Below are positions 1 through 52,640 of a stretch of 52,640 bases of DNA, in pieces. Source of the DNA: Chitinophagales bacterium (GTDB lineage Bacteria > Bacteroidota > Bacteroidia > Chitinophagales > JADIYW01); assembly GCA_017984135.1 (NCBI GenBank), contig JAGNZZ010000016.1, forward strand, positions 1 through 52,640, given 5' to 3'. How positions within the stretch are numbered: position 1 is the stretch's first letter; each line of letters opens with the position of its first letter. The translations under genes and the position numbers were made by a program. The notes beneath the pieces were generated by a model. It made no database searches. It was not told the origin of the DNA and saw nothing but the letters and a program-made list of their open reading frames with translations.

Positions 1-96
1 GGATGGATGGATAAAATGGCACCTAAAGCCAAAATTACGGATATCCAAAAAGCCGATATTTATGATTATTTAGCAGCACATGCTAAAGCAAATTAA
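1..96 (+). CDS. C-terminal end of a probable c-type cytochrome (partial)
   Basis: The window opens inside a gene: the first frame is open and ends with TAA at 94-96, giving 31 residues. The tail reads MDKMAPKAKITDIQKADIYDYL and so on, which resembles the end of small cytochrome c domains, where a Met-x-Pro-(K) segment supplies the axial Met ligand and a last helix of the type 'I.DYLAAH' closes the fold. The CxxCH heme motif would lie upstream, outside the window, so the call rests on the C-terminal pattern only. If right, the protein acts in periplasmic or membrane electron transfer. Nothing is known here about its operon because the upstream side is missing. Confidence 0.45.
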   Translation, partial: GWMDKMAPKAKITDIQKADIYDYLAAHAKAN

Positions 97-230
97 TTCT
101 TTTTTAGTATTACTTTTTTAAAGAAATATATAGCAGATAGATTGGTGATATTTTTTTAAAAAAAATACCACCAATCACGTATTGTTGTAATACATTTTGA
201 TATTTATTTTTAGAATCAAAAAAGTAAAAT

Positions 231-1043
231 ATGAAAAAGTCAATTATTTCTCTTGTTTCGCCATTTATTATTTTAATACTCTTAAGTGGATGTAAGAAAA
301 TTTTTAACAAAGTAGATGATAGTAATCCGGTTCCACCTACTCCTACAATTTCTGCTCCTGGAGTGCATGATGGTTCGTTGGTGAGTGTGCGTACAGCATT
401 CTCTTTTGATGCTTCAAAATTTTCACCAATTAAATTACCCGTTCCTATTCCGCCAATCAATTTAGAACTAGAAACGGCAACAGCCGTTTTTTACAACACG
501 CCATCTGGAACGTCATTAAACGATGCAGGTACAGTATCTGTAAATTCTTTTTCACTTTCCAAAGCAACTAATAATGCGTATTATAGAAACAATTTTGATC
601 CAAAGAATACGAGTTCAGGATTAGACATGAATTTTTCTAGTGGAAGCAATTGGGAAGTTGGCGGTGCTACTCTTGTGTCTTCTTTTACATATAATCATAC
701 AGATGCATTTCCAAGTTTTAGTGGTTTGGCTACGTTGCCAGAAACGATTAATAAGTCAAGTAATTTATCATTAAACATTACATCATCTAATGCAGATTCT
801 ATATATGTAGCTATTATCTCTGGAAACTCTACCACCACCGGAACGGTAATAAAAGCTTATGGAAATACTGCCACAAATATTATAATTAATTCTGCAGATC
901 TAGCACCGCTAACTACCACATCTTCTAATGGAGTAGCGTATTTAGAAATTATTCCGTGGAGGTATAAAACAGTTTCTAAAAATAGTAAAGACTATGTGTT
1001 TATGAAAGTAGCTGCTTATGTAAAAAATATTAAAATAGAATAG
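231..1043 (+). CDS. Hypothetical lipoprotein, 270 aa
   Basis: The N-terminus has a basic start (MKKS), a hydrophobic stretch and a lipobox LLSGC at about residues 17-21, so the mature protein is probably a lipid-anchored envelope protein. The rest is rich in Ser, Thr and Asn with alternating hydrophobic residues, suggesting a secreted beta-rich fold. I do not recognise the family. A TATTTTTA box at 205-212, with TTG about 18 bp upstream, resembles the Bacteroidota promoter. The gene is monocistronic: a strong terminator follows at 1068-1096 and the next gene is on the other strand. Confidence 0.75.
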   Translation: MKKSIISLVSPFIILILLSGCKKIFNKVDDSNPVPPTPTISAPGVHDGSLVSVRTAFSFDASKFSPIKLPVPIPPINLELETATAVFYNTPSGTSLNDAGTVSVNSFSLSKATNNAYYRNNFDPKNTSSGLDMNFSSGSNWEVGGATLVSSFTYNHTDAFPSFSGLATLPETINKSSNLSLNITSSNADSIYVAIISGNSTTTGTVIKAYGNTATNIIINSADLAPLTTTSSNGVAYLEIIPWRYKTVSKNSKDYVFMKVAAYVKNIKIE

Positions 1044-1067
1044 AACGTATTTTAATTTCAAAAAGAG

Positions 1068-1096
1068 AAGGTTGTCCCAAAAGGACAGCCTTTTTT
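1068..1096 (+). terminator. Rho-independent terminator after the 231-1043 lipoprotein gene
   Basis: The stem AAGGTTGTCC (1068-1077) pairs with GGACAGCCTT (1083-1092), with one G-T wobble and a 5-nt loop, and is followed by a run of T to 1096. It lies 25 bp after the lipoprotein stop codon. Confidence 0.85.
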
Positions 1097-1174
1097 ACTT
1101 TGCGACGATAAGAGATAAATGAATGAATTTTTGTATTTCAGTTCTTTTAATAAAAAGATTTTTTTACTATTCTA

Positions 1175-2197
1175 TTAAACTGTCCAAGTAGTTAGGCCTT
1201 CATTTGTTAACGTATAATTCATGACAGAACCGCCCATTTCACTTAATTTTTTTATCAGATGATATTTATGAATATATGGAGCATAAAAAATCATAAAACC
1301 ACCACCACCTGCACCAGAAATTTTTCCGCCGGTTGCACCATGTTGTAAAGCCATTTCATAAATTTCATCGATGGATGCATTACTGATACCTGCAGCCATT
1401 TGTCTTTTATGCATCCATCCATCGTGTAAGATTTTTCCAATATCATCTATGTTGCCTTTTAAAATGGCCTCTTTCATTAATATGCTTTGCTCTTTAAGTT
1501 GGTGCATCGCCTCAATAGAGGATGATTTTTTTGCGTGCACATTGTCTGTTTGTTCTTGAATTATTTTAGAAGACAATCGAGATGTTTGTGTATAAAACAA
1601 CACTAAATTATGTTCCAATTCGTGTAAATATTTTGATTTAATACGCAATGGATTGACAATAACTTTATCATTAGCATAAAATTCCATATAATTTACGCCG
1701 CCAAAAGTAGCTGCATATTGGTCTTGTTTTCCACCAGCCATTTTTAAATCTTCGCGTTCTATGGAATAGGCTAAATGAGCAATGTCGTATTCACCTAATG
1801 GTAATTTCAGCCATTCCACAAATGCGCCTAAAATGGCTACTACTAAAGTAGAAGAGGAACCTAAACCCGAACCTGGTGGCGCATCTACATAGGTATTTAA
1901 TTCAAAGGAAAGAGGCTGTTTGATAAAATCTTTAATAATGCGATTGTACACACCTTTTGCTAAATCTAATTTGCCATTTATTGACAAAAATTCTTCACTT
2001 GTTAGTTCAATGATTTCATTTCTGTCAATGGCATTTAATATAATTTTTCCATCAGATCGTGGTTTTATAGATGCATAAGCATATAAGCTTAATGTGGCAT
2101 TTAAAATGGCACCACCATAAATATCGGAATATGGAGAAACATCAGTACCACCGCCGGCTAATCCAATACGCAAAGGAGCTTTCGAACGAATAATCAT
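1175..2197 (-). CDS. hddA: GHMP-family sugar kinase, D-glycero-D-manno-heptose 7-phosphate kinase-like
   Basis: A 340-residue GHMP kinase. The N-terminus MIIRSKAPLRIGLAGGGTD is the family start, the ATP-binding motif PGSGLGSSS lies at about 108-116, and a Gly-rich GGKISGAGGGGF motif lies near the C-terminus. This variant is most like HddA, which phosphorylates D-glycero-D-manno-heptose 7-phosphate at C1 on the way to GDP-heptose for surface glycans; other sugar 1-kinases share the fold, so the exact substrate is inferred. It is the last gene of a leftward leuB / glycosyltransferase / kinase group, 47 bp after the glycosyltransferase. A TAAATTCG box on the minus strand (2202-2209) lies just upstream of the ATG and could give it its own short-leader transcript. 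None of the other heptose genes (hddC, gmhA, gmhB) is visible here. Confidence 0.75.
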   Translation of the reverse strand: MIIRSKAPLRIGLAGGGTDVSPYSDIYGGAILNATLSLYAYASIKPRSDGKIILNAIDRNEIIELTSEEFLSINGKLDLAKGVYNRIIKDFIKQPLSFELNTYVDAPPGSGLGSSSTLVVAILGAFVEWLKLPLGEYDIAHLAYSIEREDLKMAGGKQDQYAATFGGVNYMEFYANDKVIVNPLRIKSKYLHELEHNLVLFYTQTSRLSSKIIQEQTDNVHAKKSSSIEAMHQLKEQSILMKEAILKGNIDDIGKILHDGWMHKRQMAAGISNASIDEIYEMALQHGATGGKISGAGGGGFMIFYAPYIHKYHLIKKLSEMGGSVMNYTLTNEGLTTWTV

Positions 2198-2244
2198 GAA
2201 ACGAATTTACAGATTTATGATTTATGATGTATGAATTATTTATG

Positions 2245-3375
2245 TTACTTTTTAGCGATGAGGCTCTTTATTTTTTCAACCATGACCTGCCATGAATATT
2301 TTTTCTTTTCTTCCAAGATATGTTGAAGAAAAACTGCTTCTTTATTTTCATCATAAAACTTTAGAATAGCATCGCCCACTTCTTGTTCATTTGGTTCTAC
2401 CACTAAGCCAACTTTGTTGTTGGGTACGATCTCTGGTAAACCACCTACATTCGTCACCAACATTGGCTTATTAAAATGGTAGCAAATTTGAGTAACGCCG
2501 CTTTGAGTAGCATGTTTGTATGGTTGTACCACTAAGTCAGCAGCACAAAAATAAGTAGCTACTTCATTGTCTGGAATAAAACGAGTATGTAATTCAATTT
2601 TATCTTGTACGTTTAATTCGCGTATCAGTTTTTCGTATTCTTCTTTGTTGGAATAATATTCTCCGGCAACTATCAATTTAATATCAGATGATTTTATTTT
2701 AGGTAATGCCATTGCTTTAAGCACAATGTCTAATCCTTTGTAATCTCTTATTAATCCAAAAAATAGAATGTATTTGTAATTTGGATTTAAATTTAATTGT
2801 TCAATAGCATTTTTCTTATCTATTGCTTGCCCATAATTATCGAATAATGGATGCGGATTTAATAAACGTGGTTTTGTTTTATCAAATAGGCTTAAATCCT
2901 TATAAACACTATCACTCATAGCAATAAATGCATCGACACTTTTTACAAAATAGTTTGTGAAAATAGTATCGCCTATTCGTTTTTCATGTGGCAGGATATT
3001 GTCTAAAATAGAAATGATTTTGGTGTGTTTATTACTTTTCACAATTCTGCAAATAGTACCTAAGCAAGGTGCCATAAAGGGCAACCAGAATTTGACAATT
3101 AAAATATCTGGCTTTTGTTTTCTGATTTTTAAGCCAACTTTAATCCAATTTAATGGATTGATGGAATTTACAGAAACGTTTATATGAAGGTCATTTGGTT
3201 TTGGCAGCGATGAATATTGCGTGGTTCCTGGAAATAAAAATTCTGGATATTGTAAAGAGAACGTTTCAATGGTTACTGTATCTTGTTGCATGATGAATTC
3301 TTTAGCTAAACGTTCATTGAACGCTGCTAAACCACCACGCAATGGATGTGCTGAACCGAGAATAACTATGTTCAT
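2245..3375 (-). CDS. Glycosyltransferase family 4 (GT-B fold)
   Basis: A 376-residue GT-B glycosyltransferase. The N-terminal domain starts with MNIVILGSAHPLRGGLAAFN, a Gly-rich acceptor loop. The C-terminal donor-binding domain has the typical LFFGLIRDYKGLDIVLKAM segment and a later 'QSGVTQICYHFNKPMLVTNVGG' type region followed by PE, where the conserved Glu contacts the sugar nucleotide. No membrane segment is clear. It probably adds a sugar to a lipid-linked or surface glycan; donor and acceptor cannot be read. Its ATG overlaps the stop of leuB by 4 bp (ATGA), so it is translationally coupled to leuB, and a sugar kinase gene follows. Confidence 0.85.
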   Translation of the reverse strand: MNIVILGSAHPLRGGLAAFNERLAKEFIMQQDTVTIETFSLQYPEFLFPGTTQYSSLPKPNDLHINVSVNSINPLNWIKVGLKIRKQKPDILIVKFWLPFMAPCLGTICRIVKSNKHTKIISILDNILPHEKRIGDTIFTNYFVKSVDAFIAMSDSVYKDLSLFDKTKPRLLNPHPLFDNYGQAIDKKNAIEQLNLNPNYKYILFFGLIRDYKGLDIVLKAMALPKIKSSDIKLIVAGEYYSNKEEYEKLIRELNVQDKIELHTRFIPDNEVATYFCAADLVVQPYKHATQSGVTQICYHFNKPMLVTNVGGLPEIVPNNKVGLVVEPNEQEVGDAILKFYDENKEAVFLQHILEEKKKYSWQVMVEKIKSLIAKK

Positions 3376-4430
3376 TCTAAAATAAACTCAACAATTTTAT
3401 CACCTACTTGTGTAGTAGATAATTTTCCGTTATTAATATCTTCTGTAACAAAACCTTTATTCATAGCTTTTTCCACTGCATGTGTAATGGCTTTGCTTTC
3501 TTCCAATAAACCAAAACTATATTCTAATAATAATGCTGCGGATAAAATTGTAGCCATTGGATTGGCGATATTTTTGCCAGCAGCTTGTGGATATGAACCA
3601 TGAATAGGTTCGTATAATGAAATGGTATTGCCTAAAGAGGCTGAAGGCAACATGCCTAAGCTGCCTGTAATCACTGAGGCTTCGTCGCTGATGATGTCTC
3701 CAAAAAGATTTTCCGTTAGAATGACGTCGAATTTGCTTGGTTTGGTGATAACTTCCATTGCTGCACTGTCTATGAAATTACATTCTAATTCAATATCCGG
3801 AAACTGTTTAGCATATTCAGTCACTACTTCACGCCACAAACGAGAAGTAGCCAATACATTAGCTTTATCTAAAAGTGTCACTTTCTTTTTTCTACTTTGT
3901 GCAAATTGAAATGCTTTTTCCGTGATACGCAAAATTTCATCACGTGTATAAACACAAGTGTCATACGCAATGTTTTGATCTTCGCTTCTGCCTCGTGGTT
4001 TGCCAAAATAGATACCTGAAATTAATTCTCGAACTACCACAAAGTCAACACCTTTTATGCGTTCATTTTTTAGTGGTGAAGCATCTAATAATGCTTCATA
4101 ACTTTTTACTGGACGGATATTGGCGTATAATCCTAAGCTACTGCGCATTTTTAACAATCCTTGTTCTGGACGTACTTTCGCCGATGGATTGTTGTCGTAT
4201 TTTGGATCACCAATGGCTCCAAATAAAATAGCATCACTATTGGTGCATAATTCATGCGTTTCATCAGGATATGGATTGCCAGTTTTATCAATGGCTGCTG
4301 CGCCAATTAATCCATAGTTGTATTCAAATTGATGATTAAATTTTTGTTCAATTGCTTTTAAAACTTTTACGGCCTGTTCAATAATTTCTGGTCCAATACC
4401 ATCTCCAGGCAAAACTGCGATTTTCTTCAT
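3372..4430 (-). CDS. leuB: 3-isopropylmalate dehydrogenase
   Basis: A 352-residue IPM dehydrogenase, the usual length. It begins MKKIAVLPGDGIGPEI, the dinucleotide-binding start of the family, and carries the metal/substrate signature around TENLFGDIISDEAS followed by GSLGMLPSAS. It oxidises and decarboxylates 3-isopropylmalate to 2-oxoisocaproate with NAD+ in leucine synthesis, in the cytosol. leuA, leuC and leuD are not adjacent; downstream instead are a coupled glycosyltransferase (4-bp overlap) and a sugar kinase, an unusual setting. A minus-strand TATTTTTG box (4435-4442) sits only 4 bp from the ATG. Confidence 0.95.
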   Translation of the reverse strand: MKKIAVLPGDGIGPEIIEQAVKVLKAIEQKFNHQFEYNYGLIGAAAIDKTGNPYPDETHELCTNSDAILFGAIGDPKYDNNPSAKVRPEQGLLKMRSSLGLYANIRPVKSYEALLDASPLKNERIKGVDFVVVRELISGIYFGKPRGRSEDQNIAYDTCVYTRDEILRITEKAFQFAQSRKKKVTLLDKANVLATSRLWREVVTEYAKQFPDIELECNFIDSAAMEVITKPSKFDVILTENLFGDIISDEASVITGSLGMLPSASLGNTISLYEPIHGSYPQAAGKNIANPMATILSAALLLEYSFGLLEESKAITHAVEKAMNKGFVTEDINNGKLSTTQVGDKIVEFILE

Positions 4431-4434
4431 ATTT

Positions 4435-4442
4435 CAAAAATA
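4435..4442 (-). promoter_or_regulatory. Candidate -7 promoter element of leuB
   Basis: On the minus strand this reads TATTTTTG, a match to the Bacteroidota -7 consensus TAnnTTTG, four bases before the leuB ATG. I found no good TTTG -33 box at the usual spacing. If used, the mRNA would be almost leaderless. Confidence 0.4.
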
Positions 4443-4505
4443 AAAAACTTGAATGTATAAATTATTGCAATGGTGTTATTAAATTTATATGGATAGAATT
4501 TTTTA

Positions 4506-7500
4506 TTGAAAAAGCCCGTTTTCATATTGCTCACTATATTGTCGATTTGCACATTTGCAGGCAAAGAACAGTCAAGTAGATTATTGACCGTTCATGAACA
4601 AACCGTTCCAGCATTAAAGGCATTTACTCAAGAACTAAATGTTGCAGTTAAAACTAAAAATCAATTTGAAGCGGCAAATAAAATTTATTGGATATCAGAA
4701 TGTTTATTTCAACTTCGTGAATTGGATGCACTAAATGCAGTTTTAAAATATTGCACACCTTTTGTTCAGAAAAATAATGAACATGCGTATGTTAAATTAC
4801 AAATCATTTACGGAAAATATTTAATTGAAAAGGCAAATTATAAATCCTGTATTTTAGTTCTAAATGAGTTATTGACTATCACGCTTGATAAAAATTTACA
4901 AAGTGAAATTTATCTTTCTTTAGCAGATGTTTATCAACGGCAACAACAATCGGATAGTAGTATTGCTTGTTATCGGTTCATACTTAAGAATACGTCTGAT
5001 ACCATTCAGTTGGCTAAAGCATATAATGGTATTGGTAGTTATTATTGTTTGGTTTCTAAATTAGATTCGGCGAAAATCATGTATGAAACGGCTATATCGT
5101 TCTTAACGAAAACAGTAGGAAACAATCATAGCCTATATGCTCAAGTATGTTATAACTTAGGCTTGGTAGCAGATAGAAATTCGGATTACTATATGTCAGA
5201 ACTTTATTTTCAACGCGCTTTGTTTATTTATATTTCAAAAGCAGGTGAACGACATCCGATGACCGCAAATTCGTATGGAGTTTTGGCTAGTTTGTATATT
5301 TTAGAAGATAATCCCGATAAAGCTTTGCATTATGCGCTTAAAGAATACAATATTTTATTACAACTCTATGGCTCAGAACATCCTGATTTAATTTATAGCT
5401 TTTTAAATCTTGGAAAGATTTATTTCTTATTGGATGATGTACAAAAAGCAGAAAGGTATTTTAGAGATGCACTTAAATTGTCAGAAAATAAATTTGGTCG
5501 CAATCATAGTTATTACAAGCAAAGCGTTGTAGAGATTAGTAAAATTTTAGCTTCTCAGGATAGATTAATCGAAGCAAGTGTATTGTTAGAAAATTCTAAA
5601 TCATTAAAATATGATGAATATTTAGGTGATATTTATTTGCAAAGTGGTGAGAATAATTTGGCCAAACAATCGTATGCAGCTGCCTTGAAAGATTTTACTA
5701 AAGCACACGAGATTTTTTCTTCATTTTATGGCGAAAAAAATATTTATTCGTTGCAAGCAATGTTGGGTTTGTCGAATATGTATTTAGAGTCCAACCAATT
5801 GCAGTTGGCTTTAAATAAAGCTGAATATGCATTGACTATGACCTATAAAGACAAACAAAAAACACATGTTTATGATAATTGGGTTTGCATGATGCAGCTA
5901 TTAAAATGTAAAAAAGAACTTTATAAGAGTTCACCTCCATCAATAAAAATGGTGTTGCAAGAAGTAAATAACATACGAGCAACTATTGAACAAGCTAATC
6001 TCGTACGACATACACTTTATTCAGCAGGTAGCCAAGCGTATTTTACGGAACGCATGTCTGTTTTAAATCAGTTAGGAATTTATTTTTTGACACATTGGTA
6101 CCCAAAACGAGATGCCTATTTTTATAATCAATTGCTTTTTTTTGCTGAAAATGATAAGGCTAATTTATTGCGTCAAAAAATCATCAATTACCAATCTCAA
6201 GAACTTTTACCAGAATCAGAACAAAACAAAGCTTCTTTTATAACTGGTAAATTAAACTACTTCGATGCCTTGAAACAAAAGGAGAATAATAATGTAAAAT
6301 CGGTAGATGATTCTATTTTTTATTACTCAACATTGTTTGAAGAATTTACAACACACATTGAATTAAAATATCCAAAAATTTATTATTTGAAATATGGTAA
6401 GAATAACATTAATGCAACACAAATTCAACGTCAACTAGTTTCAGATGCTACTTTTTTAGAATACTTTAATGACGATGAAAATTATTATTGTTTAGTAATC
6501 CAACAATCTAAAATTTCTATCCAGAACTGTGGAAATTTGAAATATATTGACTCGTTGATTGTGGCGTTCCAACAATCCATCATCCTACAAAAATACAATA
6601 TCAACTTAGCCAACATCCTTAGTAAGTTATTGTTGCCAGATGAGATACAAAAGAACCTTGTTATAGCTGCCACTAAGTCGATTTCACTGCTCGATTTTGA
6701 TGTATTACAACGCAATAATCAATATTTAATTCAGCATCATACTTCACAATTTGCATTTTCCGCCAATACCTATTTCTTGCATCGGTCAACTATTCAGCAA
6801 TCAAATGTGTTGGCCATTTTTCCCAATTATAAATCCAGTTCATTTGTTGAGTTAAACACCCAAAAAGAACAAACAGCATTGAAGCAGTTTAGTGATGTTG
6901 CCTTTTTTATGTATCCTAATTTCAGCAAATTAAATAAATCAATTATTTCCGCAGGCATAGTACACATAGGTGCACATTTAGTTATTGATACAATTCACCC
7001 ATTACAATCTTCAATTGTGCTGTTTCCTGAACATAAAAATCAATTATCTATTGATGAAATTTGGAAGTTGAATTTAAATACACAACTGGTAACGTTGGCT
7101 GCTTGCCAAAGTAACTTTGGAAAATCTCAAATAGGTGAAGGCGTTCGTAATTTTGCTTGGGCATTTCATTATGCAGGAGCAAGAAATATATTATCCACGC
7201 AGTGGAATGCACCAGATAAAGCAACTTCCACCATAATAGCAAATTTCTATACCAATTTAAATGCAGGTCAAAATAAATCTGAAGCCTTGCGGTTAGCAAA
7301 GTTAAAGTATTTGGAAACAACAGATAACATTGGTGCACAACCTTATTTTTGGTCAAATTTTAAACTTTTTGGCGATGCAAGTGAAATAGATGTTGCACCA
7401 CACTTCTTGTTAAAATATTGGTGCTTGCCTGTACTTTTTTCTATACTCATCTATTGGGTATTTTCATTAATAAATAAATATTATGTGTTACGGCGATATA

Positions 7501-7508
7501 GACAATGA
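4506..7508 (+). CDS. TPR-repeat protein with C-terminal CHAT caspase-like domain, exported and membrane-anchored
   Basis: 1000 residues. The only in-frame start that keeps the signal peptide is TTG at 4506 (MKKPVFILLTILSICTFAG). Residues about 100-450 form many helical repeats of the 42-residue TPR type (for example HSLYAQVCYNLGLVADRNSD). A CHAT domain spans about 650-960, with the catalytic dyad intact: His in VH820-IGA-H824 and Cys867 in LAAC867QS. A final hydrophobic helix (LPVLFSILIYWVFSL) and a basic tail RRYRQ suggest a C-terminal membrane anchor, so TPRs and CHAT would face the periplasm. CHAT proteins are caspase-clan proteases; the substrate here is unknown. It is not next to a Cas7-11 or gasdermin-like gene, so it is not a Craspase-type partner. 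The following gene lies 77 bp downstream on the same strand. Confidence 0.85.
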   Translation: MKKPVFILLTILSICTFAGKEQSSRLLTVHEQTVPALKAFTQELNVAVKTKNQFEAANKIYWISECLFQLRELDALNAVLKYCTPFVQKNNEHAYVKLQIIYGKYLIEKANYKSCILVLNELLTITLDKNLQSEIYLSLADVYQRQQQSDSSIACYRFILKNTSDTIQLAKAYNGIGSYYCLVSKLDSAKIMYETAISFLTKTVGNNHSLYAQVCYNLGLVADRNSDYYMSELYFQRALFIYISKAGERHPMTANSYGVLASLYILEDNPDKALHYALKEYNILLQLYGSEHPDLIYSFLNLGKIYFLLDDVQKAERYFRDALKLSENKFGRNHSYYKQSVVEISKILASQDRLIEASVLLENSKSLKYDEYLGDIYLQSGENNLAKQSYAAALKDFTKAHEIFSSFYGEKNIYSLQAMLGLSNMYLESNQLQLALNKAEYALTMTYKDKQKTHVYDNWVCMMQLLKCKKELYKSSPPSIKMVLQEVNNIRATIEQANLVRHTLYSAGSQAYFTERMSVLNQLGIYFLTHWYPKRDAYFYNQLLFFAENDKANLLRQKIINYQSQELLPESEQNKASFITGKLNYFDALKQKENNNVKSVDDSIFYYSTLFEEFTTHIELKYPKIYYLKYGKNNINATQIQRQLVSDATFLEYFNDDENYYCLVIQQSKISIQNCGNLKYIDSLIVAFQQSIILQKYNINLANILSKLLLPDEIQKNLVIAATKSISLLDFDVLQRNNQYLIQHHTSQFAFSANTYFLHRSTIQQSNVLAIFPNYKSSSFVELNTQKEQTALKQFSDVAFFMYPNFSKLNKSIISAGIVHIGAHLVIDTIHPLQSSIVLFPEHKNQLSIDEIWKLNLNTQLVTLAACQSNFGKSQIGEGVRNFAWAFHYAGARNILSTQWNAPDKATSTIIANFYTNLNAGQNKSEALRLAKLKYLETTDNIGAQPYFWSNFKLFGDASEIDVAPHFLLKYWCLPVLFSILIYWVFSLINKYYVLRRYRQ

Positions 7509-7585
7509 TTTTTAAGTTGATTCTCACACTTTTATTTAAGGATAATGTTTAATTTTATACAAATTAGATTTCAATACATAAAACC

Positions 7586-8719
7586 ATGTTACTTCCATTT
7601 GAATATCATTTTCCAGATAAAGTTGTTTCCTATAAACAATTAGATAAATTATTGGCAACTGGATATTTCAGAACCGGAAATTATTTAATGCGCACACGTG
7701 TTTTATTTTTTAATAATGAAATTCTTAATACGCTACACGTTCGATTCCAATTATCTGATTATTTGTTTTCTAAAAGTTTGCAAAAGTTGCTGCATAAAAA
7801 TAAACAACGGTTTACTTACACCATTCAGCCATTCAGCATCACCATCGAAAAAGAAAATTTATATAGAAAACATCGTACTCGATTTAAAGGACATGTATCG
7901 CCATCACTTTCCGGTTATATGTTTGATAATTATCACAGCAATATTTTTAATACCTATGAAATAAATGTATTTGATGGTGAACAATTAGTTGCATTTAGTT
8001 TCTTCGATGTTGGGCATAAAAGTATTGCCAGTATTTTAGGTATTTTTAATCAGGAATACGAAAAATTTAGTCTTGGAATTTATACCATGTTACTGGAAAT
8101 AGAGTACGCTAAAAATTTACAATTTAAATATTACTATCCAGGTTATGTGGCGTATGAACCATCCCAATTTAATTATAAACTCCGATTGGCAAAAAAAATT
8201 CAATTTTTTGATTGGTTTACAAAGCGATGGTTGTCCTTTGAAAATAGGAATAAAAAAATAAAAGTGTATGATTTCTTTACTGAGAAAATGAACATTGCAG
8301 CTACTTGGTTAGAGAAATTTAAAATTGAATACAAACCATTGTTTTATCCATTTTTTTATATGGGTGGCGTGTATCCGAAATCTGATTGTGTGAAAAGTAT
8401 TTTACATTATTTAGTTACAGATTTTGAGATTGAAGGCCTATATTATATCATTGAATTTCATCCAGAAAAAATGCAGTTAATGCTCACCGGTGCTACCATA
8501 CATAAATATAGTTACGAAGACGAAATTGACTATACAGATGTATTTGACGAAAAAGAATGGAAGCGTGTTTTGTTATACTTACATCCAAGCATTATTATTT
8601 CAAATGAATTTGAACTATATGCTGGTTTATTATTTCTACAAGATTTATTTAGACAATATTTATTGCCACCACCTATTCCAAACAATCGATTTCAAAACCC
8701 GAACCTATTTCGTTCATAA
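7586..8719 (+). CDS. Divergent arginyl-/leucyl-tRNA-protein transferase-like (GNAT fold) protein
   Basis: 377 residues. The central part (about 130-215) resembles the C-terminal GNAT-like domain of ATE1/Bpt aminoacyl-tRNA-protein transferases: 'SLGIYTMLLEIEYAKNL' followed by 'YYYPGYVAYEP' corresponds to the SLG.Y.lL.EIe.Ak..g..YyYlGYy segment of that family. The N-terminal Cys-rich motif of true transferases is not visible (the start is MLLPFEYHFPDKVVSYKQLD), and about 160 extra residues follow the domain. It may therefore have lost or changed the N-degron activity. No signal peptide or membrane helix is seen, so it is probably cytosolic. It follows the CHAT gene on the same strand and precedes a Crp/Fnr regulator; whether these are linked is unknown. 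Confidence 0.55.
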   Translation: MLLPFEYHFPDKVVSYKQLDKLLATGYFRTGNYLMRTRVLFFNNEILNTLHVRFQLSDYLFSKSLQKLLHKNKQRFTYTIQPFSITIEKENLYRKHRTRFKGHVSPSLSGYMFDNYHSNIFNTYEINVFDGEQLVAFSFFDVGHKSIASILGIFNQEYEKFSLGIYTMLLEIEYAKNLQFKYYYPGYVAYEPSQFNYKLRLAKKIQFFDWFTKRWLSFENRNKKIKVYDFFTEKMNIAATWLEKFKIEYKPLFYPFFYMGGVYPKSDCVKSILHYLVTDFEIEGLYYIIEFHPEKMQLMLTGATIHKYSYEDEIDYTDVFDEKEWKRVLLYLHPSIIISNEFELYAGLLFLQDLFRQYLLPPPIPNNRFQNPNLFRS

Positions 8720-8814
8720 TGTCTTCTTATTAAGTAGGATAAAGATGTAATTTCAATAGTTAAAGCCTTAATTTGTTAATACTGACATATAATTTTATTC
8801 TGTAACTTCACTTT

Positions 8815-9411
8815 ATGGATTTAATGGAAATAATTCCCACCGCACAGCGTGTTTTGAAGCATTATGATATTACCTTTTTAACGCCAAAAGAATGGGCAAC
8901 ATTAATTCAATATGGTTCATTGAAAACATTTAAAAAAGGTGAGAACTTTATTACATCCAACCAATTGAATACCAAAATTGCTTTTATTTTAAAAGGTGGT
9001 TTCCGCTTTTTTTACGATAAAAATGACAATGAAATCACTTGCTTATTGGCATTTGAAAATGGATTAATTGGTAGTTTTGAGTCTAATATCTTACGTCAAC
9101 CTTGCACACAAACTATTCAAGCCATTGAAGAAAGTGAATTGTTTATTATAGATTATAAAGATTTAGAAACTTTGTATGATAAAAGTCCAAAATTTGAACG
9201 TGTAGGTCGTTTAATTTTGGAATACTATTTAGCCTATTTACAACAACGTATTACATCCTATTTATTGGATACACCAGAAGAACGTTATATGCGTTTGATA
9301 AACGAAACTCCTGATTTATTAAATCGTGTACCCTTGCAATATATTGCATCCTACATTGGTGTTACGCCGGTTTCTTTAAGTAGAATTCGTAAACGTATTT
9401 TAAAAAAATAG
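8815..9411 (+). CDS. Crp/Fnr-family transcriptional regulator
   Basis: 198 residues. The N-terminal half (about 20-125) fits a cyclic-nucleotide-binding jelly roll (FKKGENFITSNQLNTKIAFI, then GGFRFFYDKNDNEIT). The C-terminal end has a helix-turn-helix of the Crp type: PLQYIASYIGVTPVSLSRIR. There are no clustered cysteines for an Fe-S cluster, so it is not an Fnr-type oxygen sensor. The short form is common in Bacteroidota, where many members do not bind cAMP. It is convergent with the GH1 gene, 16 bp away. Its target genes cannot be read from the window. Confidence 0.85.
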   Translation: MDLMEIIPTAQRVLKHYDITFLTPKEWATLIQYGSLKTFKKGENFITSNQLNTKIAFILKGGFRFFYDKNDNEITCLLAFENGLIGSFESNILRQPCTQTIQAIEESELFIIDYKDLETLYDKSPKFERVGRLILEYYLAYLQQRITSYLLDTPEERYMRLINETPDLLNRVPLQYIASYIGVTPVSLSRIRKRILKK

Positions 9412-9427
9412 GATTTAAAAAGCGGAA

Positions 9428-10606
9428 TTAAATTTCAACACTATTATTTTTGGCTACTTCACCTAAGAAGGTTCCTGCTTCGGTCATGGTGCGTTTTCCA
9501 GTTTCAAAATCCACACTTACCAATCCAAAACGGTAGTATTGACCAATATTCCATTCGTGGTTATCCATCGTACTCCAATGGAAATATCCTTGAATTGGAA
9601 TGCCATCTTGTTGTGCCTGATGCACCCAACCTAAATATTCTTTAATACTTTCAATTCTAAATTTTGGATCGTGTGTACATACGCCACTTTCTGTGATAAT
9701 AATCGGCTTTTGAGTTTTTTTCCAATATCGATGAAAAATTTCATAAAAACCTTTTGGTTCATATTCCCACATCAAATCTACACGGCGACCTAATTTTTCT
9801 AATTTTCCTGGCGAGTAAATATTATCTACTGGAAATGGCCTAAATGGCATACGTGCGTAATAACTTAAGCCTTGAAAATCTACTTTTAAAAAATAATTAT
9901 GACAATATTCCATAAACCACCAATCGAAAATTTTGGCAATGAGCTGTCCAGGAAATATTTCTCCTACAAATTTTACAGTATTATGTGAAATACCAATGGG
10001 TGCGGCTGATTTTGCTTTGATGATGTCATACGCTTCATCATGTGCTTTGCCAATTTCCTTCAGCACTTTTCGTGCAGTCCACAATCTGGCTTTTTTAAAA
10101 GGCGGAAATCCACCTGTCAGCCAACCATTAGCAATATATACATTTGGCTCATTAAAGGTATTCCAAGTATCTACTAAATGCCCGAAAGTGTCCACCGTTT
10201 TTTGTACAAAATCTAACCACATTTTTCTATTTCCATCTTTTTCCCAACCACCTTCTTTTTCAAACCACAATGGATTGGTAAAGTGATGTAAAACAAGCAT
10301 AATGTGTTTGCCTCTTTTTTTTAATTCTTCCATAAAGCGCAAGTAGGGTTCTACTTCTTTTGGATCCAAAGGCGCAAATGGTGCTTTTTGTAATTTTGCC
10401 CAATCATGACTCATTCGATAGGCATTGCCTATTTGGCAAATATATTCCAAGTCTTCATCGCGGTGCAAATCATGTTGAGAACATTTGTCAAACGTGGTTC
10501 CATCTAAACATTTTAAACCTTTCCAAGTATTTTCAGATACTGTTTCGATTTGGTATGCTGCGGTGGACGTACCCCAGATGAATCCTTCCGGAAATTGTAA
10601 TTTCAT
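9428..10606 (-). CDS. Glycoside hydrolase family 1 (beta-glycosidase)
   Basis: 392 residues, shorter than the usual 440-480 of GH1. The N-terminus has the GH1 signature FPEGFIWGTSTAAYQIE. The acid/base Glu is E153 in TFNEPNV and the nucleophile is E306 in IIITESG, where most relatives have TENG. The end WSTMDNHEW is the family aglycone motif. It should hydrolyse beta-linked glucosides, galactosides or similar; no signal peptide is seen, so it is cytosolic. It is monocistronic and faces the Crp-type regulator gene tail to tail. Confidence 0.9.
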   Translation of the reverse strand: MKLQFPEGFIWGTSTAAYQIETVSENTWKGLKCLDGTTFDKCSQHDLHRDEDLEYICQIGNAYRMSHDWAKLQKAPFAPLDPKEVEPYLRFMEELKKRGKHIMLVLHHFTNPLWFEKEGGWEKDGNRKMWLDFVQKTVDTFGHLVDTWNTFNEPNVYIANGWLTGGFPPFKKARLWTARKVLKEIGKAHDEAYDIIKAKSAAPIGISHNTVKFVGEIFPGQLIAKIFDWWFMEYCHNYFLKVDFQGLSYYARMPFRPFPVDNIYSPGKLEKLGRRVDLMWEYEPKGFYEIFHRYWKKTQKPIIITESGVCTHDPKFRIESIKEYLGWVHQAQQDGIPIQGYFHWSTMDNHEWNIGQYYRFGLVSVDFETGKRTMTEAGTFLGEVAKNNSVEI

Positions 10607-10696
10607 TTATAACGAGATAAAAAAGTTGCTAGAATTTGTTTTATGTATTCCAACAAATATAGGAAACAATTTTTACATTATCTTAGTGCCAATATT

Positions 10697-11272
10697 ATGA
10701 ATGTATTAGAGAAATATCAGAGTCGAATAAAAACAAAAACAAGCAAAAGCATGTTGGAAATTCGCATTCCACTTAGAAAAAATTCAAATGTTTTAATTGC
10801 GATGATTTTAGCAACTTTAGTATGGATTGCTGGTTTGTATGCACTGGTTCGTGTGGCGTTGTATTTGAGTTTTTTTTGGTATAAAGCCGGTTTGATTTTA
10901 GCGATTGTTGTTTGGTTTGCAATTGGAATGATGGGTGCCAGTTTCTTTATTTGGTTGTTTTTTGGAAGAGAACGAATTGTACTTAATAAGGAGTATTTCA
11001 TTACCGATAAACCATTGGTATTTTTTTATCGCAGAAATTTTTATCCTATTTCTCAAATTCAAAATATCCGTACAGATGTGGAAATTTACAAAGCGAATAG
11101 AAATGGGAATTGGGTGGATGAAAGTAGAACCGTTATAAAATTTGACACCAATAATAAATTAGTAACCATTGCACGTGGAATTGCTAAAGAAGAGGCAGAA
11201 TATATATTATTGCAATTGGCAAAATCTGACTATTTGCAAATGGAACAGTTTGCTGTTATACAAAAACTTTAA
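10697..11272 (+). CDS. Membrane protein with two TM helices and a PH-like C-terminal domain
   Basis: 191 residues from the ATG at 10697. An in-frame ATG at 10643 would add 18 residues, but a promoter-like TATCTTAG at 10679-10686 lies between the two, which favours the later start. Two hydrophobic helices (NVLIAMILATLVWIAGLYAL and LILAIVVWFAIGMMGASFFI) are followed by a beta-rich region like bacterial PH domains (RERIVLNKEYFITDKPLVFF, then 'ISQIQNIRTD'). I do not know its role. The stop codon is one base from the stop of the convergent aminopeptidase gene. Confidence 0.65.
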   Translation: MNVLEKYQSRIKTKTSKSMLEIRIPLRKNSNVLIAMILATLVWIAGLYALVRVALYLSFFWYKAGLILAIVVWFAIGMMGASFFIWLFFGRERIVLNKEYFITDKPLVFFYRRNFYPISQIQNIRTDVEIYKANRNGNWVDESRTVIKFDTNNKLVTIARGIAKEEAEYILLQLAKSDYLQMEQFAVIQKL

Positions 11273-11273
11273 T

Positions 11274-13793
11274 TTACCAATTGCTAGTTCCGTATTTTTT
11301 TATCACCTGCAGTTTGATGTCTGCAGATTTGTCTTTTTTCCCTTTTTCTAAGAAGTAATAATATAAATTATTAACTACTTGCTTGGCGGTATTTTTATTA
11401 AAGTCGGCTTCTTCGTATTGATAAATATCTTTTAGAAATAAAACACCTTTTTCTACTTGAGCGATAGAAGCATTTTCTAAATATTTTTCGAACGCTCTGA
11501 AATTAGATGAAAAATTATAAGGTGAATTTAACCAAATGGCCTTTTGGAAATATTCAAAATTATCAGCAGTTGTATCTTTAAAGATGTTGCAAATTACTCG
11601 TATAACATCCCTGTTTTCAAGGTGTGTATTTTGAATTGCGTATTGATATGCCTTTGAAAAATGGTATGTTCTAAGCAAGTTTAATGCTGTTGTCAACATT
11701 CGGTAAGAGGAATCTTTTTGAATAATATATTCGCAGATGGATACAATTTTTTCTTTTTCAATTTTTGCTAATTTTTGTAATGCTCTATCGCGTACTTTTG
11801 AGGCAGTATCGGTGTTCACTATATTTTGTAATGCAAGGGATAGTTTAGCTTTATTGCTAAATTTTTCAATGTCGATTAATTCAATGGCGTTTTGACGTAA
11901 GAATTCATTTTTTAATTGAAATGCTTGGTAAAATACATCTTGTACTGCTTCATTTCCCTTTATCTTATTGGATAAAATTTCGAGCACTTCTAATTTGTCT
12001 TTAATTTTTGACGCGTTGTAAAACTTAAATATATTTTCTGTATCGCTGAGGTCTTCAGTTTTTTCACATATCAATACTTTGTCAGCATCAAAGTTTACCC
12101 ATTGTGGTGCGGTGGATGCCGGAAAATAAAAGGTATTTATTTTGTCGTTGATGTCAATTATTTTCGTTTCTATTTTGCCATTAGTATAAATATCTACTTT
12201 TGTAGGTATTCTAAAAATGGGAGCTTCGCTCGATGTTTGTGTTTGGTGCACCGTAAGTTCTATCGTTTTATTTTTTTCATCATATCGATGTGTAATGTCT
12301 AAAATGGGATGTCCTTTTTCTAACCACCATTGATTGAAGAACCAATTTAAATCTTTTCCAGTAACTGCTTCAAATGCTTTTCGTAAATCTGATAATTCGG
12401 CAATTCCAAATCGATGTTCTTTTAAGTATTTATTTAAGGCAGTGAAAAAAGCTTCATCGCCTACATAATTTCTCAACAAATGTAAAACGGCACCACCTTT
12501 TTCATATCGTATATCATCAAATAAATCATGAGGAGTTTCGTAATAGTAATTAATAATCGGATTATTTCGATAACTGGAACTGTTTAAATATTTCTGAGTG
12601 GCTTGTATTCGATATGCTTCGGCAAGATCTTTCCCGTATTTATATTCCATCCAAATATATTCTGCATAATCAGCAAAGGATTCACTAAGTGTAAGATTAG
12701 CCCATGATTCAGGCGTTACATAGTCACCAAACCATTGATGACCTAATTCATGAGATATAATCCAATCAAAATTGCCATCAATGAGTTGTCGTTTGTCGCA
12801 TAATAAATTATCATAATAAATAATAGCAGATGAATTTTCCATGGCACCGGCAGTATAATCATAAGCCATTATATTCGACAATTTATCCCACGGAAAATCA
12901 ACACCCAATTTTTGAGAATAAAACTCCATCATTTCTGGTAAATTTTTAAAAATTTCTGCAACACCATCCTTGTATTTTGGAAAAGTATATGCGGAAACTT
13001 CTTTATCGCGCCAAGTTGTTTGATGTTTATAAAAATCACCTACTGATAAGAAAAACAAATAAGGTGCATGAGGTTTGTTTTGTAGCCAATGGTCGGTTTT
13101 GGTACCATCGCCATTATAATGCGTTTCCACTAACAAACCATTAGAAAGTGAAATTAAATTAGAGTCTATTGTCACCAAAATTTCCTGACTTGTTTTTTGG
13201 TTTGTTGCGTCTATAGTCGGAAACCAACAGGAAGCAGATTCTTCTTCTCCTTGTGTCCATAAATGCATCGGCTTATATGGATTTTTGTCTTCCACATCAA
13301 TAAAATACATCCCACGTCCATCTATAATTTGTGTGCTATCTTGTAAATACGGCGTAGCAGTATAATTAATAATGACACTCAATTGCTCCAACATGGTATA
13401 GGTTCGGTCTAAATTAATGGTTAGCTTAAGTGTGTCGTATGTGTATTTCAGTGCTTCATTTTTTTTAGGTGTTTTTAATGAAACAGAATGGATGTTCATG
13501 TATTTGGCATCCAAAACTAATGTGTTTTGATTGTAGAAATGAGGACGTAACAAAAGTTCTGCTTTGCCTTCTAATGTTTTATCTTTAAAAATAGGTTTAA
13601 TGTCTAATTTCGTATTCAATAAATCAAAATATTGCGTATAAGCATCTTTGTAGGATGTAATAAAGTTTTGCGGTGTAACAATTAATTCATCCAAATATTT
13701 TGGAAGCTTTTTTGAACCTCTTTTTTTTCTCGGTTTTGCATCTAATGATATGAATATCAATAAAATAAGGAATAGTAAGCAGTATTTACGCAT
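11274..13793 (-). CDS. M1-family zinc aminopeptidase, secreted
   Basis: 839 residues with an N-terminal signal peptide (MRKYCLLFLILLIFISLDAK). The M1 exopeptidase motif GAMEN is at 316-320 and the zinc motif HELGH at 348-352, with the third ligand Glu371 exactly 18 residues later. The C-terminal third (about 560-839) is helical, as in other long M1 enzymes. It removes N-terminal amino acids from peptides, probably in the periplasm. It is a single gene with a well-formed Bacteroidota promoter upstream (see 13902-13933), which predicts a leader of about 100 nt. Confidence 0.93.
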   Translation of the reverse strand: MRKYCLLFLILLIFISLDAKPRKKRGSKKLPKYLDELIVTPQNFITSYKDAYTQYFDLLNTKLDIKPIFKDKTLEGKAELLLRPHFYNQNTLVLDAKYMNIHSVSLKTPKKNEALKYTYDTLKLTINLDRTYTMLEQLSVIINYTATPYLQDSTQIIDGRGMYFIDVEDKNPYKPMHLWTQGEEESASCWFPTIDATNQKTSQEILVTIDSNLISLSNGLLVETHYNGDGTKTDHWLQNKPHAPYLFFLSVGDFYKHQTTWRDKEVSAYTFPKYKDGVAEIFKNLPEMMEFYSQKLGVDFPWDKLSNIMAYDYTAGAMENSSAIIYYDNLLCDKRQLIDGNFDWIISHELGHQWFGDYVTPESWANLTLSESFADYAEYIWMEYKYGKDLAEAYRIQATQKYLNSSSYRNNPIINYYYETPHDLFDDIRYEKGGAVLHLLRNYVGDEAFFTALNKYLKEHRFGIAELSDLRKAFEAVTGKDLNWFFNQWWLEKGHPILDITHRYDEKNKTIELTVHQTQTSSEAPIFRIPTKVDIYTNGKIETKIIDINDKINTFYFPASTAPQWVNFDADKVLICEKTEDLSDTENIFKFYNASKIKDKLEVLEILSNKIKGNEAVQDVFYQAFQLKNEFLRQNAIELIDIEKFSNKAKLSLALQNIVNTDTASKVRDRALQKLAKIEKEKIVSICEYIIQKDSSYRMLTTALNLLRTYHFSKAYQYAIQNTHLENRDVIRVICNIFKDTTADNFEYFQKAIWLNSPYNFSSNFRAFEKYLENASIAQVEKGVLFLKDIYQYEEADFNKNTAKQVVNNLYYYFLEKGKKDKSADIKLQVIKKYGTSNW

Positions 13794-13901
13794 TTTAACT
13801 TATTAACATCGTTTGAAAAAGTAAAACAAATCAATCCTAGTTAAATTCTTAATATCGTGTTGTGAAAATGAAATGGGTTTAACCAAAACCGATTTGACGT
13901 G

Positions 13902-13933
13902 CAAAGGTAGATATTATTAGCATATAACTCAAA
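13902..13933 (-). promoter_or_regulatory. Bacteroidota-type promoter of the M1 aminopeptidase gene
   Basis: On the minus strand a -33 TTTG (13930-13933) is followed after 20 bp by the -7 element TACCTTTG (13902-13909), a full match to TTTG-N19-21-TAnnTTTG. It is the best two-part promoter I found in the window. Confidence 0.6.
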
Positions 13934-13959
13934 TTCGTATAGCAATTAATAAAAATCAA

Positions 13960-14463
13960 ATGAAGTATAAAGTTTATTACAAAGAAAACCTTGCCCATGA
14001 AATTGAATTGGACAATCAACAAATAAAAATTGATGGAAATCCAACAGATATAGATTTGGTGAAATTATTGGATAATAAATTTCATATTCTTCAAAATCAT
14101 AAAACCTACAATTTAGAAGTCATTCATGCGGATTATACCACAAAACGATTTTCTATAAAAGTAAATAACAATATCTACGATTTAAATTTGCAAAATGAAT
14201 TAGATGCATTGTTGGACAAGATGGGCATGTCTGTAGCTGACAGCGATAAAATGGATAACGTAAAAGCACCAATGCCAGGTTTAGTGCTGGATATTTTGGT
14301 AGAAAATGGACAAAGCATTCAAAAAGGTGATAACTTGTTAGTATTAGAAGCCATGAAAATGGAAAACATTATTAAAGCAAGTGGTTCGGGCGTCATAAAA
14401 GATATTAAAGTGAATAAAAAAGATGCCGTAGAAAAAAATCAGCTGTTGATTGAAATGGAATAA
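13960..14463 (+). CDS. Biotin/lipoyl-attachment carrier protein (acyl-CoA carboxylase BCCP-like)
   Basis: 167 residues. The C-terminal 70 residues form a biotinyl domain with the attachment motif EAMKMEN, the acceptor being Lys133, and a preceding APMPGLVLDILVENGQSI strand pair. Residues 1-95 look like the linker region of the biotin-carrying subunit of propionyl- or acetyl-CoA carboxylases. It should carry carboxybiotin between a biotin carboxylase and a carboxyltransferase, but neither is adjacent: an aminopeptidase lies on one side and a methyltransferase on the other. A second carrier, accB, lies at 19844-20314, and its motif EAMKLFNE is the acetyl-CoA carboxylase type, so this one probably serves a different acyl-CoA carboxylase. 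Confidence 0.85.
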   Translation: MKYKVYYKENLAHEIELDNQQIKIDGNPTDIDLVKLLDNKFHILQNHKTYNLEVIHADYTTKRFSIKVNNNIYDLNLQNELDALLDKMGMSVADSDKMDNVKAPMPGLVLDILVENGQSIQKGDNLLVLEAMKMENIIKASGSGVIKDIKVNKKDAVEKNQLLIEME

Positions 14464-14588
14464 ACTTTATCTTCAAAAGCGATTAACAAAATTGTTTAAA
14501 TATTTAAAATACTGTGTGGTTTGAAGATTGAAAAGATGTAACAAAAGTTAAGATAAATCATCCCATGCATCAATAATTATATATACTT

Positions 14589-15224
14589 ATGCATTTAGTT
14601 TCAGAAGAAATAGAAAAATATATTGAGCAACATACTTCTGAGGAAACAGATGTATTGCAACAGCTCAACAGAAAAACAAATACAGATGTTTTGATGCCTC
14701 GTATGCTGAGCGGTAAAGTTCAAGGCCAATTTTTAAAGCTATTTTCTCAAGCATTGCAACCTAATTGTATTCTTGAAATCGGTACATTTACCGGCTATTC
14801 GGCAATTTGCTTAGCCGAAGGTTTAAAAGAAAATGGCAAGCTATTTACCATTGATATTAATGAAGAATTAGAAAATATTGTTCGTGCGCACGTACAAAAA
14901 GCCGGCATGGAAAATAAGATTGTACAAATTATTGGAAATGCGAAAGAGGAGATTGAACAATTAAACGAAATTTTTGATTTAGTATTTATTGATGCGGATA
15001 AACAAAACTACGGCTTATACTATGATTTAGTTTTTGATAAGGTACGAAAAGGTGGTTTTATTTTAGCAGATAATGTATTGTGGAGCGGAAAAATTATTGA
15101 CCAAAACAAAGATAAAGACACACAAAAATTAGCAGAATTTAACGAGAAAGTACAACAAGATAATCGCGTAGAAAACGTTCTTATTTCTATACGTGATGGT
15201 ATTATGCTCATTCGAAAAAAATAA
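14589..15224 (+). CDS. Class I SAM-dependent O-methyltransferase
   Basis: 211 residues of the catechol/caffeoyl-CoA O-methyltransferase type (Methyltransf_3). The SAM-binding loop is LEIGTFTGYSAICLAEGL, the adenosine-binding acidic strand follows at LFTIDINEE, and the metal/substrate region IDADKQNY is present. It probably methylates a small hydroxylated compound in the cytosol using Mg2+; the substrate cannot be read. It lies 27 bp before the LysM glucosaminidase gene on the same strand and may be co-transcribed with it. Confidence 0.88.
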   Translation: MHLVSEEIEKYIEQHTSEETDVLQQLNRKTNTDVLMPRMLSGKVQGQFLKLFSQALQPNCILEIGTFTGYSAICLAEGLKENGKLFTIDINEELENIVRAHVQKAGMENKIVQIIGNAKEEIEQLNEIFDLVFIDADKQNYGLYYDLVFDKVRKGGFILADNVLWSGKIIDQNKDKDTQKLAEFNEKVQQDNRVENVLISIRDGIMLIRKK

Positions 15225-15250
15225 AAAAAAACTTAACTATCTATCATATC

Positions 15251-16717
15251 ATGAAACGCACTTATTCTAACTTACTATTATTATTTTTGTTTGCTTGCCT
15301 ACACACATCTTCTCTTGCACAACGTTTGGATACCACTGCAATAATTAATTACATCAAACAATATAAAGATATTTCAATAGATGAAATGAACAGAACAGGT
15401 GTTCCTGCAAGCATTACGTTGGCACAAGGCATTCATGAAAGTGGATTTGGTAAAAGTTATTTGGCACAAAATACCAATAACCATTTTGGAATAAAATGCA
15501 AAAAGGAATGGACAGGAAAAACATTTAAATATACTGACGATGCACCAAATGAATGTTTCAGAGTCTATAATAATGTAGAAGAATCCTATCGAGACCATTC
15601 TGATTTTTTGAAAAACAGAGCACATTATGCACCATTATTTTTACTAGATAAATACGATTATAAAGCTTGGGCATTCGGATTGAAAAAAGCCGGATATGCC
15701 ACGAATCCTAAGTATCCGCAAATAATAATCAAAACAATTGAAGATTTTCAATTAATGGTATTCGATAAAGGACAAACACCATTTTACTTGTCAACAACTA
15801 CAGCTTCTGTGGTGAAAAATGAAACTAAAGAAGAAAAAACGTTACAAACTATCGAAGTAGAATCCGAACCCAATTCAGTCGCTTCACCTGCCATTGAATC
15901 AAATAAAAATCAAGAAGTTGAATTGCCGATTCCTACAAGTTCTGTAAAAAAAAACTTCTTTAATATCAATGGAGTTAAAGCAATAAAACTATACACCAAA
16001 AAAGGGGAAACACTTGATTTTATTTCCAATGTATTAAAAATAGAAAAAGCTGATTTGTTAGCATTTAATGACATTTCCGACGAATCGCCACTCAGCGATG
16101 GTCAAGTAATTTTTGTGCAACGCAAAAAAAAATCGAATAAAACAGACAAAACGTACACGGTTAAATTAGACGATAATATGTGGTCGATTGCTCAAAAAAA
16201 AGGCGTGCGCTTGTCTGCTTTATTAAAACGAAATAAGCTACAAAAAGGCGAAGAACCTGCACCTAAACAACAACTGGTTTTAACTGGTAAAATTAAAGAG
16301 AAACCTGTGTTGCGTACAAGCGTAGAAATACAAAAATCAAACAAAAATATTCCACCAAAAGATAGTATAGTAAGAGCAAAAGATACTATTTATCCAGAAT
16401 TAAAATCAGACATTAAATTGTCTGTGGACAGCAACACTGTTTTGCGTTGGGAAAATGACACTAAATTGCTCGAAAAACCACCATTGTTTGAGTTGAAAGA
16501 TGAACCTCAAACAAGTATGCATAACACAAAGCTTGTTCAAAAAGCAGAAACTGTTTTATCGGACTCATCTAATAAGAGCCTACACATAGTAGTAAAAGGC
16601 GATACAATGTATAATATTTGCAAACGATATTCTATTTCCATTTCTCAGCTACAAGAATGGAATAATTTGCCCGACAATTCAATAAAATTAGGTCAAACAC
16701 TAATCGTGCATCGATAG
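15251..16717 (+). CDS. Secreted N-acetylglucosaminidase with LysM repeats (peptidoglycan hydrolase)
   Basis: 488 residues. A signal peptide (MKRTYSNLLLLFLFACLHTS) is followed by a GH73-type glucosaminidase domain at about 30-175, with the catalytic Glu in TLAQGIHESGFGKS and the conserved NNHFGIK and 'YRDHSDFLKNR' segments. Three LysM-like repeats follow at about 235-290, 297-345 and 445-487 (the last: HIVVKGDTMYNICKRY). It should cleave the glycan strands of peptidoglycan in the periplasm, anchored by LysM, in growth or cell separation. A 90-residue Ser/Lys-rich linker separates the second and third repeats. Confidence 0.92.
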   Translation: MKRTYSNLLLLFLFACLHTSSLAQRLDTTAIINYIKQYKDISIDEMNRTGVPASITLAQGIHESGFGKSYLAQNTNNHFGIKCKKEWTGKTFKYTDDAPNECFRVYNNVEESYRDHSDFLKNRAHYAPLFLLDKYDYKAWAFGLKKAGYATNPKYPQIIIKTIEDFQLMVFDKGQTPFYLSTTTASVVKNETKEEKTLQTIEVESEPNSVASPAIESNKNQEVELPIPTSSVKKNFFNINGVKAIKLYTKKGETLDFISNVLKIEKADLLAFNDISDESPLSDGQVIFVQRKKKSNKTDKTYTVKLDDNMWSIAQKKGVRLSALLKRNKLQKGEEPAPKQQLVLTGKIKEKPVLRTSVEIQKSNKNIPPKDSIVRAKDTIYPELKSDIKLSVDSNTVLRWENDTKLLEKPPLFELKDEPQTSMHNTKLVQKAETVLSDSSNKSLHIVVKGDTMYNICKRYSISISQLQEWNNLPDNSIKLGQTLIVHR

Positions 16718-16810
16718 TGCTTAGTATATTTTCGTAAAACAAACTTAGCATTGAACTACATTGTTTCCCAAAATTATTTTGTACCTTTTATGCATCTAAA
16801 AAATGGATAA

Positions 16811-17347
16811 ATGCAAACCATTCACATAAAAGGAAAACTATTTCATAAATACATCACCGAAGAAGAAATACAAAAACGCATACAAGAAATTGTGGCAGAA
16901 TTGTCTTGCCAGTTTAAGGATAAACATCCCGTTTTTATTGTGGTTTTGAGAGGTGCTTTTATGTTTGCTTCCGATATTTTAAAACGCTTCAATCATCCTT
17001 GCGAAATTGAATTTGTAAAACTCAATTCATACACAGGTATGGCTTCCACCGGAAAAATAAATATCACACTTCCATTAAAAGAAGAAATGATAAAAGATAG
17101 AGATGTAATTGTTGTAGAAGATATTGTTGATTCTGGATTGACTATGAATTTTTTTATTTCGTATTTAGAAGGCTTGCAGCCCAAATCCATTACCTTAACT
17201 ACGTTTTTGTACAAACCTGAAAATCTTCAAAAAGAAGTTAAAATAGATTATGTTGGGTTTACCATTCCAGAATTATTTGTTATTGGATATGGCTTAGATT
17301 ACGATGGCGAAGGACGAAATCTAAGTGCAGTGTATCAAGTTGTTTAA
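16811..17347 (+). CDS. hpt: Hypoxanthine phosphoribosyltransferase
   Basis: 178 residues, normal length. The PRPP-binding signature is VIVVEDIVDSGLTM (acidic pair at about 103-106), with the flexible-loop SYTGM and the base-binding region near the C-terminus (VIGYGLDYDGEGRNL). It converts hypoxanthine or guanine plus PRPP to IMP or GMP in purine salvage. It ends one base before the stop of the convergent pentapeptide-repeat gene, so transcription from the two sides must overlap or stop within coding sequence. Confidence 0.95.
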   Translation: MQTIHIKGKLFHKYITEEEIQKRIQEIVAELSCQFKDKHPVFIVVLRGAFMFASDILKRFNHPCEIEFVKLNSYTGMASTGKINITLPLKEEMIKDRDVIVVEDIVDSGLTMNFFISYLEGLQPKSITLTTFLYKPENLQKEVKIDYVGFTIPELFVIGYGLDYDGEGRNLSAVYQVV

Positions 17348-17348
17348 T

Positions 17349-18080
17349 CTAATAGGAAGCCACAATCACAGCACCATTTTTTTTTGCCCAAAGAAAATCC
17401 AATCCTTTTGTGTTTTTATTTATTTTAGCACCGTTCAACTTTATAAAAATAGCAGGTTGCTTTTCTACTAATTCCAAAGCAATAGATAATGCTTCCGTTT
17501 CCACCATTTCCGGCGCTATTAAAGCCGTTGTTTTTTCTGTTTTTTTCTGTTGTGAATTGGCAAAAATTGTCTCTGATGCTTGCGTTGGTGTTTCTATATA
17601 ATCTAAAATGGCATTCGATAAATTTACATTTTGTAAATCGGCATTCTTTAAATTCGCCAATAATAAATTTGAAGATTGCAAATTCGCATTGGTCAAAAGT
17701 GCAAATTGTAAATCTGCTTCTTGAATTAAGGCTTGCGTTAAATTAGAATTGCTCAAATTAGCATATCGTAAATTGGAACTCAATAATACGGCACGTGTTA
17801 AATTGGCACCAGATAAATTGGCGCCACTTAAATTCGTTTGATAAAAATTACAATCCGTCAAATCACAATTTGATAAATTCGCTCCATTGAGTTGGGCATT
17901 ACTTAAATCTGCTCCTTTTAAATTTATTCCACGCAAATCAGCACCAATAAAATTGGCATTCGTTAAATTTTTTTCACCAGATTTTGCAATTTGCAGCCAT
18001 TGTGCAATTGACTTTTGCGCTAATAAATGACCAGAAAAGAATGACAAAAATATCATTAAAATTAAACTGTACGTTTTCAT
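17349..18080 (-). CDS. Exported pentapeptide-repeat protein
   Basis: 243 residues. A signal peptide (MKTYSLILMIFLSFFSGHLLA) is followed from about residue 40 to 165 by some 25 repeats of the form A(D/N)Lxx, which fold into a right-handed square beta-helix. The last 75 residues are not repeated. The nucleotide sequence shows the matching 15-bp periodicity. Pentapeptide proteins in the cytosol can mimic DNA; this one is probably periplasmic and its role is unknown. Confidence 0.9.
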   Translation of the reverse strand: MKTYSLILMIFLSFFSGHLLAQKSIAQWLQIAKSGEKNLTNANFIGADLRGINLKGADLSNAQLNGANLSNCDLTDCNFYQTNLSGANLSGANLTRAVLLSSNLRYANLSNSNLTQALIQEADLQFALLTNANLQSSNLLLANLKNADLQNVNLSNAILDYIETPTQASETIFANSQQKKTEKTTALIAPEMVETEALSIALELVEKQPAIFIKLNGAKINKNTKGLDFLWAKKNGAVIVASY

Positions 18081-18333
18081 GAAATTGGGTTTTTATGAAA
18101 AAAATATTTTAAACTTAAAGTTAATTAAGTTTTTGGAATAAATCAAGGGTTAATATATTTACTGAAAATCAGCTGCTTAAATACTTTTTTTTCACTATTT
18201 GGGATGAAAATCCTTTTTTTAATAATAAAATAATGAGAAGTATAAACACAACTATTTTTATTTGTTTGATAATCAATATGTTGTAAAATATCAAAGGAAT
18301 GTGAATAATTTTCAAAAACTAAAATAAAATTCG

Positions 18334-18341
18334 TATTTTTG
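18334..18341 (+). promoter_or_regulatory. -7 promoter element for the yceD-rpmF run
   Basis: TATTTTTG matches TAnnTTTG, 31 bp upstream of the yceD ATG. Twenty bases before it lies TTTC (18310-18313), one mismatch from the -33 TTTG. The 293-bp gap 18081-18372 holds nothing else I can support. Confidence 0.5.
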
Positions 18342-18372
18342 CAATCCTTTTAAATCTCGTAACCACTAAGGC

Positions 18373-18906
18373 ATGTCAGATTCAATAACGGAATATCATA
18401 TACCACATGCCGGATTGAAAAAGGAAATTCATGAGTTTACTTATGAATTAACAGAAAAGTTCTTTTCCAACATTGAAGGTGCACAAATTGAAAAATGTGC
18501 CATTCAAGTGAATATTACATTCGATAAACGCCAAGAGCCATACCATATCGAAATAGATTTGGATGGAACTATTTGGAATGAATGTGATAAATGTACAGCG
18601 CAAATTCCATTAAGTATTCATGCATCTTATATAGTATATGCAAAATTTACAACTGATGCAACATTGACGGAAACTGATAACGAAGAAATTATTTATATCG
18701 CTCGTGATGATCAATATATAGATATTTCTCAGTTGTTGTACGATTATATTCATGTAGCCATTCCGGTACATCGCATTTGTGACAATCCGGGAAAAACAGA
18801 ATATTGCGACCAAGAAATTATTCAACTGTTGGATAAACAAAATGAAGAAAATAATATCGACCCACGTTGGGCAGATTTAGATAAATTAAAAGACAAATTA
18901 AATTAA
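18373..18906 (+). CDS. yceD: YceD/DUF177 family protein
   Basis: 177 residues, encoded directly before rpmF, the classic position of the DUF177 family. The central NECDKCTAQIPLSIHASYIV matches the conserved Cys-x-R/K-C-L-x-P segment, and an acidic C-terminal tail follows (IDPRWADLDKLKDKL, typical of the family). YceD is needed for 23S rRNA maturation in plants and E. coli, so a ribosome-related role is likely. It is co-transcribed with rpmF (6-bp gap). Confidence 0.88.
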   Translation: MSDSITEYHIPHAGLKKEIHEFTYELTEKFFSNIEGAQIEKCAIQVNITFDKRQEPYHIEIDLDGTIWNECDKCTAQIPLSIHASYIVYAKFTTDATLTETDNEEIIYIARDDQYIDISQLLYDYIHVAIPVHRICDNPGKTEYCDQEIIQLLDKQNEENNIDPRWADLDKLKDKLN

Positions 18907-18912
18907 AATACT

Positions 18913-19101
18913 ATGGCACATCCTAAGCGCAGACAATCTACAACAAGACGCGACAAAAGACGTACACACTACAAAATGGAAGTTGCAAATGTGGCTACTT
19001 GCAAAGTAACCGGCGAAAGTCACTTATCCCACAGAGCATACGTTTCCGGTAATGATTTATATTACAACGGAAAAGTATTAATCGAAGGATACGTAAAATA
19101 A
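18913..19101 (+). CDS. rpmF: 50S ribosomal protein L32
   Basis: 62 residues beginning [20 protein letters not shown], the L32 signature. Only one Cys is present, so this is the zinc-free form. It is part of the large ribosomal subunit. It follows yceD with 6 bp between and precedes efp by 66 bp. The usual neighbours plsX and fabH are not here. Confidence 0.97.
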
Positions 19102-19167
19102 TTTTAGAGTAAGAGATAATAGAAACAATCTTACATTTCAATTCTTTTATCTAAAAATAGTATATAA

Positions 19168-19731
19168 ATGGCTTCTACATCAGATATCCGCAATGGAATG
19201 TGTATCAATTTTAACTCCGATATTTATAAAGTAGTTGAGTTCTTACACGTTAAACCAGGCAAAGGTGCGGCATTTGTGCGTACAAAATTAAAAAGTGTAA
19301 CCAATGGTCGTGTATTAGAAAACACATTTCCAGCTGGTGCAAAATTAGATGAAGTTCGCGTAGAATATCGCGAATACCAATACTTATATCCTGAAAACGA
19401 TGCATTTACTTTCATGAACAATGAAACGTATGAGCAAATCACTGTTGCCAAAAACATCATCAATGCTTCCGACTTTCTAGAAGAAGGAATGACAGTTAAA
19501 ATTGCAGTTCGTGCCGAAGATGAAATGCCATTAATTTGCGAATTGCCAGCAACCGTTGTTGTAGAAATTACCTATGCCGAACCAGGAATAAAAGGCGATA
19601 CTGCTACCAATACTTTACGCCCAAGTACAGTTTCTACTGGCGCAAAAGTAATGATTCCATTATTTGTAAACGTAGGCGATAAAATAAAAGTAAACACCGA
19701 AACAGGTGCTTACATGGAACGCGTAAAATAA
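19168..19731 (+). CDS. efp: Elongation factor P
   Basis: 187 residues, the usual length, with three beta-barrel domains. The tip loop in domain I reads KPGKGAAFVRTK, so the modifiable position is Lys32. EF-P rescues ribosomes stalled at polyproline. No EpmA- or YmfI-type modification gene is nearby. A terminator follows at 19753-19787, separating it from accB. Confidence 0.97.
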   Translation: MASTSDIRNGMCINFNSDIYKVVEFLHVKPGKGAAFVRTKLKSVTNGRVLENTFPAGAKLDEVRVEYREYQYLYPENDAFTFMNNETYEQITVAKNIINASDFLEEGMTVKIAVRAEDEMPLICELPATVVVEITYAEPGIKGDTATNTLRPSTVSTGAKVMIPLFVNVGDKIKVNTETGAYMERVK

Positions 19732-19752
19732 AAATTCAACATACAATCGAAT

Positions 19753-19787
19753 AAAAAAATGCTTCCATTTTGTTGAAGCATTTTTTT
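19753..19787 (+). terminator. Rho-independent terminator after efp
   Basis: Stem TGCTTC (19760-19765) with GAAGCA (19775-19780), extended by A7/T7 on either side, and a 9-nt loop. The T-run on the plus strand ends the yceD-rpmF-efp transcript; the A-run on the other side would also allow termination leftward. Confidence 0.8.
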
Positions 19788-19843
19788 ATGTCTGATGTTT
19801 CAATTTCGATTTAATAATCAACTTAAATCACTATATTTGATTT

Positions 19844-20314
19844 ATGGATATTGCTCAGATAAAAAAACTCATTCAACTTCTAAATGATAATCATTTAGGA
19901 GAATTAAAAGTGCAAGACGGCGATTTTAAAATCACCATCCGACATAAAGACTTTGCAAAATCATCAACAGCAACATCTGTCATCACTGCACCGGCAAGTC
20001 CAATTGCAACGTTAGACAATAGTCTTATTCCTGCCAATTCACCATCTTCCAAAAATGAAGGAGATGTTTTAACACATTTCCAAACTATAAAAGCACCAAT
20101 GATTGGCACATTTTATCGAGCTGCCGGCGAAGGCAAAGAACCATTTGTTAAAGTAGGCGATAAAGTGAAAAAAGGAGACGTATTATGCATCATTGAAGCC
20201 ATGAAATTATTTAATGAAATTCAAAGTGAAATTTCTGGAAAAGTAATTAAAGTAATGGTGGACAATGCACAAGCCGTTGAATACGACCAACCTTTATTTT
20301 TAATTGAACCATAG
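19844..20314 (+). CDS. accB: Acetyl-CoA carboxylase biotin carboxyl carrier protein
   Basis: 156 residues. The N-terminal 40 residues form the AccC-contacting segment (MDIAQIKKLIQLLNDNHLGE), followed by a Ser/Ala/Pro linker and a biotinyl domain with the thumb (YRAAGEGKEPFVKVGD) and the attachment motif EAMKLFNE, acceptor Lys121. It carries CO2 for malonyl-CoA synthesis. In most relatives accC follows directly; here a 190-bp spacer and rpoN follow instead, so the carboxylase must be encoded elsewhere. Confidence 0.95.
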   Translation: MDIAQIKKLIQLLNDNHLGELKVQDGDFKITIRHKDFAKSSTATSVITAPASPIATLDNSLIPANSPSSKNEGDVLTHFQTIKAPMIGTFYRAAGEGKEPFVKVGDKVKKGDVLCIIEAMKLFNEIQSEISGKVIKVMVDNAQAVEYDQPLFLIEP

Positions 20315-20461
20315 AAATTTCAATTCTAAAGCCATGTTTTGTGTGCTCATATACCATCATTATGACAACGCATAGTTCCCACAATATACATGCTCACCTA
20401 TCATTATAAAAACTTACCACCATTATATCATAAATAGTTAGTATTTAAGAAGAATGTAGCT

Positions 20462-20469
20462 TATTTTTG
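20462..20469 (+). promoter_or_regulatory. Candidate -7 promoter element of rpoN
   Basis: TATTTTTG matches TAnnTTTG, 36 bp before the rpoN ATG. A TTAG about 20 bp upstream (20438-20441) is a weak -33 candidate. Confidence 0.4.
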
Positions 20470-20505
20470 TACAAAATTGCTCAACTTTAATTTGCAAATG
20501 TAATT

Positions 20506-21987
20506 ATGCTACATCAACGTTTATCTCAAAAAATGCTTCAAAAACTGTCACCACAACAAATACAGTTAATGAAGTTATTACAAGTTCCTACTGCCAGTCT
20601 TGAGCAACGCATTAAAGAAGAATTAGAAATCAATCCTGCATTGGAAGAAAACATGGCAGATTTTGACAGTGATAAAGAAAATTTAGCGGAACCCGAACAA
20701 ATCCGAGATGATGAAAATGAAGAATACGAAAATAATAATGACGATGATTTTGCAGACAGCTTAGATGTGAAAGAATATACTAAAGACGAATATGATTACG
20801 ACGGCGATAGTGGTGATGAATACAGAGGCAAAGAAGAAAAAAAATCAACTCCTTATGCTGTAGGAAAATCCTTTCACGATTTTTTAGATGAACAACTCAA
20901 TCTCTTAGATTTAGATGAACACGAATGGCAAATTGCCGATCAACTAATTGGTAGCATCGGCGATGATGGATATTTACGTAGAGATTTAGAAGCAATTGTG
21001 GATGACTTAGCATTTCAAAAAAATCTAACAACTGATGTAAAAGAAATTGAAGAAGTACTGCGCACCATACACCGTTTTGATCCGTCTGGAGTAGGTGCTC
21101 GTAATTTACAAGAGTGCTTGCAAGTGCAACTAGAACGCAAAGAACAAAATACACACGTAAAAGTGGCACTAGAAATTATTAATACACAGTTTGAAGCATT
21201 TACCAAAAAGCACTATGATAAACTGATGAAAGCTTTGAATATTAATGAAGAGCAACTCAAAAAATCATTAGACGTTATTTTACACCTGAACCCAAAACCA
21301 GGTGGTTCCAGCGATAACACCACTTCCGTAAATCACCAAACCATCATTCCTGACTTTACTGTTGAAAATAATAATGGTGAATTAGATGTTTTACTTAATG
21401 GCAAAAATGCACCTGATTTACGCATCAGCGATTCGTTTAAAGAAATGCTCACTTCCTACGGTAAAGGTGCCATGAAAGATAAAAAACAAAAAGAAGCAGT
21501 TGTTTTTATCAAACAAAAAATAGATTCTGCTAAATGGTTTATCGATGCCATTAAACAGCGTCAACATACCTTATTTGTAACCATGGAGGCCATTGTAGAG
21601 TTCCAGAAAGAATATTTTTTAAGTGGTGATGAGATGAAATTACGGCCAATGATTTTAAAAGACATCGCAGAAATAACCAGCTTGGATATTTCCACCGTTT
21701 CTCGTGTAGCGAATAGTAAATATTGCCAAACAGAATTTGGCGTTTTTTCCTTAAAACATTTCTTCTCCGAAGGATTGCAAACCGAAAGTGGGGAAGAAGT
21801 ATCTACTCGTGAAGTAAAAAAAATATTAGAAGATTTAGTAGCTGCAGAAAATAAATCTAAGCCTTTAAGCGATGAATATATTACCGAGCAGTTGAAAGAG
21901 AAAGGCTATAACATTGCACGGCGTACGGTAGCAAAATATCGAGAACAATTAAATATACCTGTCGCACGTTTAAGAAAAGAATTGTAA
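20506..21987 (+). CDS. rpoN: RNA polymerase sigma-54 factor
   Basis: 493 residues. Region I is at the N-terminus (SPQQIQLMKLLQVPTASLEQ), followed by an acidic region II (about 55-120, many Asp/Glu). The core-binding domain and the C-terminal DNA-binding part follow, with the HTH around DISTVSRVANSKYCQ and the RpoN box ARRTVAKYRE close to the end. It directs RNA polymerase to -24/-12 promoters and needs an AAA+ activator; none is encoded in this window. A GTG-started membrane protein gene follows 23 bp downstream. Confidence 0.95.
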   Translation: MLHQRLSQKMLQKLSPQQIQLMKLLQVPTASLEQRIKEELEINPALEENMADFDSDKENLAEPEQIRDDENEEYENNNDDDFADSLDVKEYTKDEYDYDGDSGDEYRGKEEKKSTPYAVGKSFHDFLDEQLNLLDLDEHEWQIADQLIGSIGDDGYLRRDLEAIVDDLAFQKNLTTDVKEIEEVLRTIHRFDPSGVGARNLQECLQVQLERKEQNTHVKVALEIINTQFEAFTKKHYDKLMKALNINEEQLKKSLDVILHLNPKPGGSSDNTTSVNHQTIIPDFTVENNNGELDVLLNGKNAPDLRISDSFKEMLTSYGKGAMKDKKQKEAVVFIKQKIDSAKWFIDAIKQRQHTLFVTMEAIVEFQKEYFLSGDEMKLRPMILKDIAEITSLDISTVSRVANSKYCQTEFGVFSLKHFFSEGLQTESGEEVSTREVKKILEDLVAAENKSKPLSDEYITEQLKEKGYNIARRTVAKYREQLNIPVARLRKEL

Positions 21988-22010
21988 CCATTTATAAATA
22001 GTAGCATATT

Positions 22011-22625
22011 GTGATTAAGTTTCTATCCAAATTAATTTCTTACCTCTTTCATCCTTTAATCATACCTACGTGGTATGTTTTATTATTGTTGTATGCTATG
22101 CCATTTTCGTTTGCTGGCATATCCACACCAATAGTGATTGGTATTGTTTGGGTCAACACATTTATGTTTCCTGCTATCACTATCTTGTTGCTTCGAAAAC
22201 TTGATTTTATTGATAGTTTTGAAATGCCCGATAAAAGTCATCGGATTATTCCATTGATAGCCACTATCATTTTTTATGTTTGGGCTTTTATGGCATTGAA
22301 AAAAACAAATTATCCATTAATTATGAACGTGTTTATGTTGGGTACTTTAGTTTCTTTATTCCTGTCGTTTTTTATCAACGTATTTCATAAATTAAGTTTA
22401 CACATGGTAGGCATTAGCGGTGCATTGACTGCCGTCTTATTGTTGGTTTTTGTTTCACCACACGATTTTAGTTATGTGTTCTTGTTGCTAGTACTCTTGT
22501 GTGGCGCTATCGCCACAGCCAGATTGTTTTTGCAAGCACATACTGTGAGAGAAGTTTATACCGGTTTTATGGTGGGCATGTTTGGGCAGGTTTTAGGGTT
22601 AATGTTAATACATGTATTCCTGTAA
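22011..22625 (+). CDS. Integral membrane protein with PAP2-like C-terminal motif
   Basis: 204 residues starting at GTG (22011), with about six hydrophobic helices. Near the end, ARLFLQAHTVREVYTGFMVG resembles the third PAP2 phosphatase motif (SR-x5-H-x3-D), with Glu in place of Asp; DKSHRIIPL may be a reduced first motif, but no PSGH is seen. Lipid phosphatase activity is thus doubtful. The gene is between rpoN and an outer-membrane protein gene on the same strand, with gaps of 23 and 38 bp. Confidence 0.65.
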   Translation: MIKFLSKLISYLFHPLIIPTWYVLLLLYAMPFSFAGISTPIVIGIVWVNTFMFPAITILLLRKLDFIDSFEMPDKSHRIIPLIATIIFYVWAFMALKKTNYPLIMNVFMLGTLVSLFLSFFINVFHKLSLHMVGISGALTAVLLLVFVSPHDFSYVFLLLVLLCGAIATARLFLQAHTVREVYTGFMVGMFGQVLGLMLIHVFL

Positions 22626-22663
22626 ATTATAAATAAAAATTCATTTTAAATATCTTTTTTTTA

Positions 22664-24091
22664 TTGAAAAAATTACTCTTGATAGGATTGCTCGTTTGTG
22701 TTAGTGGCTCGTTCGCACAAAGTAACAATGCAGCTTTATTTGTAAGAAATATAGTTATCAATGGAAATAAAAAAACCAAACCGTATGTTATACTTCGAGA
22801 AATGACACTTCGGAAAGGTGATATGTTCTCCGCTGTAAAAATGGATTCTATTTTACTTCAACAACGTTTAAATATTTTTAATTTAGGTTTATTTAATGAA
22901 GTATCTGTAAATATAAAAAATTGGGAATCAGATAGTTTAGATATACATATTCAAGTTCATGAACGATGGATGATAATTCCGATTCCAATTGTAAAATTTG
23001 TTGACCGAAACGTTTCTGAATGGTGGAAAAATTATAACCATGATTTCAAGCGACTTCAATATGGTGCCATGCTAAATTGGGGAAATTTTACCGGAAGAAA
23101 TGATGTTTTACAACTTGGAATCAGCTTCGGGTTTGCACAACGTTTAGATATAGGCTATTCGATTCCACATTTTAATATCAGAAACGAAAAAGTAGGTATG
23201 TCTATTTCATTTTCAATGCTTCGTACACGTCGTATAGCGTATAATACAGTGGATGACAAACTAGCATATATGTATTTAGGCGATACTTGGCAAAATCAAA
23301 AAATTGAAACATCTGCTCAAGTTTCTTATCGGAATGCCATTCATACCACACACTATTTCTCCACCGGATATGGCTATTCCGTTCTGAGTGATACTGTAAT
23401 TAGAGCCAATCCTAATTATTTTTTAAACGCAGCAGACAAACAGCATTATTTTAAAGTAGGTTATACCTTTGTTTCAGATCATCGCAATATCAGATCGTAT
23501 CCAACAGGTGGCTGGTATTTGTCGGCGCATTTAACCAACTTTGGACTGGGCTTCATGAAAACCAGAATGACTACAGTTGGGTTTCAATTTTGTAAATATT
23601 TTCAATGGAAAAAACAACCTCGTTTCTCCGCTGCTTCTATGATTCAATGGCAATTTTCGTGGCCACTTAAACAACCTTATAATTTACAATATATAAAGTC
23701 ATTGGGTTACGAAGAAAACCTTGTACGTGGCTATGAATTAAACGTTTTAGATGGTCAACATTTTTTGTTGTTTAAAAATGAAGCGCGCTTCCGTGTATTT
23801 AGTTTTCAATTAAATAAAATTAAAAAATTTAAAGGAAAATCGGGTGCCATCCTCAACTCGTCCTTAGCCTATTTGCCTTTAAATTTATATTTGACCGCCT
23901 ATTTCGATGCCGGATATGTGTGGGATAAATACTTTGTAGGAAACAATAATCAATATAAAAATAAATGGCAATTTGGATATGGAATAGGGTTGAACTTTGT
24001 AACATTTAACTCTAAATTATTCCGCATAGAATATAGCGCAAACAGATATTTAAAGAATGGCGTATATTTACATTTCACACAGCCAATTTAA
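22664..24091 (+). CDS. Outer-membrane BamA/TamA-like protein with one POTRA domain
   Basis: 475 residues from a TTG start (22664). The signal peptide is MKKLLLIGLLVCVSGSFA. A single POTRA-like domain follows at about 25-105 (NIVINGNKKTKPYVILREMT and 'LQQRLNIFNLGLFNEVSVNI'). The remainder alternates aromatic and polar residues and ends in a strand with YLHFTQPI, as expected for an Omp85-type beta-barrel. It is shorter than BamA, so a role in translocation or lipid export is possible. nadK starts 24 bp downstream. Confidence 0.8.
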   Translation: MKKLLLIGLLVCVSGSFAQSNNAALFVRNIVINGNKKTKPYVILREMTLRKGDMFSAVKMDSILLQQRLNIFNLGLFNEVSVNIKNWESDSLDIHIQVHERWMIIPIPIVKFVDRNVSEWWKNYNHDFKRLQYGAMLNWGNFTGRNDVLQLGISFGFAQRLDIGYSIPHFNIRNEKVGMSISFSMLRTRRIAYNTVDDKLAYMYLGDTWQNQKIETSAQVSYRNAIHTTHYFSTGYGYSVLSDTVIRANPNYFLNAADKQHYFKVGYTFVSDHRNIRSYPTGGWYLSAHLTNFGLGFMKTRMTTVGFQFCKYFQWKKQPRFSAASMIQWQFSWPLKQPYNLQYIKSLGYEENLVRGYELNVLDGQHFLLFKNEARFRVFSFQLNKIKKFKGKSGAILNSSLAYLPLNLYLTAYFDAGYVWDKYFVGNNNQYKNKWQFGYGIGLNFVTFNSKLFRIEYSANRYLKNGVYLHFTQPI

Positions 24092-24115
24092 GCTCATTTA
24101 GTTAATCGATGGAAA

Positions 24116-24994
24116 ATGAATATTGGAATTTATAGTCGCGTTTTTAAAGAAGAACATACACCTTACGTGTTGGAGTTAATACAGCAATTAACGCAGTTTA
24201 ATTTTTCTTTTTTTATGTTCGAAAGTTATTATAAGTCGATAAAAAATAAATTAGATAAACAAAAAATTTCAACATTTAAAACGGCAGATGATGTAAAACG
24301 AAATATAAATCTGTTAATTTCATTAGGTGGCGATGGAACACTCTTAGACACCTTGCATTTAGTGCAAGATAGTGAAATTCCGGTAGCAGGTATTAATATG
24401 GGACGATTGGGCTTCTTGGCAGATATTCATAAAGAAGAAATTAAAGAATTAGTACAATCAATTCGTCAAAATACGTACACCATTGAAGATAGAACTTTAA
24501 TAAATGTAGAATCCAATAAACAAGGATTTGGAATAGCCAACTTTGGATTAAATGAATTTACGATTCATAAAACAGATTCATCTTCCATGATTGTTGTACA
24601 TGTATATTTGAACGGTGAATTTCTAAATTCTTTTTGGGCAGATGGACTCATAGTAGCTACGCCAACTGGTTCTACGGCTTATTCTTTAAGTTGTGGCGGT
24701 CCAATTGTTTTTCCGAGTTCCAATAATTTCGTGATTACACCCGTTGCTCCACATAATTTAAACGCGCGTCCAATTATAATTCCAGACAACACCGTTTTGT
24801 CATTTGAAGTAGAATGCCGTTCCAATACTTTTTTATGCTCCATCGATTCTCGTTCTATCAGCATGAATACCAATTGCCAATTAGCTGTTCGAAAATCTGC
24901 CTTTACCTTTAAGTTGTTGCGTATGCCGGAAAGCTCCTATTTAAGTACATTACGTGAGAAATTAAATTGGGGCGAAGATTCGAGGAATAGTTAA
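24116..24994 (+). CDS. nadK: NAD kinase
   Basis: 292 residues. The NAD kinase motif GGDGTLLD is present (about residues 73-80), then GINMGRLGFLADI, NEFTIHK and the Gly-rich TPTGSTAYSLSCGGP. It phosphorylates NAD+ to NADP+ in the cytosol. It is the last gene of the same-strand run beginning with rpoN; 210 bp of repeat-containing spacer follow. Confidence 0.95.
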   Translation: MNIGIYSRVFKEEHTPYVLELIQQLTQFNFSFFMFESYYKSIKNKLDKQKISTFKTADDVKRNINLLISLGGDGTLLDTLHLVQDSEIPVAGINMGRLGFLADIHKEEIKELVQSIRQNTYTIEDRTLINVESNKQGFGIANFGLNEFTIHKTDSSSMIVVHVYLNGEFLNSFWADGLIVATPTGSTAYSLSCGGPIVFPSSNNFVITPVAPHNLNARPIIIPDNTVLSFEVECRSNTFLCSIDSRSISMNTNCQLAVRKSAFTFKLLRMPESSYLSTLREKLNWGEDSRNS

Positions 24995-25000
24995 GACTTC

Positions 25001-25030
25001 TGTCATTTCGAGTGCAACGAGAAATCATAC
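25001..25030 (+). repeat. Dispersed palindromic repeat copy (TGTCATTTCGAG type)
   Basis: The stretch begins TGTCATTTCGAGTGCAACGA and continues GAAATC. ATTTCG pairs loosely with CGAGAAAT around a short centre. From memory, very similar sequences (GTCATTTCGAGCGnAGCGAGAAAT) are scattered through Bacteroidota genomes between genes. It sits 7 bp after nadK and marks the left edge of the 25000-28031 islet. Confidence 0.5.
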
Positions 25031-25144
25031 CACAAGAAGATATTGGGTTCTATTTTAATAAATATTAAGTACATTTTTATAGTTTGCCATCGCATAATAT
25101 AAAAATTAGTATTATATTTACTATTAATTGATTTTTTTTTATGA

Positions 25145-25172
25145 AAAAATCAAAAATCAAAAATCAAAAATC
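25145..25172 (+). repeat. Tandem heptanucleotide repeat (AAAAATC x4), candidate phase-variation tract
   Basis: Four perfect copies of AAAAATC occupy 25145-25151, 25152-25158, 25159-25165 and 25166-25172. They lie directly after an ATG at 25141 and before a hydrophobic segment that ends in a lipobox. In the present copy number the ATG frame stops at 25201-25203, whereas the downstream gene is read one base over. Loss of one unit or gain of two would join them. Confidence 0.85.
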
Positions 25173-25204
25173 AAAAAATTGCAATTTTACTAATCATTAT
25201 TAAT

Positions 25205-26827
25205 ATGTTTGCTATCTTTTCGTGCAGTAAAATTGAAAATACAAATATTAATAATGTAAAACAAAAAAACGCACCTTCCAGTTCAAGGATAAACAGAGGA
25301 ATTGATACTTTTGATTTTTTAATGAATGTAGATAATCCAACAAGAGAGGTAAGAGATTTTATTAGGAATGGTAATTACTTACCAGCAACAAGATCAATAA
25401 AAATTGGTGACCGAGAGCCTACAAAAGCGGAAGAACAACAAATGGCATTAGTTGTAAACCCAACATATCCAAATTACCATTGTTGTAATGATATTTGTCT
25501 AACTATTCCAGAAGATCCGTATGGATTTTATCAACCCTTTACAGATATTTGGGGAAATCCAATAAAATTTATTGGACGATACGGAAATGATCCTAGACAA
25601 ATGTATTATGTATATATACCGAATAATGTAAGTTCCAATGCAAAAATAATTGTTTTAATACATGGTGGTGGATGGATAACTGGCCCAGATCCTGACAAAG
25701 TAAATGGTTTCAACTCTACCTATTGTAATGAAGGTACAGAAAGCACCAATAATATAGTAAAAAATTTATTAAGTGCTGGTTATGTTGTAGTGGCACCTTT
25801 ATATAGATTAGTTGCAGGTGCAGATAATAATGCAGATGATTTATTATCACCTGTAACTGTTTTAGATCAGGTAAATGATATTGATGCAGCCATTACACAT
25901 GTGCGTACTAATTTTCCAACTTGCTTGTGGCAAACAGGTCCAATTAATGCAAATAACATACAAGTATTAGGGGAAAGTGCTGGAGCAAACTTAGCTCTAT
26001 TATTTGCATACACAAAAGCGAATACTTCATATGTAAAATCTGTAGTATCAGTAGCAGGACCGGCTAATATGAATAATTTTGCTTCATGGATACAGAACAA
26101 GCAATTAACAATGCCATGTTTAACTACACAAACAGCGCAAAATGATTTTAAATATGGAGATCCAATTGCTTATCCAACAAAAGTACATTTTCCAAAATAT
26201 TCAATTTACGACCCAGATGCACTAAATGATCCTGCTAATACTAATATTACGAATCTGACCAATCCACAGAGTTTTAATTGTTGGATAAATATTGTAAAAT
26301 CTTATTCATTAGTATATATATTTGGTTTTCCTGTAGATGTTTATACATCAATAACAATTCCTTTAAATCCACCTGGCCCTTATGCAGGGCTTACAAATGC
26401 ACCTGCGCATAATATAACTAAAAGAGTGAATGACTCGTACCATGCAGCACAATATTGTACTCGCAGTATAATTACAAATCCTGCAACTAATAATAACTTA
26501 CAGTTAATTAGTCCTTCTTTCGTTTTAAATAGTTCTCGCATTGTTCCAACATTTATAATATACGGCAATAGTGATTGGTTAGTGCCGTATTCAATAGCAA
26601 TGCTTAATATGAATACTAAACTTACCAATTTTGGTGGATTAATAGGTACGTATAATAGCACTAATAACAATATTCCAATTAACATAAATTACACTACACA
26701 TCCATCTAAACATATTATTAAAATATTCAGTTCAGATGGTGCGCCAGCTTTTGGTCATGCTAATCATAATGTTGCACAACATTTACAAGCACAAGGGAAT
26801 ATATTAAATTGGTTTAGTCAGCATTAA
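25205..26827 (+). CDS. Alpha/beta-hydrolase (esterase/lipase-like) lipoprotein; start region out of frame
   Basis: At least 540 residues, Asn-rich. Counting from 25205, the oxyanion motif HGGGW lies near residue 150 and the nucleophile elbow is GES258AG; a late GHANH segment may hold the catalytic His. This is the HSL/carboxylesterase layout, with unusually long loops. Starting at 25205 leaves only MFAIFSC, too short for a signal peptide. Reading the same frame upstream gives KKSKIKNQKSKIKNQ then IAILLIIINMFAIFSC, a complete lipoprotein signal, but no start codon lies in that frame; the ATG at 25141 is one frame off across four AAAAATC repeats. The gene is thus probably switched off, or translated poorly, in this copy. 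A second lipoprotein gene follows 12 bp on. The substrate is unknown. Confidence 0.8.
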   Translation: MFAIFSCSKIENTNINNVKQKNAPSSSRINRGIDTFDFLMNVDNPTREVRDFIRNGNYLPATRSIKIGDREPTKAEEQQMALVVNPTYPNYHCCNDICLTIPEDPYGFYQPFTDIWGNPIKFIGRYGNDPRQMYYVYIPNNVSSNAKIIVLIHGGGWITGPDPDKVNGFNSTYCNEGTESTNNIVKNLLSAGYVVVAPLYRLVAGADNNADDLLSPVTVLDQVNDIDAAITHVRTNFPTCLWQTGPINANNIQVLGESAGANLALLFAYTKANTSYVKSVVSVAGPANMNNFASWIQNKQLTMPCLTTQTAQNDFKYGDPIAYPTKVHFPKYSIYDPDALNDPANTNITNLTNPQSFNCWINIVKSYSLVYIFGFPVDVYTSITIPLNPPGPYAGLTNAPAHNITKRVNDSYHAAQYCTRSIITNPATNNNLQLISPSFVLNSSRIVPTFIIYGNSDWLVPYSIAMLNMNTKLTNFGGLIGTYNSTNNNIPININYTTHPSKHIIKIFSSDGAPAFGHANHNVAQHLQAQGNILNWFSQH

Positions 26828-26839
26828 AATGTATGTAAA

Positions 26840-27745
26840 ATGAAAAAAATATTTTTTTGTAGAGCATTAACTTTCATTTTATTGCTAACGGGTTGTTGTA
26901 ATGATAATTTATTGCCAACATCTGAAAATATACTTAAAGGAAAGTTAAAAACTTTTGAAGATGAAAATTTTACGAGCAGTATCACTAATGATTCTGCTGT
27001 CAGATTTTATTTTAATTATGACAGTATACATGGTGAACTAAAAAACATTTCAATCAAAATTCAAATTAATAATATGGATACCATGCTTCCTGTTTTTACC
27101 ATCAATAAAGTAAGCAATGGCATTACATATGTTTATTTTCTTAATTTCTATTCACTTGGTGCAGGTATTCAAAAATTCAGAATAAATACTATCAATAAAC
27201 GAATAACCTCATTAGTTGAACTAGATACTATTAATAATACGGAAAGATTAGTTGCTTACACATATTACACTGGAAATAATATTGATAGTGCTTATAATGC
27301 TGGTGATTTTCTAACTTATAATATCAGATTGTCCAATTTTATATTTTCCAATCAAAATTTTATCGGTTACAATATAAATTCTACAACACAGTTAATAAGT
27401 CCACCATATAATACAATTAATAGACAAGCTCATAGGAAAATAAATTACACAAATAGTCTCTTAAAAAATAAACTATTCACTCAAAATTGTATGGATATTT
27501 TCCCAAGATATAATTATGATTTACTTTTATACTTCTTGAATGTAGATGATTATTACATTACACCAATAAATAAAAATTTAATAAGCGATATTACTGAATT
27601 TTCTGAAAATGATGATGATACTATCATTGTAAGATATAACTATCAATATACATATTCAGATGTAACAAGTGTTAAAAGAACCTATTTTTCTCTTTCAGAT
27701 ACTTCTATTAAAACAGAAAAATATCAACGAATGACCTATTATTAA
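26840..27745 (+). CDS. Hypothetical lipoprotein, 301 aa
   Basis: The N-terminus MKKIFFCRALTFILLLTGC has a basic start, hydrophobic core and lipobox LTGC, so a lipid-anchored envelope protein is likely. The mature part is rich in Asn, Tyr, Ile and Thr with no domain I recognise. It begins 12 bp after the hydrolase lipoprotein and is probably co-transcribed, so it may share any phase control only at the level of coupling. The composition is more AT- and Asn-rich than in the flanking housekeeping genes, which hints at acquisition. Confidence 0.7.
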   Translation: MKKIFFCRALTFILLLTGCCNDNLLPTSENILKGKLKTFEDENFTSSITNDSAVRFYFNYDSIHGELKNISIKIQINNMDTMLPVFTINKVSNGITYVYFLNFYSLGAGIQKFRINTINKRITSLVELDTINNTERLVAYTYYTGNNIDSAYNAGDFLTYNIRLSNFIFSNQNFIGYNINSTTQLISPPYNTINRQAHRKINYTNSLLKNKLFTQNCMDIFPRYNYDLLLYFLNVDDYYITPINKNLISDITEFSENDDDTIIVRYNYQYTYSDVTSVKRTYFSLSDTSIKTEKYQRMTYY

Positions 27746-27873
27746 AAATATCTCGGCTTTGATTATTATCCAACCTCAAAATCACCAATCCGCAGAGGGT
27801 TTAGCTGCTTTTGATTATACACATGTTCTTGGAAGGAATAAAGATGTATTTGACAAAATGGGTGATTTTCAGA

Positions 27874-27982
27874 CATGGTTCGTGTCTCACTTCAGTCATG
27901 GTTTGCGTCTCACGAAACATTTTAGCCATGGTTTGCGTCTCACGAAACATTCCTCAGTCATGGTTCGTGTCTCACGAAACAT
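27874..27982 (+). repeat. Tandem array of four palindromic repeat copies upstream of asnB
   Basis: A unit of about 24 bp recurs at 27874-27890 (truncated), 27897-27920, 27927-27950 and 27959-27982, with 6-8 bp spacers. The last copy begins CATGGTTCGTGTCTCACGAA and ends ACAT. Each full copy is nearly self-complementary around TCT, with stem TTCGTG/CACGAA in the first and last copies and a changed GTTTGCG half in the middle two. All are in the same orientation. Confidence 0.85.
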
Positions 27983-27991
27983 TTTATCTTC

Positions 27992-28031
27992 TCATTCTAA
28001 AATCGTACATTGTCATTCTAAAATCGTACAT
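27992..28031 (+). repeat. Two 19-bp direct repeats just before asnB
   Basis: TCATTCTAAAATCGTACAT occurs perfectly at 27992-28010 and again at 28013-28031, two bases apart. The second copy ends 4 bp before the asnB ATG, so it fills the region where a leader and ribosome-binding site would be. Confidence 0.9.
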
Positions 28032-28035
28032 CAAA

Positions 28036-29946
28036 ATGTGTGGAATTGCAGGCGCGTATAGTTTTAAAAATAAAATTGTTGAACAACAATGGTTGCAAAA
28101 TACAGCTACCTCTTTAAATAAACGCGGTCCTGATAATCAGAATTTTGTTACCATTGGCAAAGCATCTTTAGTACACGCACGTCTATCAATTATTGATACG
28201 TCAACAGCAGCGAATCAACCGATTTACGATAGTACCGAAAGATATTCAATCATCTTCAACGGCGAGATTTTCAACTATCAAATTGTAAAAGAAGAATTGT
28301 TGCAACTTGGTGTGCAGTTCAAAACACACTCTGATACCGAAGTGTTGTTGTATGCCTACATTCATTTTGGCGAAACATTTTTACATAAACTCAATGGCTT
28401 TTTCGCATTTGCCATTCACGATAAACAAGAAGATAATTTATTTATTGCTTGTGATAGATTTGGCATCAAACCATTATACTATTATACTGATGAAGATTAT
28501 TTTTTCTTCGGTTCCGAATTAAAATCCATCTTACAATTTCCTGTAAAAAAAGAAATAAACTGGAGCGCAGTTAGTTTGTATTTTCAACTCAATTACATTC
28601 CTGGAAAAAATTCCATTTTCAAAAATATACAACGCTTAGAACCTGGTCATCAAATTTTAATTCATAAATCTGATTCCGATAGCTATCGGAACATAATTAA
28701 GAAATGGTACACCATTCCATACAATGCATTAAATGCCGAGCAAAATCAGCTAAGCTACGACGAACAAAAGAAAAAACTAGTAGAGCTAATGGATGATTCT
28801 GTTCGCTTGCGTTTAATTGCCGATGTGCCATTAGGCGCATTTTTAAGTGGAGGAATAGATTCATCCGTGATAACGGCAATGGCATCGCGCCATACCAAAA
28901 ATTTAAATACATTTTCAATTGGTTTTGAAGGAAATGAATTCTTTGATGAAACACCTTATGCTAATTTGGTAGCGAAGCATTTTAAAACCAACCACACTGT
29001 TTTTAAATTAAAAAATGAAGACTTATTTCAAAGTTTACACGAACTCTTAGATTATAGCGATGAACCTTTTGCTGATTCATCCGCATTGTTGGTAAATATA
29101 CTTTCCAAACATACCAGTAAATACGTGAAAGTGGCACTTTCCGGCGATGCAGGCGATGAATTGTTTGCCGGATACAATAAACATTATGGTGAATGGCAAT
29201 CGAGAAATGGTGGTTGGAAAGCAAATGTGATACACTTATTGCAACCACTTTGGAATACGTTGCCTAAATCCAGAAATGGAAAATATGGCAATAAAATAAG
29301 ACAGTTAGAACGTTTTGCATCAGGTATGAATTTGTCAAATGCGGAACGATGGTGGCGTTGGTGCTGTATCAATGATTTTAATTTTGTAGAGAAATTATTG
29401 AATCATAAATGCGATGCTTCCATGATGGAATTGATTGAAACACGTCAACAATTTATGGCATCTGTTCAATATGATGGCACTTTAAATGATAATTTGTTGG
29501 CGGATGTGAATATGGTTTTGCCGTATGATATGCTTACAAAAGTCGATAGAATGAGTATGTGCAATTCTTTAGAAGTACGTGTTCCTTTTTTAGACTATCG
29601 AATCGTTGAATATGCTTTCACATTGCCGGTTTCTAGCAAAATAAATGCAAACATGAAAAAGAAAATCGTACAAGATGCATTTAAACAAATATTGCCCAAT
29701 GAACTTTACAATAGACCTAAAAAAGGATTTGAAGTGCCGTTGCTTCAATGGTTTAGAACAGATTTGAAAAATCAAATTTTAAATGATTATCTAAGCGATG
29801 AGTACATACAACAGCAAGGTGTTTTTAATGTTGATGTAATTCGATCCATCAAACAACAATTATTTTCAGCAAATCCAGGTGATGTACATGCACAAATATG
29901 GGCTTTAATGGTGTTTCAAAATTTTTGGAGAAAATACATGGAATAA
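28036..29946 (+). CDS. asnB: Asparagine synthase (glutamine-hydrolysing)
   Basis: 636 residues from ATG 28036. This start gives MCGIAGAYSF, which puts the catalytic Cys at position 2 as the class II amidotransferase domain requires; the frame is open further upstream but runs through repeats. The synthetase half has the PP-loop SGGIDSS at 271-277 and the later 'LPYDMLTKVDRMSM' signature. It makes asparagine from aspartate, glutamine and ATP; in glycan clusters AsnB homologues often amidate sugars instead. Residues 213-219 (DSDSYRN) are encoded by a perfect 18-bp palindrome in the linker between the two halves. A glycosyltransferase gene follows 36 bp on. Confidence 0.92.
   Translation: MCGIAGAYSFKNKIVEQQWLQNTATSLNKRGPDNQNFVTIGKASLVHARLSIIDTSTAANQPIYDSTERYSIIFNGEIFNYQIVKEELLQLGVQFKTHSDTEVLLYAYIHFGETFLHKLNGFFAFAIHDKQEDNLFIACDRFGIKPLYYYTDEDYFFFGSELKSILQFPVKKEINWSAVSLYFQLNYIPGKNSIFKNIQRLEPGHQILIHKSDSDSYRNIIKKWYTIPYNALNAEQNQLSYDEQKKKLVELMDDSVRLRLIADVPLGAFLSGGIDSSVITAMASRHTKNLNTFSIGFEGNEFFDETPYANLVAKHFKTNHTVFKLKNEDLFQSLHELLDYSDEPFADSSALLVNILSKHTSKYVKVALSGDAGDELFAGYNKHYGEWQSRNGGWKANVIHLLQPLWNTLPKSRNGKYGNKIRQLERFASGMNLSNAERWWRWCCINDFNFVEKLLNHKCDASMMELIETRQQFMASVQYDGTLNDNLLADVNMVLPYDMLTKVDRMSMCNSLEVRVPFLDYRIVEYAFTLPVSSKINANMKKKIVQDAFKQILPNELYNRPKKGFEVPLLQWFRTDLKNQILNDYLSDEYIQQQGVFNVDVIRSIKQQLFSANPGDVHAQIWALMVFQNFWRKYME
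28674..28691 (+). repeat. Perfect 18-bp palindrome inside asnB
   Basis: TTCCGATAGCTATCGGAA is fully self-complementary. It lies in frame in the asnB coding sequence, in the linker region after EPGHQILI. Sequences containing CCGATAGCTATCGG are, from memory, common dispersed palindromes in Bacteroidota. Confidence 0.85.
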
Positions 29947-29982
29947 TTGTGTGCTAAATGCTATTAAACAAGATTAAAATTT

Positions 29983-31122
29983 ATGCCTAAGCCATTAAAT
30001 ATAGGAATTGTAGCGAACACCGCTTTTAATATTTATAATTTCAGATTAAGTTTAATTGAGGCATTAAAACAGGAAGGACATCGTGTAATTGCCATTGCAC
30101 CTAAAGATGAATATGTAGAGCTATTGCTTCAACACAATATCGAGTTTGTAGAAATTACACAACTTGCACGCAAAGGAACCAATCCTTTTCATGATTTAAA
30201 ATTATGGAATGAATTTCGTAAAAAATATCGTCAAAATAAATTAGATATTGTACTGCAATACACTATAAAACCGAATATATATGGCACGCTAGCTGCGAAA
30301 TGGAATGGCATTAAATCCGTATGCACTGTTACGGGTTTAGGCTATACTTTTTTAAACAAAAATATAGCAAGCAATGTGGCACATCGATTATATAAATGGG
30401 CTTTTTCGTATGCACATAAAATTTTATTTCAAAATAAAGATGATGCTACACTTTTTATAAATCAGCATATAGTAGAGAAAAATAAAGTAGAATTGGTGCC
30501 AGGTTCCGGAATCGATACCGATAAATTTTATCCTGATTTTTGTTCTCCTAAAATGGAAGACGACTTGAGTACTACACGTTTTTTAATGATTGGTAGATTG
30601 TTAAAAGATAAAGGTATTTATGAGTATGTACAAGCCGCTCAGCAAATCAAAAAACAGCATCCACAAGTAGAGTTTCAACTGCTCGGTGATATTGATTTTA
30701 ATAATCCAACTGCCATAAAACGACACGAATTAAACGCATGGATTCAAAATGAAACCATTGTTTACAAAGGATTTACTAAAGATACACGACCATTTATTTG
30801 TGAAGCCGATTGTGTTGTATTGCCTTCATATCGTGAAGGAATGCCACGTGTGATTTTGGAAAGCATGGCAATGGCAAAACCTTGCATAACCACGAATGCG
30901 CCAGGTTGTAAGGATGCAATAATAGATGGTGAAACCGGTTGGCTGTGTGAAGTTGCAAATACAGCAGACTTAAAATCAAAAATGGAAAATTTTATACAAG
31001 TTTCTCCTCTTCAAAAACAAAAAATGGGTAAGCAAGCCAGAAAACGTGCGGTGGAGGTTTTTTCCATACATGAAGTAAATTCGCAATATGTCAGAATTAT
31101 CGAAATATTATGCAGAAATTAA
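29983..31122 (+). CDS. Glycosyltransferase family 4 (lipid-linked glycan assembly)
   Basis: 379 residues, GT-B fold. The N-terminal domain starts NIGIVANTAFNIYNFRLSLI and includes the VTGLGYTFLN segment typical of the PglA/WbaZ-like group that adds the second sugar to undecaprenyl-diphosphate sugars. The donor domain has FLMIGRLLKDKGIYEYVQAA and the EX7E-like site around SYREGMPRVILESMAM. It is followed 40 bp later by a WecA-like gene, which supports a role in adding the next sugar onto that lipid carrier. Confidence 0.88.
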   Translation: MPKPLNIGIVANTAFNIYNFRLSLIEALKQEGHRVIAIAPKDEYVELLLQHNIEFVEITQLARKGTNPFHDLKLWNEFRKKYRQNKLDIVLQYTIKPNIYGTLAAKWNGIKSVCTVTGLGYTFLNKNIASNVAHRLYKWAFSYAHKILFQNKDDATLFINQHIVEKNKVELVPGSGIDTDKFYPDFCSPKMEDDLSTTRFLMIGRLLKDKGIYEYVQAAQQIKKQHPQVEFQLLGDIDFNNPTAIKRHELNAWIQNETIVYKGFTKDTRPFICEADCVVLPSYREGMPRVILESMAMAKPCITTNAPGCKDAIIDGETGWLCEVANTADLKSKMENFIQVSPLQKQKMGKQARKRAVEVFSIHEVNSQYVRIIEILCRN

Positions 31123-31162
31123 CGTTTTTTAAAGAATAGTTATTAACTTTGAATATAGATTT

Positions 31163-32278
31163 ATGCATAGTGATATTATAAAACTGGCTTCTGCTTTATT
31201 GACTTCCTTTGTGCTTACTTATATGTTTATTCCTTCCATAATAAAAGTGGCAAAGATTAAACATCTATTCGACTCACCCAACGAAAGAAAATCACACCAT
31301 GAAGTTATTCCTACATTAGGAGGAATTGGAATTTTTGGTGGATTTATGATTAGTTTATGCTTGTTTGCAAAATTTCATCCGGCAAATGGCATGCGCTATA
31401 TATTAGCGGCTTTGTGTTTTATGTTCATGTTGGGTGCGAAAGATGATATTGTAGAATTAGTGGCGAATAAGAAATTTATAGGACAAATTTTTGCTGCCAG
31501 CATTATTGTGATTTTAGGCGATATACGTTTGACCAGCATGTATGGATTGTTCGGAATTTCATATATTTCCGATCCTTTTAGCTACGTGTTTTCTATTGTA
31601 ACTATTATTTTTATTATCAATGCATTTAATTTAATAGATGGTATTAATTTGTTATCTGGAAGTATTGGCATATTAATGGCAGTTGCATTTGGATCTTGGT
31701 TTTTTGTGTATGGGTTTTACGATTATGCCATTTTGGCTACTGCTATGAGTGGCTCCATTTTAGCATTTTTAAAATACAATTATACACCAGCAAAAATTTT
31801 TATGGGCGATTCCGGAAGCTTGTGTATTGGACTTTTAGCCTCCGTTTTAGCTATTCAATTCATTGAGCAAAATGAAATTGTTTTAAGAAGTGGAAATAGT
31901 ATGGATATTACAATTACAGCTGCTCCAGCAATGGCAATTGCTGTATTAATAATCCCAATATTTGACACATTGCGAGTGTTTACGATGCGATTATTGGCAA
32001 AAAAATCACCTTTTCAAGCCGATAGAAGTCATATCCATCATCGTTTAATAGACTTAGGCATGTCTCATATTCACGCTACGTATGTGTTGTTAACCGTAAA
32101 TATAGTATTTATTGTTATTATCTATTTTTTGCAAAGTTGGGGAAATCTATTTTTAATTTTATTTGAATTTGGGTTAGCTATAGCATTGGCTTATGTTTTA
32201 TTTTCAATTCCAATCAACAAAAAATCTAAAAAAATAGTTGAGAAGGTGATGCCACTATCTATAGATAGTGTTGGATAG
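31163..32278 (+). CDS. WecA/MraY-family undecaprenyl-phosphate sugar-1-phosphate transferase
   Basis: 371 residues with about ten membrane helices. The family motifs are in order: the DD motif in GAKDDIVELVANKKFIGQ, NAFNLIDGINLLSG, FMGDSGSLCIG and the cytosolic HIHHRLIDLG loop, which is typical of WecA rather than MraY. It transfers a HexNAc-1-phosphate from UDP-sugar to undecaprenyl phosphate at the inner membrane and so starts O-antigen- or capsule-like glycans. It pairs with the upstream glycosyltransferase. Its last codons lie in a perfect palindrome, and the stop is 2 bp from the stop of the convergent lpxK. Confidence 0.92.
   Translation: MHSDIIKLASALLTSFVLTYMFIPSIIKVAKIKHLFDSPNERKSHHEVIPTLGGIGIFGGFMISLCLFAKFHPANGMRYILAALCFMFMLGAKDDIVELVANKKFIGQIFAASIIVILGDIRLTSMYGLFGISYISDPFSYVFSIVTIIFIINAFNLIDGINLLSGSIGILMAVAFGSWFFVYGFYDYAILATAMSGSILAFLKYNYTPAKIFMGDSGSLCIGLLASVLAIQFIEQNEIVLRSGNSMDITITAAPAMAIAVLIIPIFDTLRVFTMRLLAKKSPFQADRSHIHHRLIDLGMSHIHATYVLLTVNIVFIVIIYFLQSWGNLFLILFEFGLAIALAYVLFSIPINKKSKKIVEKVMPLSIDSVG
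32253..32270. other. Perfect 18-bp palindrome at the convergent wecA-like/lpxK junction
   Basis: CACTATCTATAGATAGTG is fully self-complementary and lies within the last codons of the WecA-like gene, 11 bp before the end of lpxK on the other strand. There is no long T-run, so it is not a classic terminator, but it would form a hairpin in both transcripts. Confidence 0.8.
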
Positions 32279-32280
32279 TT

Positions 32281-33390
32281 TCAATCATCGTTTGGTTTGT
32301 TTGTATCACTTTGAATTTGTTCATTTTCATTTTTAATTTCATCTTGATAATAAAAATCTAAATAGCCTTTTATTGTTTTTTCAAAAATGTTTGCAGTGTT
32401 GCCTATGAACTGTGTTTGAACTGGAATGCAATAAATAGCAATCTGTTGTTGTGCAAACCAATCCCGAAAAGGAGCTAAACGAACGGCATCTTTTTCAGTA
32501 GTCAACCACGTTTTTAAATAAGGATAATTCTGATGCATACTTTCAAGTTCTTGTATTTCGAATGGATGATGATCGTCATACTCATAATGTATAATATTAT
32601 GGACTTGAGATAAAATATATTCCTTTAGATAGCTTGCTTTTGCAATACCTGTTACCAAAAGATACTCTTCGCTTTTATGTAATGGTACTTTTTCATTCAT
32701 TAAAAATAAATGATAGGCAGCACCATATATTTGTGTTGTAAAAAAAACACGTTGTTGAGCATGTGGTTGAATCTTTCGAATGAATTCGTTTTGAGCGTCC
32801 ATGGAAAATTGTTCAGGACATTTTGATACTATTATAATATTCGCTCGTTTTTTGCCACTTATATGTTCACGCAAAGTGCCTAATGGTAAAATAGAATCCT
32901 CAAAAAATGGCTTGTCGAATGTGGTTAATAAAATATTGATATCAGGACGAACACTTTGGTGCTGAAATGCATCGTCTAATAAAATGAGTTGCGTTTGTGG
33001 TGCCAACTGCATCAATCTAGGAATTGCCATAACACGTTCTTCCCCAACAGCCACTATGGTAGATGGATATTTTAATTTTACCATGAGTGGCTCATCACCT
33101 ACAATACTTGCAGTATGTTGTTGCTGAACCATCAAAAAGCCACTTGTTTTTCGTTTGTATCCACGACTCAAAACGCCCAACTTGTATTGAGGATGTAAAA
33201 GTTCGATAAGTAGTTCAACAAACGGTGTTTTTCCACTGCCACCTACATTTAAATTTCCGATGGAAATAATTGGAATGGAAAAACTAGTGGAGCCAATAAA
33301 TTGTGTTTTATACAACCAATTTCTAAACCCAATAATGCTTCCATATATAATGGAAATGGGATAGCTGAGTATTTTATAGATAGGAATCAA
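32281..33390 (-). CDS. lpxK: Tetraacyldisaccharide 4'-kinase
   Basis: 369 residues. The start is TTG (33388-33390); an in-frame stop lies just upstream and the protein begins at the usual place (IPIYKILSYPISIIYGSIIG, a membrane-associated helix). The Walker A motif is GNLNVGGSGKT at 45-55 and the later 'LILLDDAFQH' holds the Walker B-like acidic residues. It phosphorylates the lipid A precursor at the 4' position on the inner face of the inner membrane. A 20-residue acidic/Asn tail extends past the usual end. Confidence 0.92.
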   Translation of the reverse strand: MIPIYKILSYPISIIYGSIIGFRNWLYKTQFIGSTSFSIPIISIGNLNVGGSGKTPFVELLIELLHPQYKLGVLSRGYKRKTSGFLMVQQQHTASIVGDEPLMVKLKYPSTIVAVGEERVMAIPRLMQLAPQTQLILLDDAFQHQSVRPDINILLTTFDKPFFEDSILPLGTLREHISGKKRANIIIVSKCPEQFSMDAQNEFIRKIQPHAQQRVFFTTQIYGAAYHLFLMNEKVPLHKSEEYLLVTGIAKASYLKEYILSQVHNIIHYEYDDHHPFEIQELESMHQNYPYLKTWLTTEKDAVRLAPFRDWFAQQQIAIYCIPVQTQFIGNTANIFEKTIKGYLDFYYQDEIKNENEQIQSDTNKPNDD

Positions 33391-33456
33391 TTTTTCAGTA
33401 ATTTAATTATTTTGTACACTATCTTTATGTGTATAAAATTGGAATAATATTTGAAA

Positions 33457-34551
33457 ATGAAAATAGCAGAAATAATTGAAATAATAGAAAATTTTGCACC
33501 ATTATCCTATCAAGAAAGTTATGATAATGCTGGATTATTGGTAGGAAATAAAACTAATAATTGCACAGGCGTTTTAGTATGTTTGGATGCGGTGGAAGCA
33601 GTGTTAGATGAAGCCATAGCCAAAAAATGTAATTTAATTGTGGCACATCATCCTATCATTTTTTCAGGGTTAAAGAAAATAACTGGAAAAAACTACATTG
33701 AACGAGTGGTAATAAAAGCAATTAAACAGGATATTTCTATTTATGCTTGTCATACCAATTTAGATAATGTACAATTGGGCGTAAATAAAATTATTGCTGA
33801 CAAAATAGGATTAAAAAACACCAAAATATTGTCGCCTAAAACCCATCTTCTAAAAAAACTTTATACCTATGTGCCGGCTAAAAATAGAGATAACTTATTA
33901 AATGCATTATTTCAGGCTGGTGCAGGAAACATCAGTAATTACAGTGAGTGTAGTTTTAGCACAGAAGGATTAGGTACATTTAAAGGAAATGAAAAATCAA
34001 CTCCATATTTAGGAGAAATAAATAAAAGAAGCGCAGAATTAGAACAAAAAGTGGAAGTTATTTTTCCTGCTTATTTGGCATCTAAAATAGTAAAAACATT
34101 AAAAGCTAATCATCCATACGAAGAAGTAGCGTATGAAATAATTACCTTAGATAATGCTTATCAAGAAGTGGGTTCTGGTATGATTGGTGAATTGGAAAAG
34201 CCAATGGCTGAAAAAGAATTTTTGACCTTTTTAAAGCATAAAATGAAAACCAAATGTATTCGCCATACAGCCTTGTTAAAGAAAAAAATTAAAAAGGTGG
34301 CAGTGTGTGGTGGTGCCGGCAGTTTTCTACTTGCGGATGCAAAAGACCAGCAAGCTGATATTTTTATCACAGCTGATTTTAAATACCATCAATTCTTTGA
34401 TGCTGATAATCAGATACTTATCGCAGATATTGGCCATTTTGAAAGTGAACAATTTACAGCACAATTATTTAACAAAATAATATCGGATAAATTTCCTACT
34501 TTTGCGGTTCAAATTTCGACAATTAACACGAATCCAATAAATTACATATAA
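33457..34551 (+). CDS. Nif3-like dinuclear metal-centre protein
   Basis: 364 residues from ATG 33457; a TTG two codons earlier is possible but less likely. The metal ligands of the Nif3/YbgI family are seen: HHP in NLIVAHHPIIF, H in CHTNLD, and H/E in IGHFESEQFT near the C-terminus. The form with an inserted PII-like domain (about 130-240) is typical of Bacteroidota and Gram-positives. The biochemical role is unsettled; GTP cyclohydrolase type 2 labels come from weak evidence. Its TAA shares one base with the ATG of the next gene (TAATG), so the two are translationally coupled. Confidence 0.9.
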   Translation: MKIAEIIEIIENFAPLSYQESYDNAGLLVGNKTNNCTGVLVCLDAVEAVLDEAIAKKCNLIVAHHPIIFSGLKKITGKNYIERVVIKAIKQDISIYACHTNLDNVQLGVNKIIADKIGLKNTKILSPKTHLLKKLYTYVPAKNRDNLLNALFQAGAGNISNYSECSFSTEGLGTFKGNEKSTPYLGEINKRSAELEQKVEVIFPAYLASKIVKTLKANHPYEEVAYEIITLDNAYQEVGSGMIGELEKPMAEKEFLTFLKHKMKTKCIRHTALLKKKIKKVAVCGGAGSFLLADAKDQQADIFITADFKYHQFFDADNQILIADIGHFESEQFTAQLFNKIISDKFPTFAVQISTINTNPINYI

Positions 34552-35321
34552 TGGCACGTAAGAAAGAATTAACCACCATCGCAGATAAATTAGAACAATT
34601 AGATGAATTACAAGCTATTTATTCTAAAATAGATGAGATTCATATTTTAAAAGGTGAGTTACCTATAGAAGTGGCGGATTTAGAAGACGAAATTATCGGT
34701 ACTAAAAAACGCATTTCAAAGGTTCAAGCTGAAATTGATGATGCACAAGAAGAAATTGAGCATAGAAAAGTATTGATGAAAGAAGCACAAGCATTAATTA
34801 CTAAATACGATAAACAATTACACAACGTAAAAAATAATCGTGAGTTTGATGCTTTAAACAAAGAAATTGAATTACAGAAATTAGAAATTCAATTGGCAGA
34901 GAAAAAAATAAAAGATGCAAATTTCACTATTGAAAATCATCAAAAACAATTTGCAGAAATTCAAAAACGATTAGACAGCAAAGAGAAAGATTTAGATATC
35001 AAGAAAAATGAATTACAAAACATTATTAAAGATACTGAAAAAGAAGAAGCAGATTTGACAGTAAAAGCTACTGGAATGGAAGTGGATGTTGAAGAAAGAT
35101 ATTTGTTGGCATTTAAACGTATCCGCCAATCTTACAAAAACGGATTAGCTGTTGTTCAAGTTAGCCGCGATGCTTGTGGTGGTTGCTTTGGATTTATTCC
35201 GCCTCAAACTCAATCAGAAATCAGAACGAAAAAAATGATTACCACTTGCGAACATTGTGGTCGAATTATATCTGGTGTGGACGATAGTGCTGTTGTAGTT
35301 TCAGATGAAGAATTAGCATAA
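34551..35321 (+). CDS. Coiled-coil protein with C-terminal zinc ribbon (DUF164/CdsZ type)
   Basis: 256 residues. Residues 1-190 are heptad-rich and form a long helical hairpin (ELQAIYSKIDEIHILKGELP to KDTEKEEADLTVKATGMEVD). The C-terminal zinc ribbon has two knuckles, ACGGCFG and CEHCGR, so four Cys ligands. It is coupled to nif3, a pairing conserved in Bacteroidota as I recall. A role in nucleic-acid binding or as a scaffold is possible, not shown. A bidirectional terminator follows. Confidence 0.9.
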   Translation: MARKKELTTIADKLEQLDELQAIYSKIDEIHILKGELPIEVADLEDEIIGTKKRISKVQAEIDDAQEEIEHRKVLMKEAQALITKYDKQLHNVKNNREFDALNKEIELQKLEIQLAEKKIKDANFTIENHQKQFAEIQKRLDSKEKDLDIKKNELQNIIKDTEKEEADLTVKATGMEVDVEERYLLAFKRIRQSYKNGLAVVQVSRDACGGCFGFIPPQTQSEIRTKKMITTCEHCGRIISGVDDSAVVVSDEELA

Positions 35322-35334
35322 CCTTTCAAATTAT

Positions 35335-35369
35335 AAAAAAAGGTCAGCACAATTGCTGACCTTTTTTTT
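35335..35369. terminator. Bidirectional rho-independent terminator between the zinc-ribbon gene and gldG
   Basis: The stem AGGTCAGCA (35341-35349) pairs perfectly with TGCTGACCT (35354-35362) around a 4-nt loop. It has six A before and eight T after, so it can end transcripts from both sides of this convergent junction. Confidence 0.9.
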
Positions 35370-35383
35370 ATTTCAAATTTTAT

Positions 35384-37102
35384 TTAGTGTGCATATTTCT
35401 TTTTTCGCCAAATAGAATAAATAATTCCAAAAATAGAAATTAAAAGCAATGGAAAACCGAACGTAATTAGTTGCCAAAACCCTTTGCTTTCTAGTACTTT
35501 GGCTTTGTCTAATAAACGCATTTTTATTTCGCGATTGCGCGCATCTATCAAATTATTATCATCGATTAAATATTCTACACTATTTAATAAAAAATCTTTA
35601 TTGGCAAATAGCTGACGTGTATATTTGTCGTAACCCAATGCCAATGGTACTTGTTGTGCATCTAAATCATTGGCCGCCACATCGCCGTCTGATACCACAA
35701 TCATTTTATTGCTTTTGCTTTTTGGCTGAAATTGAACTTGCTGTTCGGCTAATAATTTTTGATAATCTTCTGTAAATTGATTTTTATATAAGGATTGAAA
35801 GTTGCCTTCCAATAAAACCGACAACGGAATATCTTTTAAATTAAATAAATAAGGATTGGGTTTCTGTTTGGCACCTTCTAAAAATAGCTGAAATGGTGTT
35901 GGTTGCAATCTCGAATAGGTGGATGTGCTTAATAAAATTGTTTTACGCATATTTGGATTTGCCAATGTATCAATTGAACTTGCAAACTTGAAGGCAACGG
36001 GATCTAAATTTTTTACTATAGGATGATTTTTTTTATTAACCGCAATTGGATAAAAAACCCATGGAAATAATTTAGGCTGTGGATTGCCACCAACACTTTC
36101 AATAATTGGAATTTGATTGCAATACAAATCCATCGCCAAATTATGATTGATACGCACACCATACCTAAACAGTAAGTCATCCACGTTCAAATCGCGAGGA
36201 ATTGCCATAATACTAGGTGCTAATTTAAAACTATCTAAATCACATATAATATTATCCAACAACCACATCGTTTTTCCGCCTTGCATAATAAATTGATCAA
36301 TTAAAAATTTTTCATTTTCATTAAAGGCTGTTTGTGGCTTGGCAATAATTAAAATGTCAATATTGTTTTTTAATAATCTATCTTGCCTTAAATCTACTTT
36401 ATCCAATAAAAAATTTTGTTCATTTAAAGCTTTCAAAAACTCTTGCAATTGTTCTATGCCCAACTCACCATGTCCTTGTAAAAAGGCAATTTTTGCAGGA
36501 TGTTCTTTGGTTATTTTATAAATGCTGTTGATGAACTTATATTCTAAAAAATTCAAGGAATTATTGAGTGAACCTTGCGCTCCAACAGAAAATTGATTTT
36601 CTAAAATTTGCACCGGAATTTCTCGGCCATTCACTTTTAATATTGCTCCCGGAAATACTAATTTTTCTGTAAATCCATCGTTTGATTTTACTTCTAAATT
36701 GGTAGGTTTTAATCCCTTCTTTACTAATTCAAGTTGAAAATTTTCTCGTTGTTTTTGATCTTTAATGTCATTAATATCATAGAAATGAAAGGTGACTTTT
36801 CCTTTAGAATTGGTGCGAAATTCTTGTAATAATTCGCGTGTCTCATTTTGTAAAATGCGAATGCCGGCAGGCAAATCTTTTCCGGTTAAATATACTTCAA
36901 TGTCTATATTCTCTTCTAATCCGTTTAATACTTTTTTGGTGGCTGATGTTAAACTGTATCTTTTTTCTTCAGTTAAATCAAAACGGTGATAGAAAAAATT
37001 AGAAATTAAATTTATAAAAATTACAGCCAATAAACTTATGGCTAATGCTTTTAGTGATGCTATGAGATAATGCTTTTTCATGTTACCATTTTCTGCTTTC
37101 AA
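35384..37102 (-). CDS. gldG: Gliding-motility ABC transporter-associated protein GldG
   Basis: 572 residues: an N-terminal membrane helix (about 18-40), a large periplasmic part (LTEEKRYSLTSATKKVLNGL, then the 'DIEVYLTGKDLP' region typical of GldG/ABC-type uncharacterised family) and a C-terminal helix near 545-566. GldG works with GldF and GldA as one ABC transporter needed for gliding in Flavobacterium johnsoniae. The first 20 bp overlap the end of gldF, so the two are translationally coupled. Outside gliding species the same trio is a conserved transporter of unknown cargo. Confidence 0.9.
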   Translation of the reverse strand: MKAENGNMKKHYLIASLKALAISLLAVIFINLISNFFYHRFDLTEEKRYSLTSATKKVLNGLEENIDIEVYLTGKDLPAGIRILQNETRELLQEFRTNSKGKVTFHFYDINDIKDQKQRENFQLELVKKGLKPTNLEVKSNDGFTEKLVFPGAILKVNGREIPVQILENQFSVGAQGSLNNSLNFLEYKFINSIYKITKEHPAKIAFLQGHGELGIEQLQEFLKALNEQNFLLDKVDLRQDRLLKNNIDILIIAKPQTAFNENEKFLIDQFIMQGGKTMWLLDNIICDLDSFKLAPSIMAIPRDLNVDDLLFRYGVRINHNLAMDLYCNQIPIIESVGGNPQPKLFPWVFYPIAVNKKNHPIVKNLDPVAFKFASSIDTLANPNMRKTILLSTSTYSRLQPTPFQLFLEGAKQKPNPYLFNLKDIPLSVLLEGNFQSLYKNQFTEDYQKLLAEQQVQFQPKSKSNKMIVVSDGDVAANDLDAQQVPLALGYDKYTRQLFANKDFLLNSVEYLIDDNNLIDARNREIKMRLLDKAKVLESKGFWQLITFGFPLLLISIFGIIYSIWRKKKYAH

Positions 37103-37811
37103 TAGCAGTTCTTGTTCCGATTAAAAATAAAGCAATCACACTTATAAAATAAACAATATCTCGAGTATCAACCACGCCACGACTTATAGAATCATAATGC
37201 GCATTGAGTCCGATGGATTGAATAAAATAATCCAATTGCCCTTGAAATATTGGTAATAAACTCAATCTATAAAATGCATCGTACATTAAATAACACAAAA
37301 AAACACCTACTAAAAAGGCGACAATTTGATTGTTTGTGATGGCTGATGAGAATATGCCGATGGCAACAAAAACAGCTCCTAAAAAATACAAACCGATATA
37401 GCTGCCATACGTTGCACCACTATCAATCGGTGCATCTTCCAAACTTAATTTTCTAATTGCCAAAAAATAAATGAATGTAGGTAGAAAGGTAAATGTCCAT
37501 AATAACAATGCTGCAAAATATTTTCCCAATACAATTTGTAAGTCCGTAATTGGTTTCGTAGTTAAAAATTCTAAAGTGCCACGTTGCTTTTCGTCGGCAA
37601 ATGAACGCATGGTAATTGCTGGAATGAGAAAAATTAAAATCCAAGGGGCAAGTGTGAAAAAGGTATCTAAAGTAGCATAGTTGCTATCTAAAATATTGCC
37701 ATCAAAAATAAATAAGTTTAATGCCAATGCAATAAAAAAAACACCCATGCTTACATACGCAATCAGCGATGAAAAAAATAAGTGGATTTCTTTTTTTAAA
37801 ATAGCATTCAT
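37083..37811 (-). CDS. gldF: ABC transporter permease GldF
   Basis: 242 residues with six membrane helices of the ABC-2 type. The motif RSFADEKQRGTLEFLTTKPI is the conserved coupling region of this family. It sits 28 bp downstream of gldA and overlaps gldG by 20 bp. It is the inner-membrane channel of the GldA-GldF-GldG transporter. Confidence 0.92.
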   Translation of the reverse strand: MNAILKKEIHLFFSSLIAYVSMGVFFIALALNLFIFDGNILDSNYATLDTFFTLAPWILIFLIPAITMRSFADEKQRGTLEFLTTKPITDLQIVLGKYFAALLLWTFTFLPTFIYFLAIRKLSLEDAPIDSGATYGSYIGLYFLGAVFVAIGIFSSAITNNQIVAFLVGVFLCYLMYDAFYRLSLLPIFQGQLDYFIQSIGLNAHYDSISRGVVDTRDIVYFISVIALFLIGTRTAIESRKW

Positions 37812-37839
37812 TTATACATTTTTTTTGTTGGTTTCTTTT

Positions 37840-38760
37840 TTATGATGATTGTGTAAGTTGATGAAATACATCTTCTAAACTTTGTGTTTCTTCTTTTAAG
37901 GTTAAAAGAGAATTTTTTTTATGAACCGCAAATTCAAAAATTTCTTTACGCAATTGTTTACTGTTATTGCCTCGAAGCATGAAATTGTTATTGCTGATTT
38001 TCTCAATAGCATGCAATTGTTGAATAATTTTTAATTCTTCTTCCTCTATTTCATTTTCAAATTCTACTTCAATACACACTTCATTTTTCAGCCTGTTTTG
38101 TAAATTATCTGCCGTATCATTGGCTACGATTTTTCCTTTGTTTATAATCACCACTTTGTCGCATACTGCTTGTACTTCTTGCATGATGTGTGTCGAAAAT
38201 ATGATGGTTCGTTCTTTGCCTAAATTGCGAATCAACTGTCGAATGTCGGCTAATTGGTTCGGATCTAAACCAGAAGTAGGCTCATCTAAAATCAATACTT
38301 CAGGTTGGTGAATTAAAGCTTGCGCAATACCAACACGTTGTTTGTAGCCTTTTGAAAGTTGGCCAATTTTTTTGTGTTGTTCCACATTTAATCCTACTAA
38401 ATCTATCGTTTCTTTAATAATAGAGCCACTTTTTGATTTTAAATGAGGTTGACTTATTCGTAAGGCAAACTCTAAAAATTCCTTTACATACATATCGTAA
38501 TATAAAGGATTGTTTTCGGGCAAATAGCCAATTTTCTGTTTTACGGCTAATGGCTCTTTTAAAATATCAAAACCGCAAAGGTTTGCACTGCCCGAACTTG
38601 GTGGCAAATAGCATGTCAGCATTTTCATTGTGGTGGATTTTCCGGCACCATTTGGGCCTAAAAAGCCAAGTATTTCTCCTTTTTTTACTACAAATGAAAT
38701 ATCGTCAACTGCCTTTTGAGTGTTATAATATTTCGATAAATGTTGTACGGAAACTGACAT
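37840..38760 (-). CDS. gldA: ABC transporter ATPase GldA
   Basis: 306 residues. Walker A GPNGAGKST at 35-43, signature LSKGYKQRV, Walker B VLILDEPTSGLD and the H-loop STHIMQEV are all intact, and a C-terminal extension follows as in ABC-2 ATPases. It powers GldF-GldG. It is the first gene of the operon. A minus-strand TACTTTTG (38771-38778) lies 10 bp before the ATG and is the likely promoter -7 element. Confidence 0.93.
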   Translation of the reverse strand: MSVSVQHLSKYYNTQKAVDDISFVVKKGEILGFLGPNGAGKSTTMKMLTCYLPPSSGSANLCGFDILKEPLAVKQKIGYLPENNPLYYDMYVKEFLEFALRISQPHLKSKSGSIIKETIDLVGLNVEQHKKIGQLSKGYKQRVGIAQALIHQPEVLILDEPTSGLDPNQLADIRQLIRNLGKERTIIFSTHIMQEVQAVCDKVVIINKGKIVANDTADNLQNRLKNEVCIEVEFENEIEEEELKIIQQLHAIEKISNNNFMLRGNNSKQLRKEIFEFAVHKKNSLLTLKEETQSLEDVFHQLTQSS

Positions 38761-38770
38761 GATTATAGTA

Positions 38771-38778
38771 CAAAAGTA
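38771..38778 (-). promoter_or_regulatory. -7 promoter element of the gldA-gldF-gldG operon
   Basis: On the minus strand this reads TACTTTTG, a match to TAnnTTTG, 10 bp before the gldA ATG. No clear -33 TTTG at 19-21 bp was seen. A very short leader is predicted. Confidence 0.45.
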
Positions 38779-38857
38779 AACATTTTATGTACATTACTTT
38801 CTTAAAAATATTAAATATCATCGGTTTCAGAAAATCTGTTATCTTTACAAAGTAAAC

Positions 38858-39391
38858 ATGAGATTTAAGACAAATTATTTACTTGCTTTTTTATGTAGCT
38901 GTGCCGCAATAATTACATCGTGTAGCGTAGGTAATAAAATTATTCCTGATCCATTTGGTCGTATTCCAGTAGATACCACTGCAAGCTTGGGTAGTTTTAC
39001 GTTAATAGTTACTGGTGATACTGCGTTTAATACAAAAATTATTACTGATTCTACGTTCAATACGATTAAAGATGACAGTTTGATTATAGTTGGTGCCGAT
39101 AATTTAACAGCTACTAATGTGCTTTTATATTTTGGTACATTAAGCTCCGAACCTGGAACGTATTATGTAGAAACTACACCACCAGGAATTACATCTGCTT
39201 TGTTTTTGGCTCGTATAAAAATCAATGGTGTTTTCAGATCTTATCTTATGACGCATGGTACAATTGTGATCGAATCAAATGATATAAGTACTAATACTAT
39301 TCGAGGCCGATTTGATGTAAATAATGAATTTGCCGGTGCCGATAAAACATTATTTATGCGTGCCGATTTTATCCTAAATTATAAAGAATAA
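38858..39391 (+). CDS. Hypothetical lipoprotein, 177 aa
   Basis: The N-terminus MRFKTNYLLAFLCSCAAIITSC has a lipobox ITSC, so export and lipid anchoring are likely. The mature part is short, rich in Thr, Asp and Gly, and probably beta-stranded (SLGSFTLIVTGDTAFNTKII). I do not recognise the family. TATCTTTA at 38840-38847 is a near match to the -7 promoter element. The stop is one base from the stop of the convergent glycosyltransferase gene. Confidence 0.7.
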   Translation: MRFKTNYLLAFLCSCAAIITSCSVGNKIIPDPFGRIPVDTTASLGSFTLIVTGDTAFNTKIITDSTFNTIKDDSLIIVGADNLTATNVLLYFGTLSSEPGTYYVETTPPGITSALFLARIKINGVFRSYLMTHGTIVIESNDISTNTIRGRFDVNNEFAGADKTLFMRADFILNYKE

Positions 39392-39392
39392 A

Positions 39393-40577
39393 TTATTGCT
39401 CCACCGCAATTCTAATATTTTCTAATACAGCTTCCCAAGTGTAATGTTGACGGGCAAGTTCACGAGCATTTAGGCTCATTGTTTTCCATTTTTCATTATC
39501 AGAAAATAGACAAATAATCGCATCAGAAAATGCCTGTGCATCATCTTTACAAAAAAGGTGTTCGCCATCTTTTGCTTTTAATCCTTCCGTGCCAATGGAG
39601 GTCGTAACACAAGGAATACCACGATACAACGCATTGATTACTTTTACTTTTATGCCACTTCCAAAACGCAATGGCGTAATAAATACTTTGTTTTTCTGAA
39701 AATATGGTTCTAGATTTTCTATAAATCCTGTTAAAATAATTTTACTATCTTTTGCTGCCAAATTTTGCAATCGTGTATCCGGATGTTTGCCTACAATACT
39801 TAATTTAGTTTCCGGATGTTTATTTTTTACAAGTGGCCAAACTTCTTGGCAGAACCAAATTAAACCATCTATATTGGCTTCCCAACTGAGTGTGCCGATG
39901 TATAATAAATTATTTTCAGCATTATCGATTTGTAGATCAGGTTCATTTAGTAATGCATCATCACCTAAATGATAGGTTTCTAAAAACTTATTTCTGCTAG
40001 CACCAATTCGTACTAACTCATCCGTATCGTTGGGTGCTGCCAGAATAATATCGGAGCGATGGCAGATTGCTTGTTCATAATTTTTAATTCGATGTGCTTG
40101 ATTGAGCAACGCAAATTTTTTCAAAAGATTTTTTTCAATAGCAGCATAGCGTTGCCAAATCAAATATTCACAATTATGTTGGTGTAATATAATTTTCCCT
40201 TTATAGGTTTCCGGAATGTATTGGAACATCACATAATGATCGCAAAAAATGGTATCGTATTGAAGAATACAAGCATCAATTTTTGCTTTAAATGAAACCG
40301 ACTTGTTGCGATATAAATTAAGCGGAATACCTTGTAGATTTGATAGAATTAGGTTTTTAATATTTCGATTAATCTCTAATTCTTCTGTTATAAAGTTTTC
40401 AATCGAAACTATCTTTTGAAATTCTTGAACATACTTTTTGTCTTCATTTTTTAAAAAACAAGCTATTGCAACTTCATACTTAGATGTAAGAAAATGAATC
40501 ACTTTATTTGATTTAATAACGCCACCACTAACAGGTGGATAAGGCAAGGTTGGCGTTAAGAATAAAATTTTTTTCAT
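39393..40577 (-). CDS. Glycosyltransferase (GT4/GT1-type, GT-B fold)
   Basis: 394 residues. The N-terminal domain opens with KKILFLTPTLPYPPVSGGVI, including the Gly-rich loop. The donor domain has LLYIGTLSWEANIDGLIWFC, then LEPYFQKNKVFITPLRFGSG, which is the typical region of the PEP-CTERM/Stp1-like glycosyltransferase group that binds the sugar nucleotide. Substrates unknown. A putative porin gene lies 34 bp upstream on the same strand, so both may be on one transcript. Confidence 0.85.
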   Translation of the reverse strand: MKKILFLTPTLPYPPVSGGVIKSNKVIHFLTSKYEVAIACFLKNEDKKYVQEFQKIVSIENFITEELEINRNIKNLILSNLQGIPLNLYRNKSVSFKAKIDACILQYDTIFCDHYVMFQYIPETYKGKIILHQHNCEYLIWQRYAAIEKNLLKKFALLNQAHRIKNYEQAICHRSDIILAAPNDTDELVRIGASRNKFLETYHLGDDALLNEPDLQIDNAENNLLYIGTLSWEANIDGLIWFCQEVWPLVKNKHPETKLSIVGKHPDTRLQNLAAKDSKIILTGFIENLEPYFQKNKVFITPLRFGSGIKVKVINALYRGIPCVTTSIGTEGLKAKDGEHLFCKDDAQAFSDAIICLFSDNEKWKTMSLNARELARQHYTWEAVLENIRIAVEQ

Positions 40578-40610
40578 TTTCTAAGTTCAATTTTTTATAA
40601 AAAGAAACGA

Positions 40611-42485
40611 TTAATCATAAAATTGCCAAAGCACACCCACACGAAATGTTCTATCTAAATAACCATAATTAGGTGCTGTATAAATTCCTTTTTGCTTAAA
40701 CATTCCTTGGTTCACATGCTCCACCCGAAAGAAAATATTAGTAAACTTGACTTGTAATCTAAAAAATAAATCTAGGATGGGATAAAACTTTAATTTCTCC
40801 TTATTTTGATGGTAAAATTCAGCTAATGATGGATTGTAGGCATTGCCATTAAAGTTGGTATTGTACATTAAATCAAATCCGAGTTGCGCATTTAATTTTC
40901 CCGAAATCCAACCACCTTTGTAGTATAAAGTTTGTTTCATGGCAAATACTGGAAGTCGAATAATATTGGTGTTGGAAATCCATTGTACGTATAATTCTGT
41001 TCCAGAATAAATATGTTTGGTGTTAAAATCTTTACGAACTTTAGCCACCAAAATGTTGAGTGGTTTGCGGTATTGTTGAGGCAAAGAATTGGTATCGCTG
41101 TAAATGTAATTTTGTATAAAATAATTTTGAATGGTAACAAAAAACAATTGTTTTTTCCAAGTAAAATCTACTTGTGATTTAAGTTGAAATGTTTTTTTAA
41201 ATTGATTGAAATAGGCATAATGATTACCTAAATAAGATGTTTGTTTTCTGCTTGGCGCTGCTAATGATACGTTGCCTGAAATGCCCATAGAGATAGTTTT
41301 TTTGAAATTTAATTTTCCTAAAAAATCAACCTCAAAATCGCCTATATATTTTGGAGCAATATCAACAATTGCATTTAAGCTATATCCAAAAAAGGAAGAA
41401 TCAATTTGATTGTAAATTTTTGCTTTGAGTTTTAAATCGTTAAAATTTTCATTTGTATATCGTTGTTTGTATTTGACGAAATCATATTGTAAGCCAACGG
41501 CAAACAATAGCTTTTTAGGCAAGGAATCGTTTTGTATATTTTTGAAATAAATCGCATTTGAAATTTTCCAAGTTTTGGTTGCATCGTGTGTTGAATCGTT
41601 ATCAAAGATTAGGCTATTATAAAAAGCAGAATCTTTTTCATAGTCTTTGTAAATAAATTTCCAATGTGAAAACTCAAGATCGTGTGCAATGGCATATTTG
41701 GGTTGTTGTACAATATTTCTTTTCGTAGAATCATTAATCTGCACATTACTTTTTTTGCCTAAATTTATTTGTTGATGTACGTTGATATTTCTTTCGTTGT
41801 ATCTATTCATGGCATCCTCTAAATAAACTGGAATAAAGTTTTTATTTTTTTTGTAAAATGAATTAGTGAATGCATCATCTTGAGCCCAACCACCATTTTC
41901 TTCATTTTTTATTCCATTATAAATAAATGAAGTTTTTAATTCGTAGCGTTTGTTTTTGCTACTGAACGAACTTTGTACAGAAAATAAATTATGTATTGAT
42001 TTTTGATGTGTGCTTTTTCCTTTAAAACTATTGCGATGAAAATTAAAACCAACGTTTACATTAGGTTTAATGTTGATGGCGAATTCTGCACCGCCTACTA
42101 TTTCTTCCTTGCCGCCAAATACAAAATCTAATTGTGTATAAGGTGTTTTTGTGTTAAAATATTTTACTTTTTCAGGTTTTATAAAATATACATCAAACGT
42201 ATTAAATCCATGTTTAAATCCTATTGGATTTTGCTGTGTGAACATTAATGCATAGGATGCGGTTCCATAATTTCCTAGATTGAGATAAGGAACAAATTCT
42301 TTTTCTGTGGTATTGTAACGATGGAAATTTTCAATTAGAGAATCTGGTTTTTGTGGTTTTGGATTTTCTAGTGTTATAAATTTAGCATCAAAAAAAAGTT
42401 TTGGATTGGGTTGGGTAATGGAGATTTGTGCAAAAGTTATGCCTACAATATTTGCCAATAAAATGGAAATGATACTCTTTTTCAC
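40611..42485 (-). CDS. Putative porin, outer-membrane beta-barrel
   Basis: 624 residues with a signal peptide (MKKSIISILLANIVGITFA). The mature part begins with a soluble stretch (ISITQPNPKLFFDAKFITLE) and continues as many amphipathic strands, ending in FRVGVLWQFYD, an outer-membrane strand with a terminal aromatic. This matches the Bacteroidota 'putative porin' family. It is likely an outer-membrane channel; its solute is unknown. Confidence 0.85.
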   Translation of the reverse strand: MKKSIISILLANIVGITFAQISITQPNPKLFFDAKFITLENPKPQKPDSLIENFHRYNTTEKEFVPYLNLGNYGTASYALMFTQQNPIGFKHGFNTFDVYFIKPEKVKYFNTKTPYTQLDFVFGGKEEIVGGAEFAINIKPNVNVGFNFHRNSFKGKSTHQKSIHNLFSVQSSFSSKNKRYELKTSFIYNGIKNEENGGWAQDDAFTNSFYKKNKNFIPVYLEDAMNRYNERNINVHQQINLGKKSNVQINDSTKRNIVQQPKYAIAHDLEFSHWKFIYKDYEKDSAFYNSLIFDNDSTHDATKTWKISNAIYFKNIQNDSLPKKLLFAVGLQYDFVKYKQRYTNENFNDLKLKAKIYNQIDSSFFGYSLNAIVDIAPKYIGDFEVDFLGKLNFKKTISMGISGNVSLAAPSRKQTSYLGNHYAYFNQFKKTFQLKSQVDFTWKKQLFFVTIQNYFIQNYIYSDTNSLPQQYRKPLNILVAKVRKDFNTKHIYSGTELYVQWISNTNIIRLPVFAMKQTLYYKGGWISGKLNAQLGFDLMYNTNFNGNAYNPSLAEFYHQNKEKLKFYPILDLFFRLQVKFTNIFFRVEHVNQGMFKQKGIYTAPNYGYLDRTFRVGVLWQFYD

Positions 42486-42558
42486 CGTTCAAAAATACAT
42501 ATTTATTCAGGTAAATTAGTAAGTGAGCAGAATATTCTCTTTAAAAAAGGAGAAGTGT

Positions 42559-44880
42559 TTATTCTAAAATTTGTAGTTTAGCAAATCGGAGCATAATCTT
42601 TTTATTGCCCACACCTTCAAAAAAAATATTGGCAATTTTATTTTCGCCACTTCCTTCCACACTTATCACTTTTCCTTCATTAAATTTTTCGTGTAATACT
42701 TGCATGCCGGCTTCTAATGTTTGTAAGTCGGAAGAAATAGTTGAAGTGGTCCTTTTTGCGGTGTTTATTTTGGTTAAATGTTTTGGAATTTCAGATTTTG
42801 CAGGTTCAGGTTGGCTGTTGCGTTGGTATTGTTTGCTTAAATACCATTTGCTTTTACTGTCATCCTCAAAAATTGATTTTTGTGCTGTTGGTGCTGTTTT
42901 TTCTTTTTGTCCGAAAAAGGTAATGTGTTCTTCATTAATTTCTTCAATAAATCGACTTTGATCGCCATATTGTAATTGTCCAAATTTATATCGAGTTAAT
43001 GCATACGTCAAGGTTAAAAGTCGTTTTGCTCTAGTGATGGCAACATAAAAAAGTCGCCGTTCTTCTTCGAGTTCATCTCTCGTATTTAAAGACATGATGG
43101 ATGGAAATAAATTTTCTTCCAATCCAACTACAAACACACTAGTAAATTCCAGCCCTTTTGCTGCATGTATGGTCATTAGTTTTACTTTTTCGCGTGTATC
43201 ATCTTTTTTATCGTCTATATCTGTCAATAAAGAAATTTGTTGCAAGTAAGCTGCTAAGTCATTCTCCGGTTTTACTTCGTCTTCTTCATATTCTTGTTTT
43301 TCGGCAACGGAATATTCTTTAATACCATTTAGTAGTTCTTGTACGTTTTCATACCTCGAAATACCTTCCACTGTTTTATCTTTATACAATTCGTGAATGA
43401 TGCCGGTTTGTTTGCCAATATGTTCAGTTATTTCGTACGCATTTTTTGATTTTAGCAACACTCTGAAACTCTTAATCATCATGCTAAAATCGCGAATGGC
43501 TTGTTTGGAACGGCCTTGCATGTCAGGAATAATTTCAGGTTTTTCTACAACGTGCCATAATGGTAAATCGTGCTCGTTTGCAGCAACCAGTAGCCTGTCA
43601 ATACTCGTGTTGCCAATTCCTCGAACCGGATAATTTATAATTCGTTTTAAGGCTTCTTCATCATTTGGATTCACAACTACACGCAAGTACGCAATAAAAT
43701 CTTTAATTTCTTTTCGTTGGTAAAACGATAAACCACCATAAATTTTATATGGAATATTTAAGCGACGTAATGCTTCCTCAAAGGAACGAGATTGAGCATT
43801 GGTTCTGTATAAAATAGCGAATTCGGAATGGGTTAAATGCTGGCGCATTTTTTGGTCAAATATGGCATCGGCAACGATTCGGGCTTCGTCGGAATCGCTG
43901 GCAGTTTTAAAAACTTTTATTTTGTCGCCACCTTTATTGTCTGTCCAAATTTCTTTTGCTAATTGCGATTGATTTTGTTTAATGACTTGATTGGCAGCGC
44001 TTACTATATGTTCTGTCGAACGATAATTTTGTTCTAACCGAAAAACTTTTAAGTCGGGATAATCTCGTTCAAAATGCAAAATATTTTCGATAGTTGCTCC
44101 TCGAAAAGCATAAATACTTTGAGCATCATCGCCCACTACACAAATATTTTCTTCTCGAGCCGCTAATAGTTTTACAATTTGATATTGTGCATCATTGGTG
44201 TCTTGAAACTCATCAATCATAAAATATTGAAATCTACTTTGAAGTTTATGCAATACATCGGGAAACTTAGATAAAAGTTCATGCATTTTAAGCAATAAAT
44301 CATCAAAATCCATCGCACCGGCTTTGAAACATCTATCTTGATATTTTGCAAAAATTTCTTTTATTTTTGGTCGACCACTGCTTTCATCATCCGAAACAAA
44401 GTCAATATTCTCTGCGTATTTTTTGGCATCCATTAAAGCATTTTTTGCAGATGAAATTCTATAGAAAATATTGGATGCCTTATATAACTTATCGTTTAAA
44501 CCTTCTTCTTTAACAATTGATTTTATCAAACTTTTACAATCATCCGGATCGTAAATGGTAAAATTATTTGGATAACCCAATCGATGTGCTTCCGCTCTTA
44601 AAATACGTGCAAAAACAGAGTGAAAGGTACCCATGTAGAGGTTCCGTGCTTCATGACCCACAATATGCCCAATTCGTTCACGCATTTCTGTGGAGGCTTT
44701 ATTGGTAAACGTTAATGCCATTATTCTAAATGCATCTACTTGATTGTGAATCAAATAGGCAATTCGAAAGGTAAGTACACGTGTTTTGCCGGAACCTGGA
44801 CCGGCGATAATCATAACTGGACCATTCATGGTGGTTACAGCGTTTAATTGTACTTCATTCAGTTCGGATAATTCGTGCAT
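42559..44880 (-). CDS. pcrA: UvrD/PcrA-type DNA helicase
   Basis: 773 residues, usual length for UvrD/PcrA. Walker A AGPGSGKTR at 26-34; motif II FQDTN preceded by MIDE; QNYRS (motif IV region) and TIHAAKGLEF (motif V/VI). The C-terminal Tudor-like end (GMQVLHEKFNEGKVISVEGS) is present, which in PcrA binds RNA polymerase. It unwinds DNA 3'-5' in repair and in removing stalled polymerase. The start lies back to back with the Y-family polymerase region. A minus-strand TATCTTTG (44886-44893) sits 5 bp before the ATG. Confidence 0.95.
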   Translation of the reverse strand: MHELSELNEVQLNAVTTMNGPVMIIAGPGSGKTRVLTFRIAYLIHNQVDAFRIMALTFTNKASTEMRERIGHIVGHEARNLYMGTFHSVFARILRAEAHRLGYPNNFTIYDPDDCKSLIKSIVKEEGLNDKLYKASNIFYRISSAKNALMDAKKYAENIDFVSDDESSGRPKIKEIFAKYQDRCFKAGAMDFDDLLLKMHELLSKFPDVLHKLQSRFQYFMIDEFQDTNDAQYQIVKLLAAREENICVVGDDAQSIYAFRGATIENILHFERDYPDLKVFRLEQNYRSTEHIVSAANQVIKQNQSQLAKEIWTDNKGGDKIKVFKTASDSDEARIVADAIFDQKMRQHLTHSEFAILYRTNAQSRSFEEALRRLNIPYKIYGGLSFYQRKEIKDFIAYLRVVVNPNDEEALKRIINYPVRGIGNTSIDRLLVAANEHDLPLWHVVEKPEIIPDMQGRSKQAIRDFSMMIKSFRVLLKSKNAYEITEHIGKQTGIIHELYKDKTVEGISRYENVQELLNGIKEYSVAEKQEYEEDEVKPENDLAAYLQQISLLTDIDDKKDDTREKVKLMTIHAAKGLEFTSVFVVGLEENLFPSIMSLNTRDELEEERRLFYVAITRAKRLLTLTYALTRYKFGQLQYGDQSRFIEEINEEHITFFGQKEKTAPTAQKSIFEDDSKSKWYLSKQYQRNSQPEPAKSEIPKHLTKINTAKRTTSTISSDLQTLEAGMQVLHEKFNEGKVISVEGSGENKIANIFFEGVGNKKIMLRFAKLQILE

Positions 44881-44885
44881 AAAGG

Positions 44886-44893
44886 CAAAGATA
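44886..44893 (-). promoter_or_regulatory. Candidate -7 promoter element of pcrA
   Basis: On the minus strand TATCTTTG matches TAnnTTTG and ends 5 bp before the pcrA ATG, so the mRNA would have almost no leader. No -33 TTTG at the expected spacing. Confidence 0.4.
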
Positions 44894-45012
44894 AATTTTT
44901 TAGTAAGACTATTTTATTACGTTTAATGTGTGTGAATAAATTTATAGGCTCTACCATAAAATTTAATCTCATTTTTTTAAAGAATGCACTACATTTAATT
45001 TCATTTCTTCCA

Positions 45013-46302
45013 GTGAATCAAAACTCATTACATACGCAACTTGAAGCACGTGTTTTATTTATAGACATGAATAGTTTTTTTGCCAGCTGCGAACAGCAAA
45101 CCAATTATTGGTTGCGTGGAAGACCTGTCGCAGTGTGTGTGTATACCGGAAAATATGGTTGTGTCATTGCACCATCAATTGAAGCTAAAAAAAGAGGCAT
45201 TAAATTAGGTATTCGATTGAATGAAGCCATGAAAATTTGTCCAGATTTAGTGCCACTAGAAACCAACCCGGATAAATACAGAACATTTCATGCACGCATC
45301 ATGAAAATTTTAAAACGCTACTCGGAAGATGTCATTCCTAGGAGCATTGATGAGGCTGTTGTAGATTTAACTTCGTATAAAAATATTTATCCCGATGTAG
45401 TAGAAGTAGCCAAACAAATCAAGAAGGATATTATAGAGGAAGTAGGTGATTATTTAAGATGTTCTATTGGAATTGCACCCAATGCGTTTTTGGCAAAATT
45501 AGCTTCAGATATTCAAAAACCGGATGGGTTAACTATCATAAATCCTGAAAATATTGATGAAGTTTTAAAGAAATTAGAATTGACAGATTTGCCCGGTATT
45601 GCCAAAGGCATGAAAGAGCGATTGAATAAAGCCGGCATTTATACACCTTTCGATTTACGTCACTCAACACCAGATAAACTGAGAGCTGCTTGTCGTAGCA
45701 TCATTGGGTTGCATTGGTATCATCGTTTGCATTTTCAAGAAGTAGATATGCACACAACAGTTGAGTATAAAAATATGTCTGCCATGCGAATGATTTCTAA
45801 AGAACAACGCAAAGAAGTACAAAATTTACATGATATCATGGTGATGTTATGTATGACCTTGGAAAAACGAATGATGAAGAAACATTTGTACTGTAAACAA
45901 GTACAATTTTTTATTCAATATGAAAATTATGAAGCTTCCTATGAAGATCATTTTCATACAGAACAACCTTTACAAGATGGTATGGAATTGTATCATATTT
46001 TAGTAGATAGAATGAACGTGTTTGCCCAAAAAAATAAATTGCAAACAACAGTGATTAATGCTCAGGTGGTACGCATGGGTGTAGTGGTGCAGCAGTTTAT
46101 ACAGCAGGAAAATGTACAGTTGAATATTTTTGATAATTCTCATATCAAAAAAGACAAACTCCGTAAAACAGTTTATCAAATTAAAGGAAAATATGGAAAT
46201 AAAACAATTAAACGTGCTTCTGAAATTCATGATGAAGATACTGCCGATGATGTCATCGGATTTGGCAGTGTAAAAGATGTGAATACCGGCGATTTTGGAT
46301 AA
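45013..46302 (+). CDS. Y-family DNA polymerase (DinB/UmuC type)
   Basis: 429 residues if GTG 45013 is used; ATG 44926 would add an atypical 29-residue head, and the frame is open to 44875. The conserved start is VLFIDMNSFFASCEQ, with the first metal Asp and the UmuC-like Asn in place of the second Asp. The catalytic pair is in RSIDEAVVDL (Asp-Glu). The thumb/HhH region (TDLPGIAKGMKERLNKAGIY) and little finger follow. It performs error-prone translesion synthesis. It is divergent from pcrA with an overlapping upstream region. No LexA box was recognised. Confidence 0.88.
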   Translation: MNQNSLHTQLEARVLFIDMNSFFASCEQQTNYWLRGRPVAVCVYTGKYGCVIAPSIEAKKRGIKLGIRLNEAMKICPDLVPLETNPDKYRTFHARIMKILKRYSEDVIPRSIDEAVVDLTSYKNIYPDVVEVAKQIKKDIIEEVGDYLRCSIGIAPNAFLAKLASDIQKPDGLTIINPENIDEVLKKLELTDLPGIAKGMKERLNKAGIYTPFDLRHSTPDKLRAACRSIIGLHWYHRLHFQEVDMHTTVEYKNMSAMRMISKEQRKEVQNLHDIMVMLCMTLEKRMMKKHLYCKQVQFFIQYENYEASYEDHFHTEQPLQDGMELYHILVDRMNVFAQKNKLQTTVINAQVVRMGVVVQQFIQQENVQLNIFDNSHIKKDKLRKTVYQIKGKYGNKTIKRASEIHDEDTADDVIGFGSVKDVNTGDFG

Positions 46303-46378
46303 TTTCACATTTCAATTTGCAACGTAATCTAAATTTATTATATCTTAGTAGTAATTCTATAATCAAAATAATAATAAC

Positions 46379-46711
46379 ATGGGAAAATTTGTAATTAAAA
46401 CTCAAAAAGACGGACAATTTTATTTTAATTTATTAGCAGGAAATGGTCAAAGTATATTAAAAAGCGAAGCTTATACCACTAAACAAGCCTGTGAAAATGG
46501 AATCGCTTCCGTTAAATCCAATGCCGGCAACGATGCACGTTTTGAAAAAAAAGAATCAAAAAATGGCAAACCATTTTTTAATTTAAAAGCTGGCAATGGA
46601 CAAATAATTGGATCTAGTGAATTGTATGAGACTACAGCATCGAGAGATAATGGCATTGAAAGTGTAAAAAACAATGCACCGGATGCCAGCGTAGAAGAGG
46701 CAACTGTTTAA
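46379..46711 (+). CDS. YegP/DUF1508-family protein, two tandem repeats
   Basis: 110 residues made of two copies of a ~50-residue unit: GKFVIKTQKDGQFYFNLLAG and ARFEKKESKNGKPFFNLKAG begin the halves, and each continues with a ...NGIxSVKxNA segment. This is the UPF0339/YegP pattern, a small cytosolic domain often present as a pair. Function is not established. It is encoded alone, and its stop codon overlaps that of the convergent purN by 4 bp. Confidence 0.92.
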   Translation: MGKFVIKTQKDGQFYFNLLAGNGQSILKSEAYTTKQACENGIASVKSNAGNDARFEKKESKNGKPFFNLKAGNGQIIGSSELYETTASRDNGIESVKNNAPDASVEEATV

Positions 46712-47280
46712 TTTTCGAGCAGATACTGTTCAATAATTTTAGGATAATGCTGATGTTCTAATGCCAATACTTTGTTTGCAATATCGGTTGGCATATCATC
46801 AGCATTTATTTTTGTAGTGGCTTGAAAAAGTATTTTACCTTTGTCGTATTCTTTATTGCATAGATGAATGGTAATGCCACTTTCTGTTTCTTTGTTTTCC
46901 CAAACTACAGTATGCACATGCAAGCCATGCATGCCTTTTCCACCATACTTGGGCAATAATGCTGGATGAATATTGATTATCATATTAGGATAATTCGCTA
47001 ACAGATATTCTGGAATTAACCATAAAAAACCGGCTAACACAATAAAGTCAATTTGATTTGCTTTTAATAAATTTATAACATCGTTGCTGTTATAAAACTG
47101 TTCCTTATTAAAAATAATATAAGGAATATCAAATTCTTCACTGATGGATTTTGCGCCTGAATTTTCCTTATTGCTTAAAATTAATCCCACTTCAATAGCA
47201 TTGTGTTCAGAAAAATAAGTGCAAATACTTCGTGCATTGCTGCCGGAACCGGAAATAAATATGGCAATTTTGAATTTCAT
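46708..47280 (-). CDS. purN: Phosphoribosylglycinamide formyltransferase
   Basis: 190 residues from the ATG at 47280; a longer reading frame exists upstream but adds 57 non-homologous residues. The N-terminus KFKIAIFISGSGSNARSI is the GART start. The formyl-transfer site NIHPALLP and 'GIT(I)HLC' with the following Asp/Lys region are present. It transfers formyl from 10-formyl-THF to GAR in purine synthesis. The 18-bp palindrome at 47289-47306 sits 8 bp upstream. Confidence 0.93.
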   Translation of the reverse strand: MKFKIAIFISGSGSNARSICTYFSEHNAIEVGLILSNKENSGAKSISEEFDIPYIIFNKEQFYNSNDVINLLKANQIDFIVLAGFLWLIPEYLLANYPNMIINIHPALLPKYGGKGMHGLHVHTVVWENKETESGITIHLCNKEYDKGKILFQATTKINADDMPTDIANKVLALEHQHYPKIIEQYLLEN

Positions 47281-47288
47281 TTTTTTTG

Positions 47289-47306
47289 AATTTCGATATC
47301 GAAATT
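47289..47306. promoter_or_regulatory. Perfect 18-bp palindrome in the purN-gmd intergenic region
   Basis: AATTTCGATATCGAAATT is fully self-complementary and overlaps a second palindrome CGAAATTTCG (47300-47309). It lies 8 bp from the purN ATG and 132 bp from the gmd ATG, so it could be an operator for purN or a hairpin in its leader. No regulator is known for it. Confidence 0.5.
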
Positions 47307-47438
47307 TCGATTTCCAAAAATAGAAATATCTAATGGAGTTATTTACTTTTAAAAAGTAAATATTGCAGATTATTTTAGTCATAAAAATGAAAAAAAAGTG
47401 TAATTTCGCTAGTTCTTTATTTTTTAGATAGATATAAT

Positions 47439-48551
47439 ATGAAAAAAGCAATTATTACAGGTATTACAGGTCAAGATGGCGCATACTTAGCAGAACTTTT
47501 ATTGAGTAAAGGGTATGAAGTGCATGGTATCAAACGTAGAAGTTCATTATTTAATACAGATAGAATTGACCATCTGTATCAAGATCCGCATATTGATAAT
47601 AGAAATTTTATTATGCATTACGGAGATTTGTCGGATTCTACCAATTTAATTCGCATCATTCAGCAAGTACAACCCGATGAAATTTATAATTTAGGAGCGA
47701 TGTCGCACGTAAAAGTATCTTTTGATACACCAGAATATACTGCCAATGTGGATGCCGTAGGTTCTTTGCGCCTATTAGAAGCCATTCGTATCTTAAAATT
47801 AGAAAACAAAACTAAATTGTATCAAGCTTCTACTTCTGAATTGTATGGAAAAGTACAAGAAATACCACAATCAGAAAAAACACCATTTTATCCGCGTTCG
47901 CCGTATGCCGTAGCAAAAATGTACGGCTATTGGATTACAGTCAATTATCGTGAAGCGTATGGTATTTATGCTTGTAATGGTATTTTGTTCAACCATGAAT
48001 CACCATTGCGTGGAGAAACTTTCGTGACTAGAAAAATTACACGTGCGGTTTCTAAAATTGCATTAGGCTTGCAAGATAAATTGTACTTGGGTAACTTAAA
48101 CGCAAAACGCGATTGGGGACACGCGAAAGATTATGTGGAAGCGATGTATTTAATATTGCAACAACCGGAACCGGAAGATTACGTAATCGCCACTGGAAAA
48201 ACAACCGAAGTTCGTGAATTTGTGCGTATGTCCTTTAAAGAAGTAGGCATTGAAATAGAGTTTAAAGGAACCGGCGTTGATGAAAAAGGCTATATAGTTT
48301 CTTGTACAAATCCGGCGTACCAGGTTGAAGTAGGCACAGAAGTTGTTGCCATCGATCCTCGTTATTTCAGACCAACAGAAGTGGATTTATTAATTGGAGA
48401 CCCAACAAAATCTAATACGAAATTAGGTTGGATGCCCAAACATGACTTAGCTTCTTTAGTAAAAGACATGATGGAACACGATATAAAACTTTTTGAACGC
48501 GATAAATATTTATTAGAAGGCGGACATAAAATTTTCAATTACCACGAATAA
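47439..48551 (+). CDS. gmd: GDP-mannose 4,6-dehydratase
   Basis: 370 residues, extended SDR. NAD(P)-binding TGITGQDG at 7-14, substrate/catalytic STSE at 131-134, Y156-x3-K160 in SPYAVAK. It makes GDP-4-keto-6-deoxymannose from GDP-mannose, the first step to GDP-L-fucose. fcl, which finishes the path, is 650 bp downstream in the same direction, separated by a toxin-antitoxin pair. A TAATTTCG box at 47401-47408 is a one-mismatch promoter -7 candidate. Confidence 0.95.
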
Positions 48552-48556
48552 GTCGT

Positions 48557-48865
48557 ATGCAAACTATTATAACAGACAATATCAAAGCTATACAACATAT
48601 CTGTAAACAGCATCACGTTAAAGAAATGTCTGTATTTGGGTCTGTTACCAAAGATGATTTTAATGAAAATAGTGATGTTGACGTTGTTATTGAATTCAAA
48701 GAGGATATTAACCTAAACGATTACGCTTCTAATTATTTTTCTTTTGAAAATAGTTTAAAATCATTACTTAATAAAAATATTGATTTAGTTACTAAACGAT
48801 TTATTGAAAATCCATATTTCTTAAAAGCTATTCAAAAAAATCAACAAATTATTTATGTTGCTTGA
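48557..48865 (+). CDS. mntA: MNT-type nucleotidyltransferase, antitoxin of an MNT-HEPN pair
   Basis: 102 residues. The minimal nucleotidyltransferase motif is FG28S29-x10-SD40VD42, with the two metal Asp residues intact, followed by the DLVT strand. In known MntA-HepT systems this protein adds AMP to a Tyr in the HEPN toxin and silences it. It starts 5 bp after gmd and overlaps the HEPN gene by 11 bp, so gmd-mnt-hepn are probably one transcript. The symbol is by family, not by proven function. Confidence 0.88.
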   Translation: MQTIITDNIKAIQHICKQHHVKEMSVFGSVTKDDFNENSDVDVVIEFKEDINLNDYASNYFSFENSLKSLLNKNIDLVTKRFIENPYFLKAIQKNQQIIYVA

Positions 48866-49190
48866 AGAGGAGAAATTATTAAGTGATATTTTAACCTCAA
48901 TTCATTCTATTAACGAATATATAAAAGACAATAGCACATTTGATTTTTTTTACTCGAATAAAATAATAAGAAGAGCGGTTGAACGTGAATTGGAAATAAT
49001 AGGCGAAGCGGTTAGAAACCTACAAAAATTTGATTCTAAAATAAACCTAAATAATACACATCAAATCATAGCAGTAAGAAATAGAATTGCGCATGCTTAT
49101 GATGGTGTAGATTATATTACCATTTGGAGCATAGTGATAAATCATCTACCTAAATTAAAAACTGAAATTGAAGACTTATTTGATAGTTAA
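48855..49190 (+). CDS. hepT: HEPN-domain RNase toxin (HepT/DUF86 type)
   Basis: 111 residues, all helical. The RX4HXY motif is complete: R75-NRIA-H80-A-Y82, with the GEAVRNL helix before it. In known systems the Arg and His make the toxin an RNase and the Tyr is AMPylated by the MNT partner. The 11-bp overlap with the MNT gene is typical for the pair. fcl starts 11 bp after its stop. Confidence 0.9.
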
Positions 49191-49201
49191 TTTTATTAGA
49201 A

Positions 49202-50152
49202 ATGGAAAAACACGCAAAAATATATGTAGCCGGACACAACGGAATGGTAGGCTCTGCAATTGTTCGTAAATTAAAAGCAGAAGGATATACAAATATTCTT
49301 ACTGCAACTTCTAAAGAATTAAATTTAATTAATCAAGCGGATGTAAATGCGTGGTTTGAAATAAACAAACCGGATTATGTTTTTGTGGCAGCAGCAAAAG
49401 TAGGTGGCATTCATGCCAATAATGTGTATCGTGCTGATTTCTTGTATGAAAATTTAATGATAGAATGCAATACCATTCACGCAGCATTTGTACATAAAGT
49501 AAAAAAATTACTATTCTTAGGCAGCACTTGTATTTATCCAAAAATGGCACCACAACCTTTGAACGAATCTTATTTGTTAAGTGGTTTTTTGGAAGAAACC
49601 AATGAACCTTATGCCATTGCAAAAATTGCCGGAATAAAATTATGCGAATCGTACAAACGACAATACGGATGCAATTTTATTTCTGCTATGCCAACCAATT
49701 TATATGGACCAAACGACAATTACAACTTAAATAATTCTCATGTATTGCCGGCATTAATCCGAAAATTTCACGAAGCAAAAATTAATAATGTTCCAGAAGT
49801 GGTAATGTGGGGAACAGGTTCGCCATTCCGGGAATTTTTACATGCCGACGACTTGGCAAGTGCCTTGTTTTTCTTAATGCAAAACTACGATGGCGAAGAA
49901 TTTGTGAACTGTGGTAGCGGCGAAGAAATTACTATTAAAGATTTAGCTTTATTAATCAAAGATATTGTTGGTTACGAAGGCACTATTATACACGATACTT
50001 CAAAACCTGATGGCACACCACGAAAGCTAACAGATGTAACAAAACTGCATAACTTAGGCTGGAAGCATACTATTAGTTTGCGCGATGGTATTACCAATGT
50101 TTATAAAGATTTTTCTGAAAATTATGATGCGATTGTGAGTAAGTATAAATAA
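49202..50152 (+). CDS. fcl: GDP-L-fucose synthase
   Basis: 316 residues, extended SDR. The cofactor loop is GHNGMVGS at 11-18, catalytic region GSTCIYP and the Y-x3-K in EPYAIAK. It epimerises and reduces GDP-4-keto-6-deoxymannose (the Gmd product) to GDP-L-fucose using NADPH. With gmd it supplies fucose for surface glycans. It is the last gene of the operon. Confidence 0.95.
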
Positions 50153-50195
50153 CTTTCAACAATCAACATTAACTTCCATTTAATATTTATCTTCG

Positions 50196-50203
50196 TATTT
50201 TTG
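50196..50203 (+). promoter_or_regulatory. Candidate -7 promoter element of aspS
   Basis: TATTTTTG matches TAnnTTTG, about 100 bp before the aspS ATG. Transcripts from it would carry the whole nested palindrome (50211-50273) in the leader. No clear -33 element was seen. Confidence 0.4.
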
Positions 50204-50210
50204 TAAACTA

Positions 50211-50273
50211 TCATTCCCACAAAAGTGGGAATCTTATATAAGCATTATGAGATTCCCTTTTACAAGGGAATGA
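50211..50273. repeat. Nested palindromic element between fcl and aspS
   Basis: The left half has hairpin ATTCCCAC/GTGGGAAT, the right half GATTCCC with GGGAAT, and the outer ends TCATTCCC (50211-50218) and GGGAATGA (50266-50273) also pair. The two halves are diverged inverted copies around a TATATAAGCATTATG centre. From memory, similar TCATTCCC elements are scattered in Bacteroidota. Confidence 0.8.
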
Positions 50274-50303
50274 CACTTATTACTTACTACTTAATACTAA
50301 AAA

Positions 50304-52049
50304 ATGTACAGAAGTCATACCTGCGGAGCATTGAGCATTAGCGATGTAAACACGAAAGTCCAACTTGCCGGTTGGGTGCAAACTACTCGGAATTTTGGCG
50401 AATTATTATTTGTCGATATTCGAGATAGATATGGCATCACACAGGTTGTTTTTAATAATGAAACCAACAATCTATTGTTCGATAGAGCTAAGCGTTTAGG
50501 TAGAGAATTTGTAATCCAAGTTGAAGGAAAAGTAGTAGAACGTTCCAACAAAAATCCAAAAAATCCAACAGGTGACATAGAAATTATTGTTGCAGATTTT
50601 CGCATTTTATCCGAATCTAAAACACCACCATTTACCATAGAAAACGAAACCGATGGCGGCGATGATTTGCGTATGCAATATCGCTATCTCGACTTGCGTA
50701 GAAGCGAAGTACAAGAGAAAATTATTTTCCGACATAAAGTTGGGCACGAAGTGCGAAGTTACTTAAATGCCAATGGTTTCTTGGATATTGAAACACCATT
50801 TTTAATCAAATCTACACCGGAAGGTGCAAGAGATTTTGTGGTGCCAAGTAGGATGAATCCTGGACAATTTTATGCTTTGCCACAATCACCACAAACTTTT
50901 AAGCAATTGTTGATGGTTTCTGGCTTTGATAAATATTATCAAATCACAAGATGTTTTAGAGATGAAGATTTGCGTGCCGACAGGCAACCGGAATTTACTC
51001 AAATCGACTGCGAAATGGCATTTGTAGAGCAAGAAGATATTTTGAAGATGTTTGAAGGATTAATCAAGCACGTTTTCAAAACAGTTAAAGGCATTGAGTT
51101 AGCAGATTTTCCACGAATGCAATACGATGAAGCAATGAAACTATACGGCAGCGATAAGCCGGATATTCGTTTCGGAATGCAGTTTGTAGAAATGAACGAA
51201 ATGGTAAAAGGAAAAGGCTTTGGCGTGTTTGATAATGCTGAATTAGTGATAGGAATTAATGCAGAAAATGCGGCTTCTTACACACGCAAACAATTGGATG
51301 AATTAACGGATTTTATAAAACGACCACAAATTGGTGCAACAGGATTAATTTATTTACGCTATAATGAAGATGGCACTTTAAAATCTTCTGTAGATAAATT
51401 TTACAACGAAGACGAATTAAAAAAATGGGCAGAAGCAGCCAACATGAAACAAGGCGATTTATTGTTGGTATTGTGTGGCAATACCGATAAAGTGCGCAAG
51501 CAAATGAATGAATTGCGTTTGGAAATGGGCAATCGTTTAGGCTTACGACAAAAAGATGTATTCAAACCTTTGTGGGTGTTAGATTTTCCTTTGTTAGAAT
51601 TTATTGAAGAAGATAATCGCTGGTTTGCGATGCATCATCCATTTACTTCACCTAAAAAAGAAGACATCGAATATTTATATACCGAGCCTGCGCGTGTGCG
51701 TGCAGATGCTTATGATTTAGCGATTAATGGTGTAGAAGTTGGCGGTGGTTCTATTCGTATTTTTGACAAAGCTTTACAAGCAGAAATGTTTAAACGCTTA
51801 GGTTTTACGGATGAAGAAGCACAAAAACAATTTGGATTTCTGATGAATGCATTTGAATATGGTGCGCCGCCACACGGTGGCTTAGCTTTTGGTTTTGATA
51901 GACTTTGTGCTGTATTAAACAGTGTGGAAACCATACGCGATTTTATTGCATTCCCAAAAAATAATAGTGGACGCGATGTGATGTTAGATTCACCAAGTAC
52001 GATTGATGAAAAACAAATGAAAGAATTGAATATTAAGACGACTTTGTAA
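50304..52049 (+). CDS. aspS: Aspartate-tRNA ligase
   Basis: 581 residues, the bacterial type with an OB-fold anticodon domain at the N-terminus (about 1-110), catalytic class II core and inserted GAD domain (about 290-410). Motif 2 is [16 protein letters not shown] and motif 3 is [10 protein letters not shown]. It charges tRNA-Asp. Whether it is discriminating or also charges tRNA-Asn cannot be told without tracing the discriminator residues; no gatCAB gene is in the window. Confidence 0.96.
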
Positions 52050-52053
52050 AATA

Positions 52054-52280
52054 TGCCAACAGTTTAAAGATATAAAGGTTTTCGATTTTGCTATTATAGC
52101 AATGATCATTTTCCTGTTCATTATCATATCTTTTATCAAGATGGTGAAATAATTATAGATATTATTGACAATATTATTAAAATTCGTGAAATTAGAAAAA
52201 TGAAAATTAATGATGTAAGAAAAGCAATTGAAATAGCAGAGAACAATATTGACTTTCTAATCGAATCGTTTAAAATATAA
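52054..52280 (+). pseudogene. DUF4160 gene broken by a stop codon and a frameshift
   Basis: From ATG 52054 the frame reads MPTV then TAA at 52066-52068, and then RYKG before going out of frame. One base less than expected in the T-run near 52080 shifts the rest to another frame, which runs open from about 52083 to TAA at 52278 with RFCYYSNDHFPVHYHI followed by a Lys/Glu-rich helix. Together the pieces match the DUF4160 family (MPTVLRI.G.RFFFYSNDH...HVHV) along its whole length. The 71-residue gene 2 bp downstream would have been its partner. Confidence 0.7.
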
Positions 52281-52282
52281 AA

Positions 52283-52498
52283 ATGAAAAAATTCATAAAT
52301 ACTGGCACATTTCAATGTTCATATAATGAAACATTTTTTTTAGCAGAAAAGAAAGATGGTTCGATTAAATTATTAATTGAAGATCCAGAATATATCATAG
52401 AATCTAAAAACGTAAGTATTGAAGAAGCCGAAGAAATAATTAGTGTATTGAAACAAAACATTGATATTATTTTAAGCAATACAAAAACTCTTGCATAA
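52283..52498 (+). CDS. Small hypothetical protein, 71 aa
   Basis: Begins MKKFINTGTFQCSYNETFFL, then acidic, with a final helix EEAEEIISVLKQNIDIILSN. No family recognised. It starts 2 bp after the broken DUF4160 gene and may be its former partner, since DUF4160 genes are often followed by a small gene; it does not look like the usual DUF2442 partner. It may be intact but purposeless. Confidence 0.5.
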   Translation: MKKFINTGTFQCSYNETFFLAEKKDGSIKLLIEDPEYIIESKNVSIEEAEEIISVLKQNIDIILSNTKTLA

Positions 52499-52504
52499 TT
52501 AATT

Positions 52505-52534
52505 CGCTCCAGCTGAGCGTAGGCTGTGCCTACG
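52505..52534. repeat. Pair of adjoining hairpins after the last gene
   Basis: CGCTC/GAGCG (52505-52519, loop CAGCT) is joined directly to CGTAGGC/GCCTACG (52518-52534, loop TGT); the two share CG. There is no T-run. The rest of the window to 52640 has no gene I can support. Confidence 0.65.
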
Positions 52535-52640
52535 TTCAAGTAAGTAAGTAGCATAAGGCTACAAAAAGCATAAAACGTATATTTGCAAAGTAAAAATTAT
52601 ATTTCACAAAACGCACCGCCCTATTTTTCAAAACTGAACG

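Follow-up and report, generated by a model that had tools for sequence, protein, structure and literature searches.

The nadK-asnB junction

The window, by which we mean the whole stretch of DNA analysed, is the complete contig C18 (52,640 bases) of a draft genome of 2.63 Mb in 71 contigs (G000), which we compared with the other genomes of the genus (G001-G007, one genome per species). It carries nadK and an asnB-type gene separated by two ORFs, a series of palindromic units and a pair of direct repeats that reaches almost to the asnB start codon (Table 1). The asnB product matches NCBIfam TIGR01536 at 458.8 bits (cut-off 267.1), and its relatives at 72-85% identity come from metagenome-assembled Chitinophagales, Sphingobacteriales, Bacteroidetes or Bacteroidota bacteria.

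Table 1. Features from nadK to asnB, in window coordinates
Feature	Position	Strand	Basis
nadK	24116..24994	+	Pfam NAD_kinase; directly 5' of asnB in three relatives (synteny)
alpha/beta hydrolase ORF, cargo between nadK and asnB	25205-26827	+	
Lipoprotein-like ORF, cargo between nadK and asnB	26840-27745	+	'Lipoprotein' read from the protein start
REP copy 1, truncated: 5' foot and left stem half with loop, without the GAAACATT end	27869..27891	+	Register, fold
REP copy 2, stem-breaking TTTGCG variant	27892..27921	+	Register, fold
REP copy 3, TTTGCG variant as in copy 2	27922..27953	+	Register, fold
REP copy 4, perfect 6-bp stem TTCGTG/CACGAA (27964-27978), 3-nt loop	27954..27986	+	Stem pattern, model R1
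21-bp tandem duplication (three heptads, 3 x 7) of AATCGTA-CATTGTA	27992..28033	+	Element upstream of asnB in congeners
asnB-type glutamine-hydrolysing asparagine synthase, MCGIAG start	28036..29946	+	Pfam GATase_7 and Asn_synthase

In the relatives fetched, asnB and a glycosyltransferase gene follow nadK in the same order as far as the contigs extend; we take the genes at the two ends of this conserved order to be bamA-like before nadK and WecA/MraY-like after the glycosyltransferase. The last nadK codon and the asnB start are 24 bp apart in G001, 72 bp in G004 and 101 bp in G005, and as much as 720 bp in G003, 1781 bp in G006 and 3044 bp in the window, with different ORFs in each of the last three. 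The junction (window 24994-28036; L117 2781-3500; L123 1720-3500), which holds differing cargo in three of the six genus genomes that cover it (our own included), has the look of a variable insertion site. Neither the hydrolase ORF nor the lipoprotein-like one gave a tblastn match in nine compared loci, among which five cover the junction; the lipoprotein-like ORF has no family match, and no inverted repeats occur in the junction DNA of G003 and G006 within a distance limit of 40 bp. These two genes, together with the conserved leader element described below, had been overlooked in an earlier, sequence-only reading of this DNA. A gene remnant in the segment 27746-27873 was considered and rejected, the ORF at 27759-28061 having no Pfam match; a DNA search of 13 genomes with this segment gave a best E value of 0.039 outside itself.

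The asnB frame remains open for 75 codons further 5', across the repeats (27811-29946), so that automatic annotation may give a falsely extended AsnB; in G002, G004 and G005 an in-frame stop lies 6-12 nt 5' of the MCG/VCG start. Inside the cargo, a perfect (AAAAATC)4.7 array at 25145-25177, 27 bp 5' of the hydrolase ORF start, constitutes a second heptamer array.

A worn REP array upstream of asnB

The palindromic cores (CATGG) start at 27874, 27897, 27927 and 27959, in one direction and at spacings of 23, 30 and 32 bp, and all four units, as well as the two 19-bp repeats behind them, lie where the sequence-only reading had placed them. Its count of units can be refined to three full REP units and one partial, as copy 1 stops after CAC and then merges into copy 2. 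Tandem Repeats Finder describes the same DNA as a 30-bp period with 3.1 copies (27891-27984) and a 23-bp period (27868-27913). Copies 2 and 3 do carry the changed half that had been noted (TTTGCG, against TTCGTG in copies 1 and 4), and it does weaken the hairpin: single-unit RNA folds give -6.3 (through an alternative pairing), -2.7, -2.7 and -7.0 kcal/mol for copies 1 to 4, and -12.6, -14.7 and -16.8 kcal/mol for three other copies of the family (37-38 nt), while folds with DNA parameters give -3.1, -2.9, -2.9 and -7.1 against -9.8 to -11.1 for other family copies. The array at asnB is worn, with copy 1 truncated and copies 2 and 3 broken in the stem.

The repeats upstream of asnB are genuine and exceed what chance would give. 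In 50 Markov-1 sequences built from the window, exact direct repeats within 150 bp reached 15 nt at most, and the only exact repeats of at least 19 nt in the window are the REP set, the 19-bp set and the (AAAAATC)n array. The unit CATGGTTTGCGTCTCACGAA is confined, genome-wide, to copies 2 and 3; a variant common to these two and absent elsewhere in the genome argues for local duplication rather than repeated insertion, and copy 3 is probably a local duplicate alongside copy 2. The four same-direction copies at asnB lack the alternating orientation of a BIME or REPIN; inverted REP neighbours are present at other sites of the genome, for example on contig C25.

A genome-wide REP family and a cognate RAYT

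The search of the genome that the sequence-only reading had proposed returned matches of the palindromic unit well beyond asnB, revealing a genome-wide REP family. With up to three mismatches the unit occurs nine times in the own genome; the asnB array accounts for four of these occurrences and contig C68 for three. The pattern TTCGTGN{2,5}CACGAA occurs at 18 places in this genome, the asnB one included (reversed control 1), and at 33 in G005 (control 0). The corresponding counts are 2, 0, 3, 1, 0 and 1 in G001, G002, G003, G004, G006 and G007 (controls 0, 2, 0, 2, 1 and 0), and 0, 0, 0, 0 and 1 in five genomes outside the genus (controls 1, 3, 5, 0 and 2), such that only G000 and G005 stand clearly over background by the stem pattern. 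All 17 own-genome places outside the window fall outside ORFs of at least 80 aa; the copy in the window falls in the over-long frame of asnB, but becomes intergenic when the false extension is set aside. Like-oriented copies follow the majority pattern GCC(A/G)TGG-TTCGTG-TC(C/T)N-CACGAA-(A/C)CA. The flank GCC(A/G)TGG before the stem is common to the copies, and its G, which lies outside the stem used for selection, does not vary among the 44 aligned copies and is retained in all four at asnB. Loops of 3 nt are found in two of the 18 own perfect-stem copies (asnB and C68:48561), the others having 4.

A covariance model (R1) built from the 44 copies, mostly from G000 and G005 and none from the window, recovers copy 4 (27952-27990, 46.5 bits, E 1.2e-9) and a stretch spanning copies 1 and 2 (27867-27928, 29.7 bits, E 5.6e-5); copies 2 and 3 are not found separately by this model, and copy 3 has no match of its own. 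At E 0.01, with 150 candidates scored per genome and some palindromes counted on both strands, it gave 22 matches in G000 and 64 in G005, then 2, 0, 6, 4, 0 and 1 in G001, G002, G003, G004, G006 and G007; the five genomes outside the genus gave none. As a separate observation, a 19-bp unit, CGTGAGACACGAACCATAA, stands in tandem from about position 1498 of locus L002 (G027:C3), where the same palindrome is thus arranged head to tail in another genus.

An ORF beside the REPs on contig C68 matches the REP-associated tyrosine transposase (RAYT) family NCBIfam NF047646 at 87 bits (cut-off 80) and Pfam Y1_Tnp at 27 bits (cut-off 23), and five of the 18 perfect-stem hairpins surround the gene. Among 20 RAYT-like ORFs extracted from 30 RAYT-search loci, REP hairpins are present in the locus of only two, the C68 gene (5 hairpins) and one on contig C13 of G005 (7 hairpins). 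These two proteins are 78% identical, the next closest being at 39-42%, and the two REP-rich genomes among the 13 are the two in which a RAYT of this type was found; the locus of a second RAYT of G005, on contig C7, contains no such hairpin. In G065, from another family of the order, a RAYT (NF047646, 84.6 bits; no Pfam Y1_Tnp match) lies among similar hairpins, with 16 near matches of the unit core. Near matches of the core occur in four of 99 genomes searched, and, together with G065, they indicate that this REP type extends beyond the genus, though with a patchy distribution. The pairing of gene and palindromes suggests that the RAYT may mobilise REPs of the asnB type in trans. The RAYT contig also holds two perfect 38-bp tandem copies (L029 6258-6333), each with a TTGACAGGTG/CACCTGTCAA palindrome, a hairpin repeat distinct from the REP.

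By comparison of motifs, the C68 protein (NHVH, WQ, YIHNNP) may belong to RAYT subclass 2.6 (NH[LIV]H, WQ, YIH[QN]NP) or to subclass 2.4 (NH[IFV]H, WQ, YIxNNP), as it fits both. Subclass 2.6, in the account of REPtrons (RAYT = TnpA-REP) drawn on here, consists mostly of Bacteroidetes RAYTs whose flanking palindromes are atypical and not of the GT[AG]G kind (Quentin et al. 2018, PMC6006769). The likeness extends to a NHVH/WQ/YIHNNP RAYT flanked by non-GTAG palindromes with copies dispersed between genes; the present case differs from that account in its low copy number (18 perfect stems) and in the head-to-tail, degenerate array at asnB. This REP sequence may be listed among the subclass 2.6 palindromes in the additional files of that paper. 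The units share with the GTAG and CGTC REP super-families, in the portion of PMC3733652 used here, the form of short intergenic stem-loops of 20-40 bp; they differ from the canonical GTAG REP of that portion in that GT[AG]G stands 5' of the stem in just 5 of 44 copies, GCC(A/G)TGG being conserved instead. We conclude that the palindromes upstream of asnB are ordinary REPs of an atypical Bacteroidota type.

A duplicated heptamer element in the asnB leader

The two 19-bp repeats (27992-28010 and 28013-28031) do not differ at any position, and 4 bp separate the second from the ATG at 28036. Tandem Repeats Finder reports them as a 21-bp period with 1.9 copies and 100% match (27992-28031), and with up to three mismatches the 19-mer matches twice in the window against 0.12 expected. 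The genome search suggested for this repeat as well found no copy beyond the asnB pair within two mismatches.

Related DNA lies upstream of asnB in other species. AAAATCGTACATT precedes asnB in G002, G003, G004, G005 and G006, five of the six readable congeners, the exception being G001, where the element is absent upstream of asnB; G007 is not readable here, its contig ending 9 nt before the ATG. In G002-G006 the longer form AAAATCGTACATTGTA (AAAATCGTACATTACA in G003) stands before asnB with AAATCG 36-51 nt from the start, and the spacer flanking the core, AATCGTACATTGTA, differs among congeners. The leader of G002, AATCGTA-CATTGTA-AATCGTA-AATCGTA-AATTATA, shows the 7-bp unit, and that of the window, AATCGTA-CATTGTC-ATTCTAA-AATCGTA-CATCAAA-ATG, displays the 21-bp duplication in heptad register. 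Compared with the sister species that have the element, the window carries an older asnB leader element in duplicate, in the form of the 19-bp repeats; on this reading the duplicated leader lies beside the REPs by coincidence.

The element is found before other genes. Using the 15-mer AAATCGTACATTGTA with up to one mismatch in the genus genomes and asking for an ORF start within 60 nt, 13 of 21 places have a start in sense and one in antisense, one place having both. Three of the 13 sense places are asnB and some others are orthologous pairs; eight of the 21 have neither start under the strict filter, and three of those eight, the own and G006 asnB included, have a sense start in a looser test. 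Beyond the genus, a looser array pattern (up to one mismatch) occurs in 16 of 60 relatives (control 2), and perfect AATCGTA triple arrays are present in 12 genomes of a phylum-wide set of 198 (control 0). Among the 14 perfect arrays of the phylum set, 11 have a sense start within 60 nt and one, itself among the 11, an antisense start; six further perfect-array loci add one sense and one antisense, which gives 12 sense and 2 antisense for all 20. Tandem 7-bp units thus stand in sense before start codons, as start-proximal heptamer repeats do. Not every array is close to a start, however: in G045, the richest genome of the 60-relative search, none of the three arrays examined has one within 60 nt. 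Perfect AATCGTA triple arrays are absent from the own genome, asnB bearing a degenerate form only. Two loci from two species of one genus (L257 and L258) carry AATCGTA triple arrays 5' of the same 366-aa ORF (MALQCGIVGLPNVG), a second orthologous instance of such arrays at one gene.

An alternative is that the 19-bp repeats arose by chance or simple slippage, are of no consequence and belong to no related element. Slippage ordinarily yields perfect tandem copies such as these 21-bp ones, the own genome holds no other close copy, and in its fetched part ATCGTA is not sense-enriched before starts (3 sense and 8 antisense, the asnB leader being uncounted since an over-long ORF was called), the fetched part of G005 giving 13 sense and 3 antisense. 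Against this, the core is kept before asnB in most readable congeners despite the differing spacer, and the 15-mer lies predominantly in sense before other genes, which leaves the alternative unlikely in our view. The position and orientation of the conserved element suggest that it probably acts at the mRNA level, near the translation start.

The closest published likeness that we found is the TAACTGA repeat. As described for one Beggiatoaceae genome in the text consulted of MacGregor 2015 (PMC4679880), TAACTGA heptamer direct repeats mostly point at start codons and were suggested to be binding sites of a post-transcriptional regulator; they are present in five Bacteroidetes, show indels in 7-nt steps in Cyanothece, and have no shared gene function. 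Both are intergenic 7-bp direct repeats directed mostly toward a nearby start codon; the heptamer here differs in being AATCGTA, and asnB has only two exact units, interleaved with variant heptads. AATCGTA is absent from the main text of that paper, whose supplements show other heptamers.

Folding of the leader and control of asnB

The sequence-only reading had left a choice between an mRNA leader forming a chain of hairpins, through which asnB expression could depend on copy number, and a region that collects mobile palindromes. The analysis supports the latter, through a REP family spread over the genome and a cognate RAYT encoded there too. It lends no support to the former, as the leader folds no better than its shuffles (27746-28060: z 0.60, 73 of 100 shuffles folding as well; 27867-28035: z -0.89, 36 of 200). 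With these z-scores, the weak copies 2 and 3 and the cut copy 1, a stable hairpin chain was rejected. Neither was a riboswitch or leader of the Rfam type retained, with no match at gathering threshold in the window and none up to E 1 in 27700-28100.

These results also bear on a broader proposal, in which the array would be a cis-regulatory leader that tunes asnB by copy number, whether through tandem hairpins in the mRNA or as an attenuator placed after the lipoprotein-like gene and before asnB. It is consistent with the position of the array directly 5' of asnB and with copy 4 being the sole terminator-like site in 27700-28100 (0.3 expected in shuffles). The promoter motif TAnnTTTG has no match in 27746-28035, which makes read-through from upstream plausible, yet about 0.9 matches are expected from its density, so that the absence says little. 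Weighing against it are a stability no greater than that of shuffles, the broken and cut copies, the lack of any Rfam match, and the lack of an R1 match close to asnB in any of the six congeners whose upstream DNA can be read (only 453 bp in G002). We consider such a leader improbable and hairpin-chain control of asnB unsupported, although the predicted copy 4 hairpin (-7.0 kcal/mol) might have some effect on read-through. That the palindromes are instead the ends of a mobile element that brought in the two cargo genes is very improbable. In its favour, the array sits at the right border of the cargo, and G003 and G006 carry other cargo at the junction. Against it, R1 matches the window at two places only, both within 27867-27990, which leaves the left border without a match, and the cargo ORFs match no transposase or integrase.

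Discussion

We favour, with a probability of roughly 0.8, a worn REP array mobilised by a RAYT elsewhere in the genome, plus a separate 21-bp duplication of a conserved heptamer leader. A REP family would be mobilised in trans by the single-strand RAYT transposase, whose gene lies at another place in the genome. One or two REPs would have inserted at the variable nadK-asnB intergenic site, and the array would then have expanded by local tandem duplication. In a separate event, the older conserved asnB leader, of the AATCGTA heptamer family, would have been duplicated in heptad register. We infer this order of events from the sequences themselves, and the REP array would presumably have little effect on asnB.

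A literature search by title and abstract start returned no description of this REP family or of AATCGTA repeats, and a weak search by sequence string, covering the titles of a small part of the matches, returned none on such repeats. One table passage of RepRanger (PMC12306157) gives three Bacteroidota genomes with REPs, and the main text of that paper has no mention of Chitinophag-, RAYT or GTTCGTG.

Of the two components, the heptamer leader is the more curious, the hairpins being ordinary. A bolder proposal, speculative and rather doubtful as yet, is that AATCGTA heptamers form a Bacteroidota-wide start-proximal leader class, read in heptad units by an RNA-binding factor or the ribosome, with the asnB leader as an ancient member enlarged here by exactly three heptads.

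Overall, an unexplained leader array in an uncultured Bacteroidota genus is tied to a transposase paired with its cognate repeat, and the locus illustrates that tandem repeats beside a start codon can have two separate, unrelated origins. Should the heptamer leader prove functional, a second sequence would join the start-proximal heptamer repeats, and its conserved occurrence at an orthologous gene would open the way to a direct test.
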